From Halobacteriovorax sp. (GTDB taxonomy: Bacteria > Bdellovibrionota > Bacteriovoracia > Bacteriovoracales > Bacteriovoracaceae): a stretch of DNA of 64,000 nt. Position numbers and translations under genes: made by a program. The notes beneath the pieces are model-generated. The model saw nothing but the letters and a program-made list of their open reading frames with translations, did no database searches and was not told where the DNA came from. This document shows positions 1 through 64,000 of the stretch, piece by piece (positions within the stretch are counted from its first letter, which is position 1; every line of letters begins with the position of its first letter). The stretch covers positions 558,001 through 622,000 of the forward strand of contig PBIO01000014.1 of assembly GCA_002720865.1 (NCBI GenBank). The letters run 5' to 3'.

Positions 1-365
1 TTCAAGGCAAGGCCATAATGGAAGTTAGAAACCCATACGTTGAGTATAAGGCCACAACCAACCTTAAAGGCGAAGTCCATATGGATGCGAGAAAAGAATT
101 TAAGGAAATCGGTGTTGAGACAAATGCTAACTATCAAGCAAATGACGATGACTTAAAAGTTAATGTTATTAAGAACTTTGAGGATTTTAATCTTCAGGCT
201 CAAATTGATTATGAGGTGTCTCAAGAGAACTGGACGGCCAGTCTTCAACGTCCAATCTATAAGAAACTAATCGGTAGAGTCTCTTCTACGCAGTCTGAAA
301 AAGAAATGATCTTGGGCGGCGAGTCTAACCAGAGAATGGAAGTGATGTTTAACACTTCTTTTTAA
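1..365 (+). CDS. C-terminal part of a probable outer-membrane beta-barrel protein
   Basis: The reading frame is open from base 3 with no stop, so the gene begins before the window; the ATG at 18 is probably internal. About 120 residues are visible. They show alternating polar/hydrophobic stretches typical of amphipathic strands (for example VEYKATTNL, ETNANYQAN, AQIDYEVS), and the chain ends in MFNTSF. A terminal Phe is the usual sorting signal of outer-membrane beta-barrels. No specific family can be named from this fragment. Large translocation-and-assembly or LptD-like barrels are possible. Confidence 0.55.
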   Translation, partial: QGKAIMEVRNPYVEYKATTNLKGEVHMDARKEFKEIGVETNANYQANDDDLKVNVIKNFEDFNLQAQIDYEVSQENWTASLQRPIYKKLIGRVSSTQSEKEMILGGESNQRMEVMFNTSF

Positions 366-409
366 GAAATAGAGTATTGGATTTTTCGCTAAACCGCGCT
401 AGATTGCTC

Positions 410-424
410 CTAATTTATAATTAG
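410..424 (+). promoter_or_regulatory. Palindrome over a -10-like box upstream of the Glu dehydrogenase gene
   Basis: CTAATT-TAT-AATTAG is a perfect 6+6 palindrome, and TATAAT (416-421) lies inside it. No convincing -35 hexamer is present at 16-18 bases. It sits 20 bases before the start codon, so it could be a repressor site over the -10 element. Chance is a real possibility in A+T-rich DNA. Confidence 0.3.
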
Positions 425-444
425 AAGTATGAAAGGAAGATTCA

Positions 445-1704
445 ATGAGTCTATTTGAAAGTCCTCTCTTTAAGGACGCATTCGAGCAGCTTGAAGTAGC
501 TGCATCAACTATGGATTTAGATCCAAATATTCTTGATCGTTTAAAATATCCAAAAAGAGCCTTACAAGTTGCCGTTCCAATTCGTTTGGATGATGGGACT
601 GTAAAAACTTTTATGGGTTATAGAGTTCAGCATAATATGACAATTGGTCCTGGGAAAGGTGGTATCCGCTATCATCCTAAAGTTGATCTTTCTGAAACAG
701 CCGCTCTTGCGATGCTTATGACTTTTAAGTGTGCCCTTGTTGGTTTGCCTTTAGGTGGAGCAAAAGGTGGAATTCAAGTTGACCCAAATGAGCTTTCAAG
801 ACAAGAGCTTCAGGCGCTAACAAGAAGATACGCGACCGAAATTAATATGATTATCGGTCCAAATATCGATATCCCAGCTCCAGACATTGGAACTGATGGA
901 CAGACCATGGCCTGGTTTATGGATACATATTCTCAGATCAAAGGTTATACAGTTCCTGGCGTTGTTACAGGTAAGCCAATCGGAATTGGTGGTTCACTTG
1001 GACGAGCGGAAGCTACGGGGAAAGGTGTTGCTTATTGTGTGAACTTTGCTTGCGATAAACTTAATAGAAAAGTGAGTGGTTCTACTGTTGCAATTCACGG
1101 TTTTGGTAAGGTTGGTGCCCCAGCCGCTGAAGACCTCGCTGCTCAAGGAGCCAAAGTCGTTGCTATTAGCGATGTTTCTGGAGCTATTTACGATCCAGAA
1201 GGATTGGATATTGAAAAATGTGTTGAATGGGTTAAGAGAAGAAATTATTTAAAGGATATGGAAGGAAGTCATAAGATAATATCTAATGACGAGCTCCTGG
1301 CTTTAGATGTAGATATTTTAATTCCAGCGGCTATCGATGGTGTAGTGACTAAGGATAATTGTCATACAGTAAAAGCGAAAATTATTGCTGAAGGTGCCAA
1401 CGGACCATTAACAAAAGATGCCATTGAACATTTAACAGCTCAGGGATCATTTATTATTCCTGATATCTTATGTAATGCCGGTGGTGTGATTGTTTCCTAT
1501 TTTGAATGGGTACAAGGACTCCAAAACTTTTTCTGGGACCTTGAGCGAATCAATAAAACACTTCACGATATTCTTAAAGATGCTTTTGATAGAGTTGTAG
1601 AAGCTTCAGAAGAGTACAATGTTGATATGAAAAAAGCTGCCATGATTGGAGCTCTAAAAAGATTAAGTAAGGCCATGAGACTTCGTGGACTTTTTCCTGC
1701 TTAA
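445..1704 (+). CDS. gdhA: Glutamate dehydrogenase (Glu/Leu/Phe/Val dehydrogenase family)
   Basis: Interconverts glutamate and 2-oxoglutarate plus ammonia with NAD(P)H, in the cytoplasm. The 419 residues match the hexameric short GDH family in length. Visible motifs: GPGKGGIRYHP with K71, K95 in TFKCALVG, and the catalytic-loop K107 in GLPLGGAKGG. IPAPDIGT follows near residue 150, and a Rossmann glycine motif IHGFGKVGAP lies near 218. The ATG is preceded by AGGAAG at good spacing. The stop overlaps the start of the next gene by one base (TAATG), implying coupling. Cofactor preference cannot be read with confidence. Confidence 0.95.
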   Translation: MSLFESPLFKDAFEQLEVAASTMDLDPNILDRLKYPKRALQVAVPIRLDDGTVKTFMGYRVQHNMTIGPGKGGIRYHPKVDLSETAALAMLMTFKCALVGLPLGGAKGGIQVDPNELSRQELQALTRRYATEINMIIGPNIDIPAPDIGTDGQTMAWFMDTYSQIKGYTVPGVVTGKPIGIGGSLGRAEATGKGVAYCVNFACDKLNRKVSGSTVAIHGFGKVGAPAAEDLAAQGAKVVAISDVSGAIYDPEGLDIEKCVEWVKRRNYLKDMEGSHKIISNDELLALDVDILIPAAIDGVVTKDNCHTVKAKIIAEGANGPLTKDAIEHLTAQGSFIIPDILCNAGGVIVSYFEWVQGLQNFFWDLERINKTLHDILKDAFDRVVEASEEYNVDMKKAAMIGALKRLSKAMRLRGLFPA

Positions 1705-2213
1705 TGAAATATCTTCTTCTTTTTTTTGTCGTCAATTCAGCGTGGTCGAAAGTTATCGACCACTCTGTGACGATGAAGCGTGTTGAAATTTATACGATTA
1801 AAGAAGCCTGTCAGGCCCTTGGCCATACCGATCTCTTATTAGTTGATAAAAAAGATAGAAGTCATCTTGATTGTATGGGCTCTTATGAAAAAGTAACTTC
1901 TTTTTGCGAAAAAAAATTCCCTAATGATAAAACACTGACCCGTGGGTATATAGATGATACTTCCAATCAGGTCATCTGCGAGCGCGGAACAAATGTCGTA
2001 GTGAAAATTGCCTGCGATAAAAGAGACCTTCCTCTATGCAAAAAGCCAAAAGAGGGATGTGAAAAAGTTGGAAAAATATTTGCCATTAGGCATGAAGTTT
2101 TTCGCTCAACTTTGGTGAAGTTTTTAAAGGGGCGTGCCCTAAATTGTTTTTTTGCAGTTAAAGATCCAAGTCTAGATAGTCTTCAGAATTTGAAAGACCC
2201 GATCAAAAAATAG
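1704..2213 (+). CDS. Small exported Cys-containing protein, unknown function
   Basis: Not recognised. The 169 residues start with a short Sec signal peptide (MKYLLLFFVVNSAWS, cleavage probably before KVIDH). The mature part has about ten cysteines, several in spaced pairs (CQALGH, CMGSYEKVTSFC, CDKRDLPLCKKPKEGC), suggesting disulfides in the periplasm. The ATG overlaps the gdhA stop by one base and has no clear Shine-Dalgarno site of its own, so translation probably depends on gdhA. It loosely resembles other small Cys-containing exported proteins in this window, such as the one at 40228, in layout rather than clear sequence. Confidence 0.7.
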   Translation: MKYLLLFFVVNSAWSKVIDHSVTMKRVEIYTIKEACQALGHTDLLLVDKKDRSHLDCMGSYEKVTSFCEKKFPNDKTLTRGYIDDTSNQVICERGTNVVVKIACDKRDLPLCKKPKEGCEKVGKIFAIRHEVFRSTLVKFLKGRALNCFFAVKDPSLDSLQNLKDPIKK

Positions 2214-2301
2214 TTCAATGGCATTTTTTCCTTTTTATTATCTATAGTTAAAAACAATTCGCTTAGTTTTAGATTGTATTTCCAAGATTGGAGGTATTTC
2301 T

Positions 2302-2838
2302 ATGTATAGTGGCGTGTTTAGGCTTACGGCCTTATATCCGGGTAATCAAAAACTAGAGGGATTAGAGGTTTATGGTTATTGCTCAAAAGGGCTTCCTGGA
2401 CTTGAAATAGTTGGACTTGGTTCCTTAGGTAGGTCAATTAAAGAAAAATTGATCTTCCTTTCTCGGCAGTTTGGAATCAAGATCCCATTAAAAAGATACG
2501 TCCTATGCATAGACTTACCGCCAATTCTTAAAAAAGAAAAAGGAGCTGATGATTGTAGGTGGTTAGAGCTTCCTCTGTTAATTTTGTTTTGGACTCTTTC
2601 AGGAGTTCTAGAGCTTGAAAATTTAGAAGATTGTGTGGCCATGGGAAAAGTTCAAGTAAACGGAACGGTTCTTTGTCCCGAACTTGAAAATATTAACCTC
2701 ACTGGAGAAAATAAAATAATTGCCCCAAGTTTTGTTAGCATTCCTATGGAGAGTTATCTAATTCCACTTGAGGAACTTTTTAATAGTGCAGGGGTGACTT
2801 CTCTAGACTATAAAATGTCTAAATTGAAAGTGTCTTAA
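2302..2838 (+). CDS. Stand-alone ComM/YifB N-terminal (ChlI-type) domain protein
   Basis: The 178 residues match the N-terminal domain of ComM (YifB, Mg-chelatase-like family). GLPGLEIVGLGSLGRSIKEK aligns with the family's GLP.FEIVGLPDAAVKESRER, and PLKRYVLCIDLPPILKKEKGADDCRWLELPLLIL aligns with the stretch that normally reads PADLKKEG..FDLPIAL. The AAA+ ATPase module (Walker A/B, about 300 residues) that normally follows is absent: the chain stops just after the predicted domain. A good GGAGG site precedes the ATG. ComM is a branch-migration helicase in natural transformation. This form cannot hydrolyse ATP and may act as an accessory or regulator; that is inference. Confidence 0.75.
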   Translation: MYSGVFRLTALYPGNQKLEGLEVYGYCSKGLPGLEIVGLGSLGRSIKEKLIFLSRQFGIKIPLKRYVLCIDLPPILKKEKGADDCRWLELPLLILFWTLSGVLELENLEDCVAMGKVQVNGTVLCPELENINLTGENKIIAPSFVSIPMESYLIPLEELFNSAGVTSLDYKMSKLKVS

Positions 2839-3808
2839 CCAGTTGATAGGCCTGGGGCATATGCTCTGTTTTCTTTCCTAAGCATTCTTTTAGAGGCGCT
2901 AATTCAACTTCACCTTGTTTATAAATGGTGGCGCTAGGGTAGTTTCCATCCACTAATCCTTGAACCGCTTCATATCCCATTCGGCTAGATAAAAAACGAT
3001 CAATAGGTGACGGGCGGCCACCTCTTTGAATATGACCTAAAATACAAACATGTGATTTCAGTTTATGCTTTTGGTATAAATTCTCTTGAATCTTATAGGC
3101 AAGTCCAGGGACTTCACCTTCTGCTACGACGACTATGGAAGAGTTCTTTCCTCTCTTAGCACCTCTTTTAATATCAGAGATTATTTCATCGTAATCTACT
3201 TCTTTACTTGGGAAAACTACATTCTCGGCACCAGTACATACGCCCACATGAAGGGCGATGGCCGGAGATTTTCTTCCCATAACTTCAACGATAAAAGTTC
3301 TTGCGTGGGAGTGTGCCGTATCGCGAATTTTATCTACTGCCTCTACAGCAGTTTGAACGGCCGTATCAAAACCAACAGTATAATCAGTTCCTGAAATATC
3401 ATTATCAATAGTTCCTGGAATACCGATGACTGGAATACCATGCTCTTCATGTAAAAGAGCAGCACCTTGGTAGGAGCCATTTCCTCCAATAACAATTAAG
3501 GCGTCAATTCCTTTTCTTCTTAAAATATTCGCCGCTTCCTTTCTCGTTTCTGCTTCGTGAAATTCTTTGCAGCGAGATGTCTGGAGCATTGTTCCGCCTC
3601 TTTGCATGATATTACCAACTGAAGAGGCGTCCATTTTTTCGACAGCTCCCTCAAGCAGACCAGAATAACCACGCTTGATTCCGTAAACGTCTAAATCTTT
3701 AGAAATCGCCGTTCTTACCACGGCCCTAATTGCACAATTCATTCCGGGTGAATCTCCACCACTGGTTAGAACTGCAATTGATTTAATTTCTTTTTTTGTT
3801 CCAGACAT
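2819..3808 (-). CDS. pfkA: 6-phosphofructokinase
   Basis: Phosphorylates fructose 6-phosphate to fructose 1,6-bisphosphate, the committed step of glycolysis. The 329 residues have family motifs in order: SGGDSPGMN (17-24), IGGNGSYQGA (107-116), PGTIDND with catalytic D135, VEVMGR, and LGHIQRGG. Residue 110 is Asn where the E. coli enzyme has Mg-binding Asp103 (GGDGS). A Gly at the next position still fits the ATP-type rather than the PPi-type pocket. AGAGG lies six bases before ATG. The gene follows gpmI by nine bases on the same strand. Its 3' end overlaps the end of the convergent ComM-like gene by 20 bases. Confidence 0.92.
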   Translation of the reverse strand: MSGTKKEIKSIAVLTSGGDSPGMNCAIRAVVRTAISKDLDVYGIKRGYSGLLEGAVEKMDASSVGNIMQRGGTMLQTSRCKEFHEAETRKEAANILRRKGIDALIVIGGNGSYQGAALLHEEHGIPVIGIPGTIDNDISGTDYTVGFDTAVQTAVEAVDKIRDTAHSHARTFIVEVMGRKSPAIALHVGVCTGAENVVFPSKEVDYDEIISDIKRGAKRGKNSSIVVVAEGEVPGLAYKIQENLYQKHKLKSHVCILGHIQRGGRPSPIDRFLSSRMGYEAVQGLVDGNYPSATIYKQGEVELAPLKECLGKKTEHMPQAYQLVKTLSI

Positions 3809-3817
3809 ATATTCCTC

Positions 3818-5353
3818 TTATTCAAAAATTGTTGTACCTGTAAATTCTTTAGGGAATTCTATTCCCATGGCGTGAAGGATAGTAGGTGCTACATCCATCA
3901 AGGCCTTGTCCTGATGACCTTTCAATTCAGTCGCTTTTAGGTCCTTATGAAAAACGCTAAAAGGTACAGGTGCTCCGGTGTGGCTTGTATGAGGGGAGCC
4001 ATCTTCATAAACCATTTGATCGCTATTTCCATGATCGGCACAAAGAAGCATGCATACATTATTTAATTCACAGACCTTCATTAGCTGACCTACAGATTCA
4101 TCTAAAGTTTCAATTGCTTTTATGGCTGCTTCATAATTCCCCGTATGCCCAACCATATCGGAGTTAGCAAAATTAACTAAGTAAAACTGATGCTCGCCTT
4201 TATCAATTCTAGATACTAGCTCTTTGGTAACCTCAGGGGCCGACATCTCTGGCTTTAAATCGTAAGTTTCAACTTCTTTTGGTGACGGGATCAGAAAGTG
4301 TTCTTCATCCTTAAATGGTTTTTTTTCGCCGCCGTTAAAAAAGAATGTGACATGGGCATACTTTTCAGTCTCAGCAATTTTAAACTGTTTAATTCCCTTT
4401 TTGCTAAAATACTCGCCTAGGGTTCCTTTGATTTTTTCTTTATCAAATAGGATGGGGAGCTCCACCTCGTCAGGAATATAGGGAGTCATGCATAGAAAAT
4501 ACCCAGGTGTAATCTCTCGTTTAAATTCTTTAAAGTCGGGATCGTTATAGGCTAAAGAAAGTTGAACAGCTCTATCTGGCCTAAAGTTCATGAAGAAGAT
4601 GCAGTCCTCATTTTGGATGGCCCAATCTTTATTAAAAAGTGCTGGTTCAATAAATTCATCAAATTTTTCTTTTTTATATTGCTCTTGAATATACTCAGCT
4701 GGAGCTAGGTTAGAGATATGACCTCTTCCTTCGAAACAATCCATGGCAGCTTTGATTTTTTCCCAGCGTCTATCTCGGTCCATTCCGATGGAACGCCCTT
4801 GCATAGAGGCAAAGTTAAACCCTGGAGTCTTATTCAATTCCTCAATAAAAGTATGACCAATACTTTTTTGAGTATCTCTTCCGTCCATAAAAGCATGAAA
4901 GAAAACTTCAAGGTCATTATCTTTTGAAAGAGAAGAGATGACTTTTTTAAAATGATCGATATGCGAGTGAACACCACCATTAGAAAGGAGTCCTAATAAA
5001 TGAATTCGTTTGGTTTTCTTTGAAGCTTTTTCTTTAAGTGTTTTTAAAAGCTCTAAGTTTTCAAAGCTTCCATTTTCAATTGATTCATTTATTCTAACCA
5101 GGTCTTGTCTAACCGGTCGTCCTGCTCCGAGGTTCATATGCCCGACTTCCGAATTTCCGCAAACTCCTTTTGGTAAACCGACTTTTTCTCCGCCAGCTTC
5201 AATCGTTGTAAAAGGATAGCTGGAAAAAAGATGATCGATATTTGGAGTGTTGGCATCTTTGATGGCATTTTTGGTAGAGTTTTGATTGATCCCAAATCCA
5301 TCTAGAATGACGAGTAAAACTTTGTCGCTAATAGCTTTTAGTGTTTTGGACAT
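3818..5353 (-). CDS. gpmI: 2,3-bisphosphoglycerate-independent phosphoglycerate mutase
   Basis: Interconverts 3- and 2-phosphoglycerate using two Mn ions and a phosphoserine intermediate. From the chosen ATG (5353) the product has 511 residues, the usual length. It begins MSKTLKAISDKVLLVILDGFG with metal ligand D18. Catalytic S68 lies in GNSEVGHMNLGAGR, and the C-terminal metal site CADHGNSDQM is present. A longer frame opens at 5476, but its 41 extra residues are unlike the family. GGAG sits nine bases before the chosen start. It forms an operon with downstream pfkA and is divergent from the aminotransferase pseudogene. Confidence 0.95.
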   Translation of the reverse strand: MSKTLKAISDKVLLVILDGFGINQNSTKNAIKDANTPNIDHLFSSYPFTTIEAGGEKVGLPKGVCGNSEVGHMNLGAGRPVRQDLVRINESIENGSFENLELLKTLKEKASKKTKRIHLLGLLSNGGVHSHIDHFKKVISSLSKDNDLEVFFHAFMDGRDTQKSIGHTFIEELNKTPGFNFASMQGRSIGMDRDRRWEKIKAAMDCFEGRGHISNLAPAEYIQEQYKKEKFDEFIEPALFNKDWAIQNEDCIFFMNFRPDRAVQLSLAYNDPDFKEFKREITPGYFLCMTPYIPDEVELPILFDKEKIKGTLGEYFSKKGIKQFKIAETEKYAHVTFFFNGGEKKPFKDEEHFLIPSPKEVETYDLKPEMSAPEVTKELVSRIDKGEHQFYLVNFANSDMVGHTGNYEAAIKAIETLDESVGQLMKVCELNNVCMLLCADHGNSDQMVYEDGSPHTSHTGAPVPFSVFHKDLKATELKGHQDKALMDVAPTILHAMGIEFPKEFTGTTIFE

Positions 5354-5411
5354 GGCGTCAGGCTCCGCGGTAAATTCGCTTTTTGTACTACCATTAATTA
5401 TCATATTGCCC

Positions 5412-6689
5412 ATGAGCTTTAAACCACAACTTAACCCCAATATTACGACTCTGAAAGAATCAGCAACACTTGCCATTAACCTTCAGGCAAAAGCCGCCAG
5501 GGCCGATGGTAAAGATGTCATTCACTTTGGATTTGGGCAGAGTCCTTTTCCCGTACATGGAAGTATCCAAAAGGCTCTGCAGGATAATGCTCATCAAAAA
5601 GACTATTTGCCTACGAGAGGTTTACCGAAACTTTGTGAAGCGGTGGTTAAGTGGCATAAAGATCTTTTTGATTATGATCTTCATTTAGATGGAGTCATGG
5701 TAGGTCCAGGCTCTAAAGAAATGATTTTTCAGGCCCTATACTGTCTTGAAGGTCCAGTTCTGGTTCCTGCTCCTAGCTGGGTTAGTTACGGACCGCAGGT
5801 AAATATTAGAGGAAAGATCATTGAGTCTATTTTAACCAAGCGATCTAACTCTTATAAGATGATGCCAGATGAACTAGAGAGTGCTTGCCTTAAATTTCCG
5901 GGAGAGCAAAAAAATCTCATTTTAAATAACCCTGCTAATCCCACGGGAGCACTTTATAGCTCAGAAGAAATTAAGGCCCTTGTTGAGGTCTGTAGAAAGC
6001 ATCAGGTCGTTGTTATTAGTGATGAGATTTATAGCTTGGTAAACTTTAAGAGTGATTCTTATATGGGCTTTCATAATCATTACCCAGAGGGAACGATTAT
6101 AACCACAGGCTTATCTAAATCTCATGGAGCTGGTGGTTACCGATTAGGTATCCTCGCTGCCCCTGAAAACTTCTCTAACTTAACGAAGGCGCTTTGCTCT
6201 ATGATTAGCGAAACCTTTAGTGCCGTCTCAGCTCCAATTCAATACGCTGCTTTAGCTGCCTATACCGTTAATGAAGACTTATTAAAGCATATCAATCAGT
6301 GCACTCAAATTCATAAGCTTGCAGGGGAGTATCTTCACGGAAGGTTTATCTCTATGGGGCTTAATTGCCCAAAGCCGGAAGGTGCTTTTTACTTATTCCC
6401 AGATTTTGAAAACTACAGAGAAAAATTAAAGAGCCTTGGTATTAAAAGTTGTTCCGATCTTGCTCAGGAAATTTTTGATAAGTTATTGATTGCTGTTCTC
6501 CCTGGTAGTGATTTCTACCTCGATGAAAGCTATTTTGGAGTTTGAATTGCCTCTGTAGATTACGATGGAGAAGAGGCTTTAAGGGCCCTTGAAAGTGGTA
6601 AAATTTTAGACGATAGCTTCATCAAAACCTACTGTCCTCGCCTAAAAGAGGGTGCCGACCGTCTAGAGAATTATCTAAAGTCTCTGTAA
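5412..6689 (+). pseudogene. Class I/II PLP aminotransferase interrupted by an in-frame TGA
   Basis: The first 377 codons encode a fold-type I aminotransferase. It contains GPGSKEMIF, LNNPANPTG (PLP/substrate loop), SDEIY, and the PLP lysine K236 in TTGLSKSHGAGGYRLG. After LDESYFGV the frame meets TGA (6543-6545). The same frame then continues for 47 codons to TAA at 6687, reading IASVDYDGEEALRALESG and on to NYLKSL, a normal C-terminal helix. The stop occupies the place of the family's conserved carboxylate-binding Arg (R386 in aspartate aminotransferase); one C-to-T change in CGA would create it. Start ATG 5412 is preferred over the long frame from 5286, which overlaps gpmI. No strong ribosome site is visible. 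Confidence 0.8.
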
Positions 6690-6734
6690 GTCTTTAAAAT
6701 TAAAGGACTAAACTCCAGCTGCTTAATTCTCTAA

Positions 6735-6757
6735 ATCTGTATAAAAAATAGACAGAT
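6735..6757. promoter_or_regulatory. Inverted repeat, possible activator site for the sigma-54 promoter
   Basis: ATCTGT, an 11-base spacer, then ACAGAT. It lies about 55 bases upstream of the -24 element of the sigma-54-like promoter, a position where an enhancer-binding protein could act. The assignment is inference from position and symmetry only. Confidence 0.3.
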
Positions 6758-6812
6758 GTTCCTAAGTTGTTGAAAAGGCAATTGCTAAGTAGCTGTAATC
6801 CCCTCCTAAAAC

Positions 6813-6829
6813 TTGGCACCGACGTTGCA
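6813..6829 (+). promoter_or_regulatory. Sigma-54 (RpoN) -24/-12 promoter
   Basis: TTGGCACCGACGTTGCA matches the consensus TGGCAC-N5-TTGC. The invariant GG (6815-6816) and GC (6827-6828) are separated exactly as required for -24/-12. Transcription would start near 6840, leaving a leader of about 70 bases before the lipoprotein ATG at 6910. No sigma-70 element of comparable quality is seen in this gap. Confidence 0.75.
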
Positions 6830-6909
6830 ATTATAAATGCATATTTGTGTGAACTTAAATTTTAGCTAATTAATTCTTTAGACATAAGTCTATGGACAGG
6901 AGGAAAGAA

Positions 6910-7506
6910 ATGAAAAAAATAGCACACCTTCTACTAGTACTAACTTTGATTGGATTTAGTGCCTGTGGGAAAAAGAAAAACAAGACGCCTGAAAATGCCG
7001 TCGCCAACCAATTCTGTGATGCATACGGAAATTGTTACGATAACACGTACAATGGAAACAATGCTTACTCTTCAGGTGCAGGTTCTGTACTAAGTAGATT
7101 AAGTAGCAATCAGTACGGTGGATTCCAATCACTAAGTCAGCCATTAAATCTTCACTTTGAAGATGGAGTTTTCTCAATTGAGGAAAGCAGCTGGTGGATC
7201 TTTGATACAACTTCACGTGAGTATGACAAAACTAGTGACTTCACTGTTTTTGCAAACTTAAACGGAGCTTGTTCAGGAAACAGATACGGAAACAGTGTAT
7301 CTGAAGTTGTTAGCAGACTAGTAAGTGAAGTTAATAACTCAGGTGGAGCAATCATGCAGCTTGGAAACAATGTTTATAAAGTAAGAGAAAGTGACGGAGA
7401 CGTTATCACTCTAGACTTTAACCAAACAACTTGTGCCAACCCAGTATGGATTGAATCACCAAATGGAAACGTTACTTTTTATAGAGGAGCTACTGTAGGA
7501 TTCTAA
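6910..7506 (+). CDS. Lipoprotein of unknown function under a sigma-54-like promoter
   Basis: Starts MKKIAHLLLVLTLIGFSACGKKK, with a clear lipobox (FSAC) and lipidated Cys19. AGGAGG (6898-6903) fits ATG 6910 better than the in-frame ATG at 6892. The 198-residue product has a low-complexity Asn/Tyr/Gly/Ser segment (AYGNCYDNTYNGNNAYSSGAG), then a folded part with SSWWIFDTTSREYD and paired cysteines. I do not recognise the family. It is a single gene closed by a terminator, so it seems to be regulated on its own. Confidence 0.8.
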   Translation: MKKIAHLLLVLTLIGFSACGKKKNKTPENAVANQFCDAYGNCYDNTYNGNNAYSSGAGSVLSRLSSNQYGGFQSLSQPLNLHFEDGVFSIEESSWWIFDTTSREYDKTSDFTVFANLNGACSGNRYGNSVSEVVSRLVSEVNNSGGAIMQLGNNVYKVRESDGDVITLDFNQTTCANPVWIESPNGNVTFYRGATVGF

Positions 7507-7538
7507 TCCCACAGAAGTAAATAACGACCCAATAAAAG

Positions 7539-7566
7539 AGCCAGTTTTATAACTGGCTTTTTTATT
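7539..7566 (+). terminator. Rho-independent terminator after the lipoprotein gene
   Basis: The stem AGCCAGTT / AACTGGCT (8 bp) has a TTAT loop and is followed by TTTTTTATT. It ends 60 bases after the lipoprotein stop. Confidence 0.9.
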
Positions 7567-7666
7567 GTCTAAAATGCTTTAAATGTCCTGACACATCTCA
7601 ACTAGCGCCAAATCTTTTCTAAGTTATAATTAAAGGGTCTATCGATTAATACCTGAGGAGAATGGT

Positions 7667-9379
7667 ATGGCCCAATATAAAACTGATTTACGAGATATTG
7701 AATTCAATCTTTTTGAAGCCTTAAAGATTCAGGATAACTCCGCTGACTATGGAGAGCAGGACTTAAAAGAGATTATAACGCAGTTTGATTATTTTTCTGG
7801 TAAGGAGCTCTATCCCACTAGAGTGCCAGGTGATGAAAAGGGTGTGACTTTAAAAGACGGATCCGTAACCGTTCCGGAAGAGTTTCAAACAGCAAATCAG
7901 GCTTTTTATGAAAATGGTTGGTTTGCTCTTGGTTATCCTGAAGATATTGGTGGAATGCCTGTTCCGGCGGCCATTACCTTTGCCTGTAAATCGATTTCTA
8001 TTGGAGCGAATGTGGCCTACTCAATGTACCCAGGTCTTACGGCCGGAGCATTGAATGTTATTCATAAAGTGGGAAGTGATGAGCAAAAAGCAAAATACAT
8101 CGCACCAATTATGGAAGGACGTTGGGGCGGTACCATGTGTCTTACAGAGTCGGGAGCGGGATCTGATGTAGGTGCTAGTACAACCACAGCAACACCTAAT
8201 GACGATGGGACTTATAATATTAAAGGCGTAAAAATCTTTATTTCTTCCGGGGATAATGACCTTTACGAAAATATTATTCATCTAGTTCTAGCTAAAACTC
8301 CTGGAGCTCCAGAGGGAACAAAAGGGCTTTCTCTTTTTATTGTTTCTAAACTAAATGAAGATCAATCTTCAAATAATGTAGTTTGTACAAAGATTGAAGA
8401 GAAGATGGGAATTCACGGTAGTGCTACCTGTGAGATGACCTTTGGTGGTAACGGGGATTGTAAGGGCGAACTTATTGGTAAAGAATTTGAAGGTATGGCC
8501 AATATGTTCATTATGATGAACGAAGCCAGACTCTTAGTTGCACTTCAGGGAGATGGGCAAGCCAATTTAGTGACCATGCTTACAGAGCAATACGCTAAGG
8601 AGAGAAGTCAATTTGGAACCGAGATTGTTAATCTTCCAGACGTAAAGAGAATGCTTTTAAGAATGCGAGCATATTCAAGAGGTATGCGAGCACTTTGTTT
8701 ATATACCGGAAATCTTTTTGACGCTGAAGAAAAAGGTGACGAAGAAGCAGCTAAGGAAATCGCTTTTCTGATTCCCATTTGTAAGGCCTTTTGCACTGAT
8801 GAAGGTTTTAATGTTTCCGTTGAAGCGATACAAGTTCATGGTGGTTACGGTTTTTGTAGTGAATACGGAATTGAACAATTTGCTAGGGACTGTAAGATTG
8901 GAACCATTTACGAAGGGACTAATGGAATCCAGGCCATCGACTTTGTCATGAGAAAAAACCTCAGGGAACAAGGTGAAACCTTTAAAAAAGTAGTGGGAAA
9001 AATCACCAAAACTATTGGTGAAGCAGATCCAACGGCTTTCGGAGATGAAATTAAATACCTAACTGGATACTTAAAGAATGGAGCTGCCATGCTTGAAGAG
9101 TTTGGAAAAATGGCGGCCAAAAAAGAAACGGATAAAGTTCTCGAATCTGCCACTGACTTTCTTAACTATAGTGGTCATTTAATTGTTGCTTGGCGTTTGT
9201 TAGATGCGGCTAATTTGGCGCATCAAAAGCTAAGTAGCTCTGAAGGGGACGAGCTGGCTTTTTATCAAAGCAAAGTGGCTGATTTTAAAGTCTTTTGTAA
9301 GCATTGTTTAACGAAACACGCGGGTATTCCTTCTTCAATTTTAGAGTTTGGTGAAGATATATCCAGCTTTCAGGTTTAG
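7667..9379 (+). CDS. Acyl-CoA dehydrogenase, long form
   Basis: FAD-dependent oxidation of acyl-CoA to trans-2-enoyl-CoA in fatty-acid beta-oxidation. At 570 residues it is longer than the roughly 380-residue core, because of an extra C-terminal helical domain as in the FadE-like long forms. Motifs: GTMCLTESGAGSDVG (flavin-binding region, near 160-174), ALQGDGQANLVTMLTEQYAKERSQFG, VHGGYGFCSEYGIEQFARD, and IYEGTNGIQAIDF with catalytic Glu near 416. The ATG has GAGGAG upstream. The gene stands alone between a terminator and an unrelated gene, so the electron acceptor cannot be inferred from context. Confidence 0.9.
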   Translation: MAQYKTDLRDIEFNLFEALKIQDNSADYGEQDLKEIITQFDYFSGKELYPTRVPGDEKGVTLKDGSVTVPEEFQTANQAFYENGWFALGYPEDIGGMPVPAAITFACKSISIGANVAYSMYPGLTAGALNVIHKVGSDEQKAKYIAPIMEGRWGGTMCLTESGAGSDVGASTTTATPNDDGTYNIKGVKIFISSGDNDLYENIIHLVLAKTPGAPEGTKGLSLFIVSKLNEDQSSNNVVCTKIEEKMGIHGSATCEMTFGGNGDCKGELIGKEFEGMANMFIMMNEARLLVALQGDGQANLVTMLTEQYAKERSQFGTEIVNLPDVKRMLLRMRAYSRGMRALCLYTGNLFDAEEKGDEEAAKEIAFLIPICKAFCTDEGFNVSVEAIQVHGGYGFCSEYGIEQFARDCKIGTIYEGTNGIQAIDFVMRKNLREQGETFKKVVGKITKTIGEADPTAFGDEIKYLTGYLKNGAAMLEEFGKMAAKKETDKVLESATDFLNYSGHLIVAWRLLDAANLAHQKLSSSEGDELAFYQSKVADFKVFCKHCLTKHAGIPSSILEFGEDISSFQV

Positions 9380-9436
9380 CTGATTAAGTGTTAAGATAAA
9401 CAAGATTATTATTTAAACTTAAAATTTGGAAATTAC

Positions 9437-10261
9437 ATGAACCTCGAAGTTCTTAATCGCGAGATAAAGGACTTTAACCAGGAGACTCACGGAAGCACGG
9501 ATTACGACAAAGATGAAATCTATGTGATGGGCGAAAGCCCAAACGAGTTTGCTCCATTAAAGTACCTTGTCAAAAAGATTGAGGGGATCTCTACACCAAG
9601 AGATCTGCTTAAGCTTGGCCTAGTTCACGATACTTACGAATTGTTTGAATACGAGCATTTCCCTCAGTGGTTTGAAGCTCAGTTCAGTCGTAAGTTAACG
9701 AGAACTTTCTCCAAGAAAATCTCAATTCTTCACCTTCCTAATAATAAGGAAATTTTTGATTCTATTGAATTAGTGAATAAGTGTTATCAAACCTTGAAAG
9801 CAGAGCAGATCCTAATGAATGGAAAGAATCTTCCTGTTCAATTGGGAGAGTGGTACGCCAAAGCTATTTTTGGATTAGAGCAAAGAAAATCCGCTTCTCA
9901 AAGAGGCTTTGATTTCTACCTAGAAGATAAAAGAATTGAAGTGAAGGTTCACTGGGCCGATATCTCATCTCCGAAAGGGGTAAAGATGAGAAAGTCCCTA
10001 GTGGATTTATCAGATCACTGTATTCTTATTTATATTGCAAGAAACTTTATGATTAGAGAGATCTGTTTTCTTGATAGTAATTTTATTATCAGAAAGTTTG
10101 GTGGAAAGGGGCATACGATCTTTTTAAAAGACTCCGATGTTTCACAGTATTTTTTTAGTAAGTCGGACAAGCATTACGCTAAGGTAGTGAATAAAACCGC
10201 TCTTATGAAGTACTCGAACCCTCAGTTGGCCATGAAACTTGCAGAAAGTTTTAGCGGCTAG
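9437..10261 (+). CDS. PD-(D/E)XK nuclease-like protein, unknown role
   Basis: 274 residues, family not recognised. The middle shows the layout of a PD-(D/E)XK nuclease core: helix LGEWYAKAIF with E138, then GFDFYLEDKRIEVKV with D159 and E168-V-K170. A strand-helix-strand region follows (HCILIYIARNF..EICFL). These acidic/Lys positions are what that fold needs for metal binding and catalysis. No extra DNA-binding domain is seen. The N-terminal 130 residues are charged and mostly helical. Its stop codon shares the palindrome CTAG (10258-10261) with the convergent rlmL stop. Nuclease activity is inferred, not shown. Confidence 0.55.
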   Translation: MNLEVLNREIKDFNQETHGSTDYDKDEIYVMGESPNEFAPLKYLVKKIEGISTPRDLLKLGLVHDTYELFEYEHFPQWFEAQFSRKLTRTFSKKISILHLPNNKEIFDSIELVNKCYQTLKAEQILMNGKNLPVQLGEWYAKAIFGLEQRKSASQRGFDFYLEDKRIEVKVHWADISSPKGVKMRKSLVDLSDHCILIYIARNFMIREICFLDSNFIIRKFGGKGHTIFLKDSDVSQYFFSKSDKHYAKVVNKTALMKYSNPQLAMKLAESFSG

Positions 10262-11445
10262 TGAAGCTCATAGCGAAGTAGACGGCATTCAATCTTACCA
10301 TTCCAAAAAGGAACTCTAGCTGAAGTTTGAAGAGCAATCTTCTTTCTCAGCTCTGGGTTCCCGGTAAAGACATAACCTCTAAAGCCTTTAAAGTTATTTT
10401 TTAAGTTTTCGCCGATTCTATAATAAAGATCAGATAACTCATCCACATCCCCAAGCCTTTCACCGTAGGGAGGGTTGCAGATAAAAACACCTTTTTCTAC
10501 TGGTGGAACTAGAGTTGTAACATCTTCTAAATCAAGTGGTACATGCTCTCTTTTTAAGCCCAGAATTTTTAAAGTTTCACGGGATACATGCATGGCCGTT
10601 TTATGATTATCGAATCCGTAAATTCGGTATTCGGGAAATTCACCAATTTTTCTTTTACCTTCAGCATAGGCTTTAGTCTTTAGCTCATCCCACCACTTTT
10701 TTAGAGTAGCTTCTTTTTTAAACCAGGGATGATTTTCAAAGCTAAAAGAAATTCTCTTTCCGCATCTTAAATAGGCCGGACTGATTTCTCCTAGCATAAG
10801 AGCCGCTTCAGCTAGAATTGTCCCCGAACCACACATACCATCAATTAAAACATCTTCTTTTGGGTTCCAATCGCTGGCCATTAAAAGTGCAGCGGCCAAG
10901 TTTTCTCTAAGGGGGGCTTTATGTCCCGGAGGTCTATAACCTCTATTAGAAAGAGCCTCACCGCAGAGATCAACAGAAACAATACCCTTAAAGCATTGGT
11001 ATTCACCCTCGACACGAAAATTAAAACTATGTGTAGGATTTTCTAGCTCAACAGAAGGACGAGTTCCTCTAATTGACTTAATCTTGTCGCAAATCCCATC
11101 TTTAACAAGCTGACTCATATAAACAGAATTTTTATAAATCTTTTTTCCATCGCGGTCTAAAATGGTTTGAATTTTTAGGGTATCTCTAATGTCGATAAAA
11201 TCTTGCCAGTCATAGCTTTCCACATGTTTTGGAATATCTTTTTCATTTTTAAATTTAAACTCATGAAGTTTTAAAAAGACTCTACTAGCAAGTCTTGTAG
11301 TGATTAAAAGAACCAGAGTTGAGCGCCAATCAGCCTTGAAAAGAACTCCACCTTTTCCGATGGATGACTCCTGAACAAAAGGTTTGATCTCTTCTAGGAG
11401 TAGTTCTTCCATGCCTCGTGGGCAACTTGCAAAGTATTCATTCAT
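10258..11445 (-). CDS. rlmL: THUMP-domain 23S rRNA m2G methyltransferase (RlmL N-terminal type)
   Basis: S-adenosylmethionine-dependent guanine-N2 methylation of 23S rRNA. The 395 residues correspond to the first half of E. coli RlmL; the RlmK half is absent, as in many bacteria. Order: N-terminal FASCPRGMEELLLEEI, THUMP region about 50-150, linker LSNRGYRPPGHKAPLRENLAAALL, SAM motif I LIDGMCGSGTILAEAA, and catalytic CNPPYGERLG. The start ATG overlaps the TGA of the upstream kinase-like gene (ATGA), so the two are translationally coupled. Confidence 0.88.
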   Translation of the reverse strand: MNEYFASCPRGMEELLLEEIKPFVQESSIGKGGVLFKADWRSTLVLLITTRLASRVFLKLHEFKFKNEKDIPKHVESYDWQDFIDIRDTLKIQTILDRDGKKIYKNSVYMSQLVKDGICDKIKSIRGTRPSVELENPTHSFNFRVEGEYQCFKGIVSVDLCGEALSNRGYRPPGHKAPLRENLAAALLMASDWNPKEDVLIDGMCGSGTILAEAALMLGEISPAYLRCGKRISFSFENHPWFKKEATLKKWWDELKTKAYAEGKRKIGEFPEYRIYGFDNHKTAMHVSRETLKILGLKREHVPLDLEDVTTLVPPVEKGVFICNPPYGERLGDVDELSDLYYRIGENLKNNFKGFRGYVFTGNPELRKKIALQTSARVPFWNGKIECRLLRYELH

Positions 11446-12374
11446 TTCTTATTAATCCTATGATGGAAAAGGAAGGCTTTATATAAAAGCTCCTTATAAC
11501 TATCGGCCATTTCTGGGTTAAGTTGCTTGAGTTTAAATCTTTTTATTCTCCAAAGAGCTATTGAGAAAAGTCCTATGAGAATGGCATCTGTTAAATGCTC
11601 TATTTCTGCTCCCTGAAGGGGGCGAACACTTTCATAACCATCTAAGTAAGAGGCCACAAGTTCTGGAAGCACTCGTCCTTTCTCTAGACAAGTTCCCGAC
11701 ATTGAGATTCCTATATCTAAAATTAAAGGACCAATGCCTGCCTGTTCGAAATCTAAAAGGTAAGCTAATTGATTATGATCAAAAAGAGTGTTGTCGTAAT
11801 AAAGATCCCCATGGATCAGTCCGTTCTCCCAAAGATTCTCGTTATAATCTTCGAGGTTGTCTGGGAAAATATTTTGAAAAGCTTCCTTAAAGTCATCTGG
11901 ACAATCAGGAGAATTAACAAAGGCTAAAATTTCATTTTCTCCAAAGCCAACTTCTTCGTGAGGCCTTAGGCCCTCTATCTTTTTTATCTTATGAAGAGTT
12001 GCTAAACCTTTTCCAATTTCAAAACAGGTTTGATCACTTGGGCCAGGAGGAATTCCATCGACGAAAGGGTAAAGAACTCCAGAAAAATCTTTATATTCAT
12101 AAACCAGTTCATTTTTAATTGTCGTAAAGGGAACTAGGGAAAAAGGAAAACCCTCTTCTTTAAGGCGATGAAGAATCTCTTGTTCTTTTGAAAGAGCAAG
12201 GTGGTCCTTATCGTTAGAAACTTTAAGGAGGAAACGACCTTCCGAAGTTTTAACATCGTAGTTTGAGTTCGATATTCCAAGACTTAAGGCACGAAAGTTT
12301 GTGACGTCTCCCTTGCCGTATAGCTTTAAAATCTCCTGCGCTTCTGACTTTTGAAGCTTAGTATAATCACCCAT
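11442..12374 (-). CDS. APH/homoserine-kinase-II-like phosphotransferase
   Basis: Small-molecule kinase of the aminoglycoside-phosphotransferase fold. It shows the N-lobe lysine in GRFLLKVS, the catalytic loop LIHGDLYYDNTLF and the metal-binding LLDFEQAGIGPLILDIG. Length (about 310) and the LIDF-like motif fit ThrB2-type homoserine kinases; a choline or sugar kinase is possible. The start is unsure: ATG 12374 (MGDYTKLQ, after AGAAGG) or TTG 12395. It is coupled to rlmL by an ATGA overlap and divergent from ahcY. Confidence 0.75.
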   Translation of the reverse strand: MGDYTKLQKSEAQEILKLYGKGDVTNFRALSLGISNSNYDVKTSEGRFLLKVSNDKDHLALSKEQEILHRLKEEGFPFSLVPFTTIKNELVYEYKDFSGVLYPFVDGIPPGPSDQTCFEIGKGLATLHKIKKIEGLRPHEEVGFGENEILAFVNSPDCPDDFKEAFQNIFPDNLEDYNENLWENGLIHGDLYYDNTLFDHNQLAYLLDFEQAGIGPLILDIGISMSGTCLEKGRVLPELVASYLDGYESVRPLQGAEIEHLTDAILIGLFSIALWRIKRFKLKQLNPEMADSYKELLYKAFLFHHRINKK

Positions 12375-12461
12375 AGCCTTCTTATTATAACGCAATGCCT
12401 AGAATTGCTAGCTTTTCTAACAATTTACCTTAGTTTACCCCTCTTTCAAGTGCCCCTATGC

Positions 12462-12490
12462 TTGTGGGCCTGCTACCTAGGTGCTATAGT
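12462..12490 (+). promoter_or_regulatory. Sigma-70 type promoter of ahcY
   Basis: TTGTGG and TATAGT (12485-12490) are separated by 17 bases. The expected start point leaves a leader of about 40 bases to the GTG, which is too short for a SAH riboswitch. Confidence 0.6.
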
Positions 12491-12537
12491 CTGCGGACTT
12501 AAAACATTAAAGAACGCCGTTTTACAGGAGATTAGCC

Positions 12538-13830
12538 GTGAGCGAACAAAATTATAAAGTTGCAGACATCGCCCTTGCCGATTGGGGAAGAAAAGAAATT
12601 ACAATCGCAGAATCAGAAATGCCGGGTCTAATGGCCCTTAGAGAAGAGTTTGGTCCTACTAAACCTTTAAAAGGAGCTAGAATTGCTGGTTGTCTTCATA
12701 TGACAATCCAAACAGCTGTTCTTATTGAGACTCTTGTTGAGCTTGGTGCTGACGTTACTTGGTCTTCTTGTAATATCTTCTCAACTCAAGATCACGCCGC
12801 TGCGGCCATCGCTGCTGCTGGAATTCCTGTTTATGCCTGGAAAGGAATGAACGAAGAGGAGTTCAACTGGTGTATTGAAAAGACATTAACTTTCCCTGAC
12901 GGACAGAAGCTTAATATGATCCTAGACGACGGTGGAGATTTAACAAATATGGTCCTTGATGATTTTCCTGAGCTTGTTGAAGGAATCAGAGGACTTTCTG
13001 AAGAGACGACTACTGGTGTTCACAGACTTTACGAAAGAATGAAAAAAGGAACCCTTACTCTTCCAGCTATCAATATTAACGACTCAGTTACTAAGTCTAA
13101 ATTTGATAACCTATACGGTTGTCGTGAGTCTCTTGTAGACGGAATTAAGCGTGCTACTGATACAATGATTGCAGGTAAAACTTGTGTTGTTGCTGGTTAC
13201 GGTGATGTTGGTAAAGGTTCAGCGGGATCACTTCTTGGTCTAGGTGGACGAGTTATCGTTACTGAAATCGATCCAATTTGTGCTCTTCAAGCATCAATGG
13301 AAGGTCATCAGGTAATGCATATGGATGACGCCGCTAAGCTTGGTGATATTTTCGTAACAACAACTGGTTGTGCTTCAGTTATCAATGCTAAGCATCTTGA
13401 TTCAATGAAAGACGGAGCGATCGTTTGTAACATCGGTCACTTTGATTCAGAAATTGAAATTAGCCACCTTCATAAGAACTACGATGAAATGAATATTAAG
13501 CCTCAGGTTGATCAGTACACTAAAGACGGGAAGAGAATTATTCTTCTTGCTCAAGGTCGTCTTGTGAACCTAGGATGTGCAACAGGTCACCCTTCATTTG
13601 TTATGAGTAACTCATTCACAAATCAGGTTCTAGCTCAGCTTGAACTTTGGGAAAGAACTGATCAGTACGAAAATAAAGTTTATATGCTTCCAAAGCATCT
13701 AGATGAGAAAGTAGCTCGTCTTCACCTTGAAAAAATTGGTGTAAAGATTGATAAGCTTACTCCAGAGCAATCTGAGTACCTAGGTGTTCCAGTAGAAGGT
13801 CCATATAAGCCAGAGCACTACAGATACTAA
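12538..13830 (+). CDS. ahcY: Adenosylhomocysteinase
   Basis: Reversibly splits S-adenosylhomocysteine into adenosine and homocysteine, relieving inhibition of methyltransferases. The 430 residues show [16 protein letters not shown], the NAD-binding glycine motif [22 protein letters not shown] and GHFDSEIE. The C-terminus ends PYKPEHYRY, the typical family end carrying the Lys/Tyr NAD contacts. The start is GTG with ACAGGAG nine bases before it. Monocistronic: it has its own promoter and terminator. Its homocysteine could feed the cystathionine enzymes encoded at 40847-43398. Confidence 0.97.
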
Positions 13831-13858
13831 GAAAATAACACATTCTGTTATATTGAAA

Positions 13859-13885
13859 AGGCCGGTTCCATACCGGTCTTTTTTT
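13859..13885 (+). terminator. Rho-independent terminator of ahcY
   Basis: The stem AGGCCGGT / ACCGGTCT (one G-T pair) has a 5-base loop and is followed by TTTTTT. Confidence 0.9.
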
Positions 13886-13901
13886 ATGCTAAAATTGGTC
13901 T

Positions 13902-14342
13902 ATGCAAAAAATATATATGGCCTGTGACCATGCTGCCTTTGAAGGCAAAGAAGTCCTAAAAAAATATCTTTCAAATAACTTTGAGGTTATTGACCTAGGA
14001 ACTGATAATCCAGATCGTTGTGACTATCCTGACTACGCAGCTAAGCTTGCTGAGGCAGTTCAAGCTGAACCTCGGTTAGGTATTCTTCTTTGTGGTTCTG
14101 GAATTGGAATCTCTATGGCCGCCAATCGTTATCAAGGAATTCGCGCAGCACTGTGCAGAACTCCTAACGAGGCTGAATTATCAAGACAGCATAATGATGC
14201 CAATGTGTTATGCTTAGGGGCTAGAATTAATTCCGATGAAGAGCTTGCGGCCATTGCAGATGCCTGGTTCAAGGCAAGTTTTGAAGAAGGTCGTCATACC
14301 GGAAGAATTGCTAAATTTAATGAGCTTGGAGAAAAAGCATAG
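13902..14342 (+). CDS. rpiB: Ribose-5-phosphate isomerase B
   Basis: Interconverts ribose 5-phosphate and ribulose 5-phosphate in the pentose phosphate pathway. The 146 residues start MQKIYMACDHAAFEGKEVL and contain YPDYAAKLA, the anion hole LLCGSGIGISMAANR, ALCRTPNEAELSRQHNDANVLCLGAR and a C-terminal FEEGRHTGRIAKF, all RpiB/LacAB hallmarks. LacA/B isomerases are excluded only by the single-gene context. It starts soon after the ahcY terminator, and no clear ribosome site is seen. Its stop overlaps the proposed start of the next gene. Confidence 0.95.
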   Translation: MQKIYMACDHAAFEGKEVLKKYLSNNFEVIDLGTDNPDRCDYPDYAAKLAEAVQAEPRLGILLCGSGIGISMAANRYQGIRAALCRTPNEAELSRQHNDANVLCLGARINSDEELAAIADAWFKASFEEGRHTGRIAKFNELGEKA

Positions 14343-15052
14343 ATACACTACCTCGTAAAATATTAGAAAGAGTCTTTTTTACTTTAGTTACGATTCTCGT
14401 ATTGCTTGGAATTTATTTTTCAAGAACTGATTTAAGGTATTATGAAGGTACTTACGTAGTCGAAGATGGGTTTATTGAATATCTAACGGTGCTCGCTCTT
14501 TTTATGTGCGGGTTTCTTTGTTTTTATCGAGCAAGTATTTTAAGACCTTTTAAAAAACCTTTATTTATTTTTTCTTTAATCTTTATGGGATTAGTATTTG
14601 TCTTTGGGGTAGGAGAGGAAATCTCTTGGGCCCAAAGAATAATTGGCTTTGAAACCCCTGAGTTTTTTAAAAAGTATAATACTCAAGGGGAATTTAATTT
14701 TCATAATCTTCGCTTTGGCGGAGGAGCATCAAATCCAGGGGAAAAAGGATTTAGAGTAAATAGAATTATCTTTGGCACAGGACTAGGAATTGGAGTTGCC
14801 ATCTATTTTCTTATCCTTCCAGTTCTCTACAGAAAAAAAGAGAATATAAAAAAGCTTATTAATAAATTTGCTCTACCTCTGCCAAGAAACTATCACATTA
14901 TTGCTTATCTAATCCTGTTTGGACTTGTGCAATTGATACCTACTTCTAAAAAAGGAGAAATCCTTGAATTTGGTGGATGTTGGATTTTCTTACTGATGAT
15001 GTTTGAGCCTCTTAATAGAGAGATCTTTTCTAGGCGTTTAGAAAAACGTTAA
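14339..15052 (+). CDS. Multi-span membrane protein, unknown function, probable AUA start
   Basis: Predicted inner-membrane protein with about six hydrophobic segments and the loop GVGEEISWAQRIIGFETPEFFKK..TQGEFNFHNL, a signature I recall from an uncharacterised bacterial membrane family. The only standard start in the frame is TTG 14402, which would cut the first membrane span and has no ribosome site. The frame stays open to 14324. ATA at 14339 has GGAG seven bases upstream and overlaps the rpiB stop (ATAG), as in coupled gene pairs. It would give an N-terminus of DTLPRKILERVFF after the initiator, ahead of an intact first span. I therefore place the start there. Confidence 0.6.
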   Translation: MDTLPRKILERVFFTLVTILVLLGIYFSRTDLRYYEGTYVVEDGFIEYLTVLALFMCGFLCFYRASILRPFKKPLFIFSLIFMGLVFVFGVGEEISWAQRIIGFETPEFFKKYNTQGEFNFHNLRFGGGASNPGEKGFRVNRIIFGTGLGIGVAIYFLILPVLYRKKENIKKLINKFALPLPRNYHIIAYLILFGLVQLIPTSKKGEILEFGGCWIFLLMMFEPLNREIFSRRLEKR

Positions 15053-15792
15053 AGAGTTCCGAAGATTTTTTTTAGTCTTAGTCTGAGCACTGCAAAAAGG
15101 GCTTCAAAGATAATTCCCCCTGCCATTTTGGATTGACCGTCTCTTCTCTCGTAAAAAATAATAGGAACTTCCTTAACGGACATTCCTTTTGACCAAACTT
15201 TATAATTGAGCTCTAGCTGGAAAATATAGCCACTAGAAATTATATGGTCGAGGTCTATTGATTCTAAGGCCTTTCGGGTAAAGCATTTAAAACCGCCAGT
15301 TGTATCAAGAACCGGAATATTAGTCATAAAGCGGCAGTAGATACTGGCCATATAAGAAAGAAGAAGTCTTCTAAAGGGCCAGTTGATAATTCTAATACCA
15401 TCTATATAACGCGAACCGATGACGAGATCATTTCCAGTTGCAGCTTGCAAGAGGTCTGGAACTGCCTTTGGGTCGTGACTAAAGTCGCAGTCCATTTCAA
15501 AAACATAATTATAATGACGTTCAAGGGCCCATTTAAACCCTGCGATATAAGCAGTTCCTAGGCCCAGCTTTCCAGTTCTTTCAATCATATGCAGAGAGTC
15601 TGGATGTTCCGCTTGTAGTTTTTTAACGACGTCAGCAGTTCCATCAGGAGAGCCATCTTCAATAATTAATAAGTGAACACCTTCGTGGAGACCAAAAAGG
15701 GTAGTGATCATTCTCTCGATATTATCTATCTCATTATACGTTGGGATAATGATGAGAGTTTCATTGAAAGGAAGAATCCTTTTGTCGTTCAT
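15049..15792 (-). CDS. Polyprenol-phosphate mannosyltransferase-like GT2 enzyme
   Basis: Glycosyltransferase family 2 of the DPM1 type, which moves a sugar from GDP or UDP onto a polyprenyl phosphate at the cytoplasmic face of the membrane. Motifs in 247 residues: LIIIPTYNEIDNIERM, IIEDGSPDGTADV, GKLGLGTAYIAGFKWAL, the metal-binding EMDCDFSHDP, VIGSRYIDG, and TGGFKCFTRKAL. No C-terminal membrane domain is present, as in soluble DPM1. It starts on the TAATG overlap with the upstream DCC-family gene, so the two are co-translated. The sugar donor is not determined. Confidence 0.88.
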   Translation of the reverse strand: MNDKRILPFNETLIIIPTYNEIDNIERMITTLFGLHEGVHLLIIEDGSPDGTADVVKKLQAEHPDSLHMIERTGKLGLGTAYIAGFKWALERHYNYVFEMDCDFSHDPKAVPDLLQAATGNDLVIGSRYIDGIRIINWPFRRLLLSYMASIYCRFMTNIPVLDTTGGFKCFTRKALESIDLDHIISSGYIFQLELNYKVWSKGMSVKEVPIIFYERRDGQSKMAGGIIFEALFAVLRLRLKKIFGTL

Positions 15793-16214
15793 TAGGCTCC
15801 AATATCGGGACTTCGTTTATGACGGTGCTTCTTATTATTACAGCCGGTACAGCCTTTTTTCAATTTCTTTCGATAGTTTGCTGCAACATGATGAAAGTAA
15901 TCAATGGCCTTTTGTCCCATTTGAGACTCTATGAGCCAAGAAAACTTTTTTACTGCAGGAAATTTATTTATAAGAGCTTCGGGTACCTGGTTACCTTTAA
16001 GAATTTGCTCATTTTCATCAATATAGTGAATCTCTTCATAGCAATCATCAATGGTGAGATTAGTGAAATGAGAATACAGGTTTTCATCCTGTAGAGGTAT
16101 CTTGGTGATATCTTCGGTTCCTGGCAGATTTTCTAAGGCCTGCATGAATCTTACGCATAAAGGGCAATCTTCATCATAAATGAGAACGGGGAGCTTGTAG
16201 TGGGATTGCTTCAT
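15792..16214 (-). CDS. DCC-family (DUF393) thiol-disulfide protein
   Basis: The 140 residues have the family signature near the N-terminus: LIYDEDCPLCVRF with C17/C20, in a thioredoxin-like fold. A second CxxC lies near the C-terminus (GCTGCNNKKHRHKR). No signal peptide is seen, so it is probably cytoplasmic. The substrate is unknown. The ribosome-binding AAGGAA lies in the 6-base loop of a small hairpin (GTTAC/GTAAC, 16215-16230) directly before ATG. It is first in a two-gene unit with the DPM1-like gene. Confidence 0.8.
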   Translation of the reverse strand: MKQSHYKLPVLIYDEDCPLCVRFMQALENLPGTEDITKIPLQDENLYSHFTNLTIDDCYEEIHYIDENEQILKGNQVPEALINKFPAVKKFSWLIESQMGQKAIDYFHHVAANYRKKLKKGCTGCNNKKHRHKRSPDIGA

Positions 16215-16259
16215 GTTACTTCCTTGTAACTAACGTTAATAAATATTTGTGTGTTTTTA

Positions 16260-18164
16260 CTACCGATTTACTTCTAATCTTTTGAATCCTGAGACTTGAT
16301 ATCTTCTTGATATGATCTCAAAAATTGGACGATTTTTATCTTTATTTATTTGAGCACTACTTAGTGCTCGGCTTTGATAATTCAGAACTTTTCCGCCACG
16401 TTTCTTATTAGCTTTCTTTTTTCCAAAGCGAGCAAAGGGGTTTGCTGCTGCTTTCTTTTTTCTTTTTCCATTTGCTCCACGTCCACCAGAGAAGCTAATG
16501 ACCTTTCCTCGTCTTTTGTTAAATGATGAGCGTCCAGTACTTCTTCCTCCAAATCTGCCACCTCTAAACCTAGCAAAGTTTGACTTTACTCCTGGACCAC
16601 CTTTTTGTTTTGCCATTATGGCCGCAAGCTTAGGAGCAACTCCAAATTTACCTAACTCTTTAACAGTGTCTTGTTCTTTGGCATTAAGCACTCCTGAAGC
16701 AGGAATTTCGTTTCCAAACTTATCAATAGTTCTCTTATTAAAAGCGGCGAGTTCTCCATTCTTTGCACTTGCAAGGTCTCTTGAGTCCAGTTGGCCACGA
16801 GAAATATTTGAAATTGGCCTGACGGCAGCACTATTGAAAGCAGTACCAATACCGAAAGGCTTAAGCTTGTTCATAATCTTATTATCTAAACAAGCATCGG
16901 CATTTATACAGGTACATTTTGGATCGACTTTTGAATTAGCGTCAATACAGGCAACCCTATAGTTTCCTAGTTTTACTTTATTATTGTGAAACTGGGGTAG
17001 GCAATAGGTCGGATCATTTCTTGTTTCCTCTTGAGCACAATAACATTCTTTATCCGTAACAGGATTACAATCACCTTTACCTGGAAGTTTATCCGCAATG
17101 GCCTTTACTTTATCGTAGTACCCTTCATTAAGTTCTGCTTGTTGTCTAAAAAATTCAGTTAATAATAGTGATCCCCCCAGCTTTAGCCAGATTCCTACTG
17201 AGCTTGGATCTGCACCTGTCGCGAGCATTAAACCGTAACAACCTGCAGTTGCTGCCCAACCTCCAAACTGAAATTTATGTGACTTTGCTCTATCCTGGTG
17301 AGTTCTAGCGGCCTTATAAAGAATTTCTTTTTGGGCGGTATCTTTACCTGCTGGAATTTCTGCATTTTGTTTTGTTAACTGAGTTTGAAACATGGCCACG
17401 GCTTCAACACCGATGGCAATATACTTACAATAATCTTGCCTATCTTTTTCTTTTTTCCCTTCCGTCTTCTCCGTAACTTTTCCATTGGCGTCAGTTGTTT
17501 TAGTCGTTGTTACACCGTCTTCGTTTGTGAAACTTTCGGTTTTAACACCATCAACTTCAGAAGATGATTTACTTACAGCATCGTCAGGTCCTACCTTAGT
17601 TCCTTCAGGAACACTGGCATTTTTCATTTTAATTCCACCAGAGGCTCCGCCCATCATACCTACGACCATTGTATAGGCTTTTGAAAGAGCCATGACCATA
17701 TTAGAGTCCATACCCATAAATTTTGAATCTGGTGTTTTCCCTCGGCAAGCATCAGGGTCATCAAGCTGGGCGCACATTTCCTCTTGCTCTCTTAGGGCCT
17801 TTCCGTCATGGACATATTCTTCACTTAAACGTTTTTCTTGATCTGTTAAATTAAGCTGGGTGCCTTGCGCTGGTCCATCAGGAGTCGCGATCATGGCTCC
17901 ATCAGCACTTGGTTGAATCACTCCATTTTTAGGAGCACTCGAATTTTGTAAGGCCTGTTGATAGTACTTTTCATTATTGGCCTGTGAATCAATAACACCC
18001 TGATTGAGCTGGCTCCCAAGATTAGGAGTTGCAGTTCCCGCATTAGAATTGGAGGTGGCTGGATTCGCTACTGGGTTATCGGTTATAGATCCACCGGTCT
18101 GACCAAAGGCCACGCTGTGGACCAAGGCTAAGGTAAGACATAAAAGGTTAATTCTCCAACTCAT
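16260..18164 (-). CDS. Large exported protein with basic Gly/Arg-rich tail, unknown function
   Basis: 634 residues, not recognised. It has a Sec signal peptide (cut likely after SVAFG), a Gln/Asn/Ser-rich stretch, and a hydrophobic pair of segments near 295-335 (TAGCYGLMLATGA, GIWLKLGGSLLLTEF) that may span the membrane. A Cys-rich stretch at about 365-430 has seven or more Cys. The C-terminal 120 residues are very basic (RFRGGRFGGRSTGRS, ANGKRKKKAA, FGKKKANKKRGGK). A long Ala/Pro/Asn-rich frame of this kind could be a surface or secreted protein that binds nucleic acid or an anionic polymer; this is speculation. AAGGAAA precedes ATG. Confidence 0.75.
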   Translation of the reverse strand: MSWRINLLCLTLALVHSVAFGQTGGSITDNPVANPATSNSNAGTATPNLGSQLNQGVIDSQANNEKYYQQALQNSSAPKNGVIQPSADGAMIATPDGPAQGTQLNLTDQEKRLSEEYVHDGKALREQEEMCAQLDDPDACRGKTPDSKFMGMDSNMVMALSKAYTMVVGMMGGASGGIKMKNASVPEGTKVGPDDAVSKSSSEVDGVKTESFTNEDGVTTTKTTDANGKVTEKTEGKKEKDRQDYCKYIAIGVEAVAMFQTQLTKQNAEIPAGKDTAQKEILYKAARTHQDRAKSHKFQFGGWAATAGCYGLMLATGADPSSVGIWLKLGGSLLLTEFFRQQAELNEGYYDKVKAIADKLPGKGDCNPVTDKECYCAQEETRNDPTYCLPQFHNNKVKLGNYRVACIDANSKVDPKCTCINADACLDNKIMNKLKPFGIGTAFNSAAVRPISNISRGQLDSRDLASAKNGELAAFNKRTIDKFGNEIPASGVLNAKEQDTVKELGKFGVAPKLAAIMAKQKGGPGVKSNFARFRGGRFGGRSTGRSSFNKRRGKVISFSGGRGANGKRKKKAAANPFARFGKKKANKKRGGKVLNYQSRALSSAQINKDKNRPIFEIISRRYQVSGFKRLEVNR

Positions 18165-18336
18165 AGTAATTTCCTTATGTTGCCTATTCTATCATTCAGT
18201 CAGATTCCCTCTTAGTGAGAAAATCTGTCCCCTTTGATAATATAGTAAAATCAGGCACTTGGAGGTCTTTGGGAGGGAGAGAAGAGCTTCTTCTAATGGC
18301 ACAAATAGTTGACATAATTGACGCTGGAAGGAGCTA

Positions 18337-18867
18337 TTGATAAAACTGCATATGCCTAATTTTCATGAAGAGCTTTCACATTCAATGGTCCACTATCTTT
18401 TAACAATTCATAAGTTAAAAGAAGGGAAGGGATATGCCCGAGTTACCGATATCGCTAAGGATTTGGAGCTCACTAAAGGCTCAGTCAGTACGGCAATTAA
18501 TAACTTAAAGAAGAAAGGTCTTGTTGAAGAGGAAGACGACAGCAAGTTCTTACTTTTAACGAAACTTGGCCACGATGAGGTTCATAGAATCCTTTCTTCT
18601 AGAACTTTACTTTATTATTTTCTAAGAGATTTCGTTGGTGTTTCAGAAGACGTGGCAGAAAAAGATAGCTGCCAGATGGAACATTTAATGAGCCCAGAAA
18701 CAAGTGAGAAGTTTTTTAATTTTATGAAAGAACTGGCCTGCTCATGTGACGAAACTGGACATAAGGTTGAGTTCACAACTTCTCTTGATCTTTGTGAGTT
18801 TAAATCGGCCGTTGATTTCACTGAAAAACAACTTGGTGACAAGCATTTACCAGGTAAAGAATCATAA
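18337..18867 (+). CDS. DtxR/IdeR-type iron-dependent transcriptional regulator
   Basis: Metal-responsive repressor. A winged helix (VTDIAKDLELTKGSVSTAINNLKKKGLV, residues 36-63) is followed by the dimerisation and metal-binding part. Ligands match DtxR rather than MntR: C112, E115 and H116 in DSCQMEHLMS correspond to DtxR C102/E105/H106, while the MntR residues D8/E11 are replaced. This suggests iron sensing. No SH3-like third domain is present. The start is TTG 18337 with AAGGAG three bases away, or ATG 18352. The gene for an exported protein follows two bases after the stop. Confidence 0.82.
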   Translation: MIKLHMPNFHEELSHSMVHYLLTIHKLKEGKGYARVTDIAKDLELTKGSVSTAINNLKKKGLVEEEDDSKFLLLTKLGHDEVHRILSSRTLLYYFLRDFVGVSEDVAEKDSCQMEHLMSPETSEKFFNFMKELACSCDETGHKVEFTTSLDLCEFKSAVDFTEKQLGDKHLPGKES

Positions 18868-18868
18868 A

Positions 18869-19576
18869 TTGAGATCGATTTTTTTATTTTCTTTATTCTT
18901 TTTTTTATTAAATTCTAATTTGCAAGCTGCGCTATATGGTTACTGTCTAGGTGATGGAGAATCTCTACGAGCAGCTAAGTTTCACCTAAGTAAAGTTTTG
19001 GCACCGAAGGATCAAATTCATATTAGATCTAGTGTTGGTTGTCTTGAAATTGTTGGCGGAGCAGAAAGATTTGAGCTGTATGACCGTTTCTTAAGGGCAA
19101 AGTTTAGAGTCATAAGAACTTATAAAGATCAGGATACTGGAAGTCGTATAAGTCAGATTCCAAGAGGAATGTGCCGAATTTTCGTGACTAAAATTGGTAA
19201 GAATAAAAAGGTCACAGATAAAGTAAAGATTGGAAAAAGTGGGAATCTTTCAAGATCAGAGGCGAAAGGAATTTCTAAATCAACGAGTAATCTAATATTA
19301 AGCTACGGAAAGAGAGGGAGCCTAACGGTAAATGAACAGAGAGTAGGTATTACTTGTAAGAAAGCAGGGGCTGGTTATCAGCTCGAGTTTGATCTTGAAA
19401 ATAAAGATTCTGGAATATCTTCAAATGCTTTCGTGACTCCGGGGCAAGAGCTTAATATAGGAGGGATTGTAAATGACCTCAATAATAAGCGTCGAACCGT
19501 ATCGTTAAATAATGGCTTAGAATATGAGAAAGAAAAGGGAAAAGAATTCTTTGATTATTTTCTAAAAGTTAAATAA
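18869..19576 (+). CDS. Exported protein of unknown function
   Basis: From TTG 18869 the product (235 residues) begins with a signal peptide (LRSIFLFSLFFFLLNSNLQA, cut before ALYGYC). The frame is open back to 18746 but overlaps the regulator gene, so a late start is favoured; there is no strong ribosome site. The C-terminal third contains AFVTPGQELNIGGIVND, reminiscent of strands in secretin or pilus-assembly proteins, but the match is too short to name it. Its 3' end overlaps the convergent Agl23-like gene by 15 bases. Co-transcription with the DtxR-like regulator is likely. Confidence 0.6.
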   Translation: MRSIFLFSLFFFLLNSNLQAALYGYCLGDGESLRAAKFHLSKVLAPKDQIHIRSSVGCLEIVGGAERFELYDRFLRAKFRVIRTYKDQDTGSRISQIPRGMCRIFVTKIGKNKKVTDKVKIGKSGNLSRSEAKGISKSTSNLILSYGKRGSLTVNEQRVGITCKKAGAGYQLEFDLENKDSGISSNAFVTPGQELNIGGIVNDLNNKRRTVSLNNGLEYEKEKGKEFFDYFLKVK

Positions 19577-21259
19577 CTTTTCCTTATAAAAAATCGTTAC
19601 CTTCTGACTTCCGGAATAATTCCAAGGCTTATGAAAAACTGAATAAGAAAGAAATTCTTTCCATCCCATTTTTTTCCATTCTGGCACCCACCAATGTCTT
19701 AGAGGTATAACTATTCTTTTAAAATCCTTAAGCACTGTTTTCGTTGGGTAGGAGTCTAAAACTAAATCAAATGACGATAATTCTCTTCCAGAGCGGTTAA
19801 AATGGAAACCGTCCCTCTTATAGAGATACCAAGTTAATGGCCAAGTATTTTCTTTATAGGCCAAGAGGTTTAATTTACTTCCAGACTCGAGCTGCTTTTG
19901 GAGTTTAAGCGCGAAGTTTTCATACTCCTTAGAAGTATGAACCTGACTGATAAATTCTGAGTCTGAACCCGTATTGATAAAATTAAGCTGGTAAGCCTGA
20001 TAGCAGTTGAAGGAAATCCCTATAATGGAAAAAGATAAGAGAATTTTAAGATTCAGATCTTTATTAAGTAAGACCACTAAAATTGTACCAGGTATTAAAA
20101 TGTACATACTTAGCCAAGGAACTTTTTCTCCTAAAAAACTATATGTAAAAAAACTTGCGGTGGTCCAATAGTAGAAAAAAGCTTCCACTCGCTGGCCTCG
20201 CTTCAGTAAAATAGTTGTGCCACTGATGGATAAAATAATGAGAAGAAAAAAGGCGTAAAAGTCGATTCCTAACTTTAGTTTTGCAAGGGTACTCCAAAGA
20301 GAGGTTTCCGGAATATTGCTTCCGTATACTAAGTGGAAGACTAAAGAAAATAAAAGGCAAGCTAGAGGAAGAAATTTTACCATCATTCTCTCTCGCCAAT
20401 GAACTTTCGCAATCGAAAATAATAATGCAATAACAAGGGGAAGCTCGTACCAACTCAAAGTAAAGAACTGAGTTAGGAAGGGCCCCTTAATCCTCTCTAT
20501 ATGATGCTGATTTATCCAATACCCAAGACTTTTTCTATAAAGACCGTCTAGGATCCCTTCAGCATAAATAAATCCGGCTGAATAATAATAAAGATAAAGA
20601 ATAACCCCAATTAATAAACTAGAGATAAGATGAACTTTATACTTTTTGAGCTCTGAAATGATAAAGAGGTCTTTTTTGAAGATGAAAAGATCAAAAACGA
20701 TATAGCCCGCCCATAGAGCTAAATGTACGTAAGCATTTTCTTTTATACAAAACTGTAAAATAAATGGGATGACGAATAAATAAGTTCTAAACTTTTTTAA
20801 AGAAGGGTGAAAAGCTAGACCCATTAATAAAAACATGAAAAAGACCAATTGATCATGTCTTAAAAACTTCGCCCAGTACACATAGCTTGGTCCTGTTAAC
20901 AAAAATGCAGCTACTAACAACGAGCGGTAGTTCAGGAGAGGTTTCAAAATATATATGAGAGCTAAAGGAATAAGGGTAAAACAAATGGCAGGTATAAGTC
21001 TTATCGTATTGTAGGATTCATCGAAAAAGTGATAAAGCCATGGGAGAAGGTGGTATAGGAGAGGACCATGGAGCATGGGATCGTATTTATAGTATAAAGA
21101 CTCTGGACTTAAATAATAATATAGACCATAGATTGCGTTTAGAGATTCATCATGATGTAGGGGTCTAAGATCAAGCCCACTCCATATTAGGCCAAGGCCA
21201 ATTAGAATTGGTATGATAAAAATAAAGTAAACCTTAGGAGAGTTTAAAAGTTTCTTCAT
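19562..21259 (-). CDS. Agl23-like (TIGR03663) GT-C membrane glycosyltransferase
   Basis: 565 residues with ten or more membrane spans. The first loop reads LRPLHHDESLNAIYGLYYY and YKYDPMLHGPLLYHLLPWL. This is the hallmark of the TIGR03663 family ('flippase activity-associated Agl23'), which belongs to the GT-C/GT39 mannosyltransferase fold; the acidic D-E pair in the first loop is the usual catalytic site. It probably moves a sugar from a polyprenyl phosphate to an acceptor at the periplasmic side. Its start lies 26 bases inside the upstream flavoprotein gene, so the three genes 23340-19562 form one operon. Confidence 0.78.
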   Translation of the reverse strand: MKKLLNSPKVYFIFIIPILIGLGLIWSGLDLRPLHHDESLNAIYGLYYYLSPESLYYKYDPMLHGPLLYHLLPWLYHFFDESYNTIRLIPAICFTLIPLALIYILKPLLNYRSLLVAAFLLTGPSYVYWAKFLRHDQLVFFMFLLMGLAFHPSLKKFRTYLFVIPFILQFCIKENAYVHLALWAGYIVFDLFIFKKDLFIISELKKYKVHLISSLLIGVILYLYYYSAGFIYAEGILDGLYRKSLGYWINQHHIERIKGPFLTQFFTLSWYELPLVIALLFSIAKVHWRERMMVKFLPLACLLFSLVFHLVYGSNIPETSLWSTLAKLKLGIDFYAFFLLIILSISGTTILLKRGQRVEAFFYYWTTASFFTYSFLGEKVPWLSMYILIPGTILVVLLNKDLNLKILLSFSIIGISFNCYQAYQLNFINTGSDSEFISQVHTSKEYENFALKLQKQLESGSKLNLLAYKENTWPLTWYLYKRDGFHFNRSGRELSSFDLVLDSYPTKTVLKDFKRIVIPLRHWWVPEWKKMGWKEFLSYSVFHKPWNYSGSQKVTIFYKEKLFNF

Positions 21260-22586
21260 CTTGACCTTGAATTGTTTTATTTACCCATTCTACCCCTTGC
21301 ATAAATGTATGATCCTGATTACTGATTTCATACTTCCAGGCTCCGAACCTACCTCTTGAATATATGCCTTTTGCTTCAAGGTCGGGGATCAGGTTGTTTA
21401 GGATTTCGTCTCTACCTAGTGAAGGAGTGGGGTATCCAAGAGCTGCTTTGAAAGACCATTTCGAGATAATTTCTTCATCTGAGATTAGCTTGGAATTTTT
21501 TAGTCCTTGGATGGTATCTTCGATAATAGTTTCTTGGTTAACTGGCTTTTGACTTGATTCACTAATTTCAGCCATAAGGGAAAATTGGCATCCAGGATCA
21601 GGAACATTATGAGGTGAATAGTTCGAGAAAACCGTAACTCTATAAAAAGGAGAGTCATCTTCGGGAAAATACATCCAGCATTTCCCTTGGAGATTTTTGG
21701 GGAGCTCTCCCTTAAGTCCAATTCCTACAACATGAGTAGACGAATACTTTAATTCATCAGCAAGTTCAATAAGTGTAGGAGCGTTTATGAGTTTCGTTAT
21801 ACTTGTTAAGGGAAGTGAGCTTATTAAATGCTCATACTCAAATTCTTGGCCATTTGAAAAAACAGTTTTATTTCTCCAATCAATTTTTTCAACGGCAGAG
21901 TTCAGCAAAATTTTATCTAAGCCAATCTCTTTACCAATTGCATTCCAAATGGCACCAGTTCCACCTTTTAAAGGGAACTGAAAGGTATTATTCGGTCCCC
22001 AGCTAACATCATCTCGGTTTAATTCTATATTCTTCTTTATTCGGTCTAGATCAATTTGAGCAACTCGTTCACCAACCCAAGAATAATTAAGCTCTTCTGG
22101 TTTATGGGCCCAAACTTTAAAGTTATAGGGATACATAAAGACGTCGCAAAGGCCTTGCCCGAAAGATTTTAATAACCAGTCTTTGAAGTTATTTATCTTA
22201 ACGTCGCTTTCTTTAATTTCTTCCATGCCTTTTAAACAGGATTGAGTATCTTCATTTGGTAGTCGGTGAATATTGTTTTGAAATGGATAGGGGACAAACG
22301 TGTTTTTTAGCCATACCCAAGCTTCTCGTTCGTGGTGAAGCCATCCGCTTTTACCAAGTGCCTTTTCCATAGCCAGGTCAAAATAGTCGTAATGAGAAAA
22401 TTGAACATGACCGCCAATATCCCAGGTAAAACCCATTTCGTCGACGTAGCTTGTGGCCAGACCTCCAACGCGATTTGATTTTTCAAGGATTAAAAAATCG
22501 TCAATGCCTAAGTCTTTCAGGCGATAACCAGCACCAAGTCCACAGGGACCAGCGCCAAGAATAAGGTATTTTATTTTTTTAGGCAT
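21234..22586 (-). CDS. FAD-dependent protein of the UDP-galactopyranose mutase / protoporphyrinogen-oxidase-like family
   Basis: The 450 residues begin with an ADP-binding Rossmann motif KYLILGAGPCGLGAGYRL and the acidic end DDFLILEKSNRVGG. A GGHVQFSHYDYFD loop follows, and a C-terminal FAD contact region reads GIYSRGRFGAWKYEISNQDHTFMQG. This layout is typical of glycan-cluster 'NAD(P)-binding' flavoproteins related to UGM. The reaction is unknown, but the neighbours (GT2 upstream with 8-base overlap, Agl23-like gene downstream) point to sugar or lipid-linked glycan processing. A pigment desaturase is a less likely alternative. Confidence 0.75.
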   Translation of the reverse strand: MPKKIKYLILGAGPCGLGAGYRLKDLGIDDFLILEKSNRVGGLATSYVDEMGFTWDIGGHVQFSHYDYFDLAMEKALGKSGWLHHEREAWVWLKNTFVPYPFQNNIHRLPNEDTQSCLKGMEEIKESDVKINNFKDWLLKSFGQGLCDVFMYPYNFKVWAHKPEELNYSWVGERVAQIDLDRIKKNIELNRDDVSWGPNNTFQFPLKGGTGAIWNAIGKEIGLDKILLNSAVEKIDWRNKTVFSNGQEFEYEHLISSLPLTSITKLINAPTLIELADELKYSSTHVVGIGLKGELPKNLQGKCWMYFPEDDSPFYRVTVFSNYSPHNVPDPGCQFSLMAEISESSQKPVNQETIIEDTIQGLKNSKLISDEEIISKWSFKAALGYPTPSLGRDEILNNLIPDLEAKGIYSRGRFGAWKYEISNQDHTFMQGVEWVNKTIQGQDEETFKLS

Positions 22587-23340
22587 GAAGTCGTTTTAGC
22601 TCATCATTATTAGTTTGATTCAATTCTAGCTTCATTCTGGAAACTTTGTAATCCAAAAGAGCAGAGAATTTGATGAGTTCAAAAAACGATCTAATACAGG
22701 CCTTAATTAGTCCAAGTCTTATAAGTGAAACTTGACCTGTGGCCCTTTCTATATGGGTAACTGGAACTTGAGGGAGATTCCCTAAGTATTTTGAAGCTAA
22801 AACTGAAATAAAGACATTTGGTGCAAAGATACCTGCCGGTAAGCAGTGGATAATTGAACTTAAAAAGTCTTTTTGAATTAAGCGATAAGGAATATTCGCA
22901 TCGGAGATTTTGGTTCCAAAAATAATTCTTAGGCTCATTTTCAAAAATTTGGTGATAAAGATCCTTGATAAAGGATCATGTCTTTTTGTCCTGATTCCCA
23001 GTATAAAGGGCGCAGCTTCTCTCATTTTCCAAAGTTTGGAAAAGTCACTTGGAAGGAACTGATCATCACTATCTACCTGAAACACATATTCAGAATTTAG
23101 CGTAAGTGCATGATGGTACCCGGTTAAAAGTGCACTCCCGTGGCCGCCATTTACTTGATTCAACACTTCCATTTCTTCATTCTCAGAACAAAGATTTTCA
23201 AGAATTTCCAGTGTATTATCTGTGCTACCGTCATTGACAAAAATAATTTGGAAACTTGCTTTTTGAAATCGAAGAGCAGACTTCCATTCAAGAGCAACTT
23301 TCTCTATACAAGACGATTCGTTGTAGACAGGAATTACCAC
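22579..23340 (-). CDS. Family 2 glycosyltransferase
   Basis: GT-A fold transferase. It shows VIPVYNESSCIEKV, IIFVNDGSTDNT, GGHGSALLTGYHHAL (a lysine is more usual here) and the DxD-type QVDSDDQF. A possible amphipathic C-terminus carries LLDYKVSRMKLEL. The only standard start is GTG 23340. It cuts into the first strand, because the frame upstream reads KLDLA before VVIP and is open for 11 more codons. A non-standard start there is possible. It is first of three overlapping genes with the flavoprotein and Agl23-like protein, and likely loads a sugar onto a polyprenyl carrier. Confidence 0.8.
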   Translation of the reverse strand: MVIPVYNESSCIEKVALEWKSALRFQKASFQIIFVNDGSTDNTLEILENLCSENEEMEVLNQVNGGHGSALLTGYHHALTLNSEYVFQVDSDDQFLPSDFSKLWKMREAAPFILGIRTKRHDPLSRIFITKFLKMSLRIIFGTKISDANIPYRLIQKDFLSSIIHCLPAGIFAPNVFISVLASKYLGNLPQVPVTHIERATGQVSLIRLGLIKACIRSFFELIKFSALLDYKVSRMKLELNQTNNDELKRLHA

Positions 23341-23447
23341 GGCTAAATCGAGTTTATTATAAGTCTGTTTCAGAAATTATCCTTTTTGAGCAAGAGCTTC
23401 TGACTTATTATACTCTTTATACTGATTCGAATTAAGGTGGGGAAAAG

Positions 23448-24695
23448 GTGCTCATTAAACTTAAAAATACAATATTGGAGATTAATACTCAGCTACTTGG
23501 TTTACCTAAGTCCTTAAAAAAAAACATATTCTTTGTAGCATTCTCAGCCTTTGCCATTCTCGGGTCTTATCCATTTATAAGAGCCTCAACGACAGCACTC
23601 TTCCTTCAAAATCATGGAGCTAAAAACTCACCTTTAGTTTGGCTTGGTTCCGTTGGAACTCTTGCGGTTCTAGTAACTCTTTATAATTTTTTGCAAACTA
23701 AAGTTAGAGTTCAAGTTCTCTTTTTGTTTTCTTCTCTAGGTACCTGCCTAGGCCTTGGGCTGTTCTACTATTTATTGGAACAGGGACAAAGTTTTTGGAG
23801 CTACCCACTTTTTATTTTAAAAGAAGCTTATATTGTTCTTCTTTTTCATATGGCCCTAGGTTATCTCAACAGTACCATTGATTATAAGCTTGCAAGATCT
23901 CTTCTTGGACCGCTAGGGGCCGTGGGAAGTTTTGGAGGAATAATAGGGGGTTTAATTACTGCCCAGTATGCAAAATCATGGGGACTTGGGGTCATTATAG
24001 GAATAGGTGTTTTCTTAATCGTTCTGGCCACGATTTCATTTTGGTTTACTGATAAAAATATAAATATTTCTGAGAATAAAAAGATTCAAAAGAAGGAAAA
24101 TCTCTTTTCTGATTTAGGAGAAGTTAAGAAATATGTTTTTGCTATTGCAGGAATAATTGCCTTGGCACAGTTTTCAATAGCCTTAATGAACTTCAAATTT
24201 AATTTGCAATTAGAATCGAGTTTTCCAGATAAAATAGGTAAGACCCAATTTTTAGCAGAGCTATATACAGCAGTGAATGCAATGAGTCTTTTTCTCCAGT
24301 TGATAGTCCTTCCAATTGCTCTTAGAAGCTTTAACTTGAGAAATATTCACATATTTCTTCCTGCAAGCTATTTAGCTTTAGTCCTACTTGTCTTGGCCCT
24401 CCCGTACGGTGGGCTGTGGCCGGTAGCGTTAGGCTTCTGGTTTTACAAGAGTTTTGACTATTCTTTCTTTCAAGCGTCTAAGGAGTTGCTCTATTTTCCT
24501 CTAGGGGCGAAGCAAAAATATGCTGCTAAATACCTAAATGACTTAGTAATCTATAGACTTGCAAAAGGCTTAATTTCTCTGATTCTCATCTTTATACAAA
24601 GCCCTATCCTTGTTAATATCATGCTCGCCATTTCATTGGTGCTATGGGGCTTACTGGTTTTCCCCCTGTTTAAATTAAGACCTAATGAAGCTTAG
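23448..24695 (+). CDS. 12-span transporter, MFS or Npt (ATP/ADP translocase)-like
   Basis: The 415 residues form about twelve hydrophobic helices, with a cytoplasmic charged loop in the middle (NINISENKKIQKKENL). The opening LGSYPFIRASTTALFLQNHGAK and LLGPLGAVGSFGGIIGG resemble proteins annotated as MFS or Npt1/2-type nucleotide transporters. The substrate is not readable. The start is GTG behind AAGGTGGGG. An M3 peptidase gene follows after nine bases, so the pair may be co-expressed and involved in nutrient use. Npt-type transport would be notable in a predator but is only a suggestion. Confidence 0.65.
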   Translation: MLIKLKNTILEINTQLLGLPKSLKKNIFFVAFSAFAILGSYPFIRASTTALFLQNHGAKNSPLVWLGSVGTLAVLVTLYNFLQTKVRVQVLFLFSSLGTCLGLGLFYYLLEQGQSFWSYPLFILKEAYIVLLFHMALGYLNSTIDYKLARSLLGPLGAVGSFGGIIGGLITAQYAKSWGLGVIIGIGVFLIVLATISFWFTDKNINISENKKIQKKENLFSDLGEVKKYVFAIAGIIALAQFSIALMNFKFNLQLESSFPDKIGKTQFLAELYTAVNAMSLFLQLIVLPIALRSFNLRNIHIFLPASYLALVLLVLALPYGGLWPVALGFWFYKSFDYSFFQASKELLYFPLGAKQKYAAKYLNDLVIYRLAKGLISLILIFIQSPILVNIMLAISLVLWGLLVFPLFKLRPNEA

Positions 24696-24704
24696 GAGAA
24701 AATA

Positions 24705-26735
24705 ATGAATCCATTTTTAGAAAAGTTTAATACACCTCACGAAACAATGCCGTTCGATAAAATTGAAAACGAGCATTTTATGCCAGCCTTAGAAGCAGGA
24801 ATAGAAGAAGATCGGAAAGAAATTGAGGCCATCAAAAATAACCCTGAAGAGCCAAGCTTTGAAAATGTCATTGAAGCTCTTGATAGAACTGGAGACCTAC
24901 TTGGAAAAGTTACAGGTGTCTTTTTTAATCTTCACTCAGCTAACACTAATGATGAGCTACAAGATATTGCAAAAGAATTTTCTCCAAAGCTTACAGAGTA
25001 CGGAAATGAGATTCTTTTAGATGAAGTCTTGTTTGAAAAGATAAAAGCTGTTTACGATAAAAGAAATGAGCTTGGACTAGATGTAGATCAAATGACTCTA
25101 GTCGAGAAGTTTTATAATCGCCGTGCTCAAAATGGTGCTCTTCTAAAGGGAGAGAAAAAAGAAAAACTTATTCAAATCAATAAAGACCTTTCTAAGCTTT
25201 CACTAGAGTTCGGAGATCATCTTTTAAAAGAAACGAATTCTTATGAGCTAGTTCTTGAAAATAAAGAAGACCTCGATGGACTTCCTGATAGCGCTATAGA
25301 AGCAGCTGCCATGATAGCTAAAGAAAAAGGCAAGGAAGGAAAATGGGTTATAACTCTAGATTTTCCTAGTTTTGGTCCCTTTATGAAATATTCCAATCGT
25401 CGGGACTTAAGAGAGACAGTTTATAAGGCCTATACGTCAAGGGCCAACAAAGGGAATGATTGCGATAATAATGAAATCATTAAAAAAATTGCAAAACTTC
25501 GTCATGAAAAAGCTCAATTACTTGGCTATGATTCTCACGCCCATCTAACTCTTCAAGAAAGAATGGCCGCAAAGCCTGAAACTGTGACTGGTTTTTTAAA
25601 TACATTGCTAGAAAAAGCAAAACCTGTGGCTGAAAAAGAAATTGATGGATTAAAAGAATATATCGTCAAAAATGGTGGTCCAGCTGATGTTCAGGCATGG
25701 GATCTTTCTTATTGGTCAGAAAAACTTAAAAAAGAAAAGTACGATATCAATGATGAATTACTTAAGCCTTATTTTAAATTGGAAAATGTTGTCGAAGGCG
25801 TTTTTAAAGTTGCAGAAAAACTTTATGGACTAACCTTCAAAGAGAATAAAGATATTCCTTCTTACCATGAGGACGTTAGAACCTTTGAAGTTTTTGATGG
25901 TGCCGGGAATTTTACTTCGGTCTTTTACGCTGATTTTTTTCCAAGAGCTGGAAAGAGAAATGGAGCTTGGATGACAAGCTATAAAGATCAATTTGTAAGA
26001 GATGGCCAAGATAGCCGCCCACATATTTCGATCGTTTGTAACTTTACGAAGCCAACCGAAACGAAACCTTCACTTCTTACCTTTAATGAAGTTCTTACTT
26101 TATTCCATGAGTTTGGGCATGCCCTTCACGGAATGCTTTCAAAAGGTCGTTATGAAAGCCTTTCTGGAACTAGTGTTTACTGGGACTTTGTTGAATTGCC
26201 GAGCCAGATTTTAGAGAATTGGGCATTTGAAAAAGAGTGTCTGGATCTATTTGCGACTCACTATGAAACTGGTGAGAAGATTCCACAAGAATATATTCAG
26301 AAAATAAAAGACAGCTCTAATTTCCATGAAGGTAGCGCTACCTTAAGACAGCTAAGTTTCGCTAAGCTTGATATGGCATGGCATAGTAAAGATCCTTCAG
26401 ATATCTCAAATGTTGAAGACTTTGAAGAGAAAATTACTGAGCCTACCAGGCTAGTGCCAAAAGTTCCTGGTTCCGCTAGTAGCTGTGCTTTTGGGCATAT
26501 TTTTCAAGGTGGATATTCAGCTGGATACTATAGTTATAAATGGGCGGAGGTTCTCGATGCTGATGCTTTTGAGGCCTTTAAAGAAAAAGGTATTTTCAAT
26601 AAAGATGTGGCCGATAAGTTTAGAACCGAAATTCTAGAAAAAGGCGGTTCAGAACATCCGATGGAGCTTTATAAAAGATTTAGAGGAAAAGAACCAACTC
26701 CAGATGCCTTATTAAAAAGAGGCGGTTTAGCCTAA
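24705..26735 (+). CDS. M3 family oligopeptidase (OpdA/Dcp type)
   Basis: Zinc metallopeptidase that degrades short peptides, probably in the cytoplasm since no signal peptide is present. The 676 residues match the family in size. The active site is FHEFGHALHGMLS with H468, E469 and H472; the third ligand Glu lies in the helix after WDFVELPSQILENWAF. Other family patterns include GAWMTSY, FGHIFQGGYSAGYYSYKWAEVLDADAFEAF and GGSEHPMELYKRFRGKEP. It starts nine bases after the transporter gene with GGAGAA upstream. Its TAA overlaps the stop of the convergent saccharopine-dehydrogenase-like gene. Confidence 0.93.
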   Translation: MNPFLEKFNTPHETMPFDKIENEHFMPALEAGIEEDRKEIEAIKNNPEEPSFENVIEALDRTGDLLGKVTGVFFNLHSANTNDELQDIAKEFSPKLTEYGNEILLDEVLFEKIKAVYDKRNELGLDVDQMTLVEKFYNRRAQNGALLKGEKKEKLIQINKDLSKLSLEFGDHLLKETNSYELVLENKEDLDGLPDSAIEAAAMIAKEKGKEGKWVITLDFPSFGPFMKYSNRRDLRETVYKAYTSRANKGNDCDNNEIIKKIAKLRHEKAQLLGYDSHAHLTLQERMAAKPETVTGFLNTLLEKAKPVAEKEIDGLKEYIVKNGGPADVQAWDLSYWSEKLKKEKYDINDELLKPYFKLENVVEGVFKVAEKLYGLTFKENKDIPSYHEDVRTFEVFDGAGNFTSVFYADFFPRAGKRNGAWMTSYKDQFVRDGQDSRPHISIVCNFTKPTETKPSLLTFNEVLTLFHEFGHALHGMLSKGRYESLSGTSVYWDFVELPSQILENWAFEKECLDLFATHYETGEKIPQEYIQKIKDSSNFHEGSATLRQLSFAKLDMAWHSKDPSDISNVEDFEEKITEPTRLVPKVPGSASSCAFGHIFQGGYSAGYYSYKWAEVLDADAFEAFKEKGIFNKDVADKFRTEILEKGGSEHPMELYKRFRGKEPTPDALLKRGGLA

Positions 26736-27772
26736 GGCTTGGAACTTAAAAAAGATTTTTTAGCATTTTGAAAAGGAAGAGGTAACTCTTCCTTTTTTAT
26801 ATATTCCAAAAGATGTGGAAATAACTGCTCAGCAAAATCTTCACTACTTTCTCTTGGGAGTACGGAAGGTAAATTGTCGACAGCAATTATTTTAATTCCT
26901 GCAATGGCTTCTACTGTTGGCTTCTCCCATGAGGTAATACTTGTATAAAGAGGAATTGGATTAAGTTCGCTATTGGGATCACAGCTAACATCAGAAATGA
27001 CTTTTAAATCGATTTTCTTATCTTGAATAAGCTCTTTATTAATAAAAGGGGGAACCTTAGAAAAAATCAGAGCGGCATTAATAAAAATATCATGCTGGGT
27101 AATCTCGATAAAAGGTCCACCCTTTTTTGTTTCTTCTAGGTCCCAGTTTGTCGATTGCAAGTTTACTGCATTAAGCAGGTCTCTCGCTCCCGTTCCACAT
27201 CTTCCAAGTGCGCCTATAATTAGAATTTTTGGTACTTTCTTTTCTTTTGCTAAAGACTTAATTCTATTGATTAATAACTCTTTGCTATCAAAGTCCACTA
27301 ATTTCTCTAAACCGTTAGGACTAAAATATTCGAGAAGGGCCGTGGCCGCTCCGACATAGCCGGCCCAATAACCGTAAGCACATACTCTTTTGTTTTTATC
27401 ATCTGTGAGGAACTCTAAATCAAATAATTCTCCGCCCCCATCTTCATATCTTTTATAAACTTCTTCATATCCTGATTGTTTTTTAAAGATATGGGCAAAA
27501 TAAATATGTGAATGCTCTATTGGAAACTCTTCCTCAGGTAATTCTTTAAGTCCCAAAATGAGATAATCCGAGGGACAGGTTCTCCAATAACCCATTTCAA
27601 CAAGTTGGCAACCAACGGCCTCGTATTCACTATCTTTAAAAATTCGAGAAGGTGAAGATTCTATAAAAAGATTGAAACCGTCTTTCACTAGGATAGAGGC
27701 ACCTACTGGAGTAAGAGGTGTTCTTCTTTCATTACTTTTAACTTCATGTCTTAAAACAATATTTTTCTTCAC
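26732..27772 (-). CDS. Saccharopine dehydrogenase (LYS1, L-lysine-forming type)
   Basis: NAD-linked enzyme that converts saccharopine into lysine and 2-oxoglutarate in fungi. The 346 residues have the AlaDH/PNT-like N-terminus RHEVKSNERRTPLTPVGASIL, a Rossmann motif ILIIGALGRCGTGARDLL, and the C-terminal block ISDVSCDPNSELNPIPLYTSITSWEKPT followed by IAVDNLPSVLPRESSEDFA. These are close to the yeast Lys1 signature. The start is GTG with AAGGAAG upstream. It lies eight bases after the MFS gene. In bacteria such proteins may work in lysine breakdown or have drifted to another opine-like substrate; no LYS9-like partner is in this window. Confidence 0.8.
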   Translation of the reverse strand: MKKNIVLRHEVKSNERRTPLTPVGASILVKDGFNLFIESSPSRIFKDSEYEAVGCQLVEMGYWRTCPSDYLILGLKELPEEEFPIEHSHIYFAHIFKKQSGYEEVYKRYEDGGGELFDLEFLTDDKNKRVCAYGYWAGYVGAATALLEYFSPNGLEKLVDFDSKELLINRIKSLAKEKKVPKILIIGALGRCGTGARDLLNAVNLQSTNWDLEETKKGGPFIEITQHDIFINAALIFSKVPPFINKELIQDKKIDLKVISDVSCDPNSELNPIPLYTSITSWEKPTVEAIAGIKIIAVDNLPSVLPRESSEDFAEQLFPHLLEYIKKEELPLPFQNAKKSFLSSKP

Positions 27773-27780
27773 ATCTTCCT

Positions 27781-29028
27781 TTAATTTTTATCGAAGCTAT
27801 TTGGGTCCCTATAAACTTGTTTTATTTCGGAAGTCCAAAGTTTTCGTGTTTCAGGTAAGAACATTCTTAAAACAATAGTAATCAGAAATATAAGTGAAGC
27901 CCAGTGTAAAATTTCAAAGGTGCTTAATCTATTTCCAATAATTCCAATGAGAATTCCTGCTCCCACATTAGGGACGATAAAACAAAGATCTAAGAGGCTA
28001 TGAATTCTTGTGAGAAATCCCGTTTCGACAGTTTCCGACATATAATTGAGTTGAGAAGTGATTCTGACAAATACCACGATCCCCCAAAAAAAGATGACCA
28101 AACAATTTAATTCAAAATTAGAAATTCTCATCCAAAGAGGAAAGATAAGTGCTTCTAGTCCTACACAAATTAAAATCAGCTTTCCTGAAGAAAAACTTTT
28201 GGAGAGCTTCCCTGTAATAGCGCCACCAATTACACCACCAAGACCAAAGGCCGCCATAAAAATTCCGTAGTGAAAATCACCTTTATTAAGTATCTCTTTT
28301 ATAAAAGGCAGAAGTAGTGGAATCAAAATCCCTATTCCAGCCCCTAAAAGAATGGTGTTAACTAATACGCAGCGAAGTTCAGCTCTTTTCCAGACAAAAT
28401 GAAGTCCTTCAATGATATCTCCCCCCATTGATTGCTTTATGGGGGTTGTTTTCTCTGGTGCTTTATAACTCATTCTTACTAAGAGATAGATACCTAGGAA
28501 ATAAGTCAGAAGGTCGAAAATAACCACTTCTGTTATTCCATTTAATGAAGCATATAGTCCCGCTCCAATTAGAGGTCCTAACATATGAATAATGGCGAAA
28601 GTTGTACCAAAGAGAGAGTTGGCTTCTCTAATTTGGTCAGAAGGGACAATATCATTAACAAGTGTTTGCCTGGCCGGCTTGAAGATGCCGGTAAATAATG
28701 CGATTAACCCATTTAAAAAGACGAGAGACCAAGCATTAGAAACAAAAAATAGACAAGCGACAATTGGAATACGTGCAAACTCACAAAAGAGTAAAAGTTT
28801 TTTTCGATCGTATCTTTCGCCCAAGGCACCGCCGAGTAAACTTCCTAAAGTTAAAAATAAAAGAAAAACTGCTCTATTGATTCCCATGAACGATTTATCA
28901 TCATTCGTGATATGAAAAAGAAAGAGCATAAGAGCAGAGTCTGTTATAAAACTTCCTAACTCACTTGAAAGACCTGCTAAATAAAGCCTTCTATAATTAG
29001 GAAGCTTTAAAATTTTTGAATTAAACAT
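27781..29028 (-). CDS. Major facilitator superfamily transporter
   Basis: The 415 residues carry 12 predicted spans. The opening FNSKILKLPNYRRLYLAGLSSELGSFITDSALMLFLFH and the loop GGALGERYDRKKLLLFCEFARIP (the MFS motif A equivalent G-x-L-G-x-R-x-D-R-K-K) resemble the EntS-like exporter branch. Direction is probably efflux; the substrate is unknown. It overlaps the stop of the upstream flavoprotein gene by eight bases and precedes the LYS1-like gene by eight, so the three are one operon. Confidence 0.82.
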   Translation of the reverse strand: MFNSKILKLPNYRRLYLAGLSSELGSFITDSALMLFLFHITNDDKSFMGINRAVFLLFLTLGSLLGGALGERYDRKKLLLFCEFARIPIVACLFFVSNAWSLVFLNGLIALFTGIFKPARQTLVNDIVPSDQIREANSLFGTTFAIIHMLGPLIGAGLYASLNGITEVVIFDLLTYFLGIYLLVRMSYKAPEKTTPIKQSMGGDIIEGLHFVWKRAELRCVLVNTILLGAGIGILIPLLLPFIKEILNKGDFHYGIFMAAFGLGGVIGGAITGKLSKSFSSGKLILICVGLEALIFPLWMRISNFELNCLVIFFWGIVVFVRITSQLNYMSETVETGFLTRIHSLLDLCFIVPNVGAGILIGIIGNRLSTFEILHWASLIFLITIVLRMFLPETRKLWTSEIKQVYRDPNSFDKN

Positions 29029-30010
29029 TAGCTAGCGAACTTAATTTCTTGTGAGCAACTTCATACTCTGAAACTATTCTATCAACGATTACCTTTGTTG
29101 GCTCAATTGCATTTACGAACTCAATTGAAGGACCTGCACACCAAACGCTTTTGTAAGTAGCGCTCATGGCTGCTTTTTCTAAAAGTTTCATTCCCTTATA
29201 AAAGGTAAGCATCTTCACATACTTTTTTAATTTTTTATTTTTGTTTAAAACTTTTTCAATTGGGTTTTGGTCAAGACCTATTTTTTCAACATAGGGAGTC
29301 TTGATAACTGTACAAGGGGTGCCAGAGAGCTTTGAAGTAAGTGCGATATCTTTTGCTCCGTACTGAACAATTGCTTTTTTATAATCTTCGGTAACACCAG
29401 CTTCAGTCGTTGCAATAAAAGGACTACCTACACTAACTCCCTCTGAGCCCAGGGCCAAAACACTTAGGAGCCCCTCACCAGTTCCAACTCCTCCTGCCGA
29501 AATTACCGGAAGGGTACAATGCTTTCTTAAAGTGGGAACAAGGATAGAGGCAGGGGTAGGACCAGCGTGACCGCCAGCACCTGAGTTGACGGCAATAATG
29601 GCATCAGCCCCAAGCTTTTCACATTTTTTGGCCATCTCCACATCCACAACGTCGCAAATAACTTTTACACCTTTGGAGCCACATCTCTTAATTACATCAG
29701 CAGGGGAGCCTAAGGACGTAATTATATAGTCTGGTAGATATTTTTCGCAAAGCGCAATTTGTTTTTCTAAATGGACATTGCTTTTATTGACGATAAGGTT
29801 GATACCAAATGACCCGGGGCATTTTTCTTTAAGCTCTTTTAAACCCTTTTCAAACTCCTCAGGAGTTCTCCAGTTAAGGGCCGGAATACAGCCTGTTATT
29901 CCAGCTTCTGCTGCGGCAATTGTCATTTCTATATTAGAAACCAAGAACATAGGGGCCATAATAATGGGGTACTTGATATTAAATGTGTCAGTTAGCCATG
30001 TTTTAATCAT
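29021..30010 (-). CDS. Nitronate monooxygenase / FabK-like FMN enzyme (NPD family)
   Basis: FMN-dependent TIM-barrel protein of 329 residues. Motifs: YPIIMAPMFLVSN at the N-terminus, VDVEMAKKCEKLGADAIIAVNSGAGGHAG (the catalytic His region of nitronate monooxygenases), PVISAGGVGTGEGLLSVLALGSEGVSVGSPFIATTEAG for phosphate binding of FMN. FabK enoyl-ACP reductase is a close relative; the GAGGHAG motif favours a nitronate-type enzyme, but the two can be hard to separate. First gene of the minus-strand operon with the MFS and LYS1-like genes. Confidence 0.85.
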   Translation of the reverse strand: MIKTWLTDTFNIKYPIIMAPMFLVSNIEMTIAAAEAGITGCIPALNWRTPEEFEKGLKELKEKCPGSFGINLIVNKSNVHLEKQIALCEKYLPDYIITSLGSPADVIKRCGSKGVKVICDVVDVEMAKKCEKLGADAIIAVNSGAGGHAGPTPASILVPTLRKHCTLPVISAGGVGTGEGLLSVLALGSEGVSVGSPFIATTEAGVTEDYKKAIVQYGAKDIALTSKLSGTPCTVIKTPYVEKIGLDQNPIEKVLNKNKKLKKYVKMLTFYKGMKLLEKAAMSATYKSVWCAGPSIEFVNAIEPTKVIVDRIVSEYEVAHKKLSSLANV

Positions 30011-30180
30011 ACCTTATCCTTCATCTTGCTATGTGTAAGAGACCTAAAGACCGTCAAACTTACTACGGGCTTGTAAGAACATATTAGGGGAAAAAAAACG
30101 CAATTCATATAGGTCTCGCTAGACTATCAGTACTAAAAAGAAAGTCAGGGATGACTAGGTCAGGCCAGTGGAGGGCGACA

Positions 30181-31404
30181 ATGCTAAAGACAGCAATTTT
30201 TTCAGTTTTATTACTTCTAAGCCTTGGGATAAATGCTCATGAAGTAAAATGTGAATATAATGAGAAATCGGATAATTCTCCTTATATTTGGATATCACTA
30301 GGTAGCGACGCTATCGCAGAACTTCAAAAGACATTTCCAGCTAATAAGGTTATTGCCAATAAAAGCAACGACGGAATTACTTTAATTCAGGTCCGCGAAG
30401 GGCAAGTGAACTGTATCTCAGCTATGATGCACGAAAAGTTTAAGCGTTGTGGTGGATTCGTTGTTCATGATTCAGAAGAAAAAGGTCTTGAAGAACTTTA
30501 TGCTTCTCCAGAAAGATCTTTTGGAGATAAGGCCATTATTGCAGACTACTCAATTAATAGGGGAGATTTAGTAAGGCCTCTTATTGAAAAAGTTAGAGCT
30601 TTAAAAATTCAAAAAACTATCGAAAAACTTTCAAGCTTTAAAAATAGATACTACAAAGCAAAAACAGGTGTTGATTCTCAATCATGGCTTAAGTCTCATT
30701 GGGAAAAACTGACGGCTGCTAGAACTGATGCTTCAGTTGCTTACTTCAAGCATGATCGCTGGCCTCAACCTTCACTTATTGCCACTATTAAGGGTAAAAC
30801 TGATGACGTTATTGTTATTGGTGGTCATGCCGATTCAATTGCCGGATTTTGGGGAAGAGAAAGAGCTTCAGCTCCAGGTGCTGATGACAATGCCTCAGGT
30901 ATCGCTACTACAACAGAAATTATGAGACTTATCTTAGAGTCTGGTTATCAGCCAGAGAAAACGATTAAGTTTATGGCCTATGCAGCTGAAGAAGTTGGAC
31001 TATTAGGTTCTAAAGAAATCGCCACAAGCTTTAAGCAAAAAGGTGTAAATGTAGTTGGAGCTCTTCAGCTTGATATGACTAATTACAAAGGTTCGGAAGT
31101 AGATATCGTAATGATGACTGACTTCACTAACGAAGGACAAAATGCTTTCTTAGGAAAGCTAATTGACGCTTACCTGCCTACTATTAAGTGGGGCTATGAT
31201 AAGTGTGGTTATGCCTGTTCTGATCACGCCAGCTGGAACCGTCAGGGATACCCTGTTTCAATGCCATTTGAATCTAAAAAGAATGACATGAACGGTAAAA
31301 TCCACACTGGAAGAGACACAATTGCTCAATCTGGTGGAAATGCTGAACATGCTGCGAAGTTCGCAAGAATGGGCGTTGCCTTTGTTCTTGAACTTGATAA
31401 GTAA
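30181..31404 (+). CDS. Exported M28-family aminopeptidase
   Basis: Secreted or periplasmic zinc aminopeptidase. ATG 30181 is chosen over the in-frame ATG 30151, because GGAGGG lies just upstream and the product then starts with a signal peptide (MLKTAIFSVLLLLSLGINA). The catalytic domain has GGHADS (His/Asp near 215), GADDNASG (bridging Asp), AAEEVGLLGS (catalytic Glu and metal Glu), LDMTNYK, and a final DTI region (KIHTGRDTIAQ). CGYACSDHASW supplies the disulfide and the last His. It resembles Vibrio/Aeromonas leucine aminopeptidases. An N-terminal propeptide of about 130 residues is likely. Confidence 0.9.
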   Translation: MLKTAIFSVLLLLSLGINAHEVKCEYNEKSDNSPYIWISLGSDAIAELQKTFPANKVIANKSNDGITLIQVREGQVNCISAMMHEKFKRCGGFVVHDSEEKGLEELYASPERSFGDKAIIADYSINRGDLVRPLIEKVRALKIQKTIEKLSSFKNRYYKAKTGVDSQSWLKSHWEKLTAARTDASVAYFKHDRWPQPSLIATIKGKTDDVIVIGGHADSIAGFWGRERASAPGADDNASGIATTTEIMRLILESGYQPEKTIKFMAYAAEEVGLLGSKEIATSFKQKGVNVVGALQLDMTNYKGSEVDIVMMTDFTNEGQNAFLGKLIDAYLPTIKWGYDKCGYACSDHASWNRQGYPVSMPFESKKNDMNGKIHTGRDTIAQSGGNAEHAAKFARMGVAFVLELDK

Positions 31405-31438
31405 GTCTAATTTATAAATCTCAAATATTTTCGCTATT

Positions 31439-31463
31439 TTACCGAACCTTCTGGGTTTGGTAA
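31439..31463. other. Hairpin between the aminopeptidase and helicase genes
   Basis: TTACCGAACC / GGTTTGGTAA (10 bp, one G-T pair) with a TTCTG loop. No T-run follows on either strand, so it is not a standard terminator. It could be a Rho-dependent end, mRNA-stabilising stem, or leader element of the helicase operon. Confidence 0.4.
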
Positions 31464-31502
31464 GATAGCTTTGTATTAACACTAAACAAGATTAGATAAG
31501 AC

Positions 31503-34160
31503 TTGAGCTCAGACTCGCTTCCAGAAATTCCCGATTACGCCGCCATTAGAGAATTATTAGAATCTGAACGGCGAGCTATAATAAAAGTAAATAAATTCTC
31601 CGAAGAAGATGAATATGTAAGAACCATTGCAGACGCAGGGCTGGTTCTTGATTTGGTTGAAGAAATTCAAACTAAACTTAATGACTTCTTTCAAAAATAT
31701 TCATCACTAATATCAAAATTTAATAAAGATTTTATTTCTTATGTTGAATTTATAAATAGAGATTTTATTTTAGATCTAATTTTTTTAGACGACTGCCTTT
31801 TTCCTGAAAAAGAAATGTTCTTCTTCGGTCAAGATGGAGGCTTAAATCCTGAGTTCTTTAAACTCCATATTAAAAGTATGGAAGAGTGGTGTATTGAGAC
31901 CGCCGGTCTTCACGATAGAAACCAAAGTAAATTAAAGGAAGAGTTCACTTTAGAGCTAAAAGTTTCAGAGATGGATTGCCACTGCGTAAAGTGTATTGCG
32001 GACTATCGAACTCAAACAAGAGAAAAAGTGTTTGATGATTGTAAAGAATTGATCTCAAAAGTAGAGAATGATCTCTTATCATTAATGAATGAAGGTGTTG
32101 AAGAAGTTAACGCAACCTATTTAGATCTACAAAAAAAATTAGATAGAATTTTTCATAAGGTAAGGACTAGGCTTAAGAGATCGACAATCAATCGATTAGA
32201 TACTCAAGTCAAAGCGATTATAAAAGAGAAATTCACTTATCCTTCAGAGCTTGCTAAAAAACGTGAAGAAGTTATCAAACCGATTCTTCTGAGAATGCTT
32301 GATGAACAGGAACTAAGTCACGATCTTATCGAGGACTCAGAATATAAAAGATTCTTTAATCAAATTAAAACCAATATCTGGAGAGGCGAACACTATATAG
32401 GTCGCGAATTTAAGAAAATGGTTAAGTCCTTATTACTTTTAAAGCGTAAGGATATTTCAGGGACAATCCTGCAAGAGTACTTAGGTGAATTCTGGGTGCA
32501 TTCCCAGGCCAGATCTATAAAAAGAAAGATTATCTATCATATGGGTCCAACCAACTCCGGTAAAACCTATCATGCAATTCAGAGATTATGTGAAGTTCAG
32601 TCCGGCTGCTATCTCGCTCCGCTTAGGTTATTGGCGGCAGAGCTCTACGATACAATGAACCAAAAAGGTGCAGTGACGACCTTACTAACCGGTGAAGAAG
32701 TTATTGAGATTGAAGGGGCGACTCATTATTCCTCAACAATTGAAATGGCCAGACTGCAAGAGCCCTTTGATTGTTGTGTAATCGATGAGATTCAAATGAT
32801 TACTGATCCTCAAAGAGGATGGGCCTGGACGAGGGCCCTCGTCAATATCATGGCGGAAGAAATTCATATCTGTGGGGATCCTTCAGTTCTAGATTTAGTT
32901 AAGAATATTGTAGAGCTTTGTGGAGACGAGATCGAAATAAAGAACTACGAAAGAATGACTGAGCTCAATGTGGAGAAAAAGCCAATTACTCTAGGTAATC
33001 TCGATCGCTCTGATGCTTTAATTGTTTTTTCAAGAAGGCAGGCTCTTAAATACAAAATGAATTTAGAACGTCTGAACTTTAAGGTTAGTATTGTATACGG
33101 TCGACTTTCTCCAGAAGTAAGACGTGAACAGGCCAGAAAGTTTGATCAAGGCGAAACTGATATAATGGTAAGTACCGATGCCATTGCAATGGGAATGAAC
33201 TTACCCATTAAAAGGATTGTTTTCTCAACTCTTTCCAAATTCTTTAATAACCAAGAACATTTAATTTCTCATAGTGAAATTAAACAAATTGCAGGGAGGG
33301 CTGGTCGTTATCAACGATTTCCCGTTGGCTTTGTATCCTGTTTAACAAGAGTTGAAGATGGTATTGATCAAATAAACGAAGCTATCCAGGCGACCCTAGA
33401 TCAAAAGAAAAAGTGTATGGTTGGTCCGGATTTAGATATCTTTAGCCAAGTTAATACGGCCCTTGAGGAAAACAATCTCCCTCAATTAAAACTTTCAGAA
33501 TTTCTAAGATTATTTAATACCATGCAATTTAAGAAACCTTTTTATTGTGTCGAGTTGAACGAGATGATTGAATTGGCTGAAATTGTTGAAGATGCCAATA
33601 GTGAAGAGGTTTTAACAACAGCGGAAATTTTTGGATTTACCTGTGCACCAGTAAACCAAGGCCTTGTTGATCATGTTCAGTACTATATTTGGATTCTGAA
33701 TAAATATGTAAATAATGATCCTATATTCTTTGACCCGATAGACTCGAACTCTGACGATATAGATTATTTAGAAACTTCAATTAAATGTGTAGAACTTTAC
33801 CAGTGGCTTTCAAGACATTTTAACAATAAGAACTTTGACTATGATGATGAAGCCCTTCATCTCAACAAATCTAAAGCCGTTGAAAAACTTAATGAGCTGC
33901 TTTCTAATAGAATTGTACCAACTTGTTCAAGCTGTGGTGTTAAGTTAGAAGAAAACTCTAAATTCGCCATTTGTGAAAAATGTTTTAAGGAGCGCCGCTT
34001 TAGTGGTGGGCGCGGCGGTTCGCGAGGTGGTCCAAAGGCAGGACAACGAGGTAGCGGAAGAGGACGTAACCATTCCGGTGGTCGAAGGGCGGCTTCAAAT
34101 GATAAATCAGGTTCTAAGAAAAAACACAAAACTCGAAAAAGAAAATTTAAAAAACGGTAA
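31503..34160 (+). CDS. SUV3-like RNA helicase with zinc ribbon and RGG/basic tail
   Basis: Superfamily 2 ATP-dependent RNA helicase close to mitochondrial SUV3. It has 885 residues. Residues 1-335 are helical and unrecognised. The helicase core shows Walker A MGPTNSGKTYHA (346-353), Ia APLRLLAAELY, II VIDEIQM near 426, GRLSPEVRREQARKFDQGETDIMVSTDAIAMGMNLP, and VI IKQIAGRAGRY. A SUV3-type C-terminal part follows. CSSCGVKLEENSKFAICEKC near 806-826 is a likely zinc ribbon. The last 50 residues are RGG-rich then Lys-rich, fit for RNA binding. The start is TTG with a poor ribosome site. DUF455 and ATP-grasp genes follow with gaps of three bases. Confidence 0.9.
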   Translation: MSSDSLPEIPDYAAIRELLESERRAIIKVNKFSEEDEYVRTIADAGLVLDLVEEIQTKLNDFFQKYSSLISKFNKDFISYVEFINRDFILDLIFLDDCLFPEKEMFFFGQDGGLNPEFFKLHIKSMEEWCIETAGLHDRNQSKLKEEFTLELKVSEMDCHCVKCIADYRTQTREKVFDDCKELISKVENDLLSLMNEGVEEVNATYLDLQKKLDRIFHKVRTRLKRSTINRLDTQVKAIIKEKFTYPSELAKKREEVIKPILLRMLDEQELSHDLIEDSEYKRFFNQIKTNIWRGEHYIGREFKKMVKSLLLLKRKDISGTILQEYLGEFWVHSQARSIKRKIIYHMGPTNSGKTYHAIQRLCEVQSGCYLAPLRLLAAELYDTMNQKGAVTTLLTGEEVIEIEGATHYSSTIEMARLQEPFDCCVIDEIQMITDPQRGWAWTRALVNIMAEEIHICGDPSVLDLVKNIVELCGDEIEIKNYERMTELNVEKKPITLGNLDRSDALIVFSRRQALKYKMNLERLNFKVSIVYGRLSPEVRREQARKFDQGETDIMVSTDAIAMGMNLPIKRIVFSTLSKFFNNQEHLISHSEIKQIAGRAGRYQRFPVGFVSCLTRVEDGIDQINEAIQATLDQKKKCMVGPDLDIFSQVNTALEENNLPQLKLSEFLRLFNTMQFKKPFYCVELNEMIELAEIVEDANSEEVLTTAEIFGFTCAPVNQGLVDHVQYYIWILNKYVNNDPIFFDPIDSNSDDIDYLETSIKCVELYQWLSRHFNNKNFDYDDEALHLNKSKAVEKLNELLSNRIVPTCSSCGVKLEENSKFAICEKCFKERRFSGGRGGSRGGPKAGQRGSGRGRNHSGGRRAASNDKSGSKKKHKTRKRKFKKR

Positions 34161-34163
34161 GTG

Positions 34164-34976
34164 ATGAAACTCAGTATTGCCGCGAAAGACATTCTTTTAG
34201 GCACGAGCTTAGACTCAAAACTACAAAACTTAGATAAGCTTGAGTTTGACCTTCATGAACAAAATCCTCTTCCACTAAATCCAGGACGGGATGCAACAAT
34301 TTCTTTTAGTGATAATCAGATAAAATTTCCGAAGAAAAAGTCTCTAAAAGTGGAATCTAATCGAGGTCTAGCACTTCATTTTTTTGCTAATCATGAACTT
34401 CTCGCTATTGAAATGATGGCCGCAGCTCTTTATTGTTATCCCTCTCGAAATGAGGAAGACATTAAGTTCAAGAAAGGAATTCTTTCTGCCCTAAAGGATG
34501 AGCAAAAGCACTTTCGATTATACTGTGAGAGAATGAATCAGTTAGGTGTAGGTTTTGGGGACTTCCCATTGAATGATTTTTTCTGGAGACAGATGATACA
34601 TTTAAAATCTCCACAGGAATTCTTTGCTCTGATGTCCTTAACATTTGAAATGGCAAACTTAGACTTTTGTATTCACTATAAAGAGATATTTGAAGAGTTG
34701 GATGATGAGGAAACCTTAAAAGTTTTAAATACCGTTTTAGAAGATGAAATTACCCACGTTTCAATTGGCAGATACTGGCTTGAACAATGGAAACCAAATG
34801 GTTCTCTATGGGATTATTATAGAAAACTATTGCCTGAAAAGATTACTCCTTCGAGGGCGAAGGGGATGATTTTCTCTAGAGAAATTAGAGAGAAAGCAGG
34901 ACTTGAGTCTGCATTTATTGATGAATTAGAATCCTATAAAGATGACTTTAAGATAACAAATAGAAAAGAGTGGTAA
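34164..34976 (+). CDS. DUF455 ferritin-like protein
   Basis: About 270 residues of the ferritin-like DUF455 family, structurally related to the tRNA hydroxylase MiaE. Di-iron ligand candidates are arranged as two helical pairs: Glu in ANHELLAIEMM, E113-x-x-H116 in KDEQKHF, E162 in TFEMANLDF, and E195-x-x-H198 in EDEITHV. A short N-terminal part contains NPGRDATISF, common in the family. A GTG at 34161 is an alternative start. It lies directly behind the helicase stop and three bases before the ATP-grasp-like gene. The substrate is unknown; oxidation of an RNA base or small molecule is conceivable. Confidence 0.82.
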   Translation: MKLSIAAKDILLGTSLDSKLQNLDKLEFDLHEQNPLPLNPGRDATISFSDNQIKFPKKKSLKVESNRGLALHFFANHELLAIEMMAAALYCYPSRNEEDIKFKKGILSALKDEQKHFRLYCERMNQLGVGFGDFPLNDFFWRQMIHLKSPQEFFALMSLTFEMANLDFCIHYKEIFEELDDEETLKVLNTVLEDEITHVSIGRYWLEQWKPNGSLWDYYRKLLPEKITPSRAKGMIFSREIREKAGLESAFIDELESYKDDFKITNRKEW

Positions 34977-34979
34977 ACG

Positions 34980-36077
34980 ATGACTCTCTATAGAGCCAAT
35001 TTTGATTACGAAAGTGAGTTATTTTGGACCAAAAGAGATAATTGGGCCGTAGAGATGCTTGAGCATTTACTCTTTTATTGTATTGATAAAAAAGACACCC
35101 TCTATTCCTCTAAATCGTACCCGTTAGATTACCTAGCATTTCTAAAGGACGCTCTAGGTTTTACACCGAGACTTAGTTCAATAGGAGAGCCTGAAAACTG
35201 GTGGGGAAAACTTGAAAATATAAAAAATGAAAAGGTTTTAAATTCAAAAGTTACTTCTTTTGAGTTAGCAAACGACCTTAACTTAAATCATTCGAAAAGT
35301 CGGTTGATCACCAATATAAATGACCTTCAAGAATTTTTAAACACGGAAAAGGATATTTTCTTAAGACACCCCTATGAAAGAGCCGGGAGAGTCAGTTTTA
35401 GGTTAAATTCTAAAGAGGTATTTGAGAGTCAAAAAAATAAAATTGAAAAAGTTTTAGAGACGCAGCCTCTGCTGGGAGATTTATACTTTGAGTCAAGAAG
35501 ATGGGACCTAGGGACTTGCTTAATTCAAAATGGTGGTAAATTCGAGGTTGGTTTTCAAATCAAAAATTTAAATGACTCCCAAGGTGTTTTTAGGGGAGCT
35601 GTTTTGCTCGACGAGATTATTGAGTCTGAAGAATTAGAAAAGATAGGCAAAGCCTATTATAAATTGGGGGCCAGAGAGTTAATACAGATTGATAGCTTTG
35701 CTTATGATGGAGGAATCAACTGGTTATGTGAGGCAAACTATAGAAAGACGATGGGGTATGTCGTTAGCAAATTAAAAAGAATGGTTCCACCGGAGGAGTC
35801 TGTAGCATTTTTGATGACTCCAAAGTCTTGGATGAAAGAATTTATTACTCATAAGCAATTACTAAAAGTATTAGAAGACTTAGAAGGGGTTTTTCCACTT
35901 TCACCAGTTGAGAATCCAATTTATTGTTGGTTAATTAGTGCAGATGGAAGAGAAAACTTACTCACAAAAGCTAAGGAATTATGGGCCCTTGTGGCTAAGG
36001 ATGGACAAGAATTTCCTAGTATTTATGAAAAAATCTTGCCCGATAAAAAAACTCCAGAAATTAAACTCCCCATTTAA
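34980..36077 (+). CDS. ATP-grasp-like protein
   Basis: 365 residues. The middle and C-terminal parts look like an ATP-grasp fold: SKSRLITNINDLQEFL, IFLRHPYERAGRVSFRL (phosphate-loop strand), QPLLGDLYFESRRWDLGTC (adenine/hinge region), GARELIQIDSFAYDG and the metal-binding LCEANYRKTMGYVV (E-x-N-x-R). The N-terminal about 100 residues are unrecognised. ATP-grasp enzymes ligate a carboxylate to an amine through an acyl phosphate. The tight spacing to the DUF455 gene suggests a two-step reaction with it. Assignment is from motifs only. Confidence 0.65.
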   Translation: MTLYRANFDYESELFWTKRDNWAVEMLEHLLFYCIDKKDTLYSSKSYPLDYLAFLKDALGFTPRLSSIGEPENWWGKLENIKNEKVLNSKVTSFELANDLNLNHSKSRLITNINDLQEFLNTEKDIFLRHPYERAGRVSFRLNSKEVFESQKNKIEKVLETQPLLGDLYFESRRWDLGTCLIQNGGKFEVGFQIKNLNDSQGVFRGAVLLDEIIESEELEKIGKAYYKLGARELIQIDSFAYDGGINWLCEANYRKTMGYVVSKLKRMVPPEESVAFLMTPKSWMKEFITHKQLLKVLEDLEGVFPLSPVENPIYCWLISADGRENLLTKAKELWALVAKDGQEFPSIYEKILPDKKTPEIKLPI

Positions 36078-36212
36078 TCGCCTGAGAGAGAATTGCTCAA
36101 GTATACTTTTCTTTTAATATTAATACCTTAAGTGATATCAACAAAAATTCGATAAGTTATAATGTTAATAGATACGAAAGTATTTATTTTGAACTTTAGT
36201 AAGGTCATCTAA

Positions 36213-37358
36213 ATGTTTGAAGACTTGATTGAAAAATTAAAAGCATCCATTGAGGAGCTACGAAAGAAACTGCCAGGTGGTGGCGGTGACGACGACGAGT
36301 ATGAAGATGATGATGACTATGAAGAAAAGTACCATGATGATGGTGACGAAGACGATGAGGGAAAAACAGTAAAGGTTCAAATAAAAGATCTTCTACAGGA
36401 AGGTGGCGAATCTGAAGATGAAGAAGCTGGTCCAAAAGAAAAAACGAAAAAAATATATACTGACGAAGACGATGAAGATGAAGACGATGAAGAAGACGAG
36501 GATGCAGACGCTGCGGCTCAAAAAAGAAAAAAGATTATTATCTATGCTGTGGCAGTACTTCTTATTGGGTTCTTACTTAAAGATGAGTTCATGCCTCCTG
36601 AGCCGGACCCTGTTGCGGTCCCAGTCGTAAAGCCTAAAAAACGAAAGCGAAAGAAACGAAAAAAACCTAAAAAAGTAGTTGAAGCTCCTGCTCAAGAGAA
36701 ACCAGCTGAAAAGCCAGCTGAAGCGGTCCCTGAAGCTGAGGCACCTAAGCCAGTAGTAGATGTTCCACCGGAAACGGCAGTAGGTTTACCTGAAGAGAAT
36801 AAGCCAGAGCCGACTGCTGCACCAGTGGTTGAAGCTCCAAAAGAGGAAACACCAGCAGAGCCAGTAGAAGCTCCAGCGGTTGAAGAGCCTAAAGCAACTG
36901 AATCAGAAGCTGCCACTGAAGTTACAGAGGTGTCAAAGCCTGCTGAAGACACTGGACTCGATATTCAACTAGGTGAAGAAACAGCTCCAAAGGTGGAAGA
37001 AAAACCGGCCGTCGATATGGCATCAAAAATTGAAAAGAAGCTAGAGTATGTCGCTCCTCCAAATTATGAGAGAAGTGGTCGAGGATTAATCTATAATTGT
37101 GTTGGAAAGCATTGGGCCTGTGTTGATAAGTTTAGTTACTTAACTTGTAAGGAAAACACAAAATGGTCTGGTCAAAATGCAAAGAAACCAGAATGTGTAA
37201 TCAAAAATGTCTACGCCTCTGTTGAGGACTGTAGCATTATCCAAAAACATTATATTGAGTCTTCTGAGCCAACTGGGTTTTGTGACAATATCCCAGGAGT
37301 GGAGAGTAAAGAAGTCGCTGAAGAAGTTTCAGAAGAAGTCGACTTACTAGGAGAGTAG
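36213..37358 (+). CDS. Acidic single-span membrane protein with Pro/Glu/Ala-rich linker
   Basis: 381 residues. An N-terminal helix (MFEDLIEKLKASIEELRKKL) leads into a run of Asp/Glu (24-100). One membrane span KIIIYAVAVLLIGFLL follows (about 107-122), then a very basic patch PKKRKRKKRKKPKK (141-154). A long Pro-Ala-Glu-Lys linker of about 110 residues resembles TonB-like linkers. The C-terminal domain has seven Cys (YNCVGKHWACVDKFSYLTC and so on), probably in the periplasm. This is the shape of a protein that bridges inner membrane and periplasm. I cannot name a family; gliding or secretion scaffolds have a similar outline. Confidence 0.75.
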   Translation: MFEDLIEKLKASIEELRKKLPGGGGDDDEYEDDDDYEEKYHDDGDEDDEGKTVKVQIKDLLQEGGESEDEEAGPKEKTKKIYTDEDDEDEDDEEDEDADAAAQKRKKIIIYAVAVLLIGFLLKDEFMPPEPDPVAVPVVKPKKRKRKKRKKPKKVVEAPAQEKPAEKPAEAVPEAEAPKPVVDVPPETAVGLPEENKPEPTAAPVVEAPKEETPAEPVEAPAVEEPKATESEAATEVTEVSKPAEDTGLDIQLGEETAPKVEEKPAVDMASKIEKKLEYVAPPNYERSGRGLIYNCVGKHWACVDKFSYLTCKENTKWSGQNAKKPECVIKNVYASVEDCSIIQKHYIESSEPTGFCDNIPGVESKEVAEEVSEEVDLLGE

Positions 37359-37365
37359 AAAAGAG

Positions 37366-38079
37366 TTACCAGCCTCGGTATCCTTCTTTTTTCCTCTCTT
37401 TCTTTTTAACTTTTACTTCTTTTCCATCGACGACTTTAGTGTGATCAAATGTCCATTCAACCTTTTCCTCGTCATCAAAAGGCCATTGAACAAAGCTTGG
37501 TCTAAAAATAAGTGTGAATCCTTCTTGCATCCTAACATCAGCGACAGCACAAGCTTTACCCATCAAGGTCCAAAATTTTTCTTTCCCATGATAAGACTGT
37601 CTGACAGAAGTTATTGGACCTGGAAAAAATCCAAACTCACCCTCTTTGAGCCAATCGAGCTTATAGGCAATATTATTAGAATCAACTAATGTAATTCTCC
37701 ACTGATCAAGTGAATTGACTCTTTCAAACTCTTTAATCGTAAGAATCGTATCAACACAAACTTTATCATTTATAAATTTTTTGTTTAGATTATCTTTAAA
37801 CCGAAGGGATTGTTTTCTCGTTAGATTTTTCCCTGCGATTACTTCTTTAGCTAAGGCCTGGACATAAGCCTTGCTGATTGGAAAAGCTAAGATTTGGTAA
37901 TTTCCCCCCGCCATTGAGCTCTTCCTAGAAAGATTATCTTTAATCCTATCGCTAGTAAGTCCTTCGGTCCCAATACCGGTTATATAGGCTTCAGAATAAT
38001 CAATGACCTTTTGTTTCGGTAAAAAAAATGAACAAGAAGAAAGCGTGAGCAATGATAAAATGGCGAATAAAGTTCTCAT
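37366..38079 (-). CDS. Lipoprotein of unknown function
   Basis: 237 residues beginning MRTLFAILSLLTLSSCSFFLPKQ, with lipobox LSSC (lipidated Cys16). The mature part contains SEAYITGIGTEGLTSDRIKDNL, AYVQALAKEV and a C-terminal lysine-rich end (KVKKKERKKEGYRGW). Two further cysteines could pair in the periplasm. Not recognised. It is separated by only seven bases from the end of the convergent acidic protein gene and follows the HD-GYP gene on the same strand by about 40 bases; a functional link is not evident. Confidence 0.7.
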   Translation of the reverse strand: MRTLFAILSLLTLSSCSFFLPKQKVIDYSEAYITGIGTEGLTSDRIKDNLSRKSSMAGGNYQILAFPISKAYVQALAKEVIAGKNLTRKQSLRFKDNLNKKFINDKVCVDTILTIKEFERVNSLDQWRITLVDSNNIAYKLDWLKEGEFGFFPGPITSVRQSYHGKEKFWTLMGKACAVADVRMQEGFTLIFRPSFVQWPFDDEEKVEWTFDHTKVVDGKEVKVKKKERKKEGYRGW

Positions 38080-38118
38080 GAACTAAGTATGCCTATGAAA
38101 TTTTGGTTAGAAAAGCTC

Positions 38119-38853
38119 TTAAGCCGCGTCTTTTTTAAACTGGCCCTCAATGATTTTTAAAGAGAAAGTATCTGATTTCTCAGCTCTATCCTTAGTCATC
38201 GCTTTAACAAAGTTTTTGACTAGCTCTGGGTCAAACTGAGAGCCCGCAAACTCTTCAAGCTCAGCAAAGGCAACTTCGTAAGGGAGACCTTTTCTGTAGG
38301 GTCTGGTTGAGGTCATCGCGTCAAAAGTGTCCGCAATAAGAATAATTCTTGAAAATAAAGGAATCTCTTCACCTTTTAGGCCGTCGGGATATCCACGCCC
38401 ATCATATCTTTCATGATGATGTTTTGCATTTTTAGCAACTTCTTCAAAAGGCTCAAAGCCTTCAAGTATTTCAGCTGATTTTGATGGATGTTGCTTCATT
38501 TGTAAGAACTCTTCGTCATCAAGTCTGGCTGGCTTTAAAAGGACTGCATCTGGAACTGCTATCTTTCCAATATCATGAAATAAAGCTGACATTTCTAAGT
38601 CATATAAAGTCTCATCGTCAAAGCCCATTTCTTCCCCAAGTTTTAGGGCAAAATGAGTTACCCTTAAACTATGGCCAAAAGTATAGTGATCCTTGCAATC
38701 TAAGGCCTGAAGGATAGAGCGCACCGCTTGCTCGCAAACAGATTTTTGCTTTTGCTTTAATTCTTTAATTTCTGCAGCTAGATCCTTCACACTTTTTTCA
38801 GAGCTACTTTGCCTGAGAGGAAGTACGTCTGCATCTTTATTTACTTTTTTCAT
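38119..38853 (-). CDS. HD-GYP domain protein, probable cyclic-di-GMP phosphodiesterase
   Basis: The 244 residues comprise a short coiled coil (20-40) and a full HD-GYP domain: GHSLRVTHFALKLG, H93-D94 in LFHDIGKIAVPD, KQHPSKSAEIL, HHHERYDGRGYPDGLKGEEIPLFSRI (145-170) and ADTFDAMTSTRPYR. All metal ligands appear present, so it should hydrolyse cyclic-di-GMP (or a related cyclic dinucleotide). No receiver or membrane domain is attached. The start ATG has no clear ribosome site. It is divergent from the degenerate PP2C-like gene, with 239 bases between them; that gap shows no terminator or clear promoter. Confidence 0.9.
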   Translation of the reverse strand: MKKVNKDADVLPLRQSSSEKSVKDLAAEIKELKQKQKSVCEQAVRSILQALDCKDHYTFGHSLRVTHFALKLGEEMGFDDETLYDLEMSALFHDIGKIAVPDAVLLKPARLDDEEFLQMKQHPSKSAEILEGFEPFEEVAKNAKHHHERYDGRGYPDGLKGEEIPLFSRIILIADTFDAMTSTRPYRKGLPYEVAFAELEEFAGSQFDPELVKNFVKAMTKDRAEKSDTFSLKIIEGQFKKDAA

Positions 38854-39092
38854 ATAGCCAATCCAAATGGTCGGTTAATGTCCTTGTTCTATTTTAAAGG
38901 ACTAACAGGTACTTTTCGGCATTTGGGGTCCATTTCTTTAGTTGAAGCATAGACAACTTAATAATTTCAGCGGCTTAATTTAAATGGGGTTTTTAAGGCA
39001 AGTGCCATTTTCATAGGGCATTCTAGTTAAGTATTTGGAATCTTTAAGTTACTAACTGTTCAAAATACCGAAGCGGAAGTATCATAGGGGGC

Positions 39093-40247
39093 GTGAATAG
39101 ACTCATCTTTATATCCAAAGGAATGGAAGAAGGGGACCGAGCTGCTTATATTGAAAAAATAGCAGAAGAACTTGGTACTGTTTTTCAAAAACATGAACTA
39201 GGCGAAGCCCTAGAAGATCCAGGATTTTTATCTGATCGAGGGCAATGGCTCTTTTTATCTTGGCCCTTATGCCAAGAATCCCAAAAACTCATTAATGATT
39301 TGAAGATAGGCTTTTATCTTTTATACGATGGCTCGCAAGAACATGAGCCTGAATTCCTAAGGTTTCTTGAAAGTGATCGTAACTTAATATCTCCAATCGA
39401 TACGACTAGAGATCATAGGTTTCATATTCCGCTCCTTAGGAATGCCTCCCCTAGTTCACAAGATGAAAATCGAAAAGAGCTTCTTGGGGTAGGAGAAAAT
39501 TTAAATAAGATGATTGAGTTTTCAATGGCGGAACTTCAAAGAGTTAAAAGGCTCCATGAGCAAGTTGTTCCTATGAAGAACGATAACTTTAAAGGAGTTA
39601 AAATTCTTTCTAAGTTTGCCGCAGGAGAAGGGGCCGGTGGAGAGTTTTTTGATATAGTTAAAGGCGAACAAGAAGTTTTATTACTTCTGACAAATACAAC
39701 TAGTTACGTCGCTTCATCCATTATCTTATCTCATTTTGAAAAGCTAAGGGCATATAGCGAATTTGGAGAGAAGAGGTTAACTGATTTTATCTTAGGTCTA
39801 TCAGGCGAGTTAAAAGATTTAGGTCTTTTAGACATGAATGATACTGAAGCCCTTCAGCTTCTTGTTGTAAAAATAGATTTAAATAAAATGAAATTTAAAG
39901 GTTTTCAGTTTGGGAAGACTGAGCTTATCTCCTCGAAAGGGCATGTCTTAGGTACTAACGACTTTCCTTTAAATAAAGAGTTTTTAAGTCAGTCTGAATT
40001 TGGGTTTGATCTTGAAAGAGGGGAAAGGCTCGTGATTTCTAGTCCTGGGGTTAGGAAAAATTGCGGCGGATTTATGGACGAAAAAAAATACGAAGATTTC
40101 GTTCGAGAACGCTTACCTCTTGGGGCAAGAGATTTATTAAATGAAGTATATTTTCAACTAAAAAAGAAAAGAGATTCAGATTTTTTAAAATTTGATGCAT
40201 CTGTTATTTATATTGAGGTAGATAAAAATGTTATTGTTGAAGTTTAG
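39093..40247 (+). CDS. Degenerate PP2C/SpoIIE-like protein
   Basis: 384 residues. Residues 150-380 follow the outline of the SpoIIE/RsbU phosphatase domain: LHEQVVPMKNDNFKGVKILSKFAAGEGAGGEFFDIVKGEQEVLLLLTNTTSYVASSIILSHFEKL. The metal-binding Asp are changed: family GGDxxD reads GGE184FFD, the iaDvsGHG motif reads LTNTTSY, and the late tDG/E motif reads SSPGV. It is therefore probably not an active phosphatase. The first 115 residues are mixed alpha/beta and unrecognised. The start is GTG after AGGGGGC. Its last 20 bases overlap the next gene. Confidence 0.6.
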   Translation: MNRLIFISKGMEEGDRAAYIEKIAEELGTVFQKHELGEALEDPGFLSDRGQWLFLSWPLCQESQKLINDLKIGFYLLYDGSQEHEPEFLRFLESDRNLISPIDTTRDHRFHIPLLRNASPSSQDENRKELLGVGENLNKMIEFSMAELQRVKRLHEQVVPMKNDNFKGVKILSKFAAGEGAGGEFFDIVKGEQEVLLLLTNTTSYVASSIILSHFEKLRAYSEFGEKRLTDFILGLSGELKDLGLLDMNDTEALQLLVVKIDLNKMKFKGFQFGKTELISSKGHVLGTNDFPLNKEFLSQSEFGFDLERGERLVISSPGVRKNCGGFMDEKKYEDFVRERLPLGARDLLNEVYFQLKKKRDSDFLKFDASVIYIEVDKNVIVEV

Positions 40248-40842
40248 CACCGCGATTTTGTTTCTGTTTGTTTCTTCAAATGCTTTTTCAATGTTTACGG
40301 AAAAAGAATGTCTAGATGCCGGATTTAGCATAAATGTTGCCCATAAAGACAAAATTACTTTTGGAATGGCGCAAACGAAATTAAAAGTGATGAAAGATAA
40401 ATGTGAAATTATTGTTTCTCACCAAAAATTAAAATTTATAAAGAACCAGTGGAAGGTTGATGTTTGTAGAGAGCCTGTTCATATTAAGGCTGGTTTTACA
40501 GGGGTAGAAGTTCTAAAGAAAAGTGGAAGCTGTCCAAATAAAAAAGAGCCAGAGTTCTGTGAAGCACTAGTTAAGATTAGAGAAATTATTCAAGATGATG
40601 GACTAATCTTTGCCAAGGGAGAGAAAGAGAACCTCTCCACTGATCATGGGAAAATTTATTGCGCTTATCAGTTACTTGGTGGCTATTTAGATGGAAATCG
40701 AATTTATAGCAGATATGCCAAAAGCACTAAATCGATGACGGCCCCAGCTCCGGTTCATCCACTTACTCCAGTGGAATCTTCGCCATCAGTGGATCCAGTC
40801 CAGCCTGCTTCAGATAAGCAGACTGAAGATGGAACCTTTTAA
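40228..40842 (+). CDS. Small exported protein, unknown function
   Basis: 204 residues with a signal peptide (MLLLKFSTAILFLFVSSNAFS, cut before MFTEKEC). Six cysteines are spread through the central domain (CLDAGF, KCEII, CREPVH, SCPNKKEPEFC, IYCAYQ). A Pro/Ser-rich C-terminal tail (APAPVHPLTPVESSPSVDPV) may pass through the cell wall. Not recognised. It starts inside the end of the PP2C-like gene (20-base overlap), which implies co-translation, and ends four bases before a convergent gene. Confidence 0.65.
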   Translation: MLLLKFSTAILFLFVSSNAFSMFTEKECLDAGFSINVAHKDKITFGMAQTKLKVMKDKCEIIVSHQKLKFIKNQWKVDVCREPVHIKAGFTGVEVLKKSGSCPNKKEPEFCEALVKIREIIQDDGLIFAKGEKENLSTDHGKIYCAYQLLGGYLDGNRIYSRYAKSTKSMTAPAPVHPLTPVESSPSVDPVQPASDKQTEDGTF

Positions 40843-40846
40843 AAAA

Positions 40847-42016
40847 CTATTTTACAGCTTTAAAGGCCTTATCTAAATCAGAGATAAGGTCATCTACGTC
40901 TTCAATCCCAACTGAAAGTCTAATAAGATTGTCGTGAATTCCAATTTTCTCTCTTACTTTCTTTGGAATAGAAGCGTGAGTCATAATGGCAGGATGTTCA
41001 ATTAAACTTTCAACACCTCCAAGTGATTCGGCTAGGGCAAAAAGCTTTACCGAGGAGAGAAATTTTTTGCTCTCTTTGACTCCACCTTTTAGGAAAAAAG
41101 TAATCATTCCTCCAAATCCATGCATTTGCTTCTTCGCAATTTTATGTTGTGGATGGGATTTAAGTCCCGGGTATACAACAGAGTCAACCTGCTTGTGAGA
41201 CTCAAGGTACTTAGCGATCTTTATTGCATTTCTCTCGTGCTCTTTCATTCTAATGGCAAGAGTTTTAATACCTCTTAAAACTAACCAAGAATCAAAAGGT
41301 GATTGGCTTGGGCCAATAGAGTTTTGTAGATACCAAACTTTTTCATAAACCTTTTTATTGTTTGTCATAAGACAACCGCCGACTACGTCACTATGACCAT
41401 TGATATACTTAGTCATCGAATGCATCACTAGGTCAGCACCAAGAGCGAGTGGGTTTTGAAAAATTGGACTCATAAAAGTATTATCAACCATAGTAAGGGT
41501 CTTGTACTTTTTTGCTATCTTTGCCGTCTTAGAAATATCCGTAATCTTTAAAAGAGGGTTTGTAGGGGCCTCAAGCCAAAGCAAAGCTGGCTTATGTTCT
41601 TTAAGAGTGGCTTCAACAAGTTTTGTATCTGTCGTATCGATGAAGATAAAGTTATAGGCCTTATTTAAAATAGTCGTGAAGAGTCTATATGTCCCGCCGT
41701 AAACATCATCACCGCAAACGATAGTAGAACCTTCTTCGAAACTCTTAAGAACCAGAGTCGCAACTGACATTCCACTGGACATCGCTAAAGCATACTTCGC
41801 TCCCTCAAGTGCCGCGAGATTTTCCTCTAGTCTTGTTCGTGTGGGGTTATGACTTCTTGTATACTCATAACCTTTATGTTTTCCAGGTGATGACTGAACA
41901 AAAGTTGAAGTTTGAAAGATTGGAGGCATGATGGCTCCGGTTTCCTTATCCGGCTCGCCGCCCGCATGAATGACTTTAGTGGCAAGCTTTAAGCTTTCTA
42001 ACTCTTTCCTTTTCAT
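40847..42016 (-). CDS. Cystathionine gamma-lyase/synthase-type PLP enzyme
   Basis: Cys/Met-metabolism PLP enzyme of 389 residues. Motifs: YEYTRSHNPTRTRLEENLAALEGAKYALAMSSGMSV, the PLP lysine K203 in MHSMTKYINGHSDVVGG, and LAESLGGVESLIEHPAIMTH. Cystathionine gamma-lyase, gamma-synthase and beta-lyase share these features. The gene follows a cystathionine beta-synthase by a TAATG overlap, so the gamma-lyase role (cystathionine to cysteine plus 2-oxobutyrate) is the most likely one. That choice is inference from context. Confidence 0.92.
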   Translation of the reverse strand: MKRKELESLKLATKVIHAGGEPDKETGAIMPPIFQTSTFVQSSPGKHKGYEYTRSHNPTRTRLEENLAALEGAKYALAMSSGMSVATLVLKSFEEGSTIVCGDDVYGGTYRLFTTILNKAYNFIFIDTTDTKLVEATLKEHKPALLWLEAPTNPLLKITDISKTAKIAKKYKTLTMVDNTFMSPIFQNPLALGADLVMHSMTKYINGHSDVVGGCLMTNNKKVYEKVWYLQNSIGPSQSPFDSWLVLRGIKTLAIRMKEHERNAIKIAKYLESHKQVDSVVYPGLKSHPQHKIAKKQMHGFGGMITFFLKGGVKESKKFLSSVKLFALAESLGGVESLIEHPAIMTHASIPKKVREKIGIHDNLIRLSVGIEDVDDLISDLDKAFKAVK

Positions 42017-43398
42017 TAGAAACTTCCTTTTTGAGAAATATACTGAAGAATATCAATATCAGTCATAATATTGATTACCTTATTTCCTTCTGTCACAAGA
42101 ACAACTTCTTTATTTAATAAAGCGTCTGTTACATTCGACAATAGTTCTCCGCTATCGATTACTTTAAATTTATTACTATAAGCAAGTGAGATATTATCAG
42201 TTAGTGCATAGTCACCGTTGTAAACTGGTCTTAAAAGATTTTTCTCTTGAACCATTCCAACAATTGCGCCTTTTCCGTAAACAGGAATCTGGCTAATTCC
42301 TTTTTCTTCCATCATCTTTACGGCATCACCAATTGTATTGGTATCTTCAAGGGTGAAGATATTTTGCTTATCTTTACCAAGGTCCGCAAGAGCTTCGCTA
42401 ACCATTACATTAAAGCTAGGATCGTTATAATTATTATCACTCATCCAATCGTCGTTATAAATTTTTGAAGCATAACGATTTCCTGAATCATGAAGAAGAA
42501 CTAAAATCTTCTCAGGCTTCTCTAATCTCTTTGCGTATTTAATAGCTCCACAAATAGCTGCCCCTGCTGAACCACCTGCGTATATTCCTTCTTTCTTTAA
42601 GAGGGCCCTAGTCATAAGAAAACTTTCCTTATCACCAACCATTTCCCAGTCATCAATCTTTGAAAAATCATAGTTCTCAGGAATAAAATCTTCACCAACA
42701 CCTTCAAGAACATAAGAGTAGGCCTGTCCCATCTTACCGGTTTCGGCGAATTCTTTAACGATCGATCCTTCGCAGTCAATTCCAACAATTTTTTTAGAAG
42801 GATCCTTTTCCTTAAAATACATTCCACAACCTGTGATGGTTCCACCGGTTCCAACAGTGGCCATAAAAGTATCGAAATCACCTTCAGTTTGGTCCCACAT
42901 TTCAGGAGCAGTCCAGGTGTAGTGAGTGTTCCTATTATGTAAATTGTCGTATTGATTTACATAAAAAGAATTAGGAATAGTTTCACTTAATCTTTTTGAA
43001 ACTGAGTAATATGAACGCGGGTCTTCTGGCTCAACTGCAGTTGGGCAAACAATTACTTTTGCTCCAAAAGCACGAAGATTATCAATTTTTTCTTTTGATT
43101 GCTTATCGGCCATAACAAAGATGCATTTATAGTTGTGAACTGTTGCCCACATGGCCAACCCAACACCGGTGTTTCCAGAAGTACCCTCGATGATAGTTCC
43201 ACCTGGCTTAAGTTTTCCTTCTTTAACGGCCTGATCTAACATGTAAGCGCCGATTCGATCCTTAGTTGATCCACCCGGGTTCATGTATTCAAGTTTGACA
43301 TAAATCTCTGATTCGACATCTTTAGCTACGACATTAAGTTTAACAATTGGCGTTCCACCAATGGCTTCAAGTACGTTAGCTTTAGTTCCTTTCATCAT
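42016..43398 (-). CDS. Cystathionine beta-synthase with C-terminal CBS pair
   Basis: PLP enzyme joining serine (or O-acetylserine) and homocysteine to cystathionine. The 460 residues: PLP lysine K46 in NPGGSTKDRIG, GTIIEGTSGNTGVGLAMWA, the phosphate loop GTGGTITGCGMYFKEK, and GGSAGAAICGA. Two CBS motifs occupy about 340-460 (DAVKMMEEKGISQIPVYG and DALLNKEVVLVTEGNKVINIMTDIDIL), likely ligand-responsive. No N-terminal haem domain is present. It shares TAATG with the next gene. The ArsA-like gene lies 29 bases upstream on the same strand. Confidence 0.93.
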   Translation of the reverse strand: MMKGTKANVLEAIGGTPIVKLNVVAKDVESEIYVKLEYMNPGGSTKDRIGAYMLDQAVKEGKLKPGGTIIEGTSGNTGVGLAMWATVHNYKCIFVMADKQSKEKIDNLRAFGAKVIVCPTAVEPEDPRSYYSVSKRLSETIPNSFYVNQYDNLHNRNTHYTWTAPEMWDQTEGDFDTFMATVGTGGTITGCGMYFKEKDPSKKIVGIDCEGSIVKEFAETGKMGQAYSYVLEGVGEDFIPENYDFSKIDDWEMVGDKESFLMTRALLKKEGIYAGGSAGAAICGAIKYAKRLEKPEKILVLLHDSGNRYASKIYNDDWMSDNNYNDPSFNVMVSEALADLGKDKQNIFTLEDTNTIGDAVKMMEEKGISQIPVYGKGAIVGMVQEKNLLRPVYNGDYALTDNISLAYSNKFKVIDSGELLSNVTDALLNKEVVLVTEGNKVINIMTDIDILQYISQKGSF

Positions 43399-43427
43399 AA
43401 TTTGAATCCTCTGTTGCCAGAGAATTC

Positions 43428-44489
43428 TTAGTGCAATTGACCCCAGTTTTGAGTGAGCTGAATAACATGCTCATGGGGAGAAGGACCTAGAACCTCTGGA
43501 AATTCCAAGATTTTTTGGAAATTCGTTTTGGCAAAACTTTTTAACTCATTTTCCCTCTCTAGCATAGAGCTACGTAGAATTTGTCCGTCAGGATCTTCTT
43601 CGTCCCACGCTTCGAGGTATTTTTGTAAACATTTATTAATGACCAAGAAGTTGTCGCTGTGCATAAACTCCACAGCTTCTTCCTGAAGGTCTTTAGCTTC
43701 ACCGATTTTATGCTGTTCCACTGAAGTAACTAAAAACCAGTTGGAAAAGCTCTTCATTCGAAGCCTATCTTGAAAATTGAGGGCCTCTAGGAAGCTTTCC
43801 CGGTTTTTATAAAGAGCAGCAACCGCGTCCACAAAGATATCCACAAATTCAGCGCCGGTAACCTTTTCTAAATAGCCAAGAAGCTTCTTTACTCCGCTAG
43901 AAACCAGTTTTCCTAGGATTCCTTTTTTCTCTTTCTCAATACCGCTAGCAATACTTTTCCCAAGATACTTAAAAATTTCAACGAATGTCTTATCAAAGAA
44001 TTGATTAATCTTCTGACTAGCATTTAGAAAATCCATAAAATGCTTCCCAGGAGGTGTATCAAGAACAATCACATCATATTGTCCATCATTTAGCCTGTTT
44101 TGAACTTCAATGGTGGCCATAATTTCATTCATTCCCCCATGGGGACGGGTCAAAATTTTAAGGATAGGATTATCTAAATCTTTTATGGAGTTAGTTCTCT
44201 CTCCCATTCTCTTTAGAGTATGACTTGGAGACATTAAAAGAGCATCAAGATGACCTGGAAATTCTCCAAAGGCATCTTCAAAATTTGAGAGGGCCACTTC
44301 TTCAACTTCGCCGGCGTGATCGTCATTGAGATTAAGTATTTGCTTTAGCCTCTTAGCCGGATCAATTGTGATAAGGAGAACTCTTCTACCAAGTTTTGCC
44401 AAATGCATGGCCCTGGCGGTAGCTAAGGTTGTTTTGCCGACTCCACCTGTTCCACAGAAGATTTCAATTTTCTTATTATTTATGTCCAC
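43428..44489 (-). CDS. ArsA/Get3-family ATPase with altered Walker A (second of pair)
   Basis: 353 residues of the SIMIBI P-loop class. The deviant Walker A reads CGTGGVGKTT (12-21), so the signature lysine of GKGGVGKT is replaced by Thr14. VLLITIDPAKRLKQILNL follows, then MNEIMATIEVQNRLNDGQYDVIVLDTPPGKHFMDFL (switch II). I recall the same asymmetry in actinobacterial pairs such as M. tuberculosis Rv3679/Rv3680 (BagA/BagB). There is no Cys motif for arsenite, and no arsenite pump nearby. Its start overlaps the stop of the upstream partner gene by 10 bases. Confidence 0.85.
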   Translation of the reverse strand: MDINNKKIEIFCGTGGVGKTTLATARAMHLAKLGRRVLLITIDPAKRLKQILNLNDDHAGEVEEVALSNFEDAFGEFPGHLDALLMSPSHTLKRMGERTNSIKDLDNPILKILTRPHGGMNEIMATIEVQNRLNDGQYDVIVLDTPPGKHFMDFLNASQKINQFFDKTFVEIFKYLGKSIASGIEKEKKGILGKLVSSGVKKLLGYLEKVTGAEFVDIFVDAVAALYKNRESFLEALNFQDRLRMKSFSNWFLVTSVEQHKIGEAKDLQEEAVEFMHSDNFLVINKCLQKYLEAWDEEDPDGQILRSSMLERENELKSFAKTNFQKILEFPEVLGPSPHEHVIQLTQNWGQLH

Positions 44490-45352
44490 TTGAATTCTCC
44501 TTTGAAGAATTCATTTGTGGAATTTACGATATTTTCAAATTGAACGTCGGTGAAATAGGGAAGAATGCCAAGCTTAATGGAATCATCATTATCTATTTCA
44601 AGTAAGGCCTCTTGTTCCATTGAAACTTTTTGTTTTAAAAAATCAGGAAGCCCTTCGATTCCTTTAGAGATAAAGGGAACTTTTCCTAAATTTCCATTGG
44701 CCACGTACTTAATATTATCTAGGTTCATTTCGCCTAGTTGCTCTCCAAGCTCTTTACCCTCTTGAATGGCCATATGAGTGGGAAGAGTCGTGACCCAAAT
44801 TTCCAGATTTCCCTCTGTATGAAGAAATGAGTGCATTTTATTAATATCTTCAACTAGCAATCCCTCTTTAAACATATCCTTAAAATTATGAGTTGATTGA
44901 AAAAGGGTTAGGGAATGTCCAGAGGCCGGAGCATCGATCACGATATGAAGTTCCGGGTCTGAATTTAGTTTATCAATAATATGCCCAAGGAGAATCATTT
45001 GCCCCAAGGCCGGAAGCATATTAAAGAGGGATTTAAAAAACGGCGTTTTCATAATCCAACCGGCCACCATCTCGCTCTTTAGTTTTCTACCCATATACTC
45101 GCGCATACTATCTTCTAGAAATAACTCAAAGTAGGGAATCCCTAAGGATTTAAGACTTGTAACTTTCGGTGGAACATCAAAACTATTATAGAGAACTTTA
45201 TGACCTGATTCTTTTAAATGCTTGGCCAAAGACATGGCGAGCGTAGTTTTGCCCACGCCACCTTTTCCGGTGACAACATATAATCTCGAGGGATTTCCAC
45301 TATTAGAAGTGGTAATAGCCTGTGATGAGGAGTTTGTAATAGGATCCTTCAA
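44480..45352 (-). CDS. ArsA/Get3-family ATPase with intact Walker A (first of pair)
   Basis: 290 residues. VVTGKGGVGKTTLAMSLAKHL carries the full GKGGVGKT with the inter-subunit lysine; FDVPPKVTSLKSLGIPYFELF and IVIDAPASGHSLTLFQS complete the ATPase core. It is shorter than its partner and may form a heterodimer with it. Start codon TTG 45352 is the only standard one; it lies 50 bases inside the upstream beta-barrel gene. Its first 23 residues are polar and Ser/Thr-rich. A later start is not available before the P-loop. The client is unknown. Confidence 0.82.
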   Translation of the reverse strand: MKDPITNSSSQAITTSNSGNPSRLYVVTGKGGVGKTTLAMSLAKHLKESGHKVLYNSFDVPPKVTSLKSLGIPYFELFLEDSMREYMGRKLKSEMVAGWIMKTPFFKSLFNMLPALGQMILLGHIIDKLNSDPELHIVIDAPASGHSLTLFQSTHNFKDMFKEGLLVEDINKMHSFLHTEGNLEIWVTTLPTHMAIQEGKELGEQLGEMNLDNIKYVANGNLGKVPFISKGIEGLPDFLKQKVSMEQEALLEIDNDDSIKLGILPYFTDVQFENIVNSTNEFFKGEFKWT

Positions 45353-45971
45353 CTTCTGGTCCGAGCTCTTGTTTCATATCGAAGGGATTATGATATTGCG
45401 CTAGAAGACCAACTGTAAACTTGTCATTTAGCTTAAGCTCACCGCCGCCGCCTAAATGTGTTCCAAAAACAACCTTACTCTCTGATTCAACAAGTGCGTT
45501 ATTGACCAATCTCTTAACTTTCGGGGCGTAAAATCCCAAACCAGCTACAGCAAATGGAGCAAAATTATCAAAGTTATAAAGCTTTGCTTTAATTCCCACC
45601 GCTAAACCCGTAAGTCTAACAAAAGTGTTTCTGAACTCATGCTTATGAGAATGAAGATCAACCATTAAATCAAATGAGTGACTGGCAGAATAGTTATAAA
45701 GAAGATCAAAAGTAATCTTATCTTCTCCGAAGTCGTCAAAATCACCTTTAATAAAGGTTTGGCCTAAACCAATTCCAAATGAGTGGACCTTTAAACCATT
45801 TGTTGGTCTTGGGGCTTCACTTCGAGCGCTTGGAGCAGGCAGTTTTGCTGCTTTTTTGTCGCTGTCTTTAGAGGTGAGTTTTTCAATTTTAGATTGAGAA
45901 AACGAAAAACTGGTAGAAGCTACAAATAATGTAGCTGCTACCAGCATATTTCTTGATAATTTTTTGATCAT
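45303..45971 (-). CDS. Small outer-membrane beta-barrel protein
   Basis: 222 residues with a signal peptide (MIKKLSRNMLVAATLFVASTSFS, cut before FSQSK). A polar linker (about 25-60) follows, then alternating strands such as VHSFGIGLGQTFIKG, ITFDLLYNYSASHSFDLMVDLHS, AVGIKAKLYNF and FTVGLLAQYHNPF, ending LITGYYHF with terminal Phe. This is the form of an 8-stranded OmpA/OmpW-like barrel with an N-terminal tether. The family is not named. The next gene starts inside its 3' end, so the barrel and the ArsA-type ATPases are likely co-expressed. Confidence 0.75.
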   Translation of the reverse strand: MIKKLSRNMLVAATLFVASTSFSFSQSKIEKLTSKDSDKKAAKLPAPSARSEAPRPTNGLKVHSFGIGLGQTFIKGDFDDFGEDKITFDLLYNYSASHSFDLMVDLHSHKHEFRNTFVRLTGLAVGIKAKLYNFDNFAPFAVAGLGFYAPKVKRLVNNALVESESKVVFGTHLGGGGELKLNDKFTVGLLAQYHNPFDMKQELGPEVEGSYYKLLITGYYHF

Positions 45972-46007
45972 AAACCTACCGTGAAACGGTTAGTACCAAC
46001 TAATAGA

Positions 46008-46388
46008 TTAGTTTAAAGTACTTGGAGTTTCAACAGTCGTGTTAACTTCTGGATTCATGAATGGCTTGAATTCAGTAGTTGTTTCAACTTCAGGAGCCGT
46101 AGTTCCTTCAAGTGATCTGATATAACCAGTAAATGTACCTTCTTCAGAACGGATAACACGCTTAAGAAGTTCAGTATCACCAGCTTTCAGAGACTTTCTT
46201 TCTTGATCGAAAAGAAGTTGGATCTGAGTAGTGTAAGTGATGTCATTCTTAGTCTTGTTGTCGATTACTTGAATCTCGTGACCTTCGCGGATAATCTGAG
46301 CGATTTCCTCAAGAGTTACGTAACATGACTGATGAGTGTCATAAAGCTTACGGTTTTGGTACCTTTTGATAATTCGTACTTCGTTCAT
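46008..46388 (-). CDS. phaR: PhaR-type DNA-binding protein
   Basis: 126 residues. The first 65 match the PHA-accumulation regulator DNA-binding domain closely: RIIKRYQNRKLYDTHQSCYVTLEEIAQIIREGHEIQVIDNKTKNDITYTTQIQLLF. In PHA-makers PhaR represses phasin genes and binds granules. The C-terminal tail is low-complexity (Thr/Glu/Val) and unlike classic PhaR. No PHA synthase is present in this window, so its target may be different here. Repeats containing TTAGGGAAACAAA lie upstream and could be its own operator. Confidence 0.85.
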   Translation of the reverse strand: MNEVRIIKRYQNRKLYDTHQSCYVTLEEIAQIIREGHEIQVIDNKTKNDITYTTQIQLLFDQERKSLKAGDTELLKRVIRSEEGTFTGYIRSLEGTTAPEVETTTEFKPFMNPEVNTTVETPSTLN

Positions 46389-46422
46389 CTTAGTTTCCCC
46401 TATGTGATGAAAGTAATTAAAC

Positions 46423-46452
46423 TTTGTTTCCCTAATTCGTTTGTTTCCCTAA
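46423..46452. repeat. Direct 13-base repeat upstream of phaR
   Basis: TTTGTTTCCCTAA occurs at 46423-46435 and 46440-46452, a 17-base period. A weaker third copy (GTTTCCCCTA) lies at 46394-46403, next to the phaR start. On the phaR strand the unit reads TTAGGGAAACAAA. Tandem spacing in a promoter region suggests a regulator site. Confidence 0.5.
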
Positions 46453-46924
46453 AATAAAACAACTAACTTTTTATAGTTAAGCGAATACAGAGCGGTTATA
46501 GCATTATTTGTTGCGACTTTAACGTGGCGTGTAGAATTTTCTAAGACGCCTTTAAAACCACGTATAGGGCAAATAATTTCAATAGCTTAGGCTGTGGATT
46601 TTACTCCCTGACCCGAGGCTACTAATGCCTTGCTTCGCTTTAGTGACCGAAGAAATAGCAACTTTCATTTGATGCTGTCAACCAAGATGGGCCAAAAAAT
46701 GGCCCTCGAGGTCAAAAATCCGCAAAAATCGTGCAAAACCGAGCATTTTGCCACGGTGCTCGTCCTATATCCGTACAAAAAACACGGGTTTAATGGCAAA
46801 AAATGCCAATTCACCTGGCCCAATAGAAATCCTTAAGACCTTTTGCGCAAACTTACGACAAGAGAATGAAGCCGAAACATCGCCCACGCAGGGCAGATGA
46901 GATTTGGACCTATGGACAGGTAGT
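46453..46924. other. Structured non-coding gap, possible ncRNA
   Basis: No credible gene is seen. The gap holds several inverted repeats: GGCGT-g-TAGAA-tt-TTCTA-ag-ACGCC (46526-46550), CTTCG/CGAAG near 46633-46651, GGGCCA-AAAAA-TGGCCC (46689-46705), GAGCA/TGCTC near 46741-46761, and TGGCA-AAAAA-TGCCA (46794-46808). The last two A-loop stems are similar to each other. No T-run follows any of them, so they do not look like terminators. The gap separates divergent phaR and TPR lipoprotein genes. Confidence 0.4.
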
Positions 46925-48763
46925 ATGTTTAAAAACTTATTTCTTATTTGTGCAATTGTAGCGACTTTGAACTCATGTAGTTCCCTAAAATCCGAAAAGA
47001 CAGCAGTTCCCGTTGTCCAAAAGGAAATTGTCGAAGTTAAGAACATGATCCAGGCAGAAAAAGAAATGGATCTGCTTACGGATAAGGCCATAAAGTCTTC
47101 TCCCGAGTCCAGGGACTATTTAGCTACTGATCTCTATATCAAAGGAAACGACGCTTCATTAAGAGGGGACGCTGGGACGGCAGCCTTTTTGTTTAAGTAT
47201 GTTTATAAATTAAAGCCGGACGATGTTTATCTTAAAAAGAAGTATGCCATTGAACTTATTAGAGTTGGGAAACTTGAAGAGTCTAAAAAGCTTCTAAGTG
47301 AAGTTTTTGTAGAAGAAAAGTTTAAGGATGAAACCACTGGTCTGATTCTTGGTGGCGTTTACACAGCAATGGATCAATCAGAAAAAGCTCTTAAAGTTTA
47401 TGAAAAGGTGGTTAAGTTTAATCCTAAGTCGGAAGAGGGATGTGTTTTCCTTGGTAAGGCTTACGCCTTGGATGAAAAATATGGCAAGGCCATGAAGCTT
47501 TTAAGTAAGTGTGAAAAGACAATGCCTAATAATGGAATCTTTTCTTATTATAAAGGGAAGATAAACCTATCAAGAAATAAGCGTAAGCTGGCCATGAGCG
47601 ATTTTAGAAACTCCTTGAAAAGAGATAGTCGTTTCTATCAGGCTGCAGTTGCGTTAGGTCTTCTATACGAAGAGAAAAATAAAATCTCTCGCGCTAAGAA
47701 GACTTACAAAGACTTTTTAAAAGATAATCCTATGAGCTACGCGGTTCTAACGAGAATTGTTCAGCTTAAGTTTGCTACTGAGGATTATGAAGGAATTATT
47801 GATTATGCTGAAAGGTTATCAAGTCTTGATTCCAATGATTTAAATTTAAAAGTCCGTTTGGGAATTCTTTATACGGATAAGAAAAGATATGAAGATGCAA
47901 AAGGAATTTTTAAAGAGGTCCTAGTTGCAATGCCTGATAGTGATAAGGTTCTTTATTATCTTGGCTCACTATTTGTTCAAACTGACGATTATGAAAATGC
48001 CATAGGCTATTTTAATAAGATTAATGCGGAAAGCACTCTTTTCCATGATAGCCATATGCAAATGGCTCAAATTTTAAGTGCCATGGCCTTAGAAAACAGT
48101 GGAGCTGTGGAGCGATTTGAAAAGTTTGTTACGGAGAAAAGTAATAAGTATGACTTTTTGGCCGTTGAATTAAAGATTCTTCTAGCAAGTTTTCATGAAG
48201 AAAAGAGAAACTTTAGAAAGGCTATAAAACTCGTTGAAGAAGTTCGCGGGAAAAAAGACTATACCGAAAATCACGATTATTACTTAGCTTCTCTTTATGA
48301 AAAGGTTAAAGAGTTTAATGCGGCTAAAGTGGTGATCTTAGAGCTTTTAGAGAAAAACCCTAATAATGCCCATGCTCTAAACTTTCTTGGATACTCTTTA
48401 TTAGAGCAAAACACTGATCTTGAAAAAGCCCTCGCCTATATTAAAAAAGCTGTGGCGCTTAAACCTAATGATGGATTTATCAGAGACTCTTTAGGCTGGT
48501 ACTACTATAAAACCGGTGATTTAAAGAAAGCTCTGGTGGAAATAAAAAAGGCTCACGAGACGGTTAAAACTGATGTTGTCATCACTAAACACCTGGCTAT
48601 AATCTATCAGGAGCTTCAGCAATACGAGGAAGCTAGAAAGTACTATCAAGAGGCTTTAAGAAATTGCAAAGTTCAATCAGAAAAAGACGATGTTATGAAG
48701 GCCATTCACGAATTGGACTCACTACGTCTCCCAGCTTCAAAAGAGCAGCCAACGCAGGATTAG
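46925..48763 (+). CDS. TPR-repeat lipoprotein
   Basis: 612 residues from ATG 46925 (AGG upstream; an earlier TTG at 46904 is less likely). The signal MFKNLFLICAIVATLNSCSS has a lipobox, so it is anchored by Cys18. The rest is about 14 tetratricopeptide repeats, for example AEIDG-type pairs in TAAFLFKYVYKLKPDDVYLKKKYAIELI and NAHALNFLGYSLLEQNTDLEKALAYIKKAVALKPNDGFIRDSLGWYYYKTGDLKKAL, the last block being the best matched. It is a scaffold at the outer membrane or periplasm; the partner is unknown. The next gene lies partly within its 3' end. Confidence 0.88.
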   Translation: MFKNLFLICAIVATLNSCSSLKSEKTAVPVVQKEIVEVKNMIQAEKEMDLLTDKAIKSSPESRDYLATDLYIKGNDASLRGDAGTAAFLFKYVYKLKPDDVYLKKKYAIELIRVGKLEESKKLLSEVFVEEKFKDETTGLILGGVYTAMDQSEKALKVYEKVVKFNPKSEEGCVFLGKAYALDEKYGKAMKLLSKCEKTMPNNGIFSYYKGKINLSRNKRKLAMSDFRNSLKRDSRFYQAAVALGLLYEEKNKISRAKKTYKDFLKDNPMSYAVLTRIVQLKFATEDYEGIIDYAERLSSLDSNDLNLKVRLGILYTDKKRYEDAKGIFKEVLVAMPDSDKVLYYLGSLFVQTDDYENAIGYFNKINAESTLFHDSHMQMAQILSAMALENSGAVERFEKFVTEKSNKYDFLAVELKILLASFHEEKRNFRKAIKLVEEVRGKKDYTENHDYYLASLYEKVKEFNAAKVVILELLEKNPNNAHALNFLGYSLLEQNTDLEKALAYIKKAVALKPNDGFIRDSLGWYYYKTGDLKKALVEIKKAHETVKTDVVITKHLAIIYQELQQYEEARKYYQEALRNCKVQSEKDDVMKAIHELDSLRLPASKEQPTQD

Positions 48764-49386
48764 TCTTACTAAGCCTGCTTTTGATTTCTTGTACCCATAT
48801 CTCCAAAAAAAGTAGCATTCCCTTTGAATCTCTTTGTCTTTCTGGTGAAGGAAAAGGCCGAATTGAGCATTTAGAGGGGAAGTACGTCTTTAGTTATGAG
48901 AGTCTTTTTAAAAATATAGAAAAAGAATGGCTCCTTGGTCTAAGTCTACCCATTCATGGAGAAGAAGTTTTAACTCTTGGTTTTAAAGACGCCGATAAGT
49001 CTAAAATTCAAATCAAAGGCAGATTCTTTAAAAGGCTGACGCTAAGCGCCAAAAAAGAAGGAAAGCAAAAAGAGATTAATCAGTTAAAAAAAGTTCTCGG
49101 GAAAATTGGGCTCTTTTTAAAAGTTGTGGATATGGTTCGAATAGGGGACTACTCTTGTAAAAAAAATATCTGCGGATTTGGAAGACAGCTTAGTTTTAAG
49201 TTTAAAGAAACTAAGGACGAATTAAATATTGTTTTTCCATTTGATAAAGACCACGAGTTTCTAATTAATGCGAAAAATAAATCTACCTATTATCGGAAGG
49301 TTAATTTCACTTTGAAGGATAGAAGGCGAAGTTCTAACGCAAGACAACCCTTTGCATTAACTTTAATTCAAAGAGATTGTTCCTAA
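48664..49386 (+). CDS. Lipoprotein of unknown function overlapping the TPR gene
   Basis: About 240 residues if TTG 48664 is used. It has a long basic N-region, then AANAGLVLLSLLLISCTHISKK with lipobox LISC (Cys near 41). The overlap with the TPR lipoprotein frame is 100 bases. No ATG or GTG lies closer to the signal peptide, so the true start may be non-standard. The mature part is Lys-rich with GEGKGRIEHLEGKYVFSYESLF, reminiscent of LolB-like outer-membrane lipoprotein domains, but not enough to name it. Coupled to the TPR gene. Confidence 0.65.
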   Translation: MQSSIRKRRCYEGHSRIGLTTSPSFKRAANAGLVLLSLLLISCTHISKKSSIPFESLCLSGEGKGRIEHLEGKYVFSYESLFKNIEKEWLLGLSLPIHGEEVLTLGFKDADKSKIQIKGRFFKRLTLSAKKEGKQKEINQLKKVLGKIGLFLKVVDMVRIGDYSCKKNICGFGRQLSFKFKETKDELNIVFPFDKDHEFLINAKNKSTYYRKVNFTLKDRRRSSNARQPFALTLIQRDCS

Positions 49387-49565
49387 CACCTATTACGCGA
49401 CGACCAAATTCCCCTAAATCCTTGGCAATTCCCTGTTTTTTTATATATATACGTTAGGCTTGCCTTATATAGACTGTTGCCGAAAGTCTTTTTACCAGTG
49501 ATGGTTCTGGCAATTTAAACGACTTAACCAAGTAGATAAACATATCTACAACAAAGGATTGACTC

Positions 49566-51347
49566 ATGAAAAAGATCAAGTTTTTTCAAACCCTGATCAT
49601 CGGCTTACTCCTAACCTCTTTCATTGGTTGTACAAAGAAAACAACCTCTAATGAAAGTGTGCTAAATTTGGCCGTAAGTGCAGAAGTTAAGGGTATGGAC
49701 CCTATTTACTCAAATGATCGTTATTCAAGTAACGAAGTTGCCCGTGTTTACGAAGGCCTTCTTGAGTATCACTACTTAAAGAGACCTTATACACTTAAGC
49801 CAAACTTGGCCGAAGCAATGCCAACAGTTTCTGCTGATGGTCTGACTTATACTTTTAAAATTAAAAAAGGAGTAATGTTCCATGACGACGCTGCCTTTCC
49901 ATCAGGGAAAGGGCGTGAGCTCGTAGCTGAAGATTTTGTTTACTCAATTAAGCGTCTTGCTGACCCAAAACTTCAAGGTCTTGGTTTCTGGCTTCTTGAA
50001 GGAAAAGTCGTAGGTCTTGATGAGTGGAGAAAAAAATACTCTGAACTTCCTAAGACTGATTACTCAGAATCTGTTGCTGGTCTTCAAGCTCTAGACAAGT
50101 ACACTCTTCAATTCAAACTAAAGAAAAGCTTTCCTCAGTTCCTTTACTCACTAGCAATGCCATTTACATTCGCTGTAGCTAAAGAAGTTGTAGAAAAATA
50201 CGGAAAAGAATTCCTTAACCACCCCGTTGGCACAGGTCCTTTCGTCCTTCCCGTTTTTACACAAAGTAATAAAATCACTTATACAAAGAATCCTAACTTC
50301 AGAGAAAAGAAGTATCCTTGTGAAGGTGATGCAAATCTAAAGGCTGCTGGTTTTATGGCAGACTGCGGAAAGCTTCTTCCTCTTGTTGATAAACTAATCG
50401 TAAATATCATTGTTCAGAGTCAACCTCGCTGGCTAAATTTTCAAAAAGGTAAAGTAGAGTATATCTCAGTTCCAAAAGACAACTTTGATACTGCTATTCC
50501 TGATGCGAAAAACCTAGATCCAAAATTTGTTGAAAAAGGTGTTAGGCTTTCAGTATCTCCATCTCTTGATGTGACTTACACGGCTTTTAACCATGACAAG
50601 AAACTTTTCAACAATACTAAGCTTCGTCAGGCAATGTCTCTAGCTTACAATGTTGATGAGTCAAACAAGCTTTTCTACAACAACACCGCTATGCCAGCTC
50701 AATCAGTAGTTCCTCCAGGGATTGCTGGTTTTATTCCAAACTATAAGAACCCTTATAGAGGAAATGGAAAAGCAGAGCAGATTGAGCAAGCGAAGAAACT
50801 TCTTGCTGAAGCTGGATACCCTAATGGTGAAGGTCTTCCTGAAATCACTTACGACTGTCCATCATCAACGACTTCACGGCAAACTGGAGAGTACTTCAAA
50901 AAACAAATGGCACAAATTGGTGTTAAAATTAAAGTTATCACTAACCCATGGCCAGAGCTTCAAAAGAAGATCACAAACCGTAATGTAGACCTTTACGGAA
51001 TTGCTTGGGGAGCTGACTACCCAGATGCTGAAAACTTTTTACAGCTTCTATACGGGCCAAACAGATCACCAGGAGCTAACGGTTCTGGTTACGATAACCC
51101 TGAATTTAATAAGCTTTTTGCTTCATCAGCCGTAATGCAAGATTCTCCAGAGAGAACTGCTCTTTATGAGAAAATGTATAGAATCGCTGCTGAAGAAATA
51201 CCTTGGATCTATGGTGTTCACAGACAATCATACACAATCGTAAATGGTTGGCTTAAAAACTATATGTCTACAGACTTCGAAGCTGGACAAGCCTCTTACT
51301 TAAGAGTTGATCTAGAAGCTAAGAAGAAGCTTATGGAGAAGTTTTAA
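49566..51347 (+). CDS. oppA: Peptide ABC transporter substrate-binding lipoprotein
   Basis: SBP family 5 protein that captures oligopeptides outside the inner membrane for OppBCDF. 593 residues: signal MKKIKFFQTLIIGLLLTSFIGCTKK with lipobox FIGC. The family opening LNLAVSAEVKGMDPIYSNDRYSSNEVARVYEGLLEY and PNLAEAMPTVSADGLTYTFKIKKGVMFHDD follow, then LVAEDFVYSIKRL and a C-terminal lobe with RQAMSLAYNVDE. It is the first of five genes on the plus strand in the order A-B-C-D-F with short gaps. No clear promoter can be read in the 179-base gap upstream. Confidence 0.92.
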   Translation: MKKIKFFQTLIIGLLLTSFIGCTKKTTSNESVLNLAVSAEVKGMDPIYSNDRYSSNEVARVYEGLLEYHYLKRPYTLKPNLAEAMPTVSADGLTYTFKIKKGVMFHDDAAFPSGKGRELVAEDFVYSIKRLADPKLQGLGFWLLEGKVVGLDEWRKKYSELPKTDYSESVAGLQALDKYTLQFKLKKSFPQFLYSLAMPFTFAVAKEVVEKYGKEFLNHPVGTGPFVLPVFTQSNKITYTKNPNFREKKYPCEGDANLKAAGFMADCGKLLPLVDKLIVNIIVQSQPRWLNFQKGKVEYISVPKDNFDTAIPDAKNLDPKFVEKGVRLSVSPSLDVTYTAFNHDKKLFNNTKLRQAMSLAYNVDESNKLFYNNTAMPAQSVVPPGIAGFIPNYKNPYRGNGKAEQIEQAKKLLAEAGYPNGEGLPEITYDCPSSTTSRQTGEYFKKQMAQIGVKIKVITNPWPELQKKITNRNVDLYGIAWGADYPDAENFLQLLYGPNRSPGANGSGYDNPEFNKLFASSAVMQDSPERTALYEKMYRIAAEEIPWIYGVHRQSYTIVNGWLKNYMSTDFEAGQASYLRVDLEAKKKLMEKF

Positions 51348-51351
51348 TTAA

Positions 51352-52293
51352 ATGAATATTTGGGCCTATATAATCAGACGACTCCTTTATGTCATTCCGG
51401 TACTACTTGGGGTGTGTCTGATTATTTTTGTTTTATTTAATATGGTGAGTCCGGATCCCACCCTGATCATGCTCGGTAAGCATGCTAGCTTAAGCCAGAT
51501 GGAAGATCTTCGAAGAGAGCTTGGATTAGATAGATCCTGGTTCCTTCAATATCTAGATGTTGTTAAGTCTGCTTTTACTTTTGAGTTTGGAAGATCTTGG
51601 TCTACCAAACAAGAAATCATTGAAATGATAAAGGCGGGAGCTATTCCTTCCTTAACTCTTTCAGTGCCGGCTTTTATTCTTTCAACTGTGATCAGTATCG
51701 CCATTTCTTTATTTGTTGCTTTTTTTAGAGGAACTTTTATTGATAAGGGTGTGGTTTTCCTTTGTGTTACCATGATGAGTATCTCATCACTGGCCTATAT
51801 TCTTTTTGGTCAATGGTTCTTCGCCTTTAAATTAGGCTGGTTTGAAATCTCAGGGTACGAGTTTGGTTTTCCAGACTTCGCACCCTATGTGATTCTTCCC
51901 GTAATTATTTGGGTGATGCTTGGCCTTGGACCGGATGTTCGATTTTATAGAACAATTATTCTAGATGAAATTTACCAAGACTATGTAAGAACGGCGCGAG
52001 CCAAGGGTCTTGGTGAAAAGGTTATTATGTTTAAGCATGTGCTTAAGAACGCCATGATACCGATTATCACTTACGTTATTATTCAAATACCATTTTTGAT
52101 TTTAGGAGCCCTCTTACTTGAGAGCTTCTTTTCAATTCCAGGGCTTGGAGGGATTACTCTAAACGCTATTAACTCTTCGGATTTTCCAGTTGTTAAAGCG
52201 ATGACGATTCTTATCTCTGTGGCCTATATTTTATTTTCAGTCTTAACTGATGTTCTTTATACATTGGTTGATCCACGAGTGAGGCTGAAATGA
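51352..52293 (+). CDS. oppB: Peptide ABC transporter permease OppB
   Basis: 313 residues with six spans. The N-terminal span IIRRLLYVIPVLLGVCLIIFVLFNMVSPDP and the ABC-permease EAA loop DYVRTARAKGLGEKVIMFKHVLKNAMIPIITYV are typical of OppB/DppB. It follows oppA by four bases. The stop overlaps the oppC start (ATGATG). Confidence 0.93.
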   Translation: MNIWAYIIRRLLYVIPVLLGVCLIIFVLFNMVSPDPTLIMLGKHASLSQMEDLRRELGLDRSWFLQYLDVVKSAFTFEFGRSWSTKQEIIEMIKAGAIPSLTLSVPAFILSTVISIAISLFVAFFRGTFIDKGVVFLCVTMMSISSLAYILFGQWFFAFKLGWFEISGYEFGFPDFAPYVILPVIIWVMLGLGPDVRFYRTIILDEIYQDYVRTARAKGLGEKVIMFKHVLKNAMIPIITYVIIQIPFLILGALLLESFFSIPGLGGITLNAINSSDFPVVKAMTILISVAYILFSVLTDVLYTLVDPRVRLK

Positions 52294-53162
52294 TGAAAAA
52301 CGACGCACCTAAGAAGTCAAAGTCTCTATGGCAGCATGCTTTTTCTGAATTAACTCGTGATAAAATGGCAATGACTTGCTTAAGTATCGTTGTCTTTTAT
52401 GCAGCTATTGCCATCCTTTCTACCCTTGGCTTTGTGGGGGGAGACTGGGCAAAAGAAGTAGGACCTTCTTATGCACCACCTTCATCAGAGTTTATTTTTG
52501 GACTTGATATCTTCGGAAGAAGTGTCTTTGATAAAATGATTAAAGGTACTGAAGTTGCCATGTCTATCGGCTTAGTTACAGCAATTATCTCCATGATTAT
52601 TGGGGTCGCTCTGGGAGCAACTGCCGGCTACTTTGGTGGTAAGGTCGATGAGTTTATCGTTTGGTTTTATACGACCTTTACTTCTATTCCTTATATTATG
52701 CTTCTCGTTGCTATTACCTTTATTCTTGGTAAAGGGCTTGTGGCGATTTACCTAGCTCTAGGTCTAACCTCTTGGGTTAATCTTTGTAGGTTAATTCGTG
52801 GTGAAGTTATTCGTCACAAAGATAGAGAGTATGTTCATGCCGCTGCCGCCATTGGTGGAGGCGACTTTAGGAAACTTTTTAAGCATATCCTTCCCAATGT
52901 TCTACATATTGTGATCATTAATTTTTCTCTTCAATTTCAAACAGCGATTAAATCTGAAGTAATCCTATCCTTTTTAGGCTTAGGTGTTCAGGGCCGTCCA
53001 AGTTGGGGAACAATGATTGATGATGCAAAATTAGAATTAGCTCGTGGAGTATGGTGGCAATTAGCAGCTGCAACTCTTGCGATGTGGATTGTGGTGCTTG
53101 CTTTAAATATTTTAGGTGATGCTCTTCGTGACGCACTTGATCCGAAGCTTAAAGGTAAGTAA
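52290..53162 (+). CDS. oppC: Peptide ABC transporter permease OppC
   Basis: 290 residues. It shows the OppC N-terminal segment (LWQHAFSELTRDKMAMTCLSIVVFYAAIAIL) and GLDIFGRSVFDKMIKGTEVAMSIGL. The EAA loop EYVHAAAAIGGGDFRKLFKHILPNVLHIVI and the ending LNILGDALRDALDPKLKGK are standard. It overlaps oppB by four bases, so the two permease subunits are co-translated. Confidence 0.93.
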   Translation: MMKNDAPKKSKSLWQHAFSELTRDKMAMTCLSIVVFYAAIAILSTLGFVGGDWAKEVGPSYAPPSSEFIFGLDIFGRSVFDKMIKGTEVAMSIGLVTAIISMIIGVALGATAGYFGGKVDEFIVWFYTTFTSIPYIMLLVAITFILGKGLVAIYLALGLTSWVNLCRLIRGEVIRHKDREYVHAAAAIGGGDFRKLFKHILPNVLHIVIINFSLQFQTAIKSEVILSFLGLGVQGRPSWGTMIDDAKLELARGVWWQLAAATLAMWIVVLALNILGDALRDALDPKLKGK

Positions 53163-53193
53163 ACTTTAAATTGAATTTAACAGGAAATGCTTA

Positions 53194-54186
53194 ATGGCAG
53201 AGAAAATTTTAGAGATCAAAGACTTATGTGTTGAGTTTAATACTGACAGAGGTCGAATTCGCGCTGTAAACGGAGTTAACCTTGAAGTCTTCAAGGGTAA
53301 AACTCTTGGCGTTGTTGGAGAGTCAGGGTCTGGAAAGTCAGTTACGGCCTTATCTGTTATGCGTTTGATTCCTTCACCTCCTGGTAAGATTGCCAGGGGA
53401 ACTATCGACTATAGAGGTGAAAACCTTCTTGATATTCCATTTGATGAAATGAGAAGGATTCGTGGAAATAAGATTGCCATGATCTTCCAGGAGCCAATGA
53501 CTTCATTGAACCCTGTTTTTACTGTAGGAAATCAAATTGAAGAAGTTCTTGAGCTTCATCAAACTGAATTATCAAAAGAACAAAGAAGAGAGAAGGCCAT
53601 CGAAATGTTACGTCTTGTCGGTATTCCTTCTCCAGATAAAAGAATAACAGAATACCCTCACCAACTATCAGGTGGGATGAGACAAAGGGTTATGATTGCC
53701 ATGTCTCTTGCTTGTGAACCCGATATCTTAATCGCGGATGAGCCTACTACTGCTCTTGATGTGACAATTCAGGCACAAATCTTAGAGCTTATGAATAAGC
53801 TTCAAAAAGAACTTGGGATGGGGATCATCATGATTACTCACGACCTTGGTGTTGTTGCTGAAACCTGTGATGATGTAGCGGTTATGTACTGTGGACAAAT
53901 TGTTGAAAGGGCAGAAGTTAAAGAACTTTTTAATCACCCTCAGCATCCTTATACAAAGGGTTTAATCGAATCGATTCCATCATTTGATTCAACCACAGGT
54001 GAAAGAAAAGACAGACTTCCTACAATTGAAGGAATGGTTCCATCATTATTTGATCTACCAGACGGTTGTAATTTTCAAGATCGTTGTGATTTTGCCACGG
54101 ACAAATGTCGTGGTTCAGAAGGTGAGCCGGTGCTTAAGTCAATTGGTACAAATCATGATGCCGCTTGCTTTCACCCATTAAGTTAA
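53194..54186 (+). CDS. oppD: Peptide ABC transporter ATPase OppD
   Basis: 330 residues with Walker [11 protein letters not shown]-loop [15 protein letters not shown], signature LSGGMRQRV and Walker [15 protein letters not shown], plus the H-loop ITHDLG. The C-terminal Cys motif ([20 protein letters not shown]) is the OppD/DppD-type iron-sulphur or Cys cluster. Partner of the oppF ATPase encoded next. Confidence 0.94.
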
Positions 54187-54216
54187 TTGCGTTGGAATCG
54201 TAAAAGGATAAATTAG

Positions 54217-55200
54217 ATGAGCGAATATCTTTTAGAAGTAAATAATCTAACAAAAAAATTCCCTATCAAAGGTGGAATCCTTGGTAGAGAAGTGGGTGCT
54301 GTTTATGCCGTCAATGATGTTAGCTTCAAAATTAAAAAAGGTGAAACTCTCGGATTAGTGGGGGAATCGGGCTGTGGAAAGACAACTTTAGGTCGTTCAC
54401 TACTTCGTTTAATCGAACCAACTTCTGGCGAAGTTTTCTTCAACGGTGTTGATATCACAAAACTTGATGCAGACCAGATGAGAGAGATGAGAAGAAAGAT
54501 GCAAATTATCTTTCAGGATCCTTATGCCTCATTAAACCCAAGAATGACTGTCGGTGGAATATTGGCTGAGCCAATGGAGATTCACGGACTTTTTAAAGAT
54601 AAAGAAGAAAGAAGAAAAAGACTTCTTCAATTATTAGACCAAGTTCAATTACCGGCAGATGCTTTGAATAAGTACCCTCATGAATTTTCTGGGGGGCAAA
54701 GACAAAGAATTTGTATCGCTAGGGCCTTGGCCGTTGAGCCAGAGTTTATTGTTTGTGATGAACCTGTCTCTGCACTAGATGTTTCCGTTCAAGCTCAGGT
54801 TGTGAACTTGATGATGGACCTTCAAAAAGATTTAGGTTTAACATTTTTATTTATTGCTCACGATTTAAAAGTTGTTGAGTATATTTCAAATAGAGTGGCC
54901 GTTATGTACCTTGGAAATATGGTAGAAGTGGCTGAATCTCATGAGCTTTATGGTGGTGCTAGACATCCTTACACAAAAGCTCTTTTTTCAGCGATTCCTA
55001 ACCCAAATCCCAATGTAACTCACGATAGGATCATCCTTGAAGGGGATATTCCAAGCCCAATGAACCCTCCATCAGGATGTCATTTTCACCCAAGATGTTG
55101 GAATGCAACCGACGAATGTCGTGGGTCATATCCTCCTGTAACTGAGGAAAGCCTGACTCATGCGTACAGGTGTTATAATCCTAATCAAGTTTCTAAATAA
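54217..55200 (+). CDS. oppF: Peptide ABC transporter ATPase OppF
   Basis: 327 residues with Walker [25 protein letters not shown], signature FSGGQRQRI, Walker [15 protein letters not shown] and H-loop IAHDLK. The C-terminal [22 protein letters not shown] matches the OppF Cys motif. It ends the operon; a strong hairpin and T-run follow. Confidence 0.94.
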
Positions 55201-55221
55201 AACATCAGTAACTTACATACC

Positions 55222-55260
55222 TGAGCAAAAAGCTTTTTAAGTTTTTTGCTCAATTTTTTT
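55222..55260 (+). terminator. Rho-independent terminator of the opp operon
   Basis: The stem TGAGCAAAAA / TTTTTGCTCA (55222-55231 with 55243-55252) has an 11-base loop and is followed by a 7-T run. Confidence 0.88.
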
Positions 55261-55330
55261 ACCTAAAGTTTTTTTATTCCAAAATTCATTAATTCTGGGC
55301 ACTTAAACACCGAAAAGAAGATGAGGTGTA

Positions 55331-56443
55331 ATGCCAATGGATAAAAACAAAGAAGAAAATGCAGACTTTTTAATGGAGGACGATTTAGAAGATGAAGGTC
55401 TTTTAAATATGCCTGTCCAAAAAGTTAAAAAAGATTTGGAAGCAAATGCGCTTCCCCTCGTTTTCAATCTTATGGAAATGCATTTTTCCGTTGGTGAAAT
55501 TTATTGGACCATGAGTAGTGGAAAGAAAATAACTCTTTTTCATCCTGGTGATTGGATTAGAAAAGATTATCTTCAAAAATTCTTAAGTGCCGGTAAAGAA
55601 ATTCAGATCGACACCATTCTTAATGAAGACTATTGCAGCAAAGGCTTAGGGCTATTTGAAAAGTTTTTAGAATGCGAAGAAGAAGAGGATAAGGCTGAGT
55701 ATCGAGATGCCATTATTTCTTGGATCTGTGATGGTTACTGGAATAATGAAGAAGAAGTAGGGCTTGCGGACCTTATGTTTGTTTGCGAGCAAAGTTTCTT
55801 TGGTTTCACTCAGGAAGAAGAGCAAAAACTTTTTGATTCAAGTGCCGACCTTTTCAAAAGGTCCTCAATTGTAAGCAGTTTACTAGTCTCCTTGGCAATT
55901 GTAATGGGTTACTTAGATAAGGAACTTCTTAAAGACCTTTATCATTTAAGTTTTCTCTTTGATATTTCCTTGGATGAAAATGTACTTAGCACAAACCTTA
56001 TTAACGCCTTAGAGCAAGAAAGAAAAACCCCTCAAAGCTGGCACTCTTCCCTTGGGGAAAACGAAGTCTCGGTTTTTAAGTCTCACTCGGAACAAGGTGT
56101 TGATAAAGCTTTTACCTTCTACGAAGAAAAAATGAGTAATCCAGGGCTACTGCACTTTATTGAAACTCATCATGAAAGGATTAACGGATTGGGTTTTCCT
56201 CTTGGACTAAATGAAGGAGAAATTTCAGATCTAGAGGGATTAATTATTTTTGTGAATAATAGATTTCCATATAGCGACCTTAAACTGCGTAGTGGAGATG
56301 CTTCCTCATATTTAAGAATATTAATGGAAAAAAGTGAAGAACTTGAAGCAGTTCTAACAAATAGAATAAAGAAAATTATTACGAATGAATTTGAAAACCG
56401 AGATTCAGAGCATGCCAAATATTTGGAAGTTTCTGGAATCTAA
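55331..56443 (+). CDS. Degenerate HD-GYP domain protein
   Basis: 370 residues, acidic N-terminus (10-30). Around 280-300 it reads ETHHERINGLGFPLGLNEGEISDLEGLIIFV, an HD-GYP signature (HHERxDGxGYPxGLxGxEI) with Asp-to-Asn and Tyr-to-Phe changes. Where an active protein has LFHDIGK it reads FLFDISLD (208-215), with the His gone. Two metal ligands are thus lost or changed, so it is probably a binding-only or inactive pseudo-enzyme. The domain is stretched compared with the intact copy at 38119. GAGG lies before ATG; a second ATG at 55337 is possible. The coiled-coil gene follows after 12 bases. Confidence 0.72.
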   Translation: MPMDKNKEENADFLMEDDLEDEGLLNMPVQKVKKDLEANALPLVFNLMEMHFSVGEIYWTMSSGKKITLFHPGDWIRKDYLQKFLSAGKEIQIDTILNEDYCSKGLGLFEKFLECEEEEDKAEYRDAIISWICDGYWNNEEEVGLADLMFVCEQSFFGFTQEEEQKLFDSSADLFKRSSIVSSLLVSLAIVMGYLDKELLKDLYHLSFLFDISLDENVLSTNLINALEQERKTPQSWHSSLGENEVSVFKSHSEQGVDKAFTFYEEKMSNPGLLHFIETHHERINGLGFPLGLNEGEISDLEGLIIFVNNRFPYSDLKLRSGDASSYLRILMEKSEELEAVLTNRIKKIITNEFENRDSEHAKYLEVSGI

Positions 56444-56455
56444 GCTGGAGAAATT

Positions 56456-59344
56456 TTGGAACAAGAAAAAATCTTGATTCTAAATTTACTAAATGAGATA
56501 ACGCCTGAGCTAGAAGTCGCTCTCGCTGTTGACTCGTTAGAAGTGGTGACGTCTATCGAGGCCCTTGAGGGTCGCTCTCCTATATATGTTTTAGTTGATA
56601 CTGAATTCGATTTGCCTGAGACGAAAGAATTAGAAGACTCACGTATTATATGCTTTAGCTCTGTAGAAGAGGTGAATCATTTCCTTCGAAATCAAGGTGA
56701 TGTTATTTTTAATCCATCCTTTGCTCAGTCTGATGTGGGTAAAGTACTTCTTGAAAGATTCTTTTCGAGAAGCACAGTTGTTCAGATGGAAACGGCCTAT
56801 GATGGGATTCTTAAAAACTCTCAGTCAACCAAGTTCTCTAGCCCTCTTACGATCGGATATTATAGCGATATAATCACTAAGTTCGCCCATGCTGAAAAAG
56901 CAGATATTACGGGACTTAGAACTTTTCTCTCATCCGTTTCATCCTTTTTTACATATTTAACAAAAGATAAAGTAAGCTGGTTCCCTCTAGATGTGGATTA
57001 TGGAACAACTGAAGATGCCCTAGTGGTACAAATTACTTCGCCAGTAACAAAAGTATATAAAGACTATATTATTCAGTCTCTCACAGACACAAATCCTAGA
57101 AATCCATTTGTGGGTTTAATGGATATTTGCACCAAACAAACACATGCGGTGGACCTCTATTACTTAGAAAAAGCCAATAAATTAGTTATTACGGGTGTCT
57201 GGCTAAAAGATGTCGATGCCTTAGATTCAAGTTTCTTTCCAACCTTATTAATAAATCAGCTTTATACTTTTGAAGAGCTTAAGGCCTTAAGGAAGAACAC
57301 CTTAACAAGCAAGATTGTTCTTACTCAGGAAGAAATGGAAGTTAACTATGACGTAATTCCTGGCTCAGGTGCTGAGATCTTCAATGAAGAAATCTTTGAA
57401 GAAAATAAGAACCTGATCACCATTAAGACCTTTGTTGATTTTATCAAAGAATATAGAAAACATGAGACCGACGTAAAACCTGAGGGCGAACTTGTTCTAA
57501 GAGATATTGCTAGATACCTAAGAAAATATCCTGATCAAAGAGAAATTAATAAGCTTGAGCAGAGCGACCGTGAGGCCATCTTAAGATGTTTTGCCAATGA
57601 GGCGGCCATTGAAGAGCTTGAAGAGACCATCACAGTTGTTAAATCTTCAATTGATAAAGAAGACTTTCTTCAAACAGTCATTGATAACCTGACAGAACTC
57701 GAAGAAGAAGACGCTATCAAACTCGCTGGAGGCCAAGATGAAAAAGAAGGTCTACAAAAAGTAAAAGGTCTTAAAGATGAGAAGGATCAAAATGTCGTCA
57801 TAAGTGGAGGCTCAGAAGAAAAGCCTGGGCTCATGCGAATTAAGAGTCTTCCCCAGTCCCAAAAAGAAGAAAAGCAATTTATTAAGGCCGCGGTCGATAA
57901 TACTGAGGCCGAAGAAGCCTTCCTAAGTAAGGCCGGCGGAGAAATAGATCTTGGTAATGTCCGCGAGGCCATGCGTAAAAAGAATTCAAGACCAGTTGGC
58001 GAAGAAGCTGAACCACTAAACTGGGAAGTTAAAAAGAAAAAAGTTACTGATAAAGTGGCTCAGAAGATTCAAGAAATTAAAGATGGATCGGATGACAAAG
58101 ATATAAAGACCCTTGAAGAAGAGATTATGACCGTCTTTAAAGAAGAGATGGGGGAAGATTCTGAACTAATCACCATTGCAAAGTCCGTAACAGAAGATGC
58201 TTCCAATAAACTAGTTACAGAAAAGCTAAAGGCAGTAGACGATACTAAATTAAGAATTGCTCAAGAAAGAAATGAAAAGGCCATGGCCCTAAGAGATGAG
58301 CAAATCGTTAGGATGAAAAAGATCCTCGACAATATCAAAGAAGAAAATCACGAATTAAAATCAAAGCTCGCCCATGGTGCTCCAGCTCCTAGCAATGACA
58401 CTCAGTCGAGTAGTGAAAATGATGAAGCCTCATTAAGTCTTGAAGCTAAGGCCGCTCAGAACGAGCTTAGTAATGCTCAAAAGGCCTTAGAAGTTAAAGA
58501 TATTGCCATTGAAAAGCTTAAGCAAAGCCAGCAGATTGCCCTAGAGAATAAAGACAAGCAGCTTGCTCAGATGCAGGAACGTCTTGATTCAATTTTAGAT
58601 TCTAAAAGCGGCGATGGAACTGCCGAACTTGCGGCGGAGATGAAGAAAGTCTCTAATGAAAATAGACTCCTTCAAAGTCAGCTGGATGTTAAAGACCGTA
58701 CGATTGAAAATATGAGCCGAAGAATTGAAGATGGCGCTCAAACTGAAAATAATAGAACTGCCATTGAGCTTGAAAAAGTTAAAGAGCAAAACCGTGTTGC
58801 CCTTGAGGCCATGAGAGCTTTTAAAGCTGAAAAAGCCCAGATGGAAGGAAAACTTCGAGTCGCTCAAAGAGAAGCTAGACAAAAAGAAACTGAACTTAAT
58901 ATTGAAAAGGCCAAGGCCTCAAATTCAGGGGGCGGCAGCGTAAAAGAGCTTCGTGAAAAAGACCGCGAAATTCAAGCACTCAAAAATGAGCAGAATAAAC
59001 TTAACGATCAAAATAAGGCCGTCTCAATTAGATGTAAGCAGTTAGAGCAAAAGATGAAATTCTTAAATGCTCAGGTGGAAAGTGCTAATAAAGGTGGCCG
59101 TGGTGGTAGGGCCCAGCAAAAAGGACCTAACGCCAGTAGCGGAAGGGAAGCCAAACTCGCCCTAAAACTAAAGCAGGTTGAAACTGCCAGAGAAAAAATG
59201 GCCATGGATACCCAGCGCCTAAGCTCCCAGCTCGACACCAAAAAGAAAGAGGCTGTCGCTCTAACAACCGAAAATAACACACTCAAAAATAAACTAGCTG
59301 ACCTAGAACAGAAGCTTGCAAAAGCTGAAAAGAAAGCGGCGTAG
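56456..59344 (+). CDS. Long coiled-coil protein with possible pseudo-receiver N-terminus
   Basis: 962 residues from TTG 56456. Residues 1-110 alternate strands and helices like a receiver domain (KILILN, IYVLVDTEF, RIICFSS, DVIFNPSF), but the acidic pocket and the KP motif are incomplete. Residues 110-300 are an unrecognised alpha/beta domain. From about 545 on the chain is charged and helical with heptad-like patterns (VRMKKILDNIKEENHELKSKL, ALKNEQNKLNDQNKAVSIRCKQLEQKM, QLDTKKKEAVALTTENNTLKNKLADLEQKLAKAEKKAA). The shape recalls Myxococcus FrzS and AglZ. A Gly/Arg-rich patch GGRGGRAQQKG interrupts near 880. Probably a cytoplasmic scaffold. Confidence 0.75.
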   Translation: MEQEKILILNLLNEITPELEVALAVDSLEVVTSIEALEGRSPIYVLVDTEFDLPETKELEDSRIICFSSVEEVNHFLRNQGDVIFNPSFAQSDVGKVLLERFFSRSTVVQMETAYDGILKNSQSTKFSSPLTIGYYSDIITKFAHAEKADITGLRTFLSSVSSFFTYLTKDKVSWFPLDVDYGTTEDALVVQITSPVTKVYKDYIIQSLTDTNPRNPFVGLMDICTKQTHAVDLYYLEKANKLVITGVWLKDVDALDSSFFPTLLINQLYTFEELKALRKNTLTSKIVLTQEEMEVNYDVIPGSGAEIFNEEIFEENKNLITIKTFVDFIKEYRKHETDVKPEGELVLRDIARYLRKYPDQREINKLEQSDREAILRCFANEAAIEELEETITVVKSSIDKEDFLQTVIDNLTELEEEDAIKLAGGQDEKEGLQKVKGLKDEKDQNVVISGGSEEKPGLMRIKSLPQSQKEEKQFIKAAVDNTEAEEAFLSKAGGEIDLGNVREAMRKKNSRPVGEEAEPLNWEVKKKKVTDKVAQKIQEIKDGSDDKDIKTLEEEIMTVFKEEMGEDSELITIAKSVTEDASNKLVTEKLKAVDDTKLRIAQERNEKAMALRDEQIVRMKKILDNIKEENHELKSKLAHGAPAPSNDTQSSSENDEASLSLEAKAAQNELSNAQKALEVKDIAIEKLKQSQQIALENKDKQLAQMQERLDSILDSKSGDGTAELAAEMKKVSNENRLLQSQLDVKDRTIENMSRRIEDGAQTENNRTAIELEKVKEQNRVALEAMRAFKAEKAQMEGKLRVAQREARQKETELNIEKAKASNSGGGSVKELREKDREIQALKNEQNKLNDQNKAVSIRCKQLEQKMKFLNAQVESANKGGRGGRAQQKGPNASSGREAKLALKLKQVETAREKMAMDTQRLSSQLDTKKKEAVALTTENNTLKNKLADLEQKLAKAEKKAA

Positions 59345-59350
59345 GCAAAA

Positions 59351-59381
59351 AAAAAGCTCTTCATAAAGAAGAGCTTTTTTT
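59351..59381. terminator. Bidirectional terminator between coiled-coil gene and tRNA-Leu
   Basis: AAAAAGCTCTTC / GAAGAGCTTTTT with an ATAAA loop. A-run before and T-run after make it work on both strands, serving the plus-strand coiled-coil gene and the minus-strand tRNA. Confidence 0.88.
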
Positions 59382-59383
59382 AA

Positions 59384-59467
59384 TGGTGCCCAGGAGAGGA
59401 CTTGAACCTCCACACCAAAGGCACTAGATCCTAAGTCTAGCGTGTCTACCAATTTCACCACCTGGGC
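59384..59467 (-). tRNA. tRNA-Leu (anticodon UAG)
   Basis: On the minus strand it reads GCCCAGG...CCTGGGCACCA: a 7-bp acceptor stem with encoded CCA and 84 bases in total. The anticodon stem CTAGA/TCTAG holds the loop CTTAGGA with anticodon TAG. A class II variable arm (TGCCTTTGGTGT) and a T arm GGAGGTTCAAGTCCTC are present. It reads CUA and, by wobble, other CUN codons. Confidence 0.95.
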
Positions 59468-59530
59468 ATCGTAGGGATATGTTTTACTGAGATTCGAATA
59501 AGTTGGCAAGAATTCTGTAATTGTGCAGCG

Positions 59531-59770
59531 CTAAATTACATTAAGTTTTTTAGAGGGATTTGCGACCAGGCTGCTTAGAGTAGGCTGGTTCGGTTGGTAT
59601 TTTGCTTGGTAATTAAACTCACTACCATCGGAGACCTTCTTCCAGGATAAATCACCGTCATAGACCGGCTTATTAATCTTCTGAAGGTGTTCTCGGCGGT
59701 CAATCGTACGCATAACCTGTCTGGCGATTTCCTTGGGTTGATTGCGAAGAATATTGTCTATTTTTGGCAT
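59531..59770 (-). CDS. Small protein, unknown function
   Basis: 79 residues, MPKIDNILRNQPKEIARQVMRTIDRREHLQ at the start, polar and mostly helical at first, then Asn/Gln/Ser/Pro-rich. No signal peptide or membrane span. AAGAAG before ATG gives a close ribosome site. A GC-rich 12-base palindrome lies 10 bases upstream. Not recognised; real coding status is likely but not proven. Confidence 0.55.
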   Translation of the reverse strand: MPKIDNILRNQPKEIARQVMRTIDRREHLQKINKPVYDGDLSWKKVSDGSEFNYQAKYQPNQPTLSSLVANPSKKLNVI

Positions 59771-59779
59771 ATCTTCTTA

Positions 59780-59791
59780 TCGGCGCGCCGA
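59780..59791. promoter_or_regulatory. Perfect GC-rich palindrome upstream of the small protein gene
   Basis: TCGGCGCGCCGA, 12 bases, dyad-symmetric and far richer in G+C than its surroundings. It lies 10-21 bases before the ATG at 59770, right at the ribosome-binding region. A regulator site is possible; the transcript could also fold there. Confidence 0.4.
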
Positions 59792-59849
59792 GCAATTTAC
59801 TCAAGTATTTATTTAGGGATCTCTTAAATTTTGGGGAGTTAGGAAGGAA

Positions 59850-59878
59850 CTTCCAGGACAGGAGCACCGTCCTGGAAG
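59850..59878. other. Strong hairpin between the H1-like and small protein genes
   Basis: CTTCCAGGAC / GTCCTGGAAG, 10 perfect pairs, 9-base loop. A second weaker stem lies at about 59891-59915 (GGAGACC/GGCCTCC). Neither is followed by a T-run on the minus strand, so they may be mRNA processing or stability elements between the two genes. Confidence 0.5.
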
Positions 59879-59921
59879 CCTTTCGGGCACATCAGGAGAC
59901 CTGTAAAAGGCCTCCAAATTC

Positions 59922-60416
59922 TTATTTTTTCTTCGTTGTTTTCTTTTTAGCGGCCTTCTTTTTTGTGGTCTTAGCGACTTTCTTTTTAGCGGCCTTCTTC
60001 TTTGTCTTCTTAGCGACTTTCTTTTTAGTCGCTTTCTTCTTAGTAGCTTTCTTTTTAGACTTTGTTTTGGACTTTACTCCAGTGGCCTTTTTAGCGGCTT
60101 TGGTAACATCGTCTAAATGCTTTTCAACGGTTTTCTTCATGGTCTCAAGTTCTTTAAGCTGCTCATCAAGAAGCTTTTTAGTCTTTTTGATCTCACCTTC
60201 GAAGAACTTCTTCATGTTCTTAACTTCGTTGTTATAGCCCTTTCTTAGGTCTTTTATGTTTGAATTCAACATCTTATCGATTTGCTTTTGTCTCTTGGTC
60301 TTCATTTTCCTTAGGTTATCGATAGTTTTGTGAATCTCGCTGGTTTGTGCGAAATCGACAAAATTCTTCTCTAGAGTTCTAAATGATCCAAGTATCTTAT
60401 TCTTTACGTCAGCCAT
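59922..60416 (-). CDS. Phasin/histone-H1-like protein with Lys/Ala-rich tail
   Basis: 164 residues. Residues 1-105 are a charged helix bundle or coiled coil (FRTLEKNFVDFAQTSEIHKTIDNLRKMKTKRQKQIDKM, KKFFEGEIKKTKKLLDEQLKELETMKKTVEKHLDDV). The last 55 residues are almost only Lys, Ala, Thr and Val in KKKAAKKKVA-like repeats, as in bacterial H1-like proteins and in PhaF/AlgP. The tail will bind DNA. The head may bind polyester granules (phasin-like) or only oligomerise. A phaR-type gene elsewhere in the window makes the granule idea worth testing. Good ribosome site AGAGG before ATG. Confidence 0.75.
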   Translation of the reverse strand: MADVKNKILGSFRTLEKNFVDFAQTSEIHKTIDNLRKMKTKRQKQIDKMLNSNIKDLRKGYNNEVKNMKKFFEGEIKKTKKLLDEQLKELETMKKTVEKHLDDVTKAAKKATGVKSKTKSKKKATKKKATKKKVAKKTKKKAAKKKVAKTTKKKAAKKKTTKKK

Positions 60417-60488
60417 ACTTTACCTCTTTATGGGGGGCTTGTTTACATGTCTAATTTAACTCTTATCGGGGAAATCGCAAGGGTACTG

Positions 60489-60506
60489 TGTAAGGAATAC
60501 TTTACA
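60489..60506. promoter_or_regulatory. Palindrome upstream of the small ORF / XRE unit
   Basis: TGTAA, an 8-base spacer and TTACA, immediately before the GGGGGG ribosome site of the small ORF. It is a candidate operator, possibly for the XRE regulator encoded downstream. Confidence 0.4.
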
Positions 60507-60517
60507 GGGGGGTTGAA

Positions 60518-60601
60518 ATGTATAGTAAAGTTTACGATATTAGTCCAGCGGGTGAACCCCTTTGGAAATGGTCCTTAGGACCAATAGGAAAGAGACTATG
60601 A
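60518..60601 (+). CDS. 27-residue small ORF overlapping the XRE gene
   Basis: ATG 60518 opens a 27-codon frame that begins MYSKVYDISPAGEPLWKW and ends IGKRL. GGGGGG (60507-60512) is well placed upstream. Its TGA overlaps the ATG of the XRE gene (ATGA), the usual sign of a coupled gene. The product has three Pro, two Trp and a basic end, and no membrane span. A second palindrome, GGTCCTTAGGACC (60570-60582), lies inside it. It may be a leader peptide, a toxin or a small protein modulating the regulator; not recognised. Confidence 0.55.
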   Translation: MYSKVYDISPAGEPLWKWSLGPIGKRL

Positions 60602-60846
60602 TTACTAACAACCTGAAAGACATTCGAAGAGACTACGGTGTTACTCAACAAGAACTTGCTGAAGGTGTAGGAACCACGAGACAAACTATCCACTCAATTG
60701 AGTCGGGTAAAAGTCTTCCACAGCTCGAGCTAGCTCTTAAAATGGCCTACTATTTTGATGTGAATTTAGAGGAGCTTTTCTTCTTAGACGTCAAAGGTAC
60801 CATTGAGGAGTCTGTTGAGCCCTTTTCCATTTTTGGAAAGAATTAA
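60598..60846 (+). CDS. XRE-family transcriptional regulator
   Basis: 82 residues, Cro/CI-type. The helix-turn-helix LKDIRRDYGVTQQELAEGVGTTRQTIHSIESGKSLPQLELALKMAYYFDVNLEELFFLD matches the short YozG-like regulators. ATG 60598 has AGGAAAG upstream and is preferred over the frame start at 60562. It ends in a short acidic and aromatic tail. Coupled to the 27-codon ORF. It may repress itself, and possibly the M48 protease gene 80 bases downstream, whose -10 box carries a perfect palindrome. Confidence 0.88.
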   Translation: MITNNLKDIRRDYGVTQQELAEGVGTTRQTIHSIESGKSLPQLELALKMAYYFDVNLEELFFLDVKGTIEESVEPFSIFGKN

Positions 60847-60897
60847 TAATATTGTCAGGCGTCCCACGTCGCACCGGGTTCATGATTTTTTTGCTGA

Positions 60898-60915
60898 ATG
60901 TTCTATAATGAACAT
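60898..60915 (+). promoter_or_regulatory. Palindrome around the -10 box of the M48 protease gene
   Basis: ATGTTC-TATAAT-GAACAT. The -10 TATAAT (60904-60909) lies exactly between two 6-base arms. GGAGG follows at once before the ATG 60927. A protein bound here would block transcription. Confidence 0.5.
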
Positions 60916-60926
60916 CCGGAGGAATT

Positions 60927-61910
60927 ATGGACCAATCCCACGCTTTAAAAATAATTGAAAAAGATCTACGTAAAGTTTGCTCGACACCTCTTGGGAGAAG
61001 AGCTTTTTTAACGGCCCTACCTGTTCTCGTGGCCGGCTGTGCCAGTAGTGATAAAACAAGATACCGTGAAGGTGATAATTCTGGGCAAGAAACTGCCATG
61101 ACCATTGCAGATGAAAAACGTATGACCCAGGAATATCTTCCGCAAATGTATAAGGAGTATCCAAAAACAAAGAACTCTTATGCTCAAAGTTATATTTCAA
61201 ATCTAGGTCATAAGATTGCTTCAGGCAGCGGGCTTGAAGGAAAACCCTATAATTATAATTTTACTCTGGTCGATGCCAAGATGATTAATGCCTTTGCTCT
61301 TCCGGCCGGGACTGTTTTTGTGACAACGCCTTTATTGAAGATGGCAAAAACTGAAGCAGAACTAGCTGGTGTTATTGGGCATGAAATTGGTCATGTTCAG
61401 GCCAGGCATACAGCGGAAAGAATGGACAAGGCGAAGAAGGCGCAAAAGAAAACTTTAATTTATGGAGCTATCGGCGGACTTCTTGGGGGGGCCGGTGGTT
61501 ACGCCCTTGGAAAGTTCTTATGTTCCAAGGAAGATAGGGAATGTCTTAAAAGGGTCGCTATGTACGGTGCCATGGCCGGAGGGGCCGGTGGACTTTTAAT
61601 TCAAAAGTTTGCGTTCATGGCCAACTCTCGGGAAGATGAGATGGAAGCGGATAGGATTGGTTTTAAAACGGCCATGCAATCAGGTTTTCACTCTCAGTAC
61701 GTTGGTAATTTTTATTCAGAACTTTTAAAAATGGAAGAGGCCCATAAGCGTGGTCAAAATAAATTAATGGCCTCTTTTGCTGATGCCATGTCGACCCATC
61801 CCCCAAGTAGGGAAAGGGTGTCTCAGCAAAGAGAATTGTCTAGGGAATTTGCAGGTAAGGGAGGAACCATCTCCTCCCGCGAGTTTAAAAAAGTTAAGTC
61901 GTTAGTTTAA
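60927..61910 (+). CDS. M48-family metalloprotease lipoprotein
   Basis: 327 residues. The N-terminus LGRRAFLTALPVLVAGCASS contains twin Arg followed by a hydrophobic stretch and a lipobox VAGC, so a Tat-type lipoprotein is possible. The M48 domain has the zinc site VIGHEIGHVQARHTAERM (H152, E153, H156) and the third ligand Glu in SREDEMEADRIGF. NAFALPAGTVFVTTPLLK and MSTHPPSRERV are standard M48C features, as in BepA/LoiP-type enzymes that act on outer-membrane proteins. A hydrophobic Gly-rich loop GAIGGLLGGAGGYALG is seen. GGAGG precedes ATG. Confidence 0.9.
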   Translation: MDQSHALKIIEKDLRKVCSTPLGRRAFLTALPVLVAGCASSDKTRYREGDNSGQETAMTIADEKRMTQEYLPQMYKEYPKTKNSYAQSYISNLGHKIASGSGLEGKPYNYNFTLVDAKMINAFALPAGTVFVTTPLLKMAKTEAELAGVIGHEIGHVQARHTAERMDKAKKAQKKTLIYGAIGGLLGGAGGYALGKFLCSKEDRECLKRVAMYGAMAGGAGGLLIQKFAFMANSREDEMEADRIGFKTAMQSGFHSQYVGNFYSELLKMEEAHKRGQNKLMASFADAMSTHPPSRERVSQQRELSREFAGKGGTISSREFKKVKSLV

Positions 61911-63454
61911 GAAACATTACTTGCTTTTGTTATCAATGCTGAGCCGATATTTTTATCTGGAAAGAGCTCAGCATAATTTCTTATGATGGTGGGACTTACC
62001 CTTCTCCAGATACTGCCTCTATTTAATTTAGATAAGGAATCGATACCAGCGGCCGCAAGAATTTCTGCAACGGCGTGAACTGTTTCATGATGAAAATTTG
62101 CCACTCGAACATACTTGTCTTCAACGTCTAGACCTTTGTAAAGCTTTGGATTTTGTGTGGCTACACCAGTAGGGCATTTATTAGTATTACATTCTAGGGC
62201 CTGAATACATCCTAGAGCGAGCATCATTCCCCTTGCGGAATAACAGGCATCTGCACCAAGAGAGATGGCCTTAACAATATCGAAGCCAGTTAATATTTTT
62301 CCTGAACAAAGAATTTTAATATCTTTTTTAAGATCGTAAGCTTTTAAAAGATCAGAAGCAAAAATAAGTCCGTCTCTTAGGCTCATTCCAATTGAGTTTG
62401 AAAACTCTGGTGGTGCAGCACCGGTTCCGCCCTCGCCGCCATCAATGGTAATAAAGTCTGGAGTGATTCCTGTATCCACCATGGTTTTACATAGTTCTTC
62501 AAACTCAGCTGGAGAACCAAAACAAAGCTTAAAGCCGATAGGTTTTCCGCCAGATAATTCTCTTAAAGTTGCCACAAACTTAAGAAGCCCTTTTGGGTCA
62601 GAAAAAGCAGAGTGGCTAGAGGGAGAGGCCACAGTTGTGTGAGGAGTCACCCCTCTTGCTTTAGCGATAAGAGGAGTATTCTTTTTGGCCGGAAGAATTC
62701 CTCCGTGACCAGGTTTAGCACCCTGGGATAATTTGATTTCAATCATTTTTATATTTGAAGAGTTCGATCTCTCAGCAAACATCTGAGCATTAAAGCTACC
62801 ATCTTCATTCCTACAGCCGAAGTAACCCGTACCAATTTGCCAAATAAGATCACCCTCTCTTTTTAAATGAAAGTCTGAAGCACTTCCTTCACCAGTATTA
62901 TGGGCAAAGTTTCCAAGTTTCGCTCCCCAGTTTAAGGCCTCAATTGCATGGCTACTTAAGGAACCATAGCTCATGGCCGAAATATTGAGGATTGATAGGC
63001 TATATGGTTTCGCGCAATCCGGTCCACCAACGGTAATCCTTAGATTATCTGGAGAAACTTGATCAAGAGGAAGTGGATTCATAGAGTGATTAATCCACTC
63101 ATATCCTGGTTCATAAACATCTAGTTGAGTTCCAAAGGGAGTTGTAGAAATTTGTTTTTTAGATCTTTGATAAACAAGTGAACGATAAATTCTAGAGATG
63201 GGAGTTCCATCGGTATCGGATTCAATAAAGTATTGATAAATTTTTGGTCTTAAGTCTTCCATTATGTATCTAAGCCTTCCAAAGAGGGGATAGTTTTTCA
63301 TAATGGTTCTTTTCTTTTGCAGCATTTCATATACGCCAAGTAAGAAAAGAGGGGCCGTTATTAGAAAGCTCCATACTAATGGGTGATAAAAATAAGTAGC
63401 TATTCCTTGGATTGATAAAATCAAAAGACTTACGACGGTAAATTCCAATCTCAT
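61907..63454 (-). CDS. FMN-binding glutamate-synthase-domain protein
   Basis: 515 residues. Two N-terminal spans (VVSLLILSIQGIATYFY, PLVWSFLITAPLFLLGVYEML) anchor it. The rest is the glutamate synthase FMN/2-oxoglutarate domain: LSQGAKPGHGGILPAKK, IGFKLCFGSP, ITIDGGEGGTGAAPPEF, ILCSGKILTGFDIVKAISLGADACYSARGMMLALGCIQALECNTNKCPTGVATQNP. The Cys triplet in that last block fits a 3Fe-4S cluster. The glutaminase domain and GltD are absent, so it is not classic GOGAT; archaeal and bacterial stand-alone forms of this kind exist. The stop overlaps that of the M48 gene. Confidence 0.9.
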   Translation of the reverse strand: MRLEFTVVSLLILSIQGIATYFYHPLVWSFLITAPLFLLGVYEMLQKKRTIMKNYPLFGRLRYIMEDLRPKIYQYFIESDTDGTPISRIYRSLVYQRSKKQISTTPFGTQLDVYEPGYEWINHSMNPLPLDQVSPDNLRITVGGPDCAKPYSLSILNISAMSYGSLSSHAIEALNWGAKLGNFAHNTGEGSASDFHLKREGDLIWQIGTGYFGCRNEDGSFNAQMFAERSNSSNIKMIEIKLSQGAKPGHGGILPAKKNTPLIAKARGVTPHTTVASPSSHSAFSDPKGLLKFVATLRELSGGKPIGFKLCFGSPAEFEELCKTMVDTGITPDFITIDGGEGGTGAAPPEFSNSIGMSLRDGLIFASDLLKAYDLKKDIKILCSGKILTGFDIVKAISLGADACYSARGMMLALGCIQALECNTNKCPTGVATQNPKLYKGLDVEDKYVRVANFHHETVHAVAEILAAAGIDSLSKLNRGSIWRRVSPTIIRNYAELFPDKNIGSALITKASNVS

Positions 63455-63577
63455 AAATTATTCCTGTTTGATGCCTATTTCTAGTTTATTGCATCATTAT
63501 ACTTCGCGACATAGGAAGCTTTTTCCGAAGAGGTTGATAATTTCAGTTGGGATTTTTTTCATGTTAAAATTCTAATC

Positions 63578-64000
63578 ATGTCAAAGACTTACGAAATTAT
63601 ATTTACTGGTGGGGGCTCTGGTGGTCATGTCATGCCCACTGTGACTTTGCTTAACGAAATTAAGGATAAATATCGTATTGGTTATATTGGCGGAAGTGGA
63701 ATTGAAAAAGAATTGATTGGTTCCTTAGGACTTAGCTTTCATACGATTTCGACGGGAAAGTTAAGACGTTATATAAGCTTAGAAAATCTAATTGATGTTT
63801 TTAAAGTCATAAAAGGTATCTTTGATTCCCTCTTTGTTCTCCTTAGGACCTCTAATAAAAAAACCTTAGTCTTTTCAACCGGCGGCTTTGTGACAGTTCC
63901 TGTGGTTTTGGCCGCTTGGCTTCTAGGAAGAAGAATCTATATTCATGAACAAACTACCCAGGTTGGTTTGGCCAATAAAATCGCCAGTAAGTTTGCTTCA
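63578..64000 (+). CDS. murG: MurG-type N-acetylglucosaminyltransferase, 5' part
   Basis: The frame opens at ATG 63578 and stays open to the window edge (141 codons). IIFTGGGSGGHVMPTVTLLNEI is the MurG G-loop, GYIGGSGIEKELIGSLGLSFHTISTGKLRRY the acceptor side, and VFSTGGFVTVPVVLAAWLLGRRIYIHEQTTQVGLANKIASKF the second G-loop and the HEQN-like motif (Thr-Thr here). MurG makes lipid II by adding GlcNAc to lipid I at the inner face of the membrane. No ribosome site is obvious. The C-terminal domain lies outside the window. Confidence 0.88.
   Translation, partial: MSKTYEIIFTGGGSGGHVMPTVTLLNEIKDKYRIGYIGGSGIEKELIGSLGLSFHTISTGKLRRYISLENLIDVFKVIKGIFDSLFVLLRTSNKKTLVFSTGGFVTVPVVLAAWLLGRRIYIHEQTTQVGLANKIASKFAS

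Follow-up and report, generated by a model that had tools for sequence, protein, structure and literature searches.

Analysis of the window, a stretch of 64,000 nucleotides of Halobacteriovorax DNA, identified a two-gene unit that encodes a DUF455 ferritin-like di-iron protein and an ATP-grasp enzyme; the helicase gene that precedes them is most likely just a neighbor of this unit. Since the two genes are kept together, lost together, and fused in related bacteria, their products probably catalyze two reactions in a single small-molecule or peptide pathway. We consider it fairly likely that they form a two-step oxygenase and ligase module whose substrate is amino-acid-like or a peptide.

Results

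Three open reading frames lie on the forward strand with intergenic gaps of 0 to 3 bases, in agreement with the original prediction of an operon of three genes within three bases of each other: a gene for a SUV3-like RNA helicase (positions 31503 to 34160; 885 amino acids, TTG start), the DUF455 gene (34161 to 34976; 271 amino acids), for which the ATG at 34164 is the likelier start because relatives start there too, and the ATP-grasp gene (34980 to 36077; 365 amino acids). Between these genes and an upstream M28 peptidase gene stands a terminator-like hairpin (31433 to 31469, forward strand) of 17 pairs followed by a T-rich tail, a consensus match rather than proof, which probably ends the transcript of the peptidase gene.

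Among 97 genomes of the Bacteriovoracaceae, to which the predatory bacteria Bacteriovorax and Halobacteriovorax belong, the ATP-grasp gene was found in 80, and 79 of these also carry a strong DUF455 match. Fifteen of the 17 genomes without the ATP-grasp gene likewise have no DUF455 gene; the remaining two have a truncated DUF455 gene at a contig end (G009) or a weak paralogue-like match only (G202). Co-occurrence had been proposed as a check, and for this pair it is almost perfect. Absence of the pair usually means that both genes are gone from an otherwise conserved neighborhood, and at five loci (L194, L195, L196, L203, and L204) DUF455 and the ATP-grasp gene were lost jointly while SUV3 and the other neighbors were kept. 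The two reading frames are -44 to +3 nucleotides apart in 38 of the 39 loci checked, so their arrangement is not due to chance. In other families of the Bdellovibrionota, the two proteins are one: we verified 14 fusion reading frames of 590 to 800 amino acids (L121 to L132, L134, and L135), which represent at least seven families and for the most part stem from genomes that lack SUV3, with an N-terminal PF04305 domain (E 5e-49 to 5e-37) and a C-terminal match to the ATP-grasp profile (E 2e-14 to 2e-24). Plain vertical synteny, with no functional link between the genes, would also keep them side by side, and the flanking M28 peptidase, NMO, HD domain, and 36213 genes are syntenic as well; this explanation is already contradicted by the fusions in many genomes, by the joint losses with neighbors kept, and by a pair that is intact at a different site (G003), and it is scarcely credible to us.

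The unit therefore consists of genes 2 and 3, kept, lost, and fused as a pair, and not of all three. A Pfam profile search of the gene 1 product matched PF22527, the DEXQ-box SUV3 helicase domain (E 7.7e-64), and PF00271 (E 2e-14); the protein has a DEXQ-box domain, a helicase C domain, and an RG-rich C-terminal tail, and the SUV3 C-terminal domain PF12513 reached 19.9 bits against a Pfam cut-off of 27. In a separate search for anti-phage defense systems, PADLOC gave no match for gene 2 or gene 3, and SUV3 matched generic helicase models only. The original prediction had counted SUV3 as part of the set and had suggested a stepwise modification of RNA, in which SUV3 would unwind the RNA, DUF455 would hydroxylate it, and the ATP-grasp enzyme would ligate a group onto a nucleoside. 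Of the 69 family genomes in which both positions are listed on one contig, 62 have SUV3 directly upstream from DUF455, and genome G190 has kept its ATP-grasp gene beside SUV3 while DUF455 has been relocated elsewhere, which is what such a scheme would lead one to expect. SUV3 is, however, present in 96 of the 97 Bacteriovoracaceae genomes, among them every one of the 17 that lack the ATP-grasp gene; many of the fusion-bearing genomes have no SUV3 match at all and others have weak ones (about 1e-9 to 1e-5), relatives have genes inserted between the SUV3 and DUF455 genes, and the G003 pair sits on another contig, with different neighbors. The second argument for an RNA substrate was MiaE (PF06175), a ferritin-like di-iron tRNA hydroxylase, but the MiaE profile had no match in the DUF455 protein at E<=1 in Pfam. 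A search for MiaE in the host genome gave no hit, but neither did the control genomes, so that this result carries no weight. We judge the RNA scheme very improbable and set SUV3 apart from the pair: kept where the pair is lost and unmatched in many fusion genomes, it is probably a syntenic neighbor that may share a transcript, and not a functional member.

Gene 2 encodes a clear DUF455 protein (PF04305, E 4.3e-49; 167.8 bits against a Pfam cut-off of 34.3), and its structure was modeled with high confidence (pLDDT 94.7) as a ferritin-like fold, with ferritin-like matches up to Z 15.2. The four-helix bundle carries E, ExxH, E, and ExxH as predicted di-iron ligands (34395 to 34757, forward strand), namely E79 (34395 to 34397), E114 (34500 to 34502), H117 (34509 to 34511), E163 (34647 to 34649), E196 (34746 to 34748), and H199 (34755 to 34757). 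All six are invariant in 29 linked or fused DUF455 sequences, in line with the di-iron motif expected at the outset, and from the model and these residues we infer iron binding and O2 chemistry. The longest structural alignments, of 185 to 189 residues, were to aldehyde-deformylating oxygenase (Z 14.7 to 14.8), to which there is also a weak sequence hint (E 0.06); bacterioferritins and Dps aligned over 136 to 151 residues at Z about 14 to 15, so that Z is tied between the oxygenase and the bacterioferritins; MiaE was not among the structural matches listed. Ferritin-like bundles are also found in iron-storage proteins, and DUF455 might instead serve in iron or oxidative-stress metabolism as a ferroxidase-like protein, with the ATP-grasp enzyme making a metallophore-like or redox-buffer dipeptide, so that the two would be related without a common substrate. 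The bacterioferritin and Dps alignments would fit this, as would a stand-alone DUF455 gene in Sinorhizobium that follows a peroxiredoxin gene. The longest alignments point to the oxygenase, tied as the Z scores are, and fusion into one chain favors successive steps; we thus regard separate roles in iron or stress metabolism as unlikely.

Single-sequence searches with gene 3 gave no significant or usable match in Pfam, NCBIfam, PDB, or plasmids. In PDB, a family profile matched PurK (E 8.6e-5) and, less strongly, a peptide ligase of the ATP-grasp type (E 0.008), and the structure model is a confident ATP-grasp fold (pLDDT 91.5; Foldseek E 2e-16 to 8ynd). Its nearest folds were 3wvq (PGM1; Z 28.2, rmsd 3.1 over 328 residues), 8yi6 (BesA; Z 27.3 over 335), and 8ynd (Z 26.5 over 318), with PurK at Z 20.3; the PGM1-like fold also resembles carboxylases at Z about 20. 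The metal- and ATP-binding residues identified by alignment (35691 to 35756, forward strand) are D238, the ExNxR motif residues E251, N253, and R255, and G259; E251 is present in 33 of 34 aligned homologs and the other four in all 34. Because the family profile, the invariant D/ExNxR residues, and the confident model agree, the ATP-grasp-like identity first suggested for gene 3 is borne out, and by alignment and model it is an ATP-grasp enzyme that falls into the PGM1/BesA fold group, closest to peptide and amino-acid ligases. Both motifs whose loss in relatives would have spoken against the original prediction, di-iron and ATP-grasp, are thus conserved there. The ATP-binding loop, R129 to G136 (35364 to 35387, forward strand), has an Arg where the ATP-binding Lys of the central loop is usual; Arg occupies this position in the window copy and in 7 of 16 family members, and Lys in 9 of the 16 and in all fusions. 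Though a point against the proposed ligase, the change is conservative and by itself does not exclude activity. The model predicts that the protein would join amino acids or peptides by amide bonds. Likeness in fold to peptide and amino-acid ligases is, however, no proof of function. The ligase does not always need a DUF455 partner, since relatives without an adjacent DUF455 gene occur in Bacteroidota and Streptomyces. The ATP-grasp tree is poorly resolved and does not show a single origin of the pair; the fusions are nearer to Bacteroidota homologs than to the Bacteriovoracaceae copies.

The DUF455 protein ends in a tail, DDFKITNRKEW (34932 to 34973, forward strand), that has low model confidence and is conserved in the Bacteriovoracaceae as [DE]-F-x-[IV]-T-x-R-K-x-W, also in a relocated copy (L206). 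Fusions have a linker in place of the tail, and stand-alone DUF455s have no NRKxW tail; the tail is possibly a peptide through which the ATP-grasp protein docks. Its coding sequence runs into the start codon of the next gene in many relatives, and the motif may in part be constrained by this start codon and the ribosome-binding site; the case for a pure protein signal is weakened because the codons for "EW" often contain the downstream ATG, though the Trp is also kept without that in the window, L023, L206, and L228. The same conserved, poorly modeled tail would be a natural site if the ATP-grasp protein modified DUF455 itself, or matured or regulated it. Such a role is quite unlikely in our view: the fusions, with a linker in the tail's place, have no free C-terminus there, and the nucleotide constraint on the motif may account for part of its conservation.

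Discussion

Our results are consistent with a module in which the ATP-grasp protein would activate a carboxylate with ATP, as an acyl phosphate, and join an amine to it, the likeliest substrate being an amino acid or a short peptide, and in which the di-iron center of DUF455 would use O2 to oxidize or hydroxylate that molecule, either ahead of the ligation step or following it. The two enzymes would act as separate, translationally coupled proteins in the Bacteriovoracaceae, possibly docked via the conserved DUF455 tail, and as one chain in related families; SUV3 would stay outside the chemistry as a conserved neighbor, perhaps on the same transcript. For the pair, the proposal of a stepwise modification by a set of genes with no described counterpart is supported, as the literature read on DUF455 contained no system of exactly this kind and no assigned DUF455 function; the DUF455 di-iron/ATP-grasp combination and its fusion appear to be undescribed. 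More tentatively, we suggest an enzyme family not described before, in which a ferritin-like oxygenase and an ATP-grasp ligase, on a single chain or docked to each other, would make an oxidized amino-acid or peptide conjugate; this product would have been long retained in the Bdellovibrionota, including the Bacteriovoracaceae. DUF455 is widespread, and the fusion links one DUF455 clade to a partner that forms bonds, so that a first biochemical test, for both ligase and oxygenase activity, is possible in one polypeptide; the pair itself would point to a metabolite retained by most Bacteriovoracaceae.

Gene 2 shares its Pfam family (PF04305) and predicted di-iron fold with the stand-alone DUF455s of Bdellovibrio-like families and Proteobacteria. 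The linked and fused DUF455s nevertheless form a separate clade, on one side of a branch with 100/99 support and the stand-alones on the other, and the latter are single genes, with no ATP-grasp gene beside them in the loci inspected from Bdellovibrio-like families. Aldehyde-deformylating oxygenase (5k53, 6jzu, 4kvs), which gave the longest structural alignment, has only 12 to 14% identity to the DUF455 protein. Gene 3 likewise has the D and ExNxR residues of PGM1, the pheganomycin peptide ligase, and BesA, but it is only 11 to 14% identical to them, is shorter, has Arg for the ATP-site Lys in its lineage, and carries its own N-terminal "NFDYE/FNPxxE" domain.

The closest parallel in gene content is found in the clusters of heme-oxygenase-like di-iron oxidases (HDOs) with ATP-grasp ligases, such as mangotoxin mboA with mboC/mboD, which lead to modified oligopeptides; 1447 HDO sequences near an ATP-grasp ligase are reported, and at least 25 such clusters (PMC13185094). 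The DUF455 pair resembles these in setting a predicted di-iron oxidase beside a predicted ATP-grasp amino-acid ligase. It differs in that its di-iron partner is ferritin-like and not heme-oxygenase-like, the DUF455 model matching ferritin-like bundles, and in that it consists of two genes, vertically inherited in one bacterial family and fused elsewhere. If our reading is correct, the pair would add a ferritin-like branch to the logic of di-iron oxidase and ATP-grasp ligase known for the HDO enzymes.

Results

The SUV3-like helicase gene (31503-34160, + strand; PF22527, E 7.7e-64), which is preceded by a hairpin resembling a terminator, the DUF455 gene (34161-34976, +; PF04305, E 4.3e-49) and gene 3 (34980-36077, +; 365 aa) are separated by gaps of 0 to 3 bases, as the original prediction stated. 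Its reading of the three as one unit is not borne out: SUV3 was found in 96 of 97 Bacteriovoracaceae genomes, including all 17 without the ATP-grasp gene (gene 3), and the unit is the DUF455/ATP-grasp pair. An RNA substrate, one option of that prediction, has its sole support in the adjoining helicase. In our survey of partly draft, partly metagenome-assembled genomes, with the in-depth search covering Bdellovibrionota, the ATP-grasp gene was present in 80 of the 97 family genomes, 79 of them with a strong DUF455 match; in the single exception, G269, the ATP-grasp domain is fused to a carbamoyltransferase. DUF455 was absent from 15 of the 17 genomes lacking the ATP-grasp gene; the other two have a DUF455 gene cut at a contig end (G009) or only a weak paralogue-like match (G202).

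Gene order is consistent with this pairing. The two ORFs overlap or lie at most 3 nt apart at 38 of 39 loci, and several genomes have an extra gene between SUV3 and DUF455. At two loci (L196 and L204) the pair alone is missing, with the M28 peptidase, SUV3, the 36213 gene, the HD domain and the 39093 gene retained in order; three others (L194, L195 and L203) likewise lack it and retain fewer neighbors. In G003 the pair still overlaps on a contig with different neighbors. Adjacency is broken in G190 (L205 and L206), where the ATP-grasp gene directly follows SUV3 and DUF455 stands elsewhere, alone, retaining an NRKxW-like tail.

The next gene in the window (36213-37358) is syntenic throughout the family, including where the pair is lost. 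Its product, which matched no Pfam family, starts very acidic and continues with a hydrophobic stretch; after this come a region rich in Pro, Lys and Glu and, C-terminally, a domain that contains Cys.

Gene 3 returned no significant Pfam or NCBIfam family. Residues D238, E251, N253, R255 and G259 are invariant in an alignment of 16 family members (21 to 81% identity to the window copy), and in the window copy Arg129 occupies the position of the ATP-binding Lys of most relatives, as Arg does in 7 of the 16. The family profile matched PurK (E 8.6e-5) and, at the same motif, an ATP-grasp peptide ligase (E 0.008) in the PDB. The AlphaFold2 model (pLDDT 91.5) was closest to PGM1 (Z 28.2, rmsd 3.1, 328 aligned). 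BesA came next (Z 27.3, 335 aligned), then 8ynd, an ATP-grasp peptide ligase from Streptomyces (Z 26.5, 318 aligned); PurK and biotin carboxylases ranked lower (Z ~20).

The DUF455 model (pLDDT 94.7) is a ferritin-like bundle. None of the protein's six predicted di-iron ligands varies among 29 linked or fused sequences. Foldseek E-values were weak (best, 0.02), and VIA-align placed bacterioferritin/Dps proteins (136-151 residues aligned) and aldehyde-deformylating oxygenase (185-189 residues aligned) in the same Z range, ~14-15; taken together, ligands and model support a ferritin-like, predicted di-iron protein, with no specific support for the proposed likeness to MiaE. A second, shorter and weaker DUF455-like match lies away from the ATP-grasp gene in some genomes (for example, G006:C8:88533-88982 and G015:C1:1103710-1104138).

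Outside Bacteriovoracaceae, ATP-grasp profile matches fall within long ORFs. We verified 14 fusions of 594-802 aa, among them L135, which is truncated N-terminally. All have DUF455 in front of ATP-grasp, and they span at least seven taxonomic families (f3, f8, f12, f14, f20, f22 and f23); a fifteenth, L185, is cut by a contig end. SUV3 gave no match in many fusion-bearing genomes and weak matches in others. A 100/99 branch of the DUF455 tree parts linked and fused forms from the stand-alone sequences (17) and those of other phyla (3); no ATP-grasp neighbor was found at the stand-alone loci inspected.

Discussion

We propose that the ATP-grasp enzyme would form an amide through an acyl phosphate, that the DUF455 di-iron centre would oxidize the same molecule, and that fusion or docking may hold oxidation and ligation together. 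Both structures are predicted models, which do not in themselves establish these activities.

A possible docking element is the C-terminal tail of the family's DUF455 proteins (DDFKITNRKEW type), which is modelled with low confidence, is replaced by a linker in fusions and missing from stand-alone forms. Part of its conservation may be at the DNA level, because its final codons overlap the downstream start codon in many relatives; the window copy, L023 and L228 also retain the tail, without any such overlap, and so does the DUF455 gene that has moved elsewhere (L206).

Gene 3 belongs to a broader family that shares its N-terminal start N-x-[DP]-x-x-[ED] and its catalytic residues; members stand as single genes in Parabacteroides (L160:5992-7200), Prevotella (L162:5995-7104), Bacteroides (L163:5932-7191) and a Streptomyces. 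The first three, of ~370-420 aa with N-terminal FNPGHE/FNPEHD, are "hypothetical" wherever annotated and kept over several Bacteroidota genera. The gene on the Streptomyces sp. BB1-1-1 plasmid (L161:5977-7173) has a biosynthetic neighborhood: a radical SAM protein, an acyl carrier protein, a condensation domain and Gfo/Idh/MocA oxidoreductases. In G269, which has no SUV3 match and a very weak DUF455 match, the 879-aa fusion (L187:7335-9974, - strand) has a NodU/CmcH-type carbamoyltransferase part (PF16861, E 2.6e-46; PF02543, E 2.7e-9) and is followed by a glycosyltransferase gene; because the ATP-grasp domain is joined there to a carbamoyltransferase, it appears able to partner other small-molecule tailoring enzymes. 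Among open-licence papers, the closest precedent in logic for the DUF455/ATP-grasp pair is the HDO/ATP-grasp clusters (PMC13185094).
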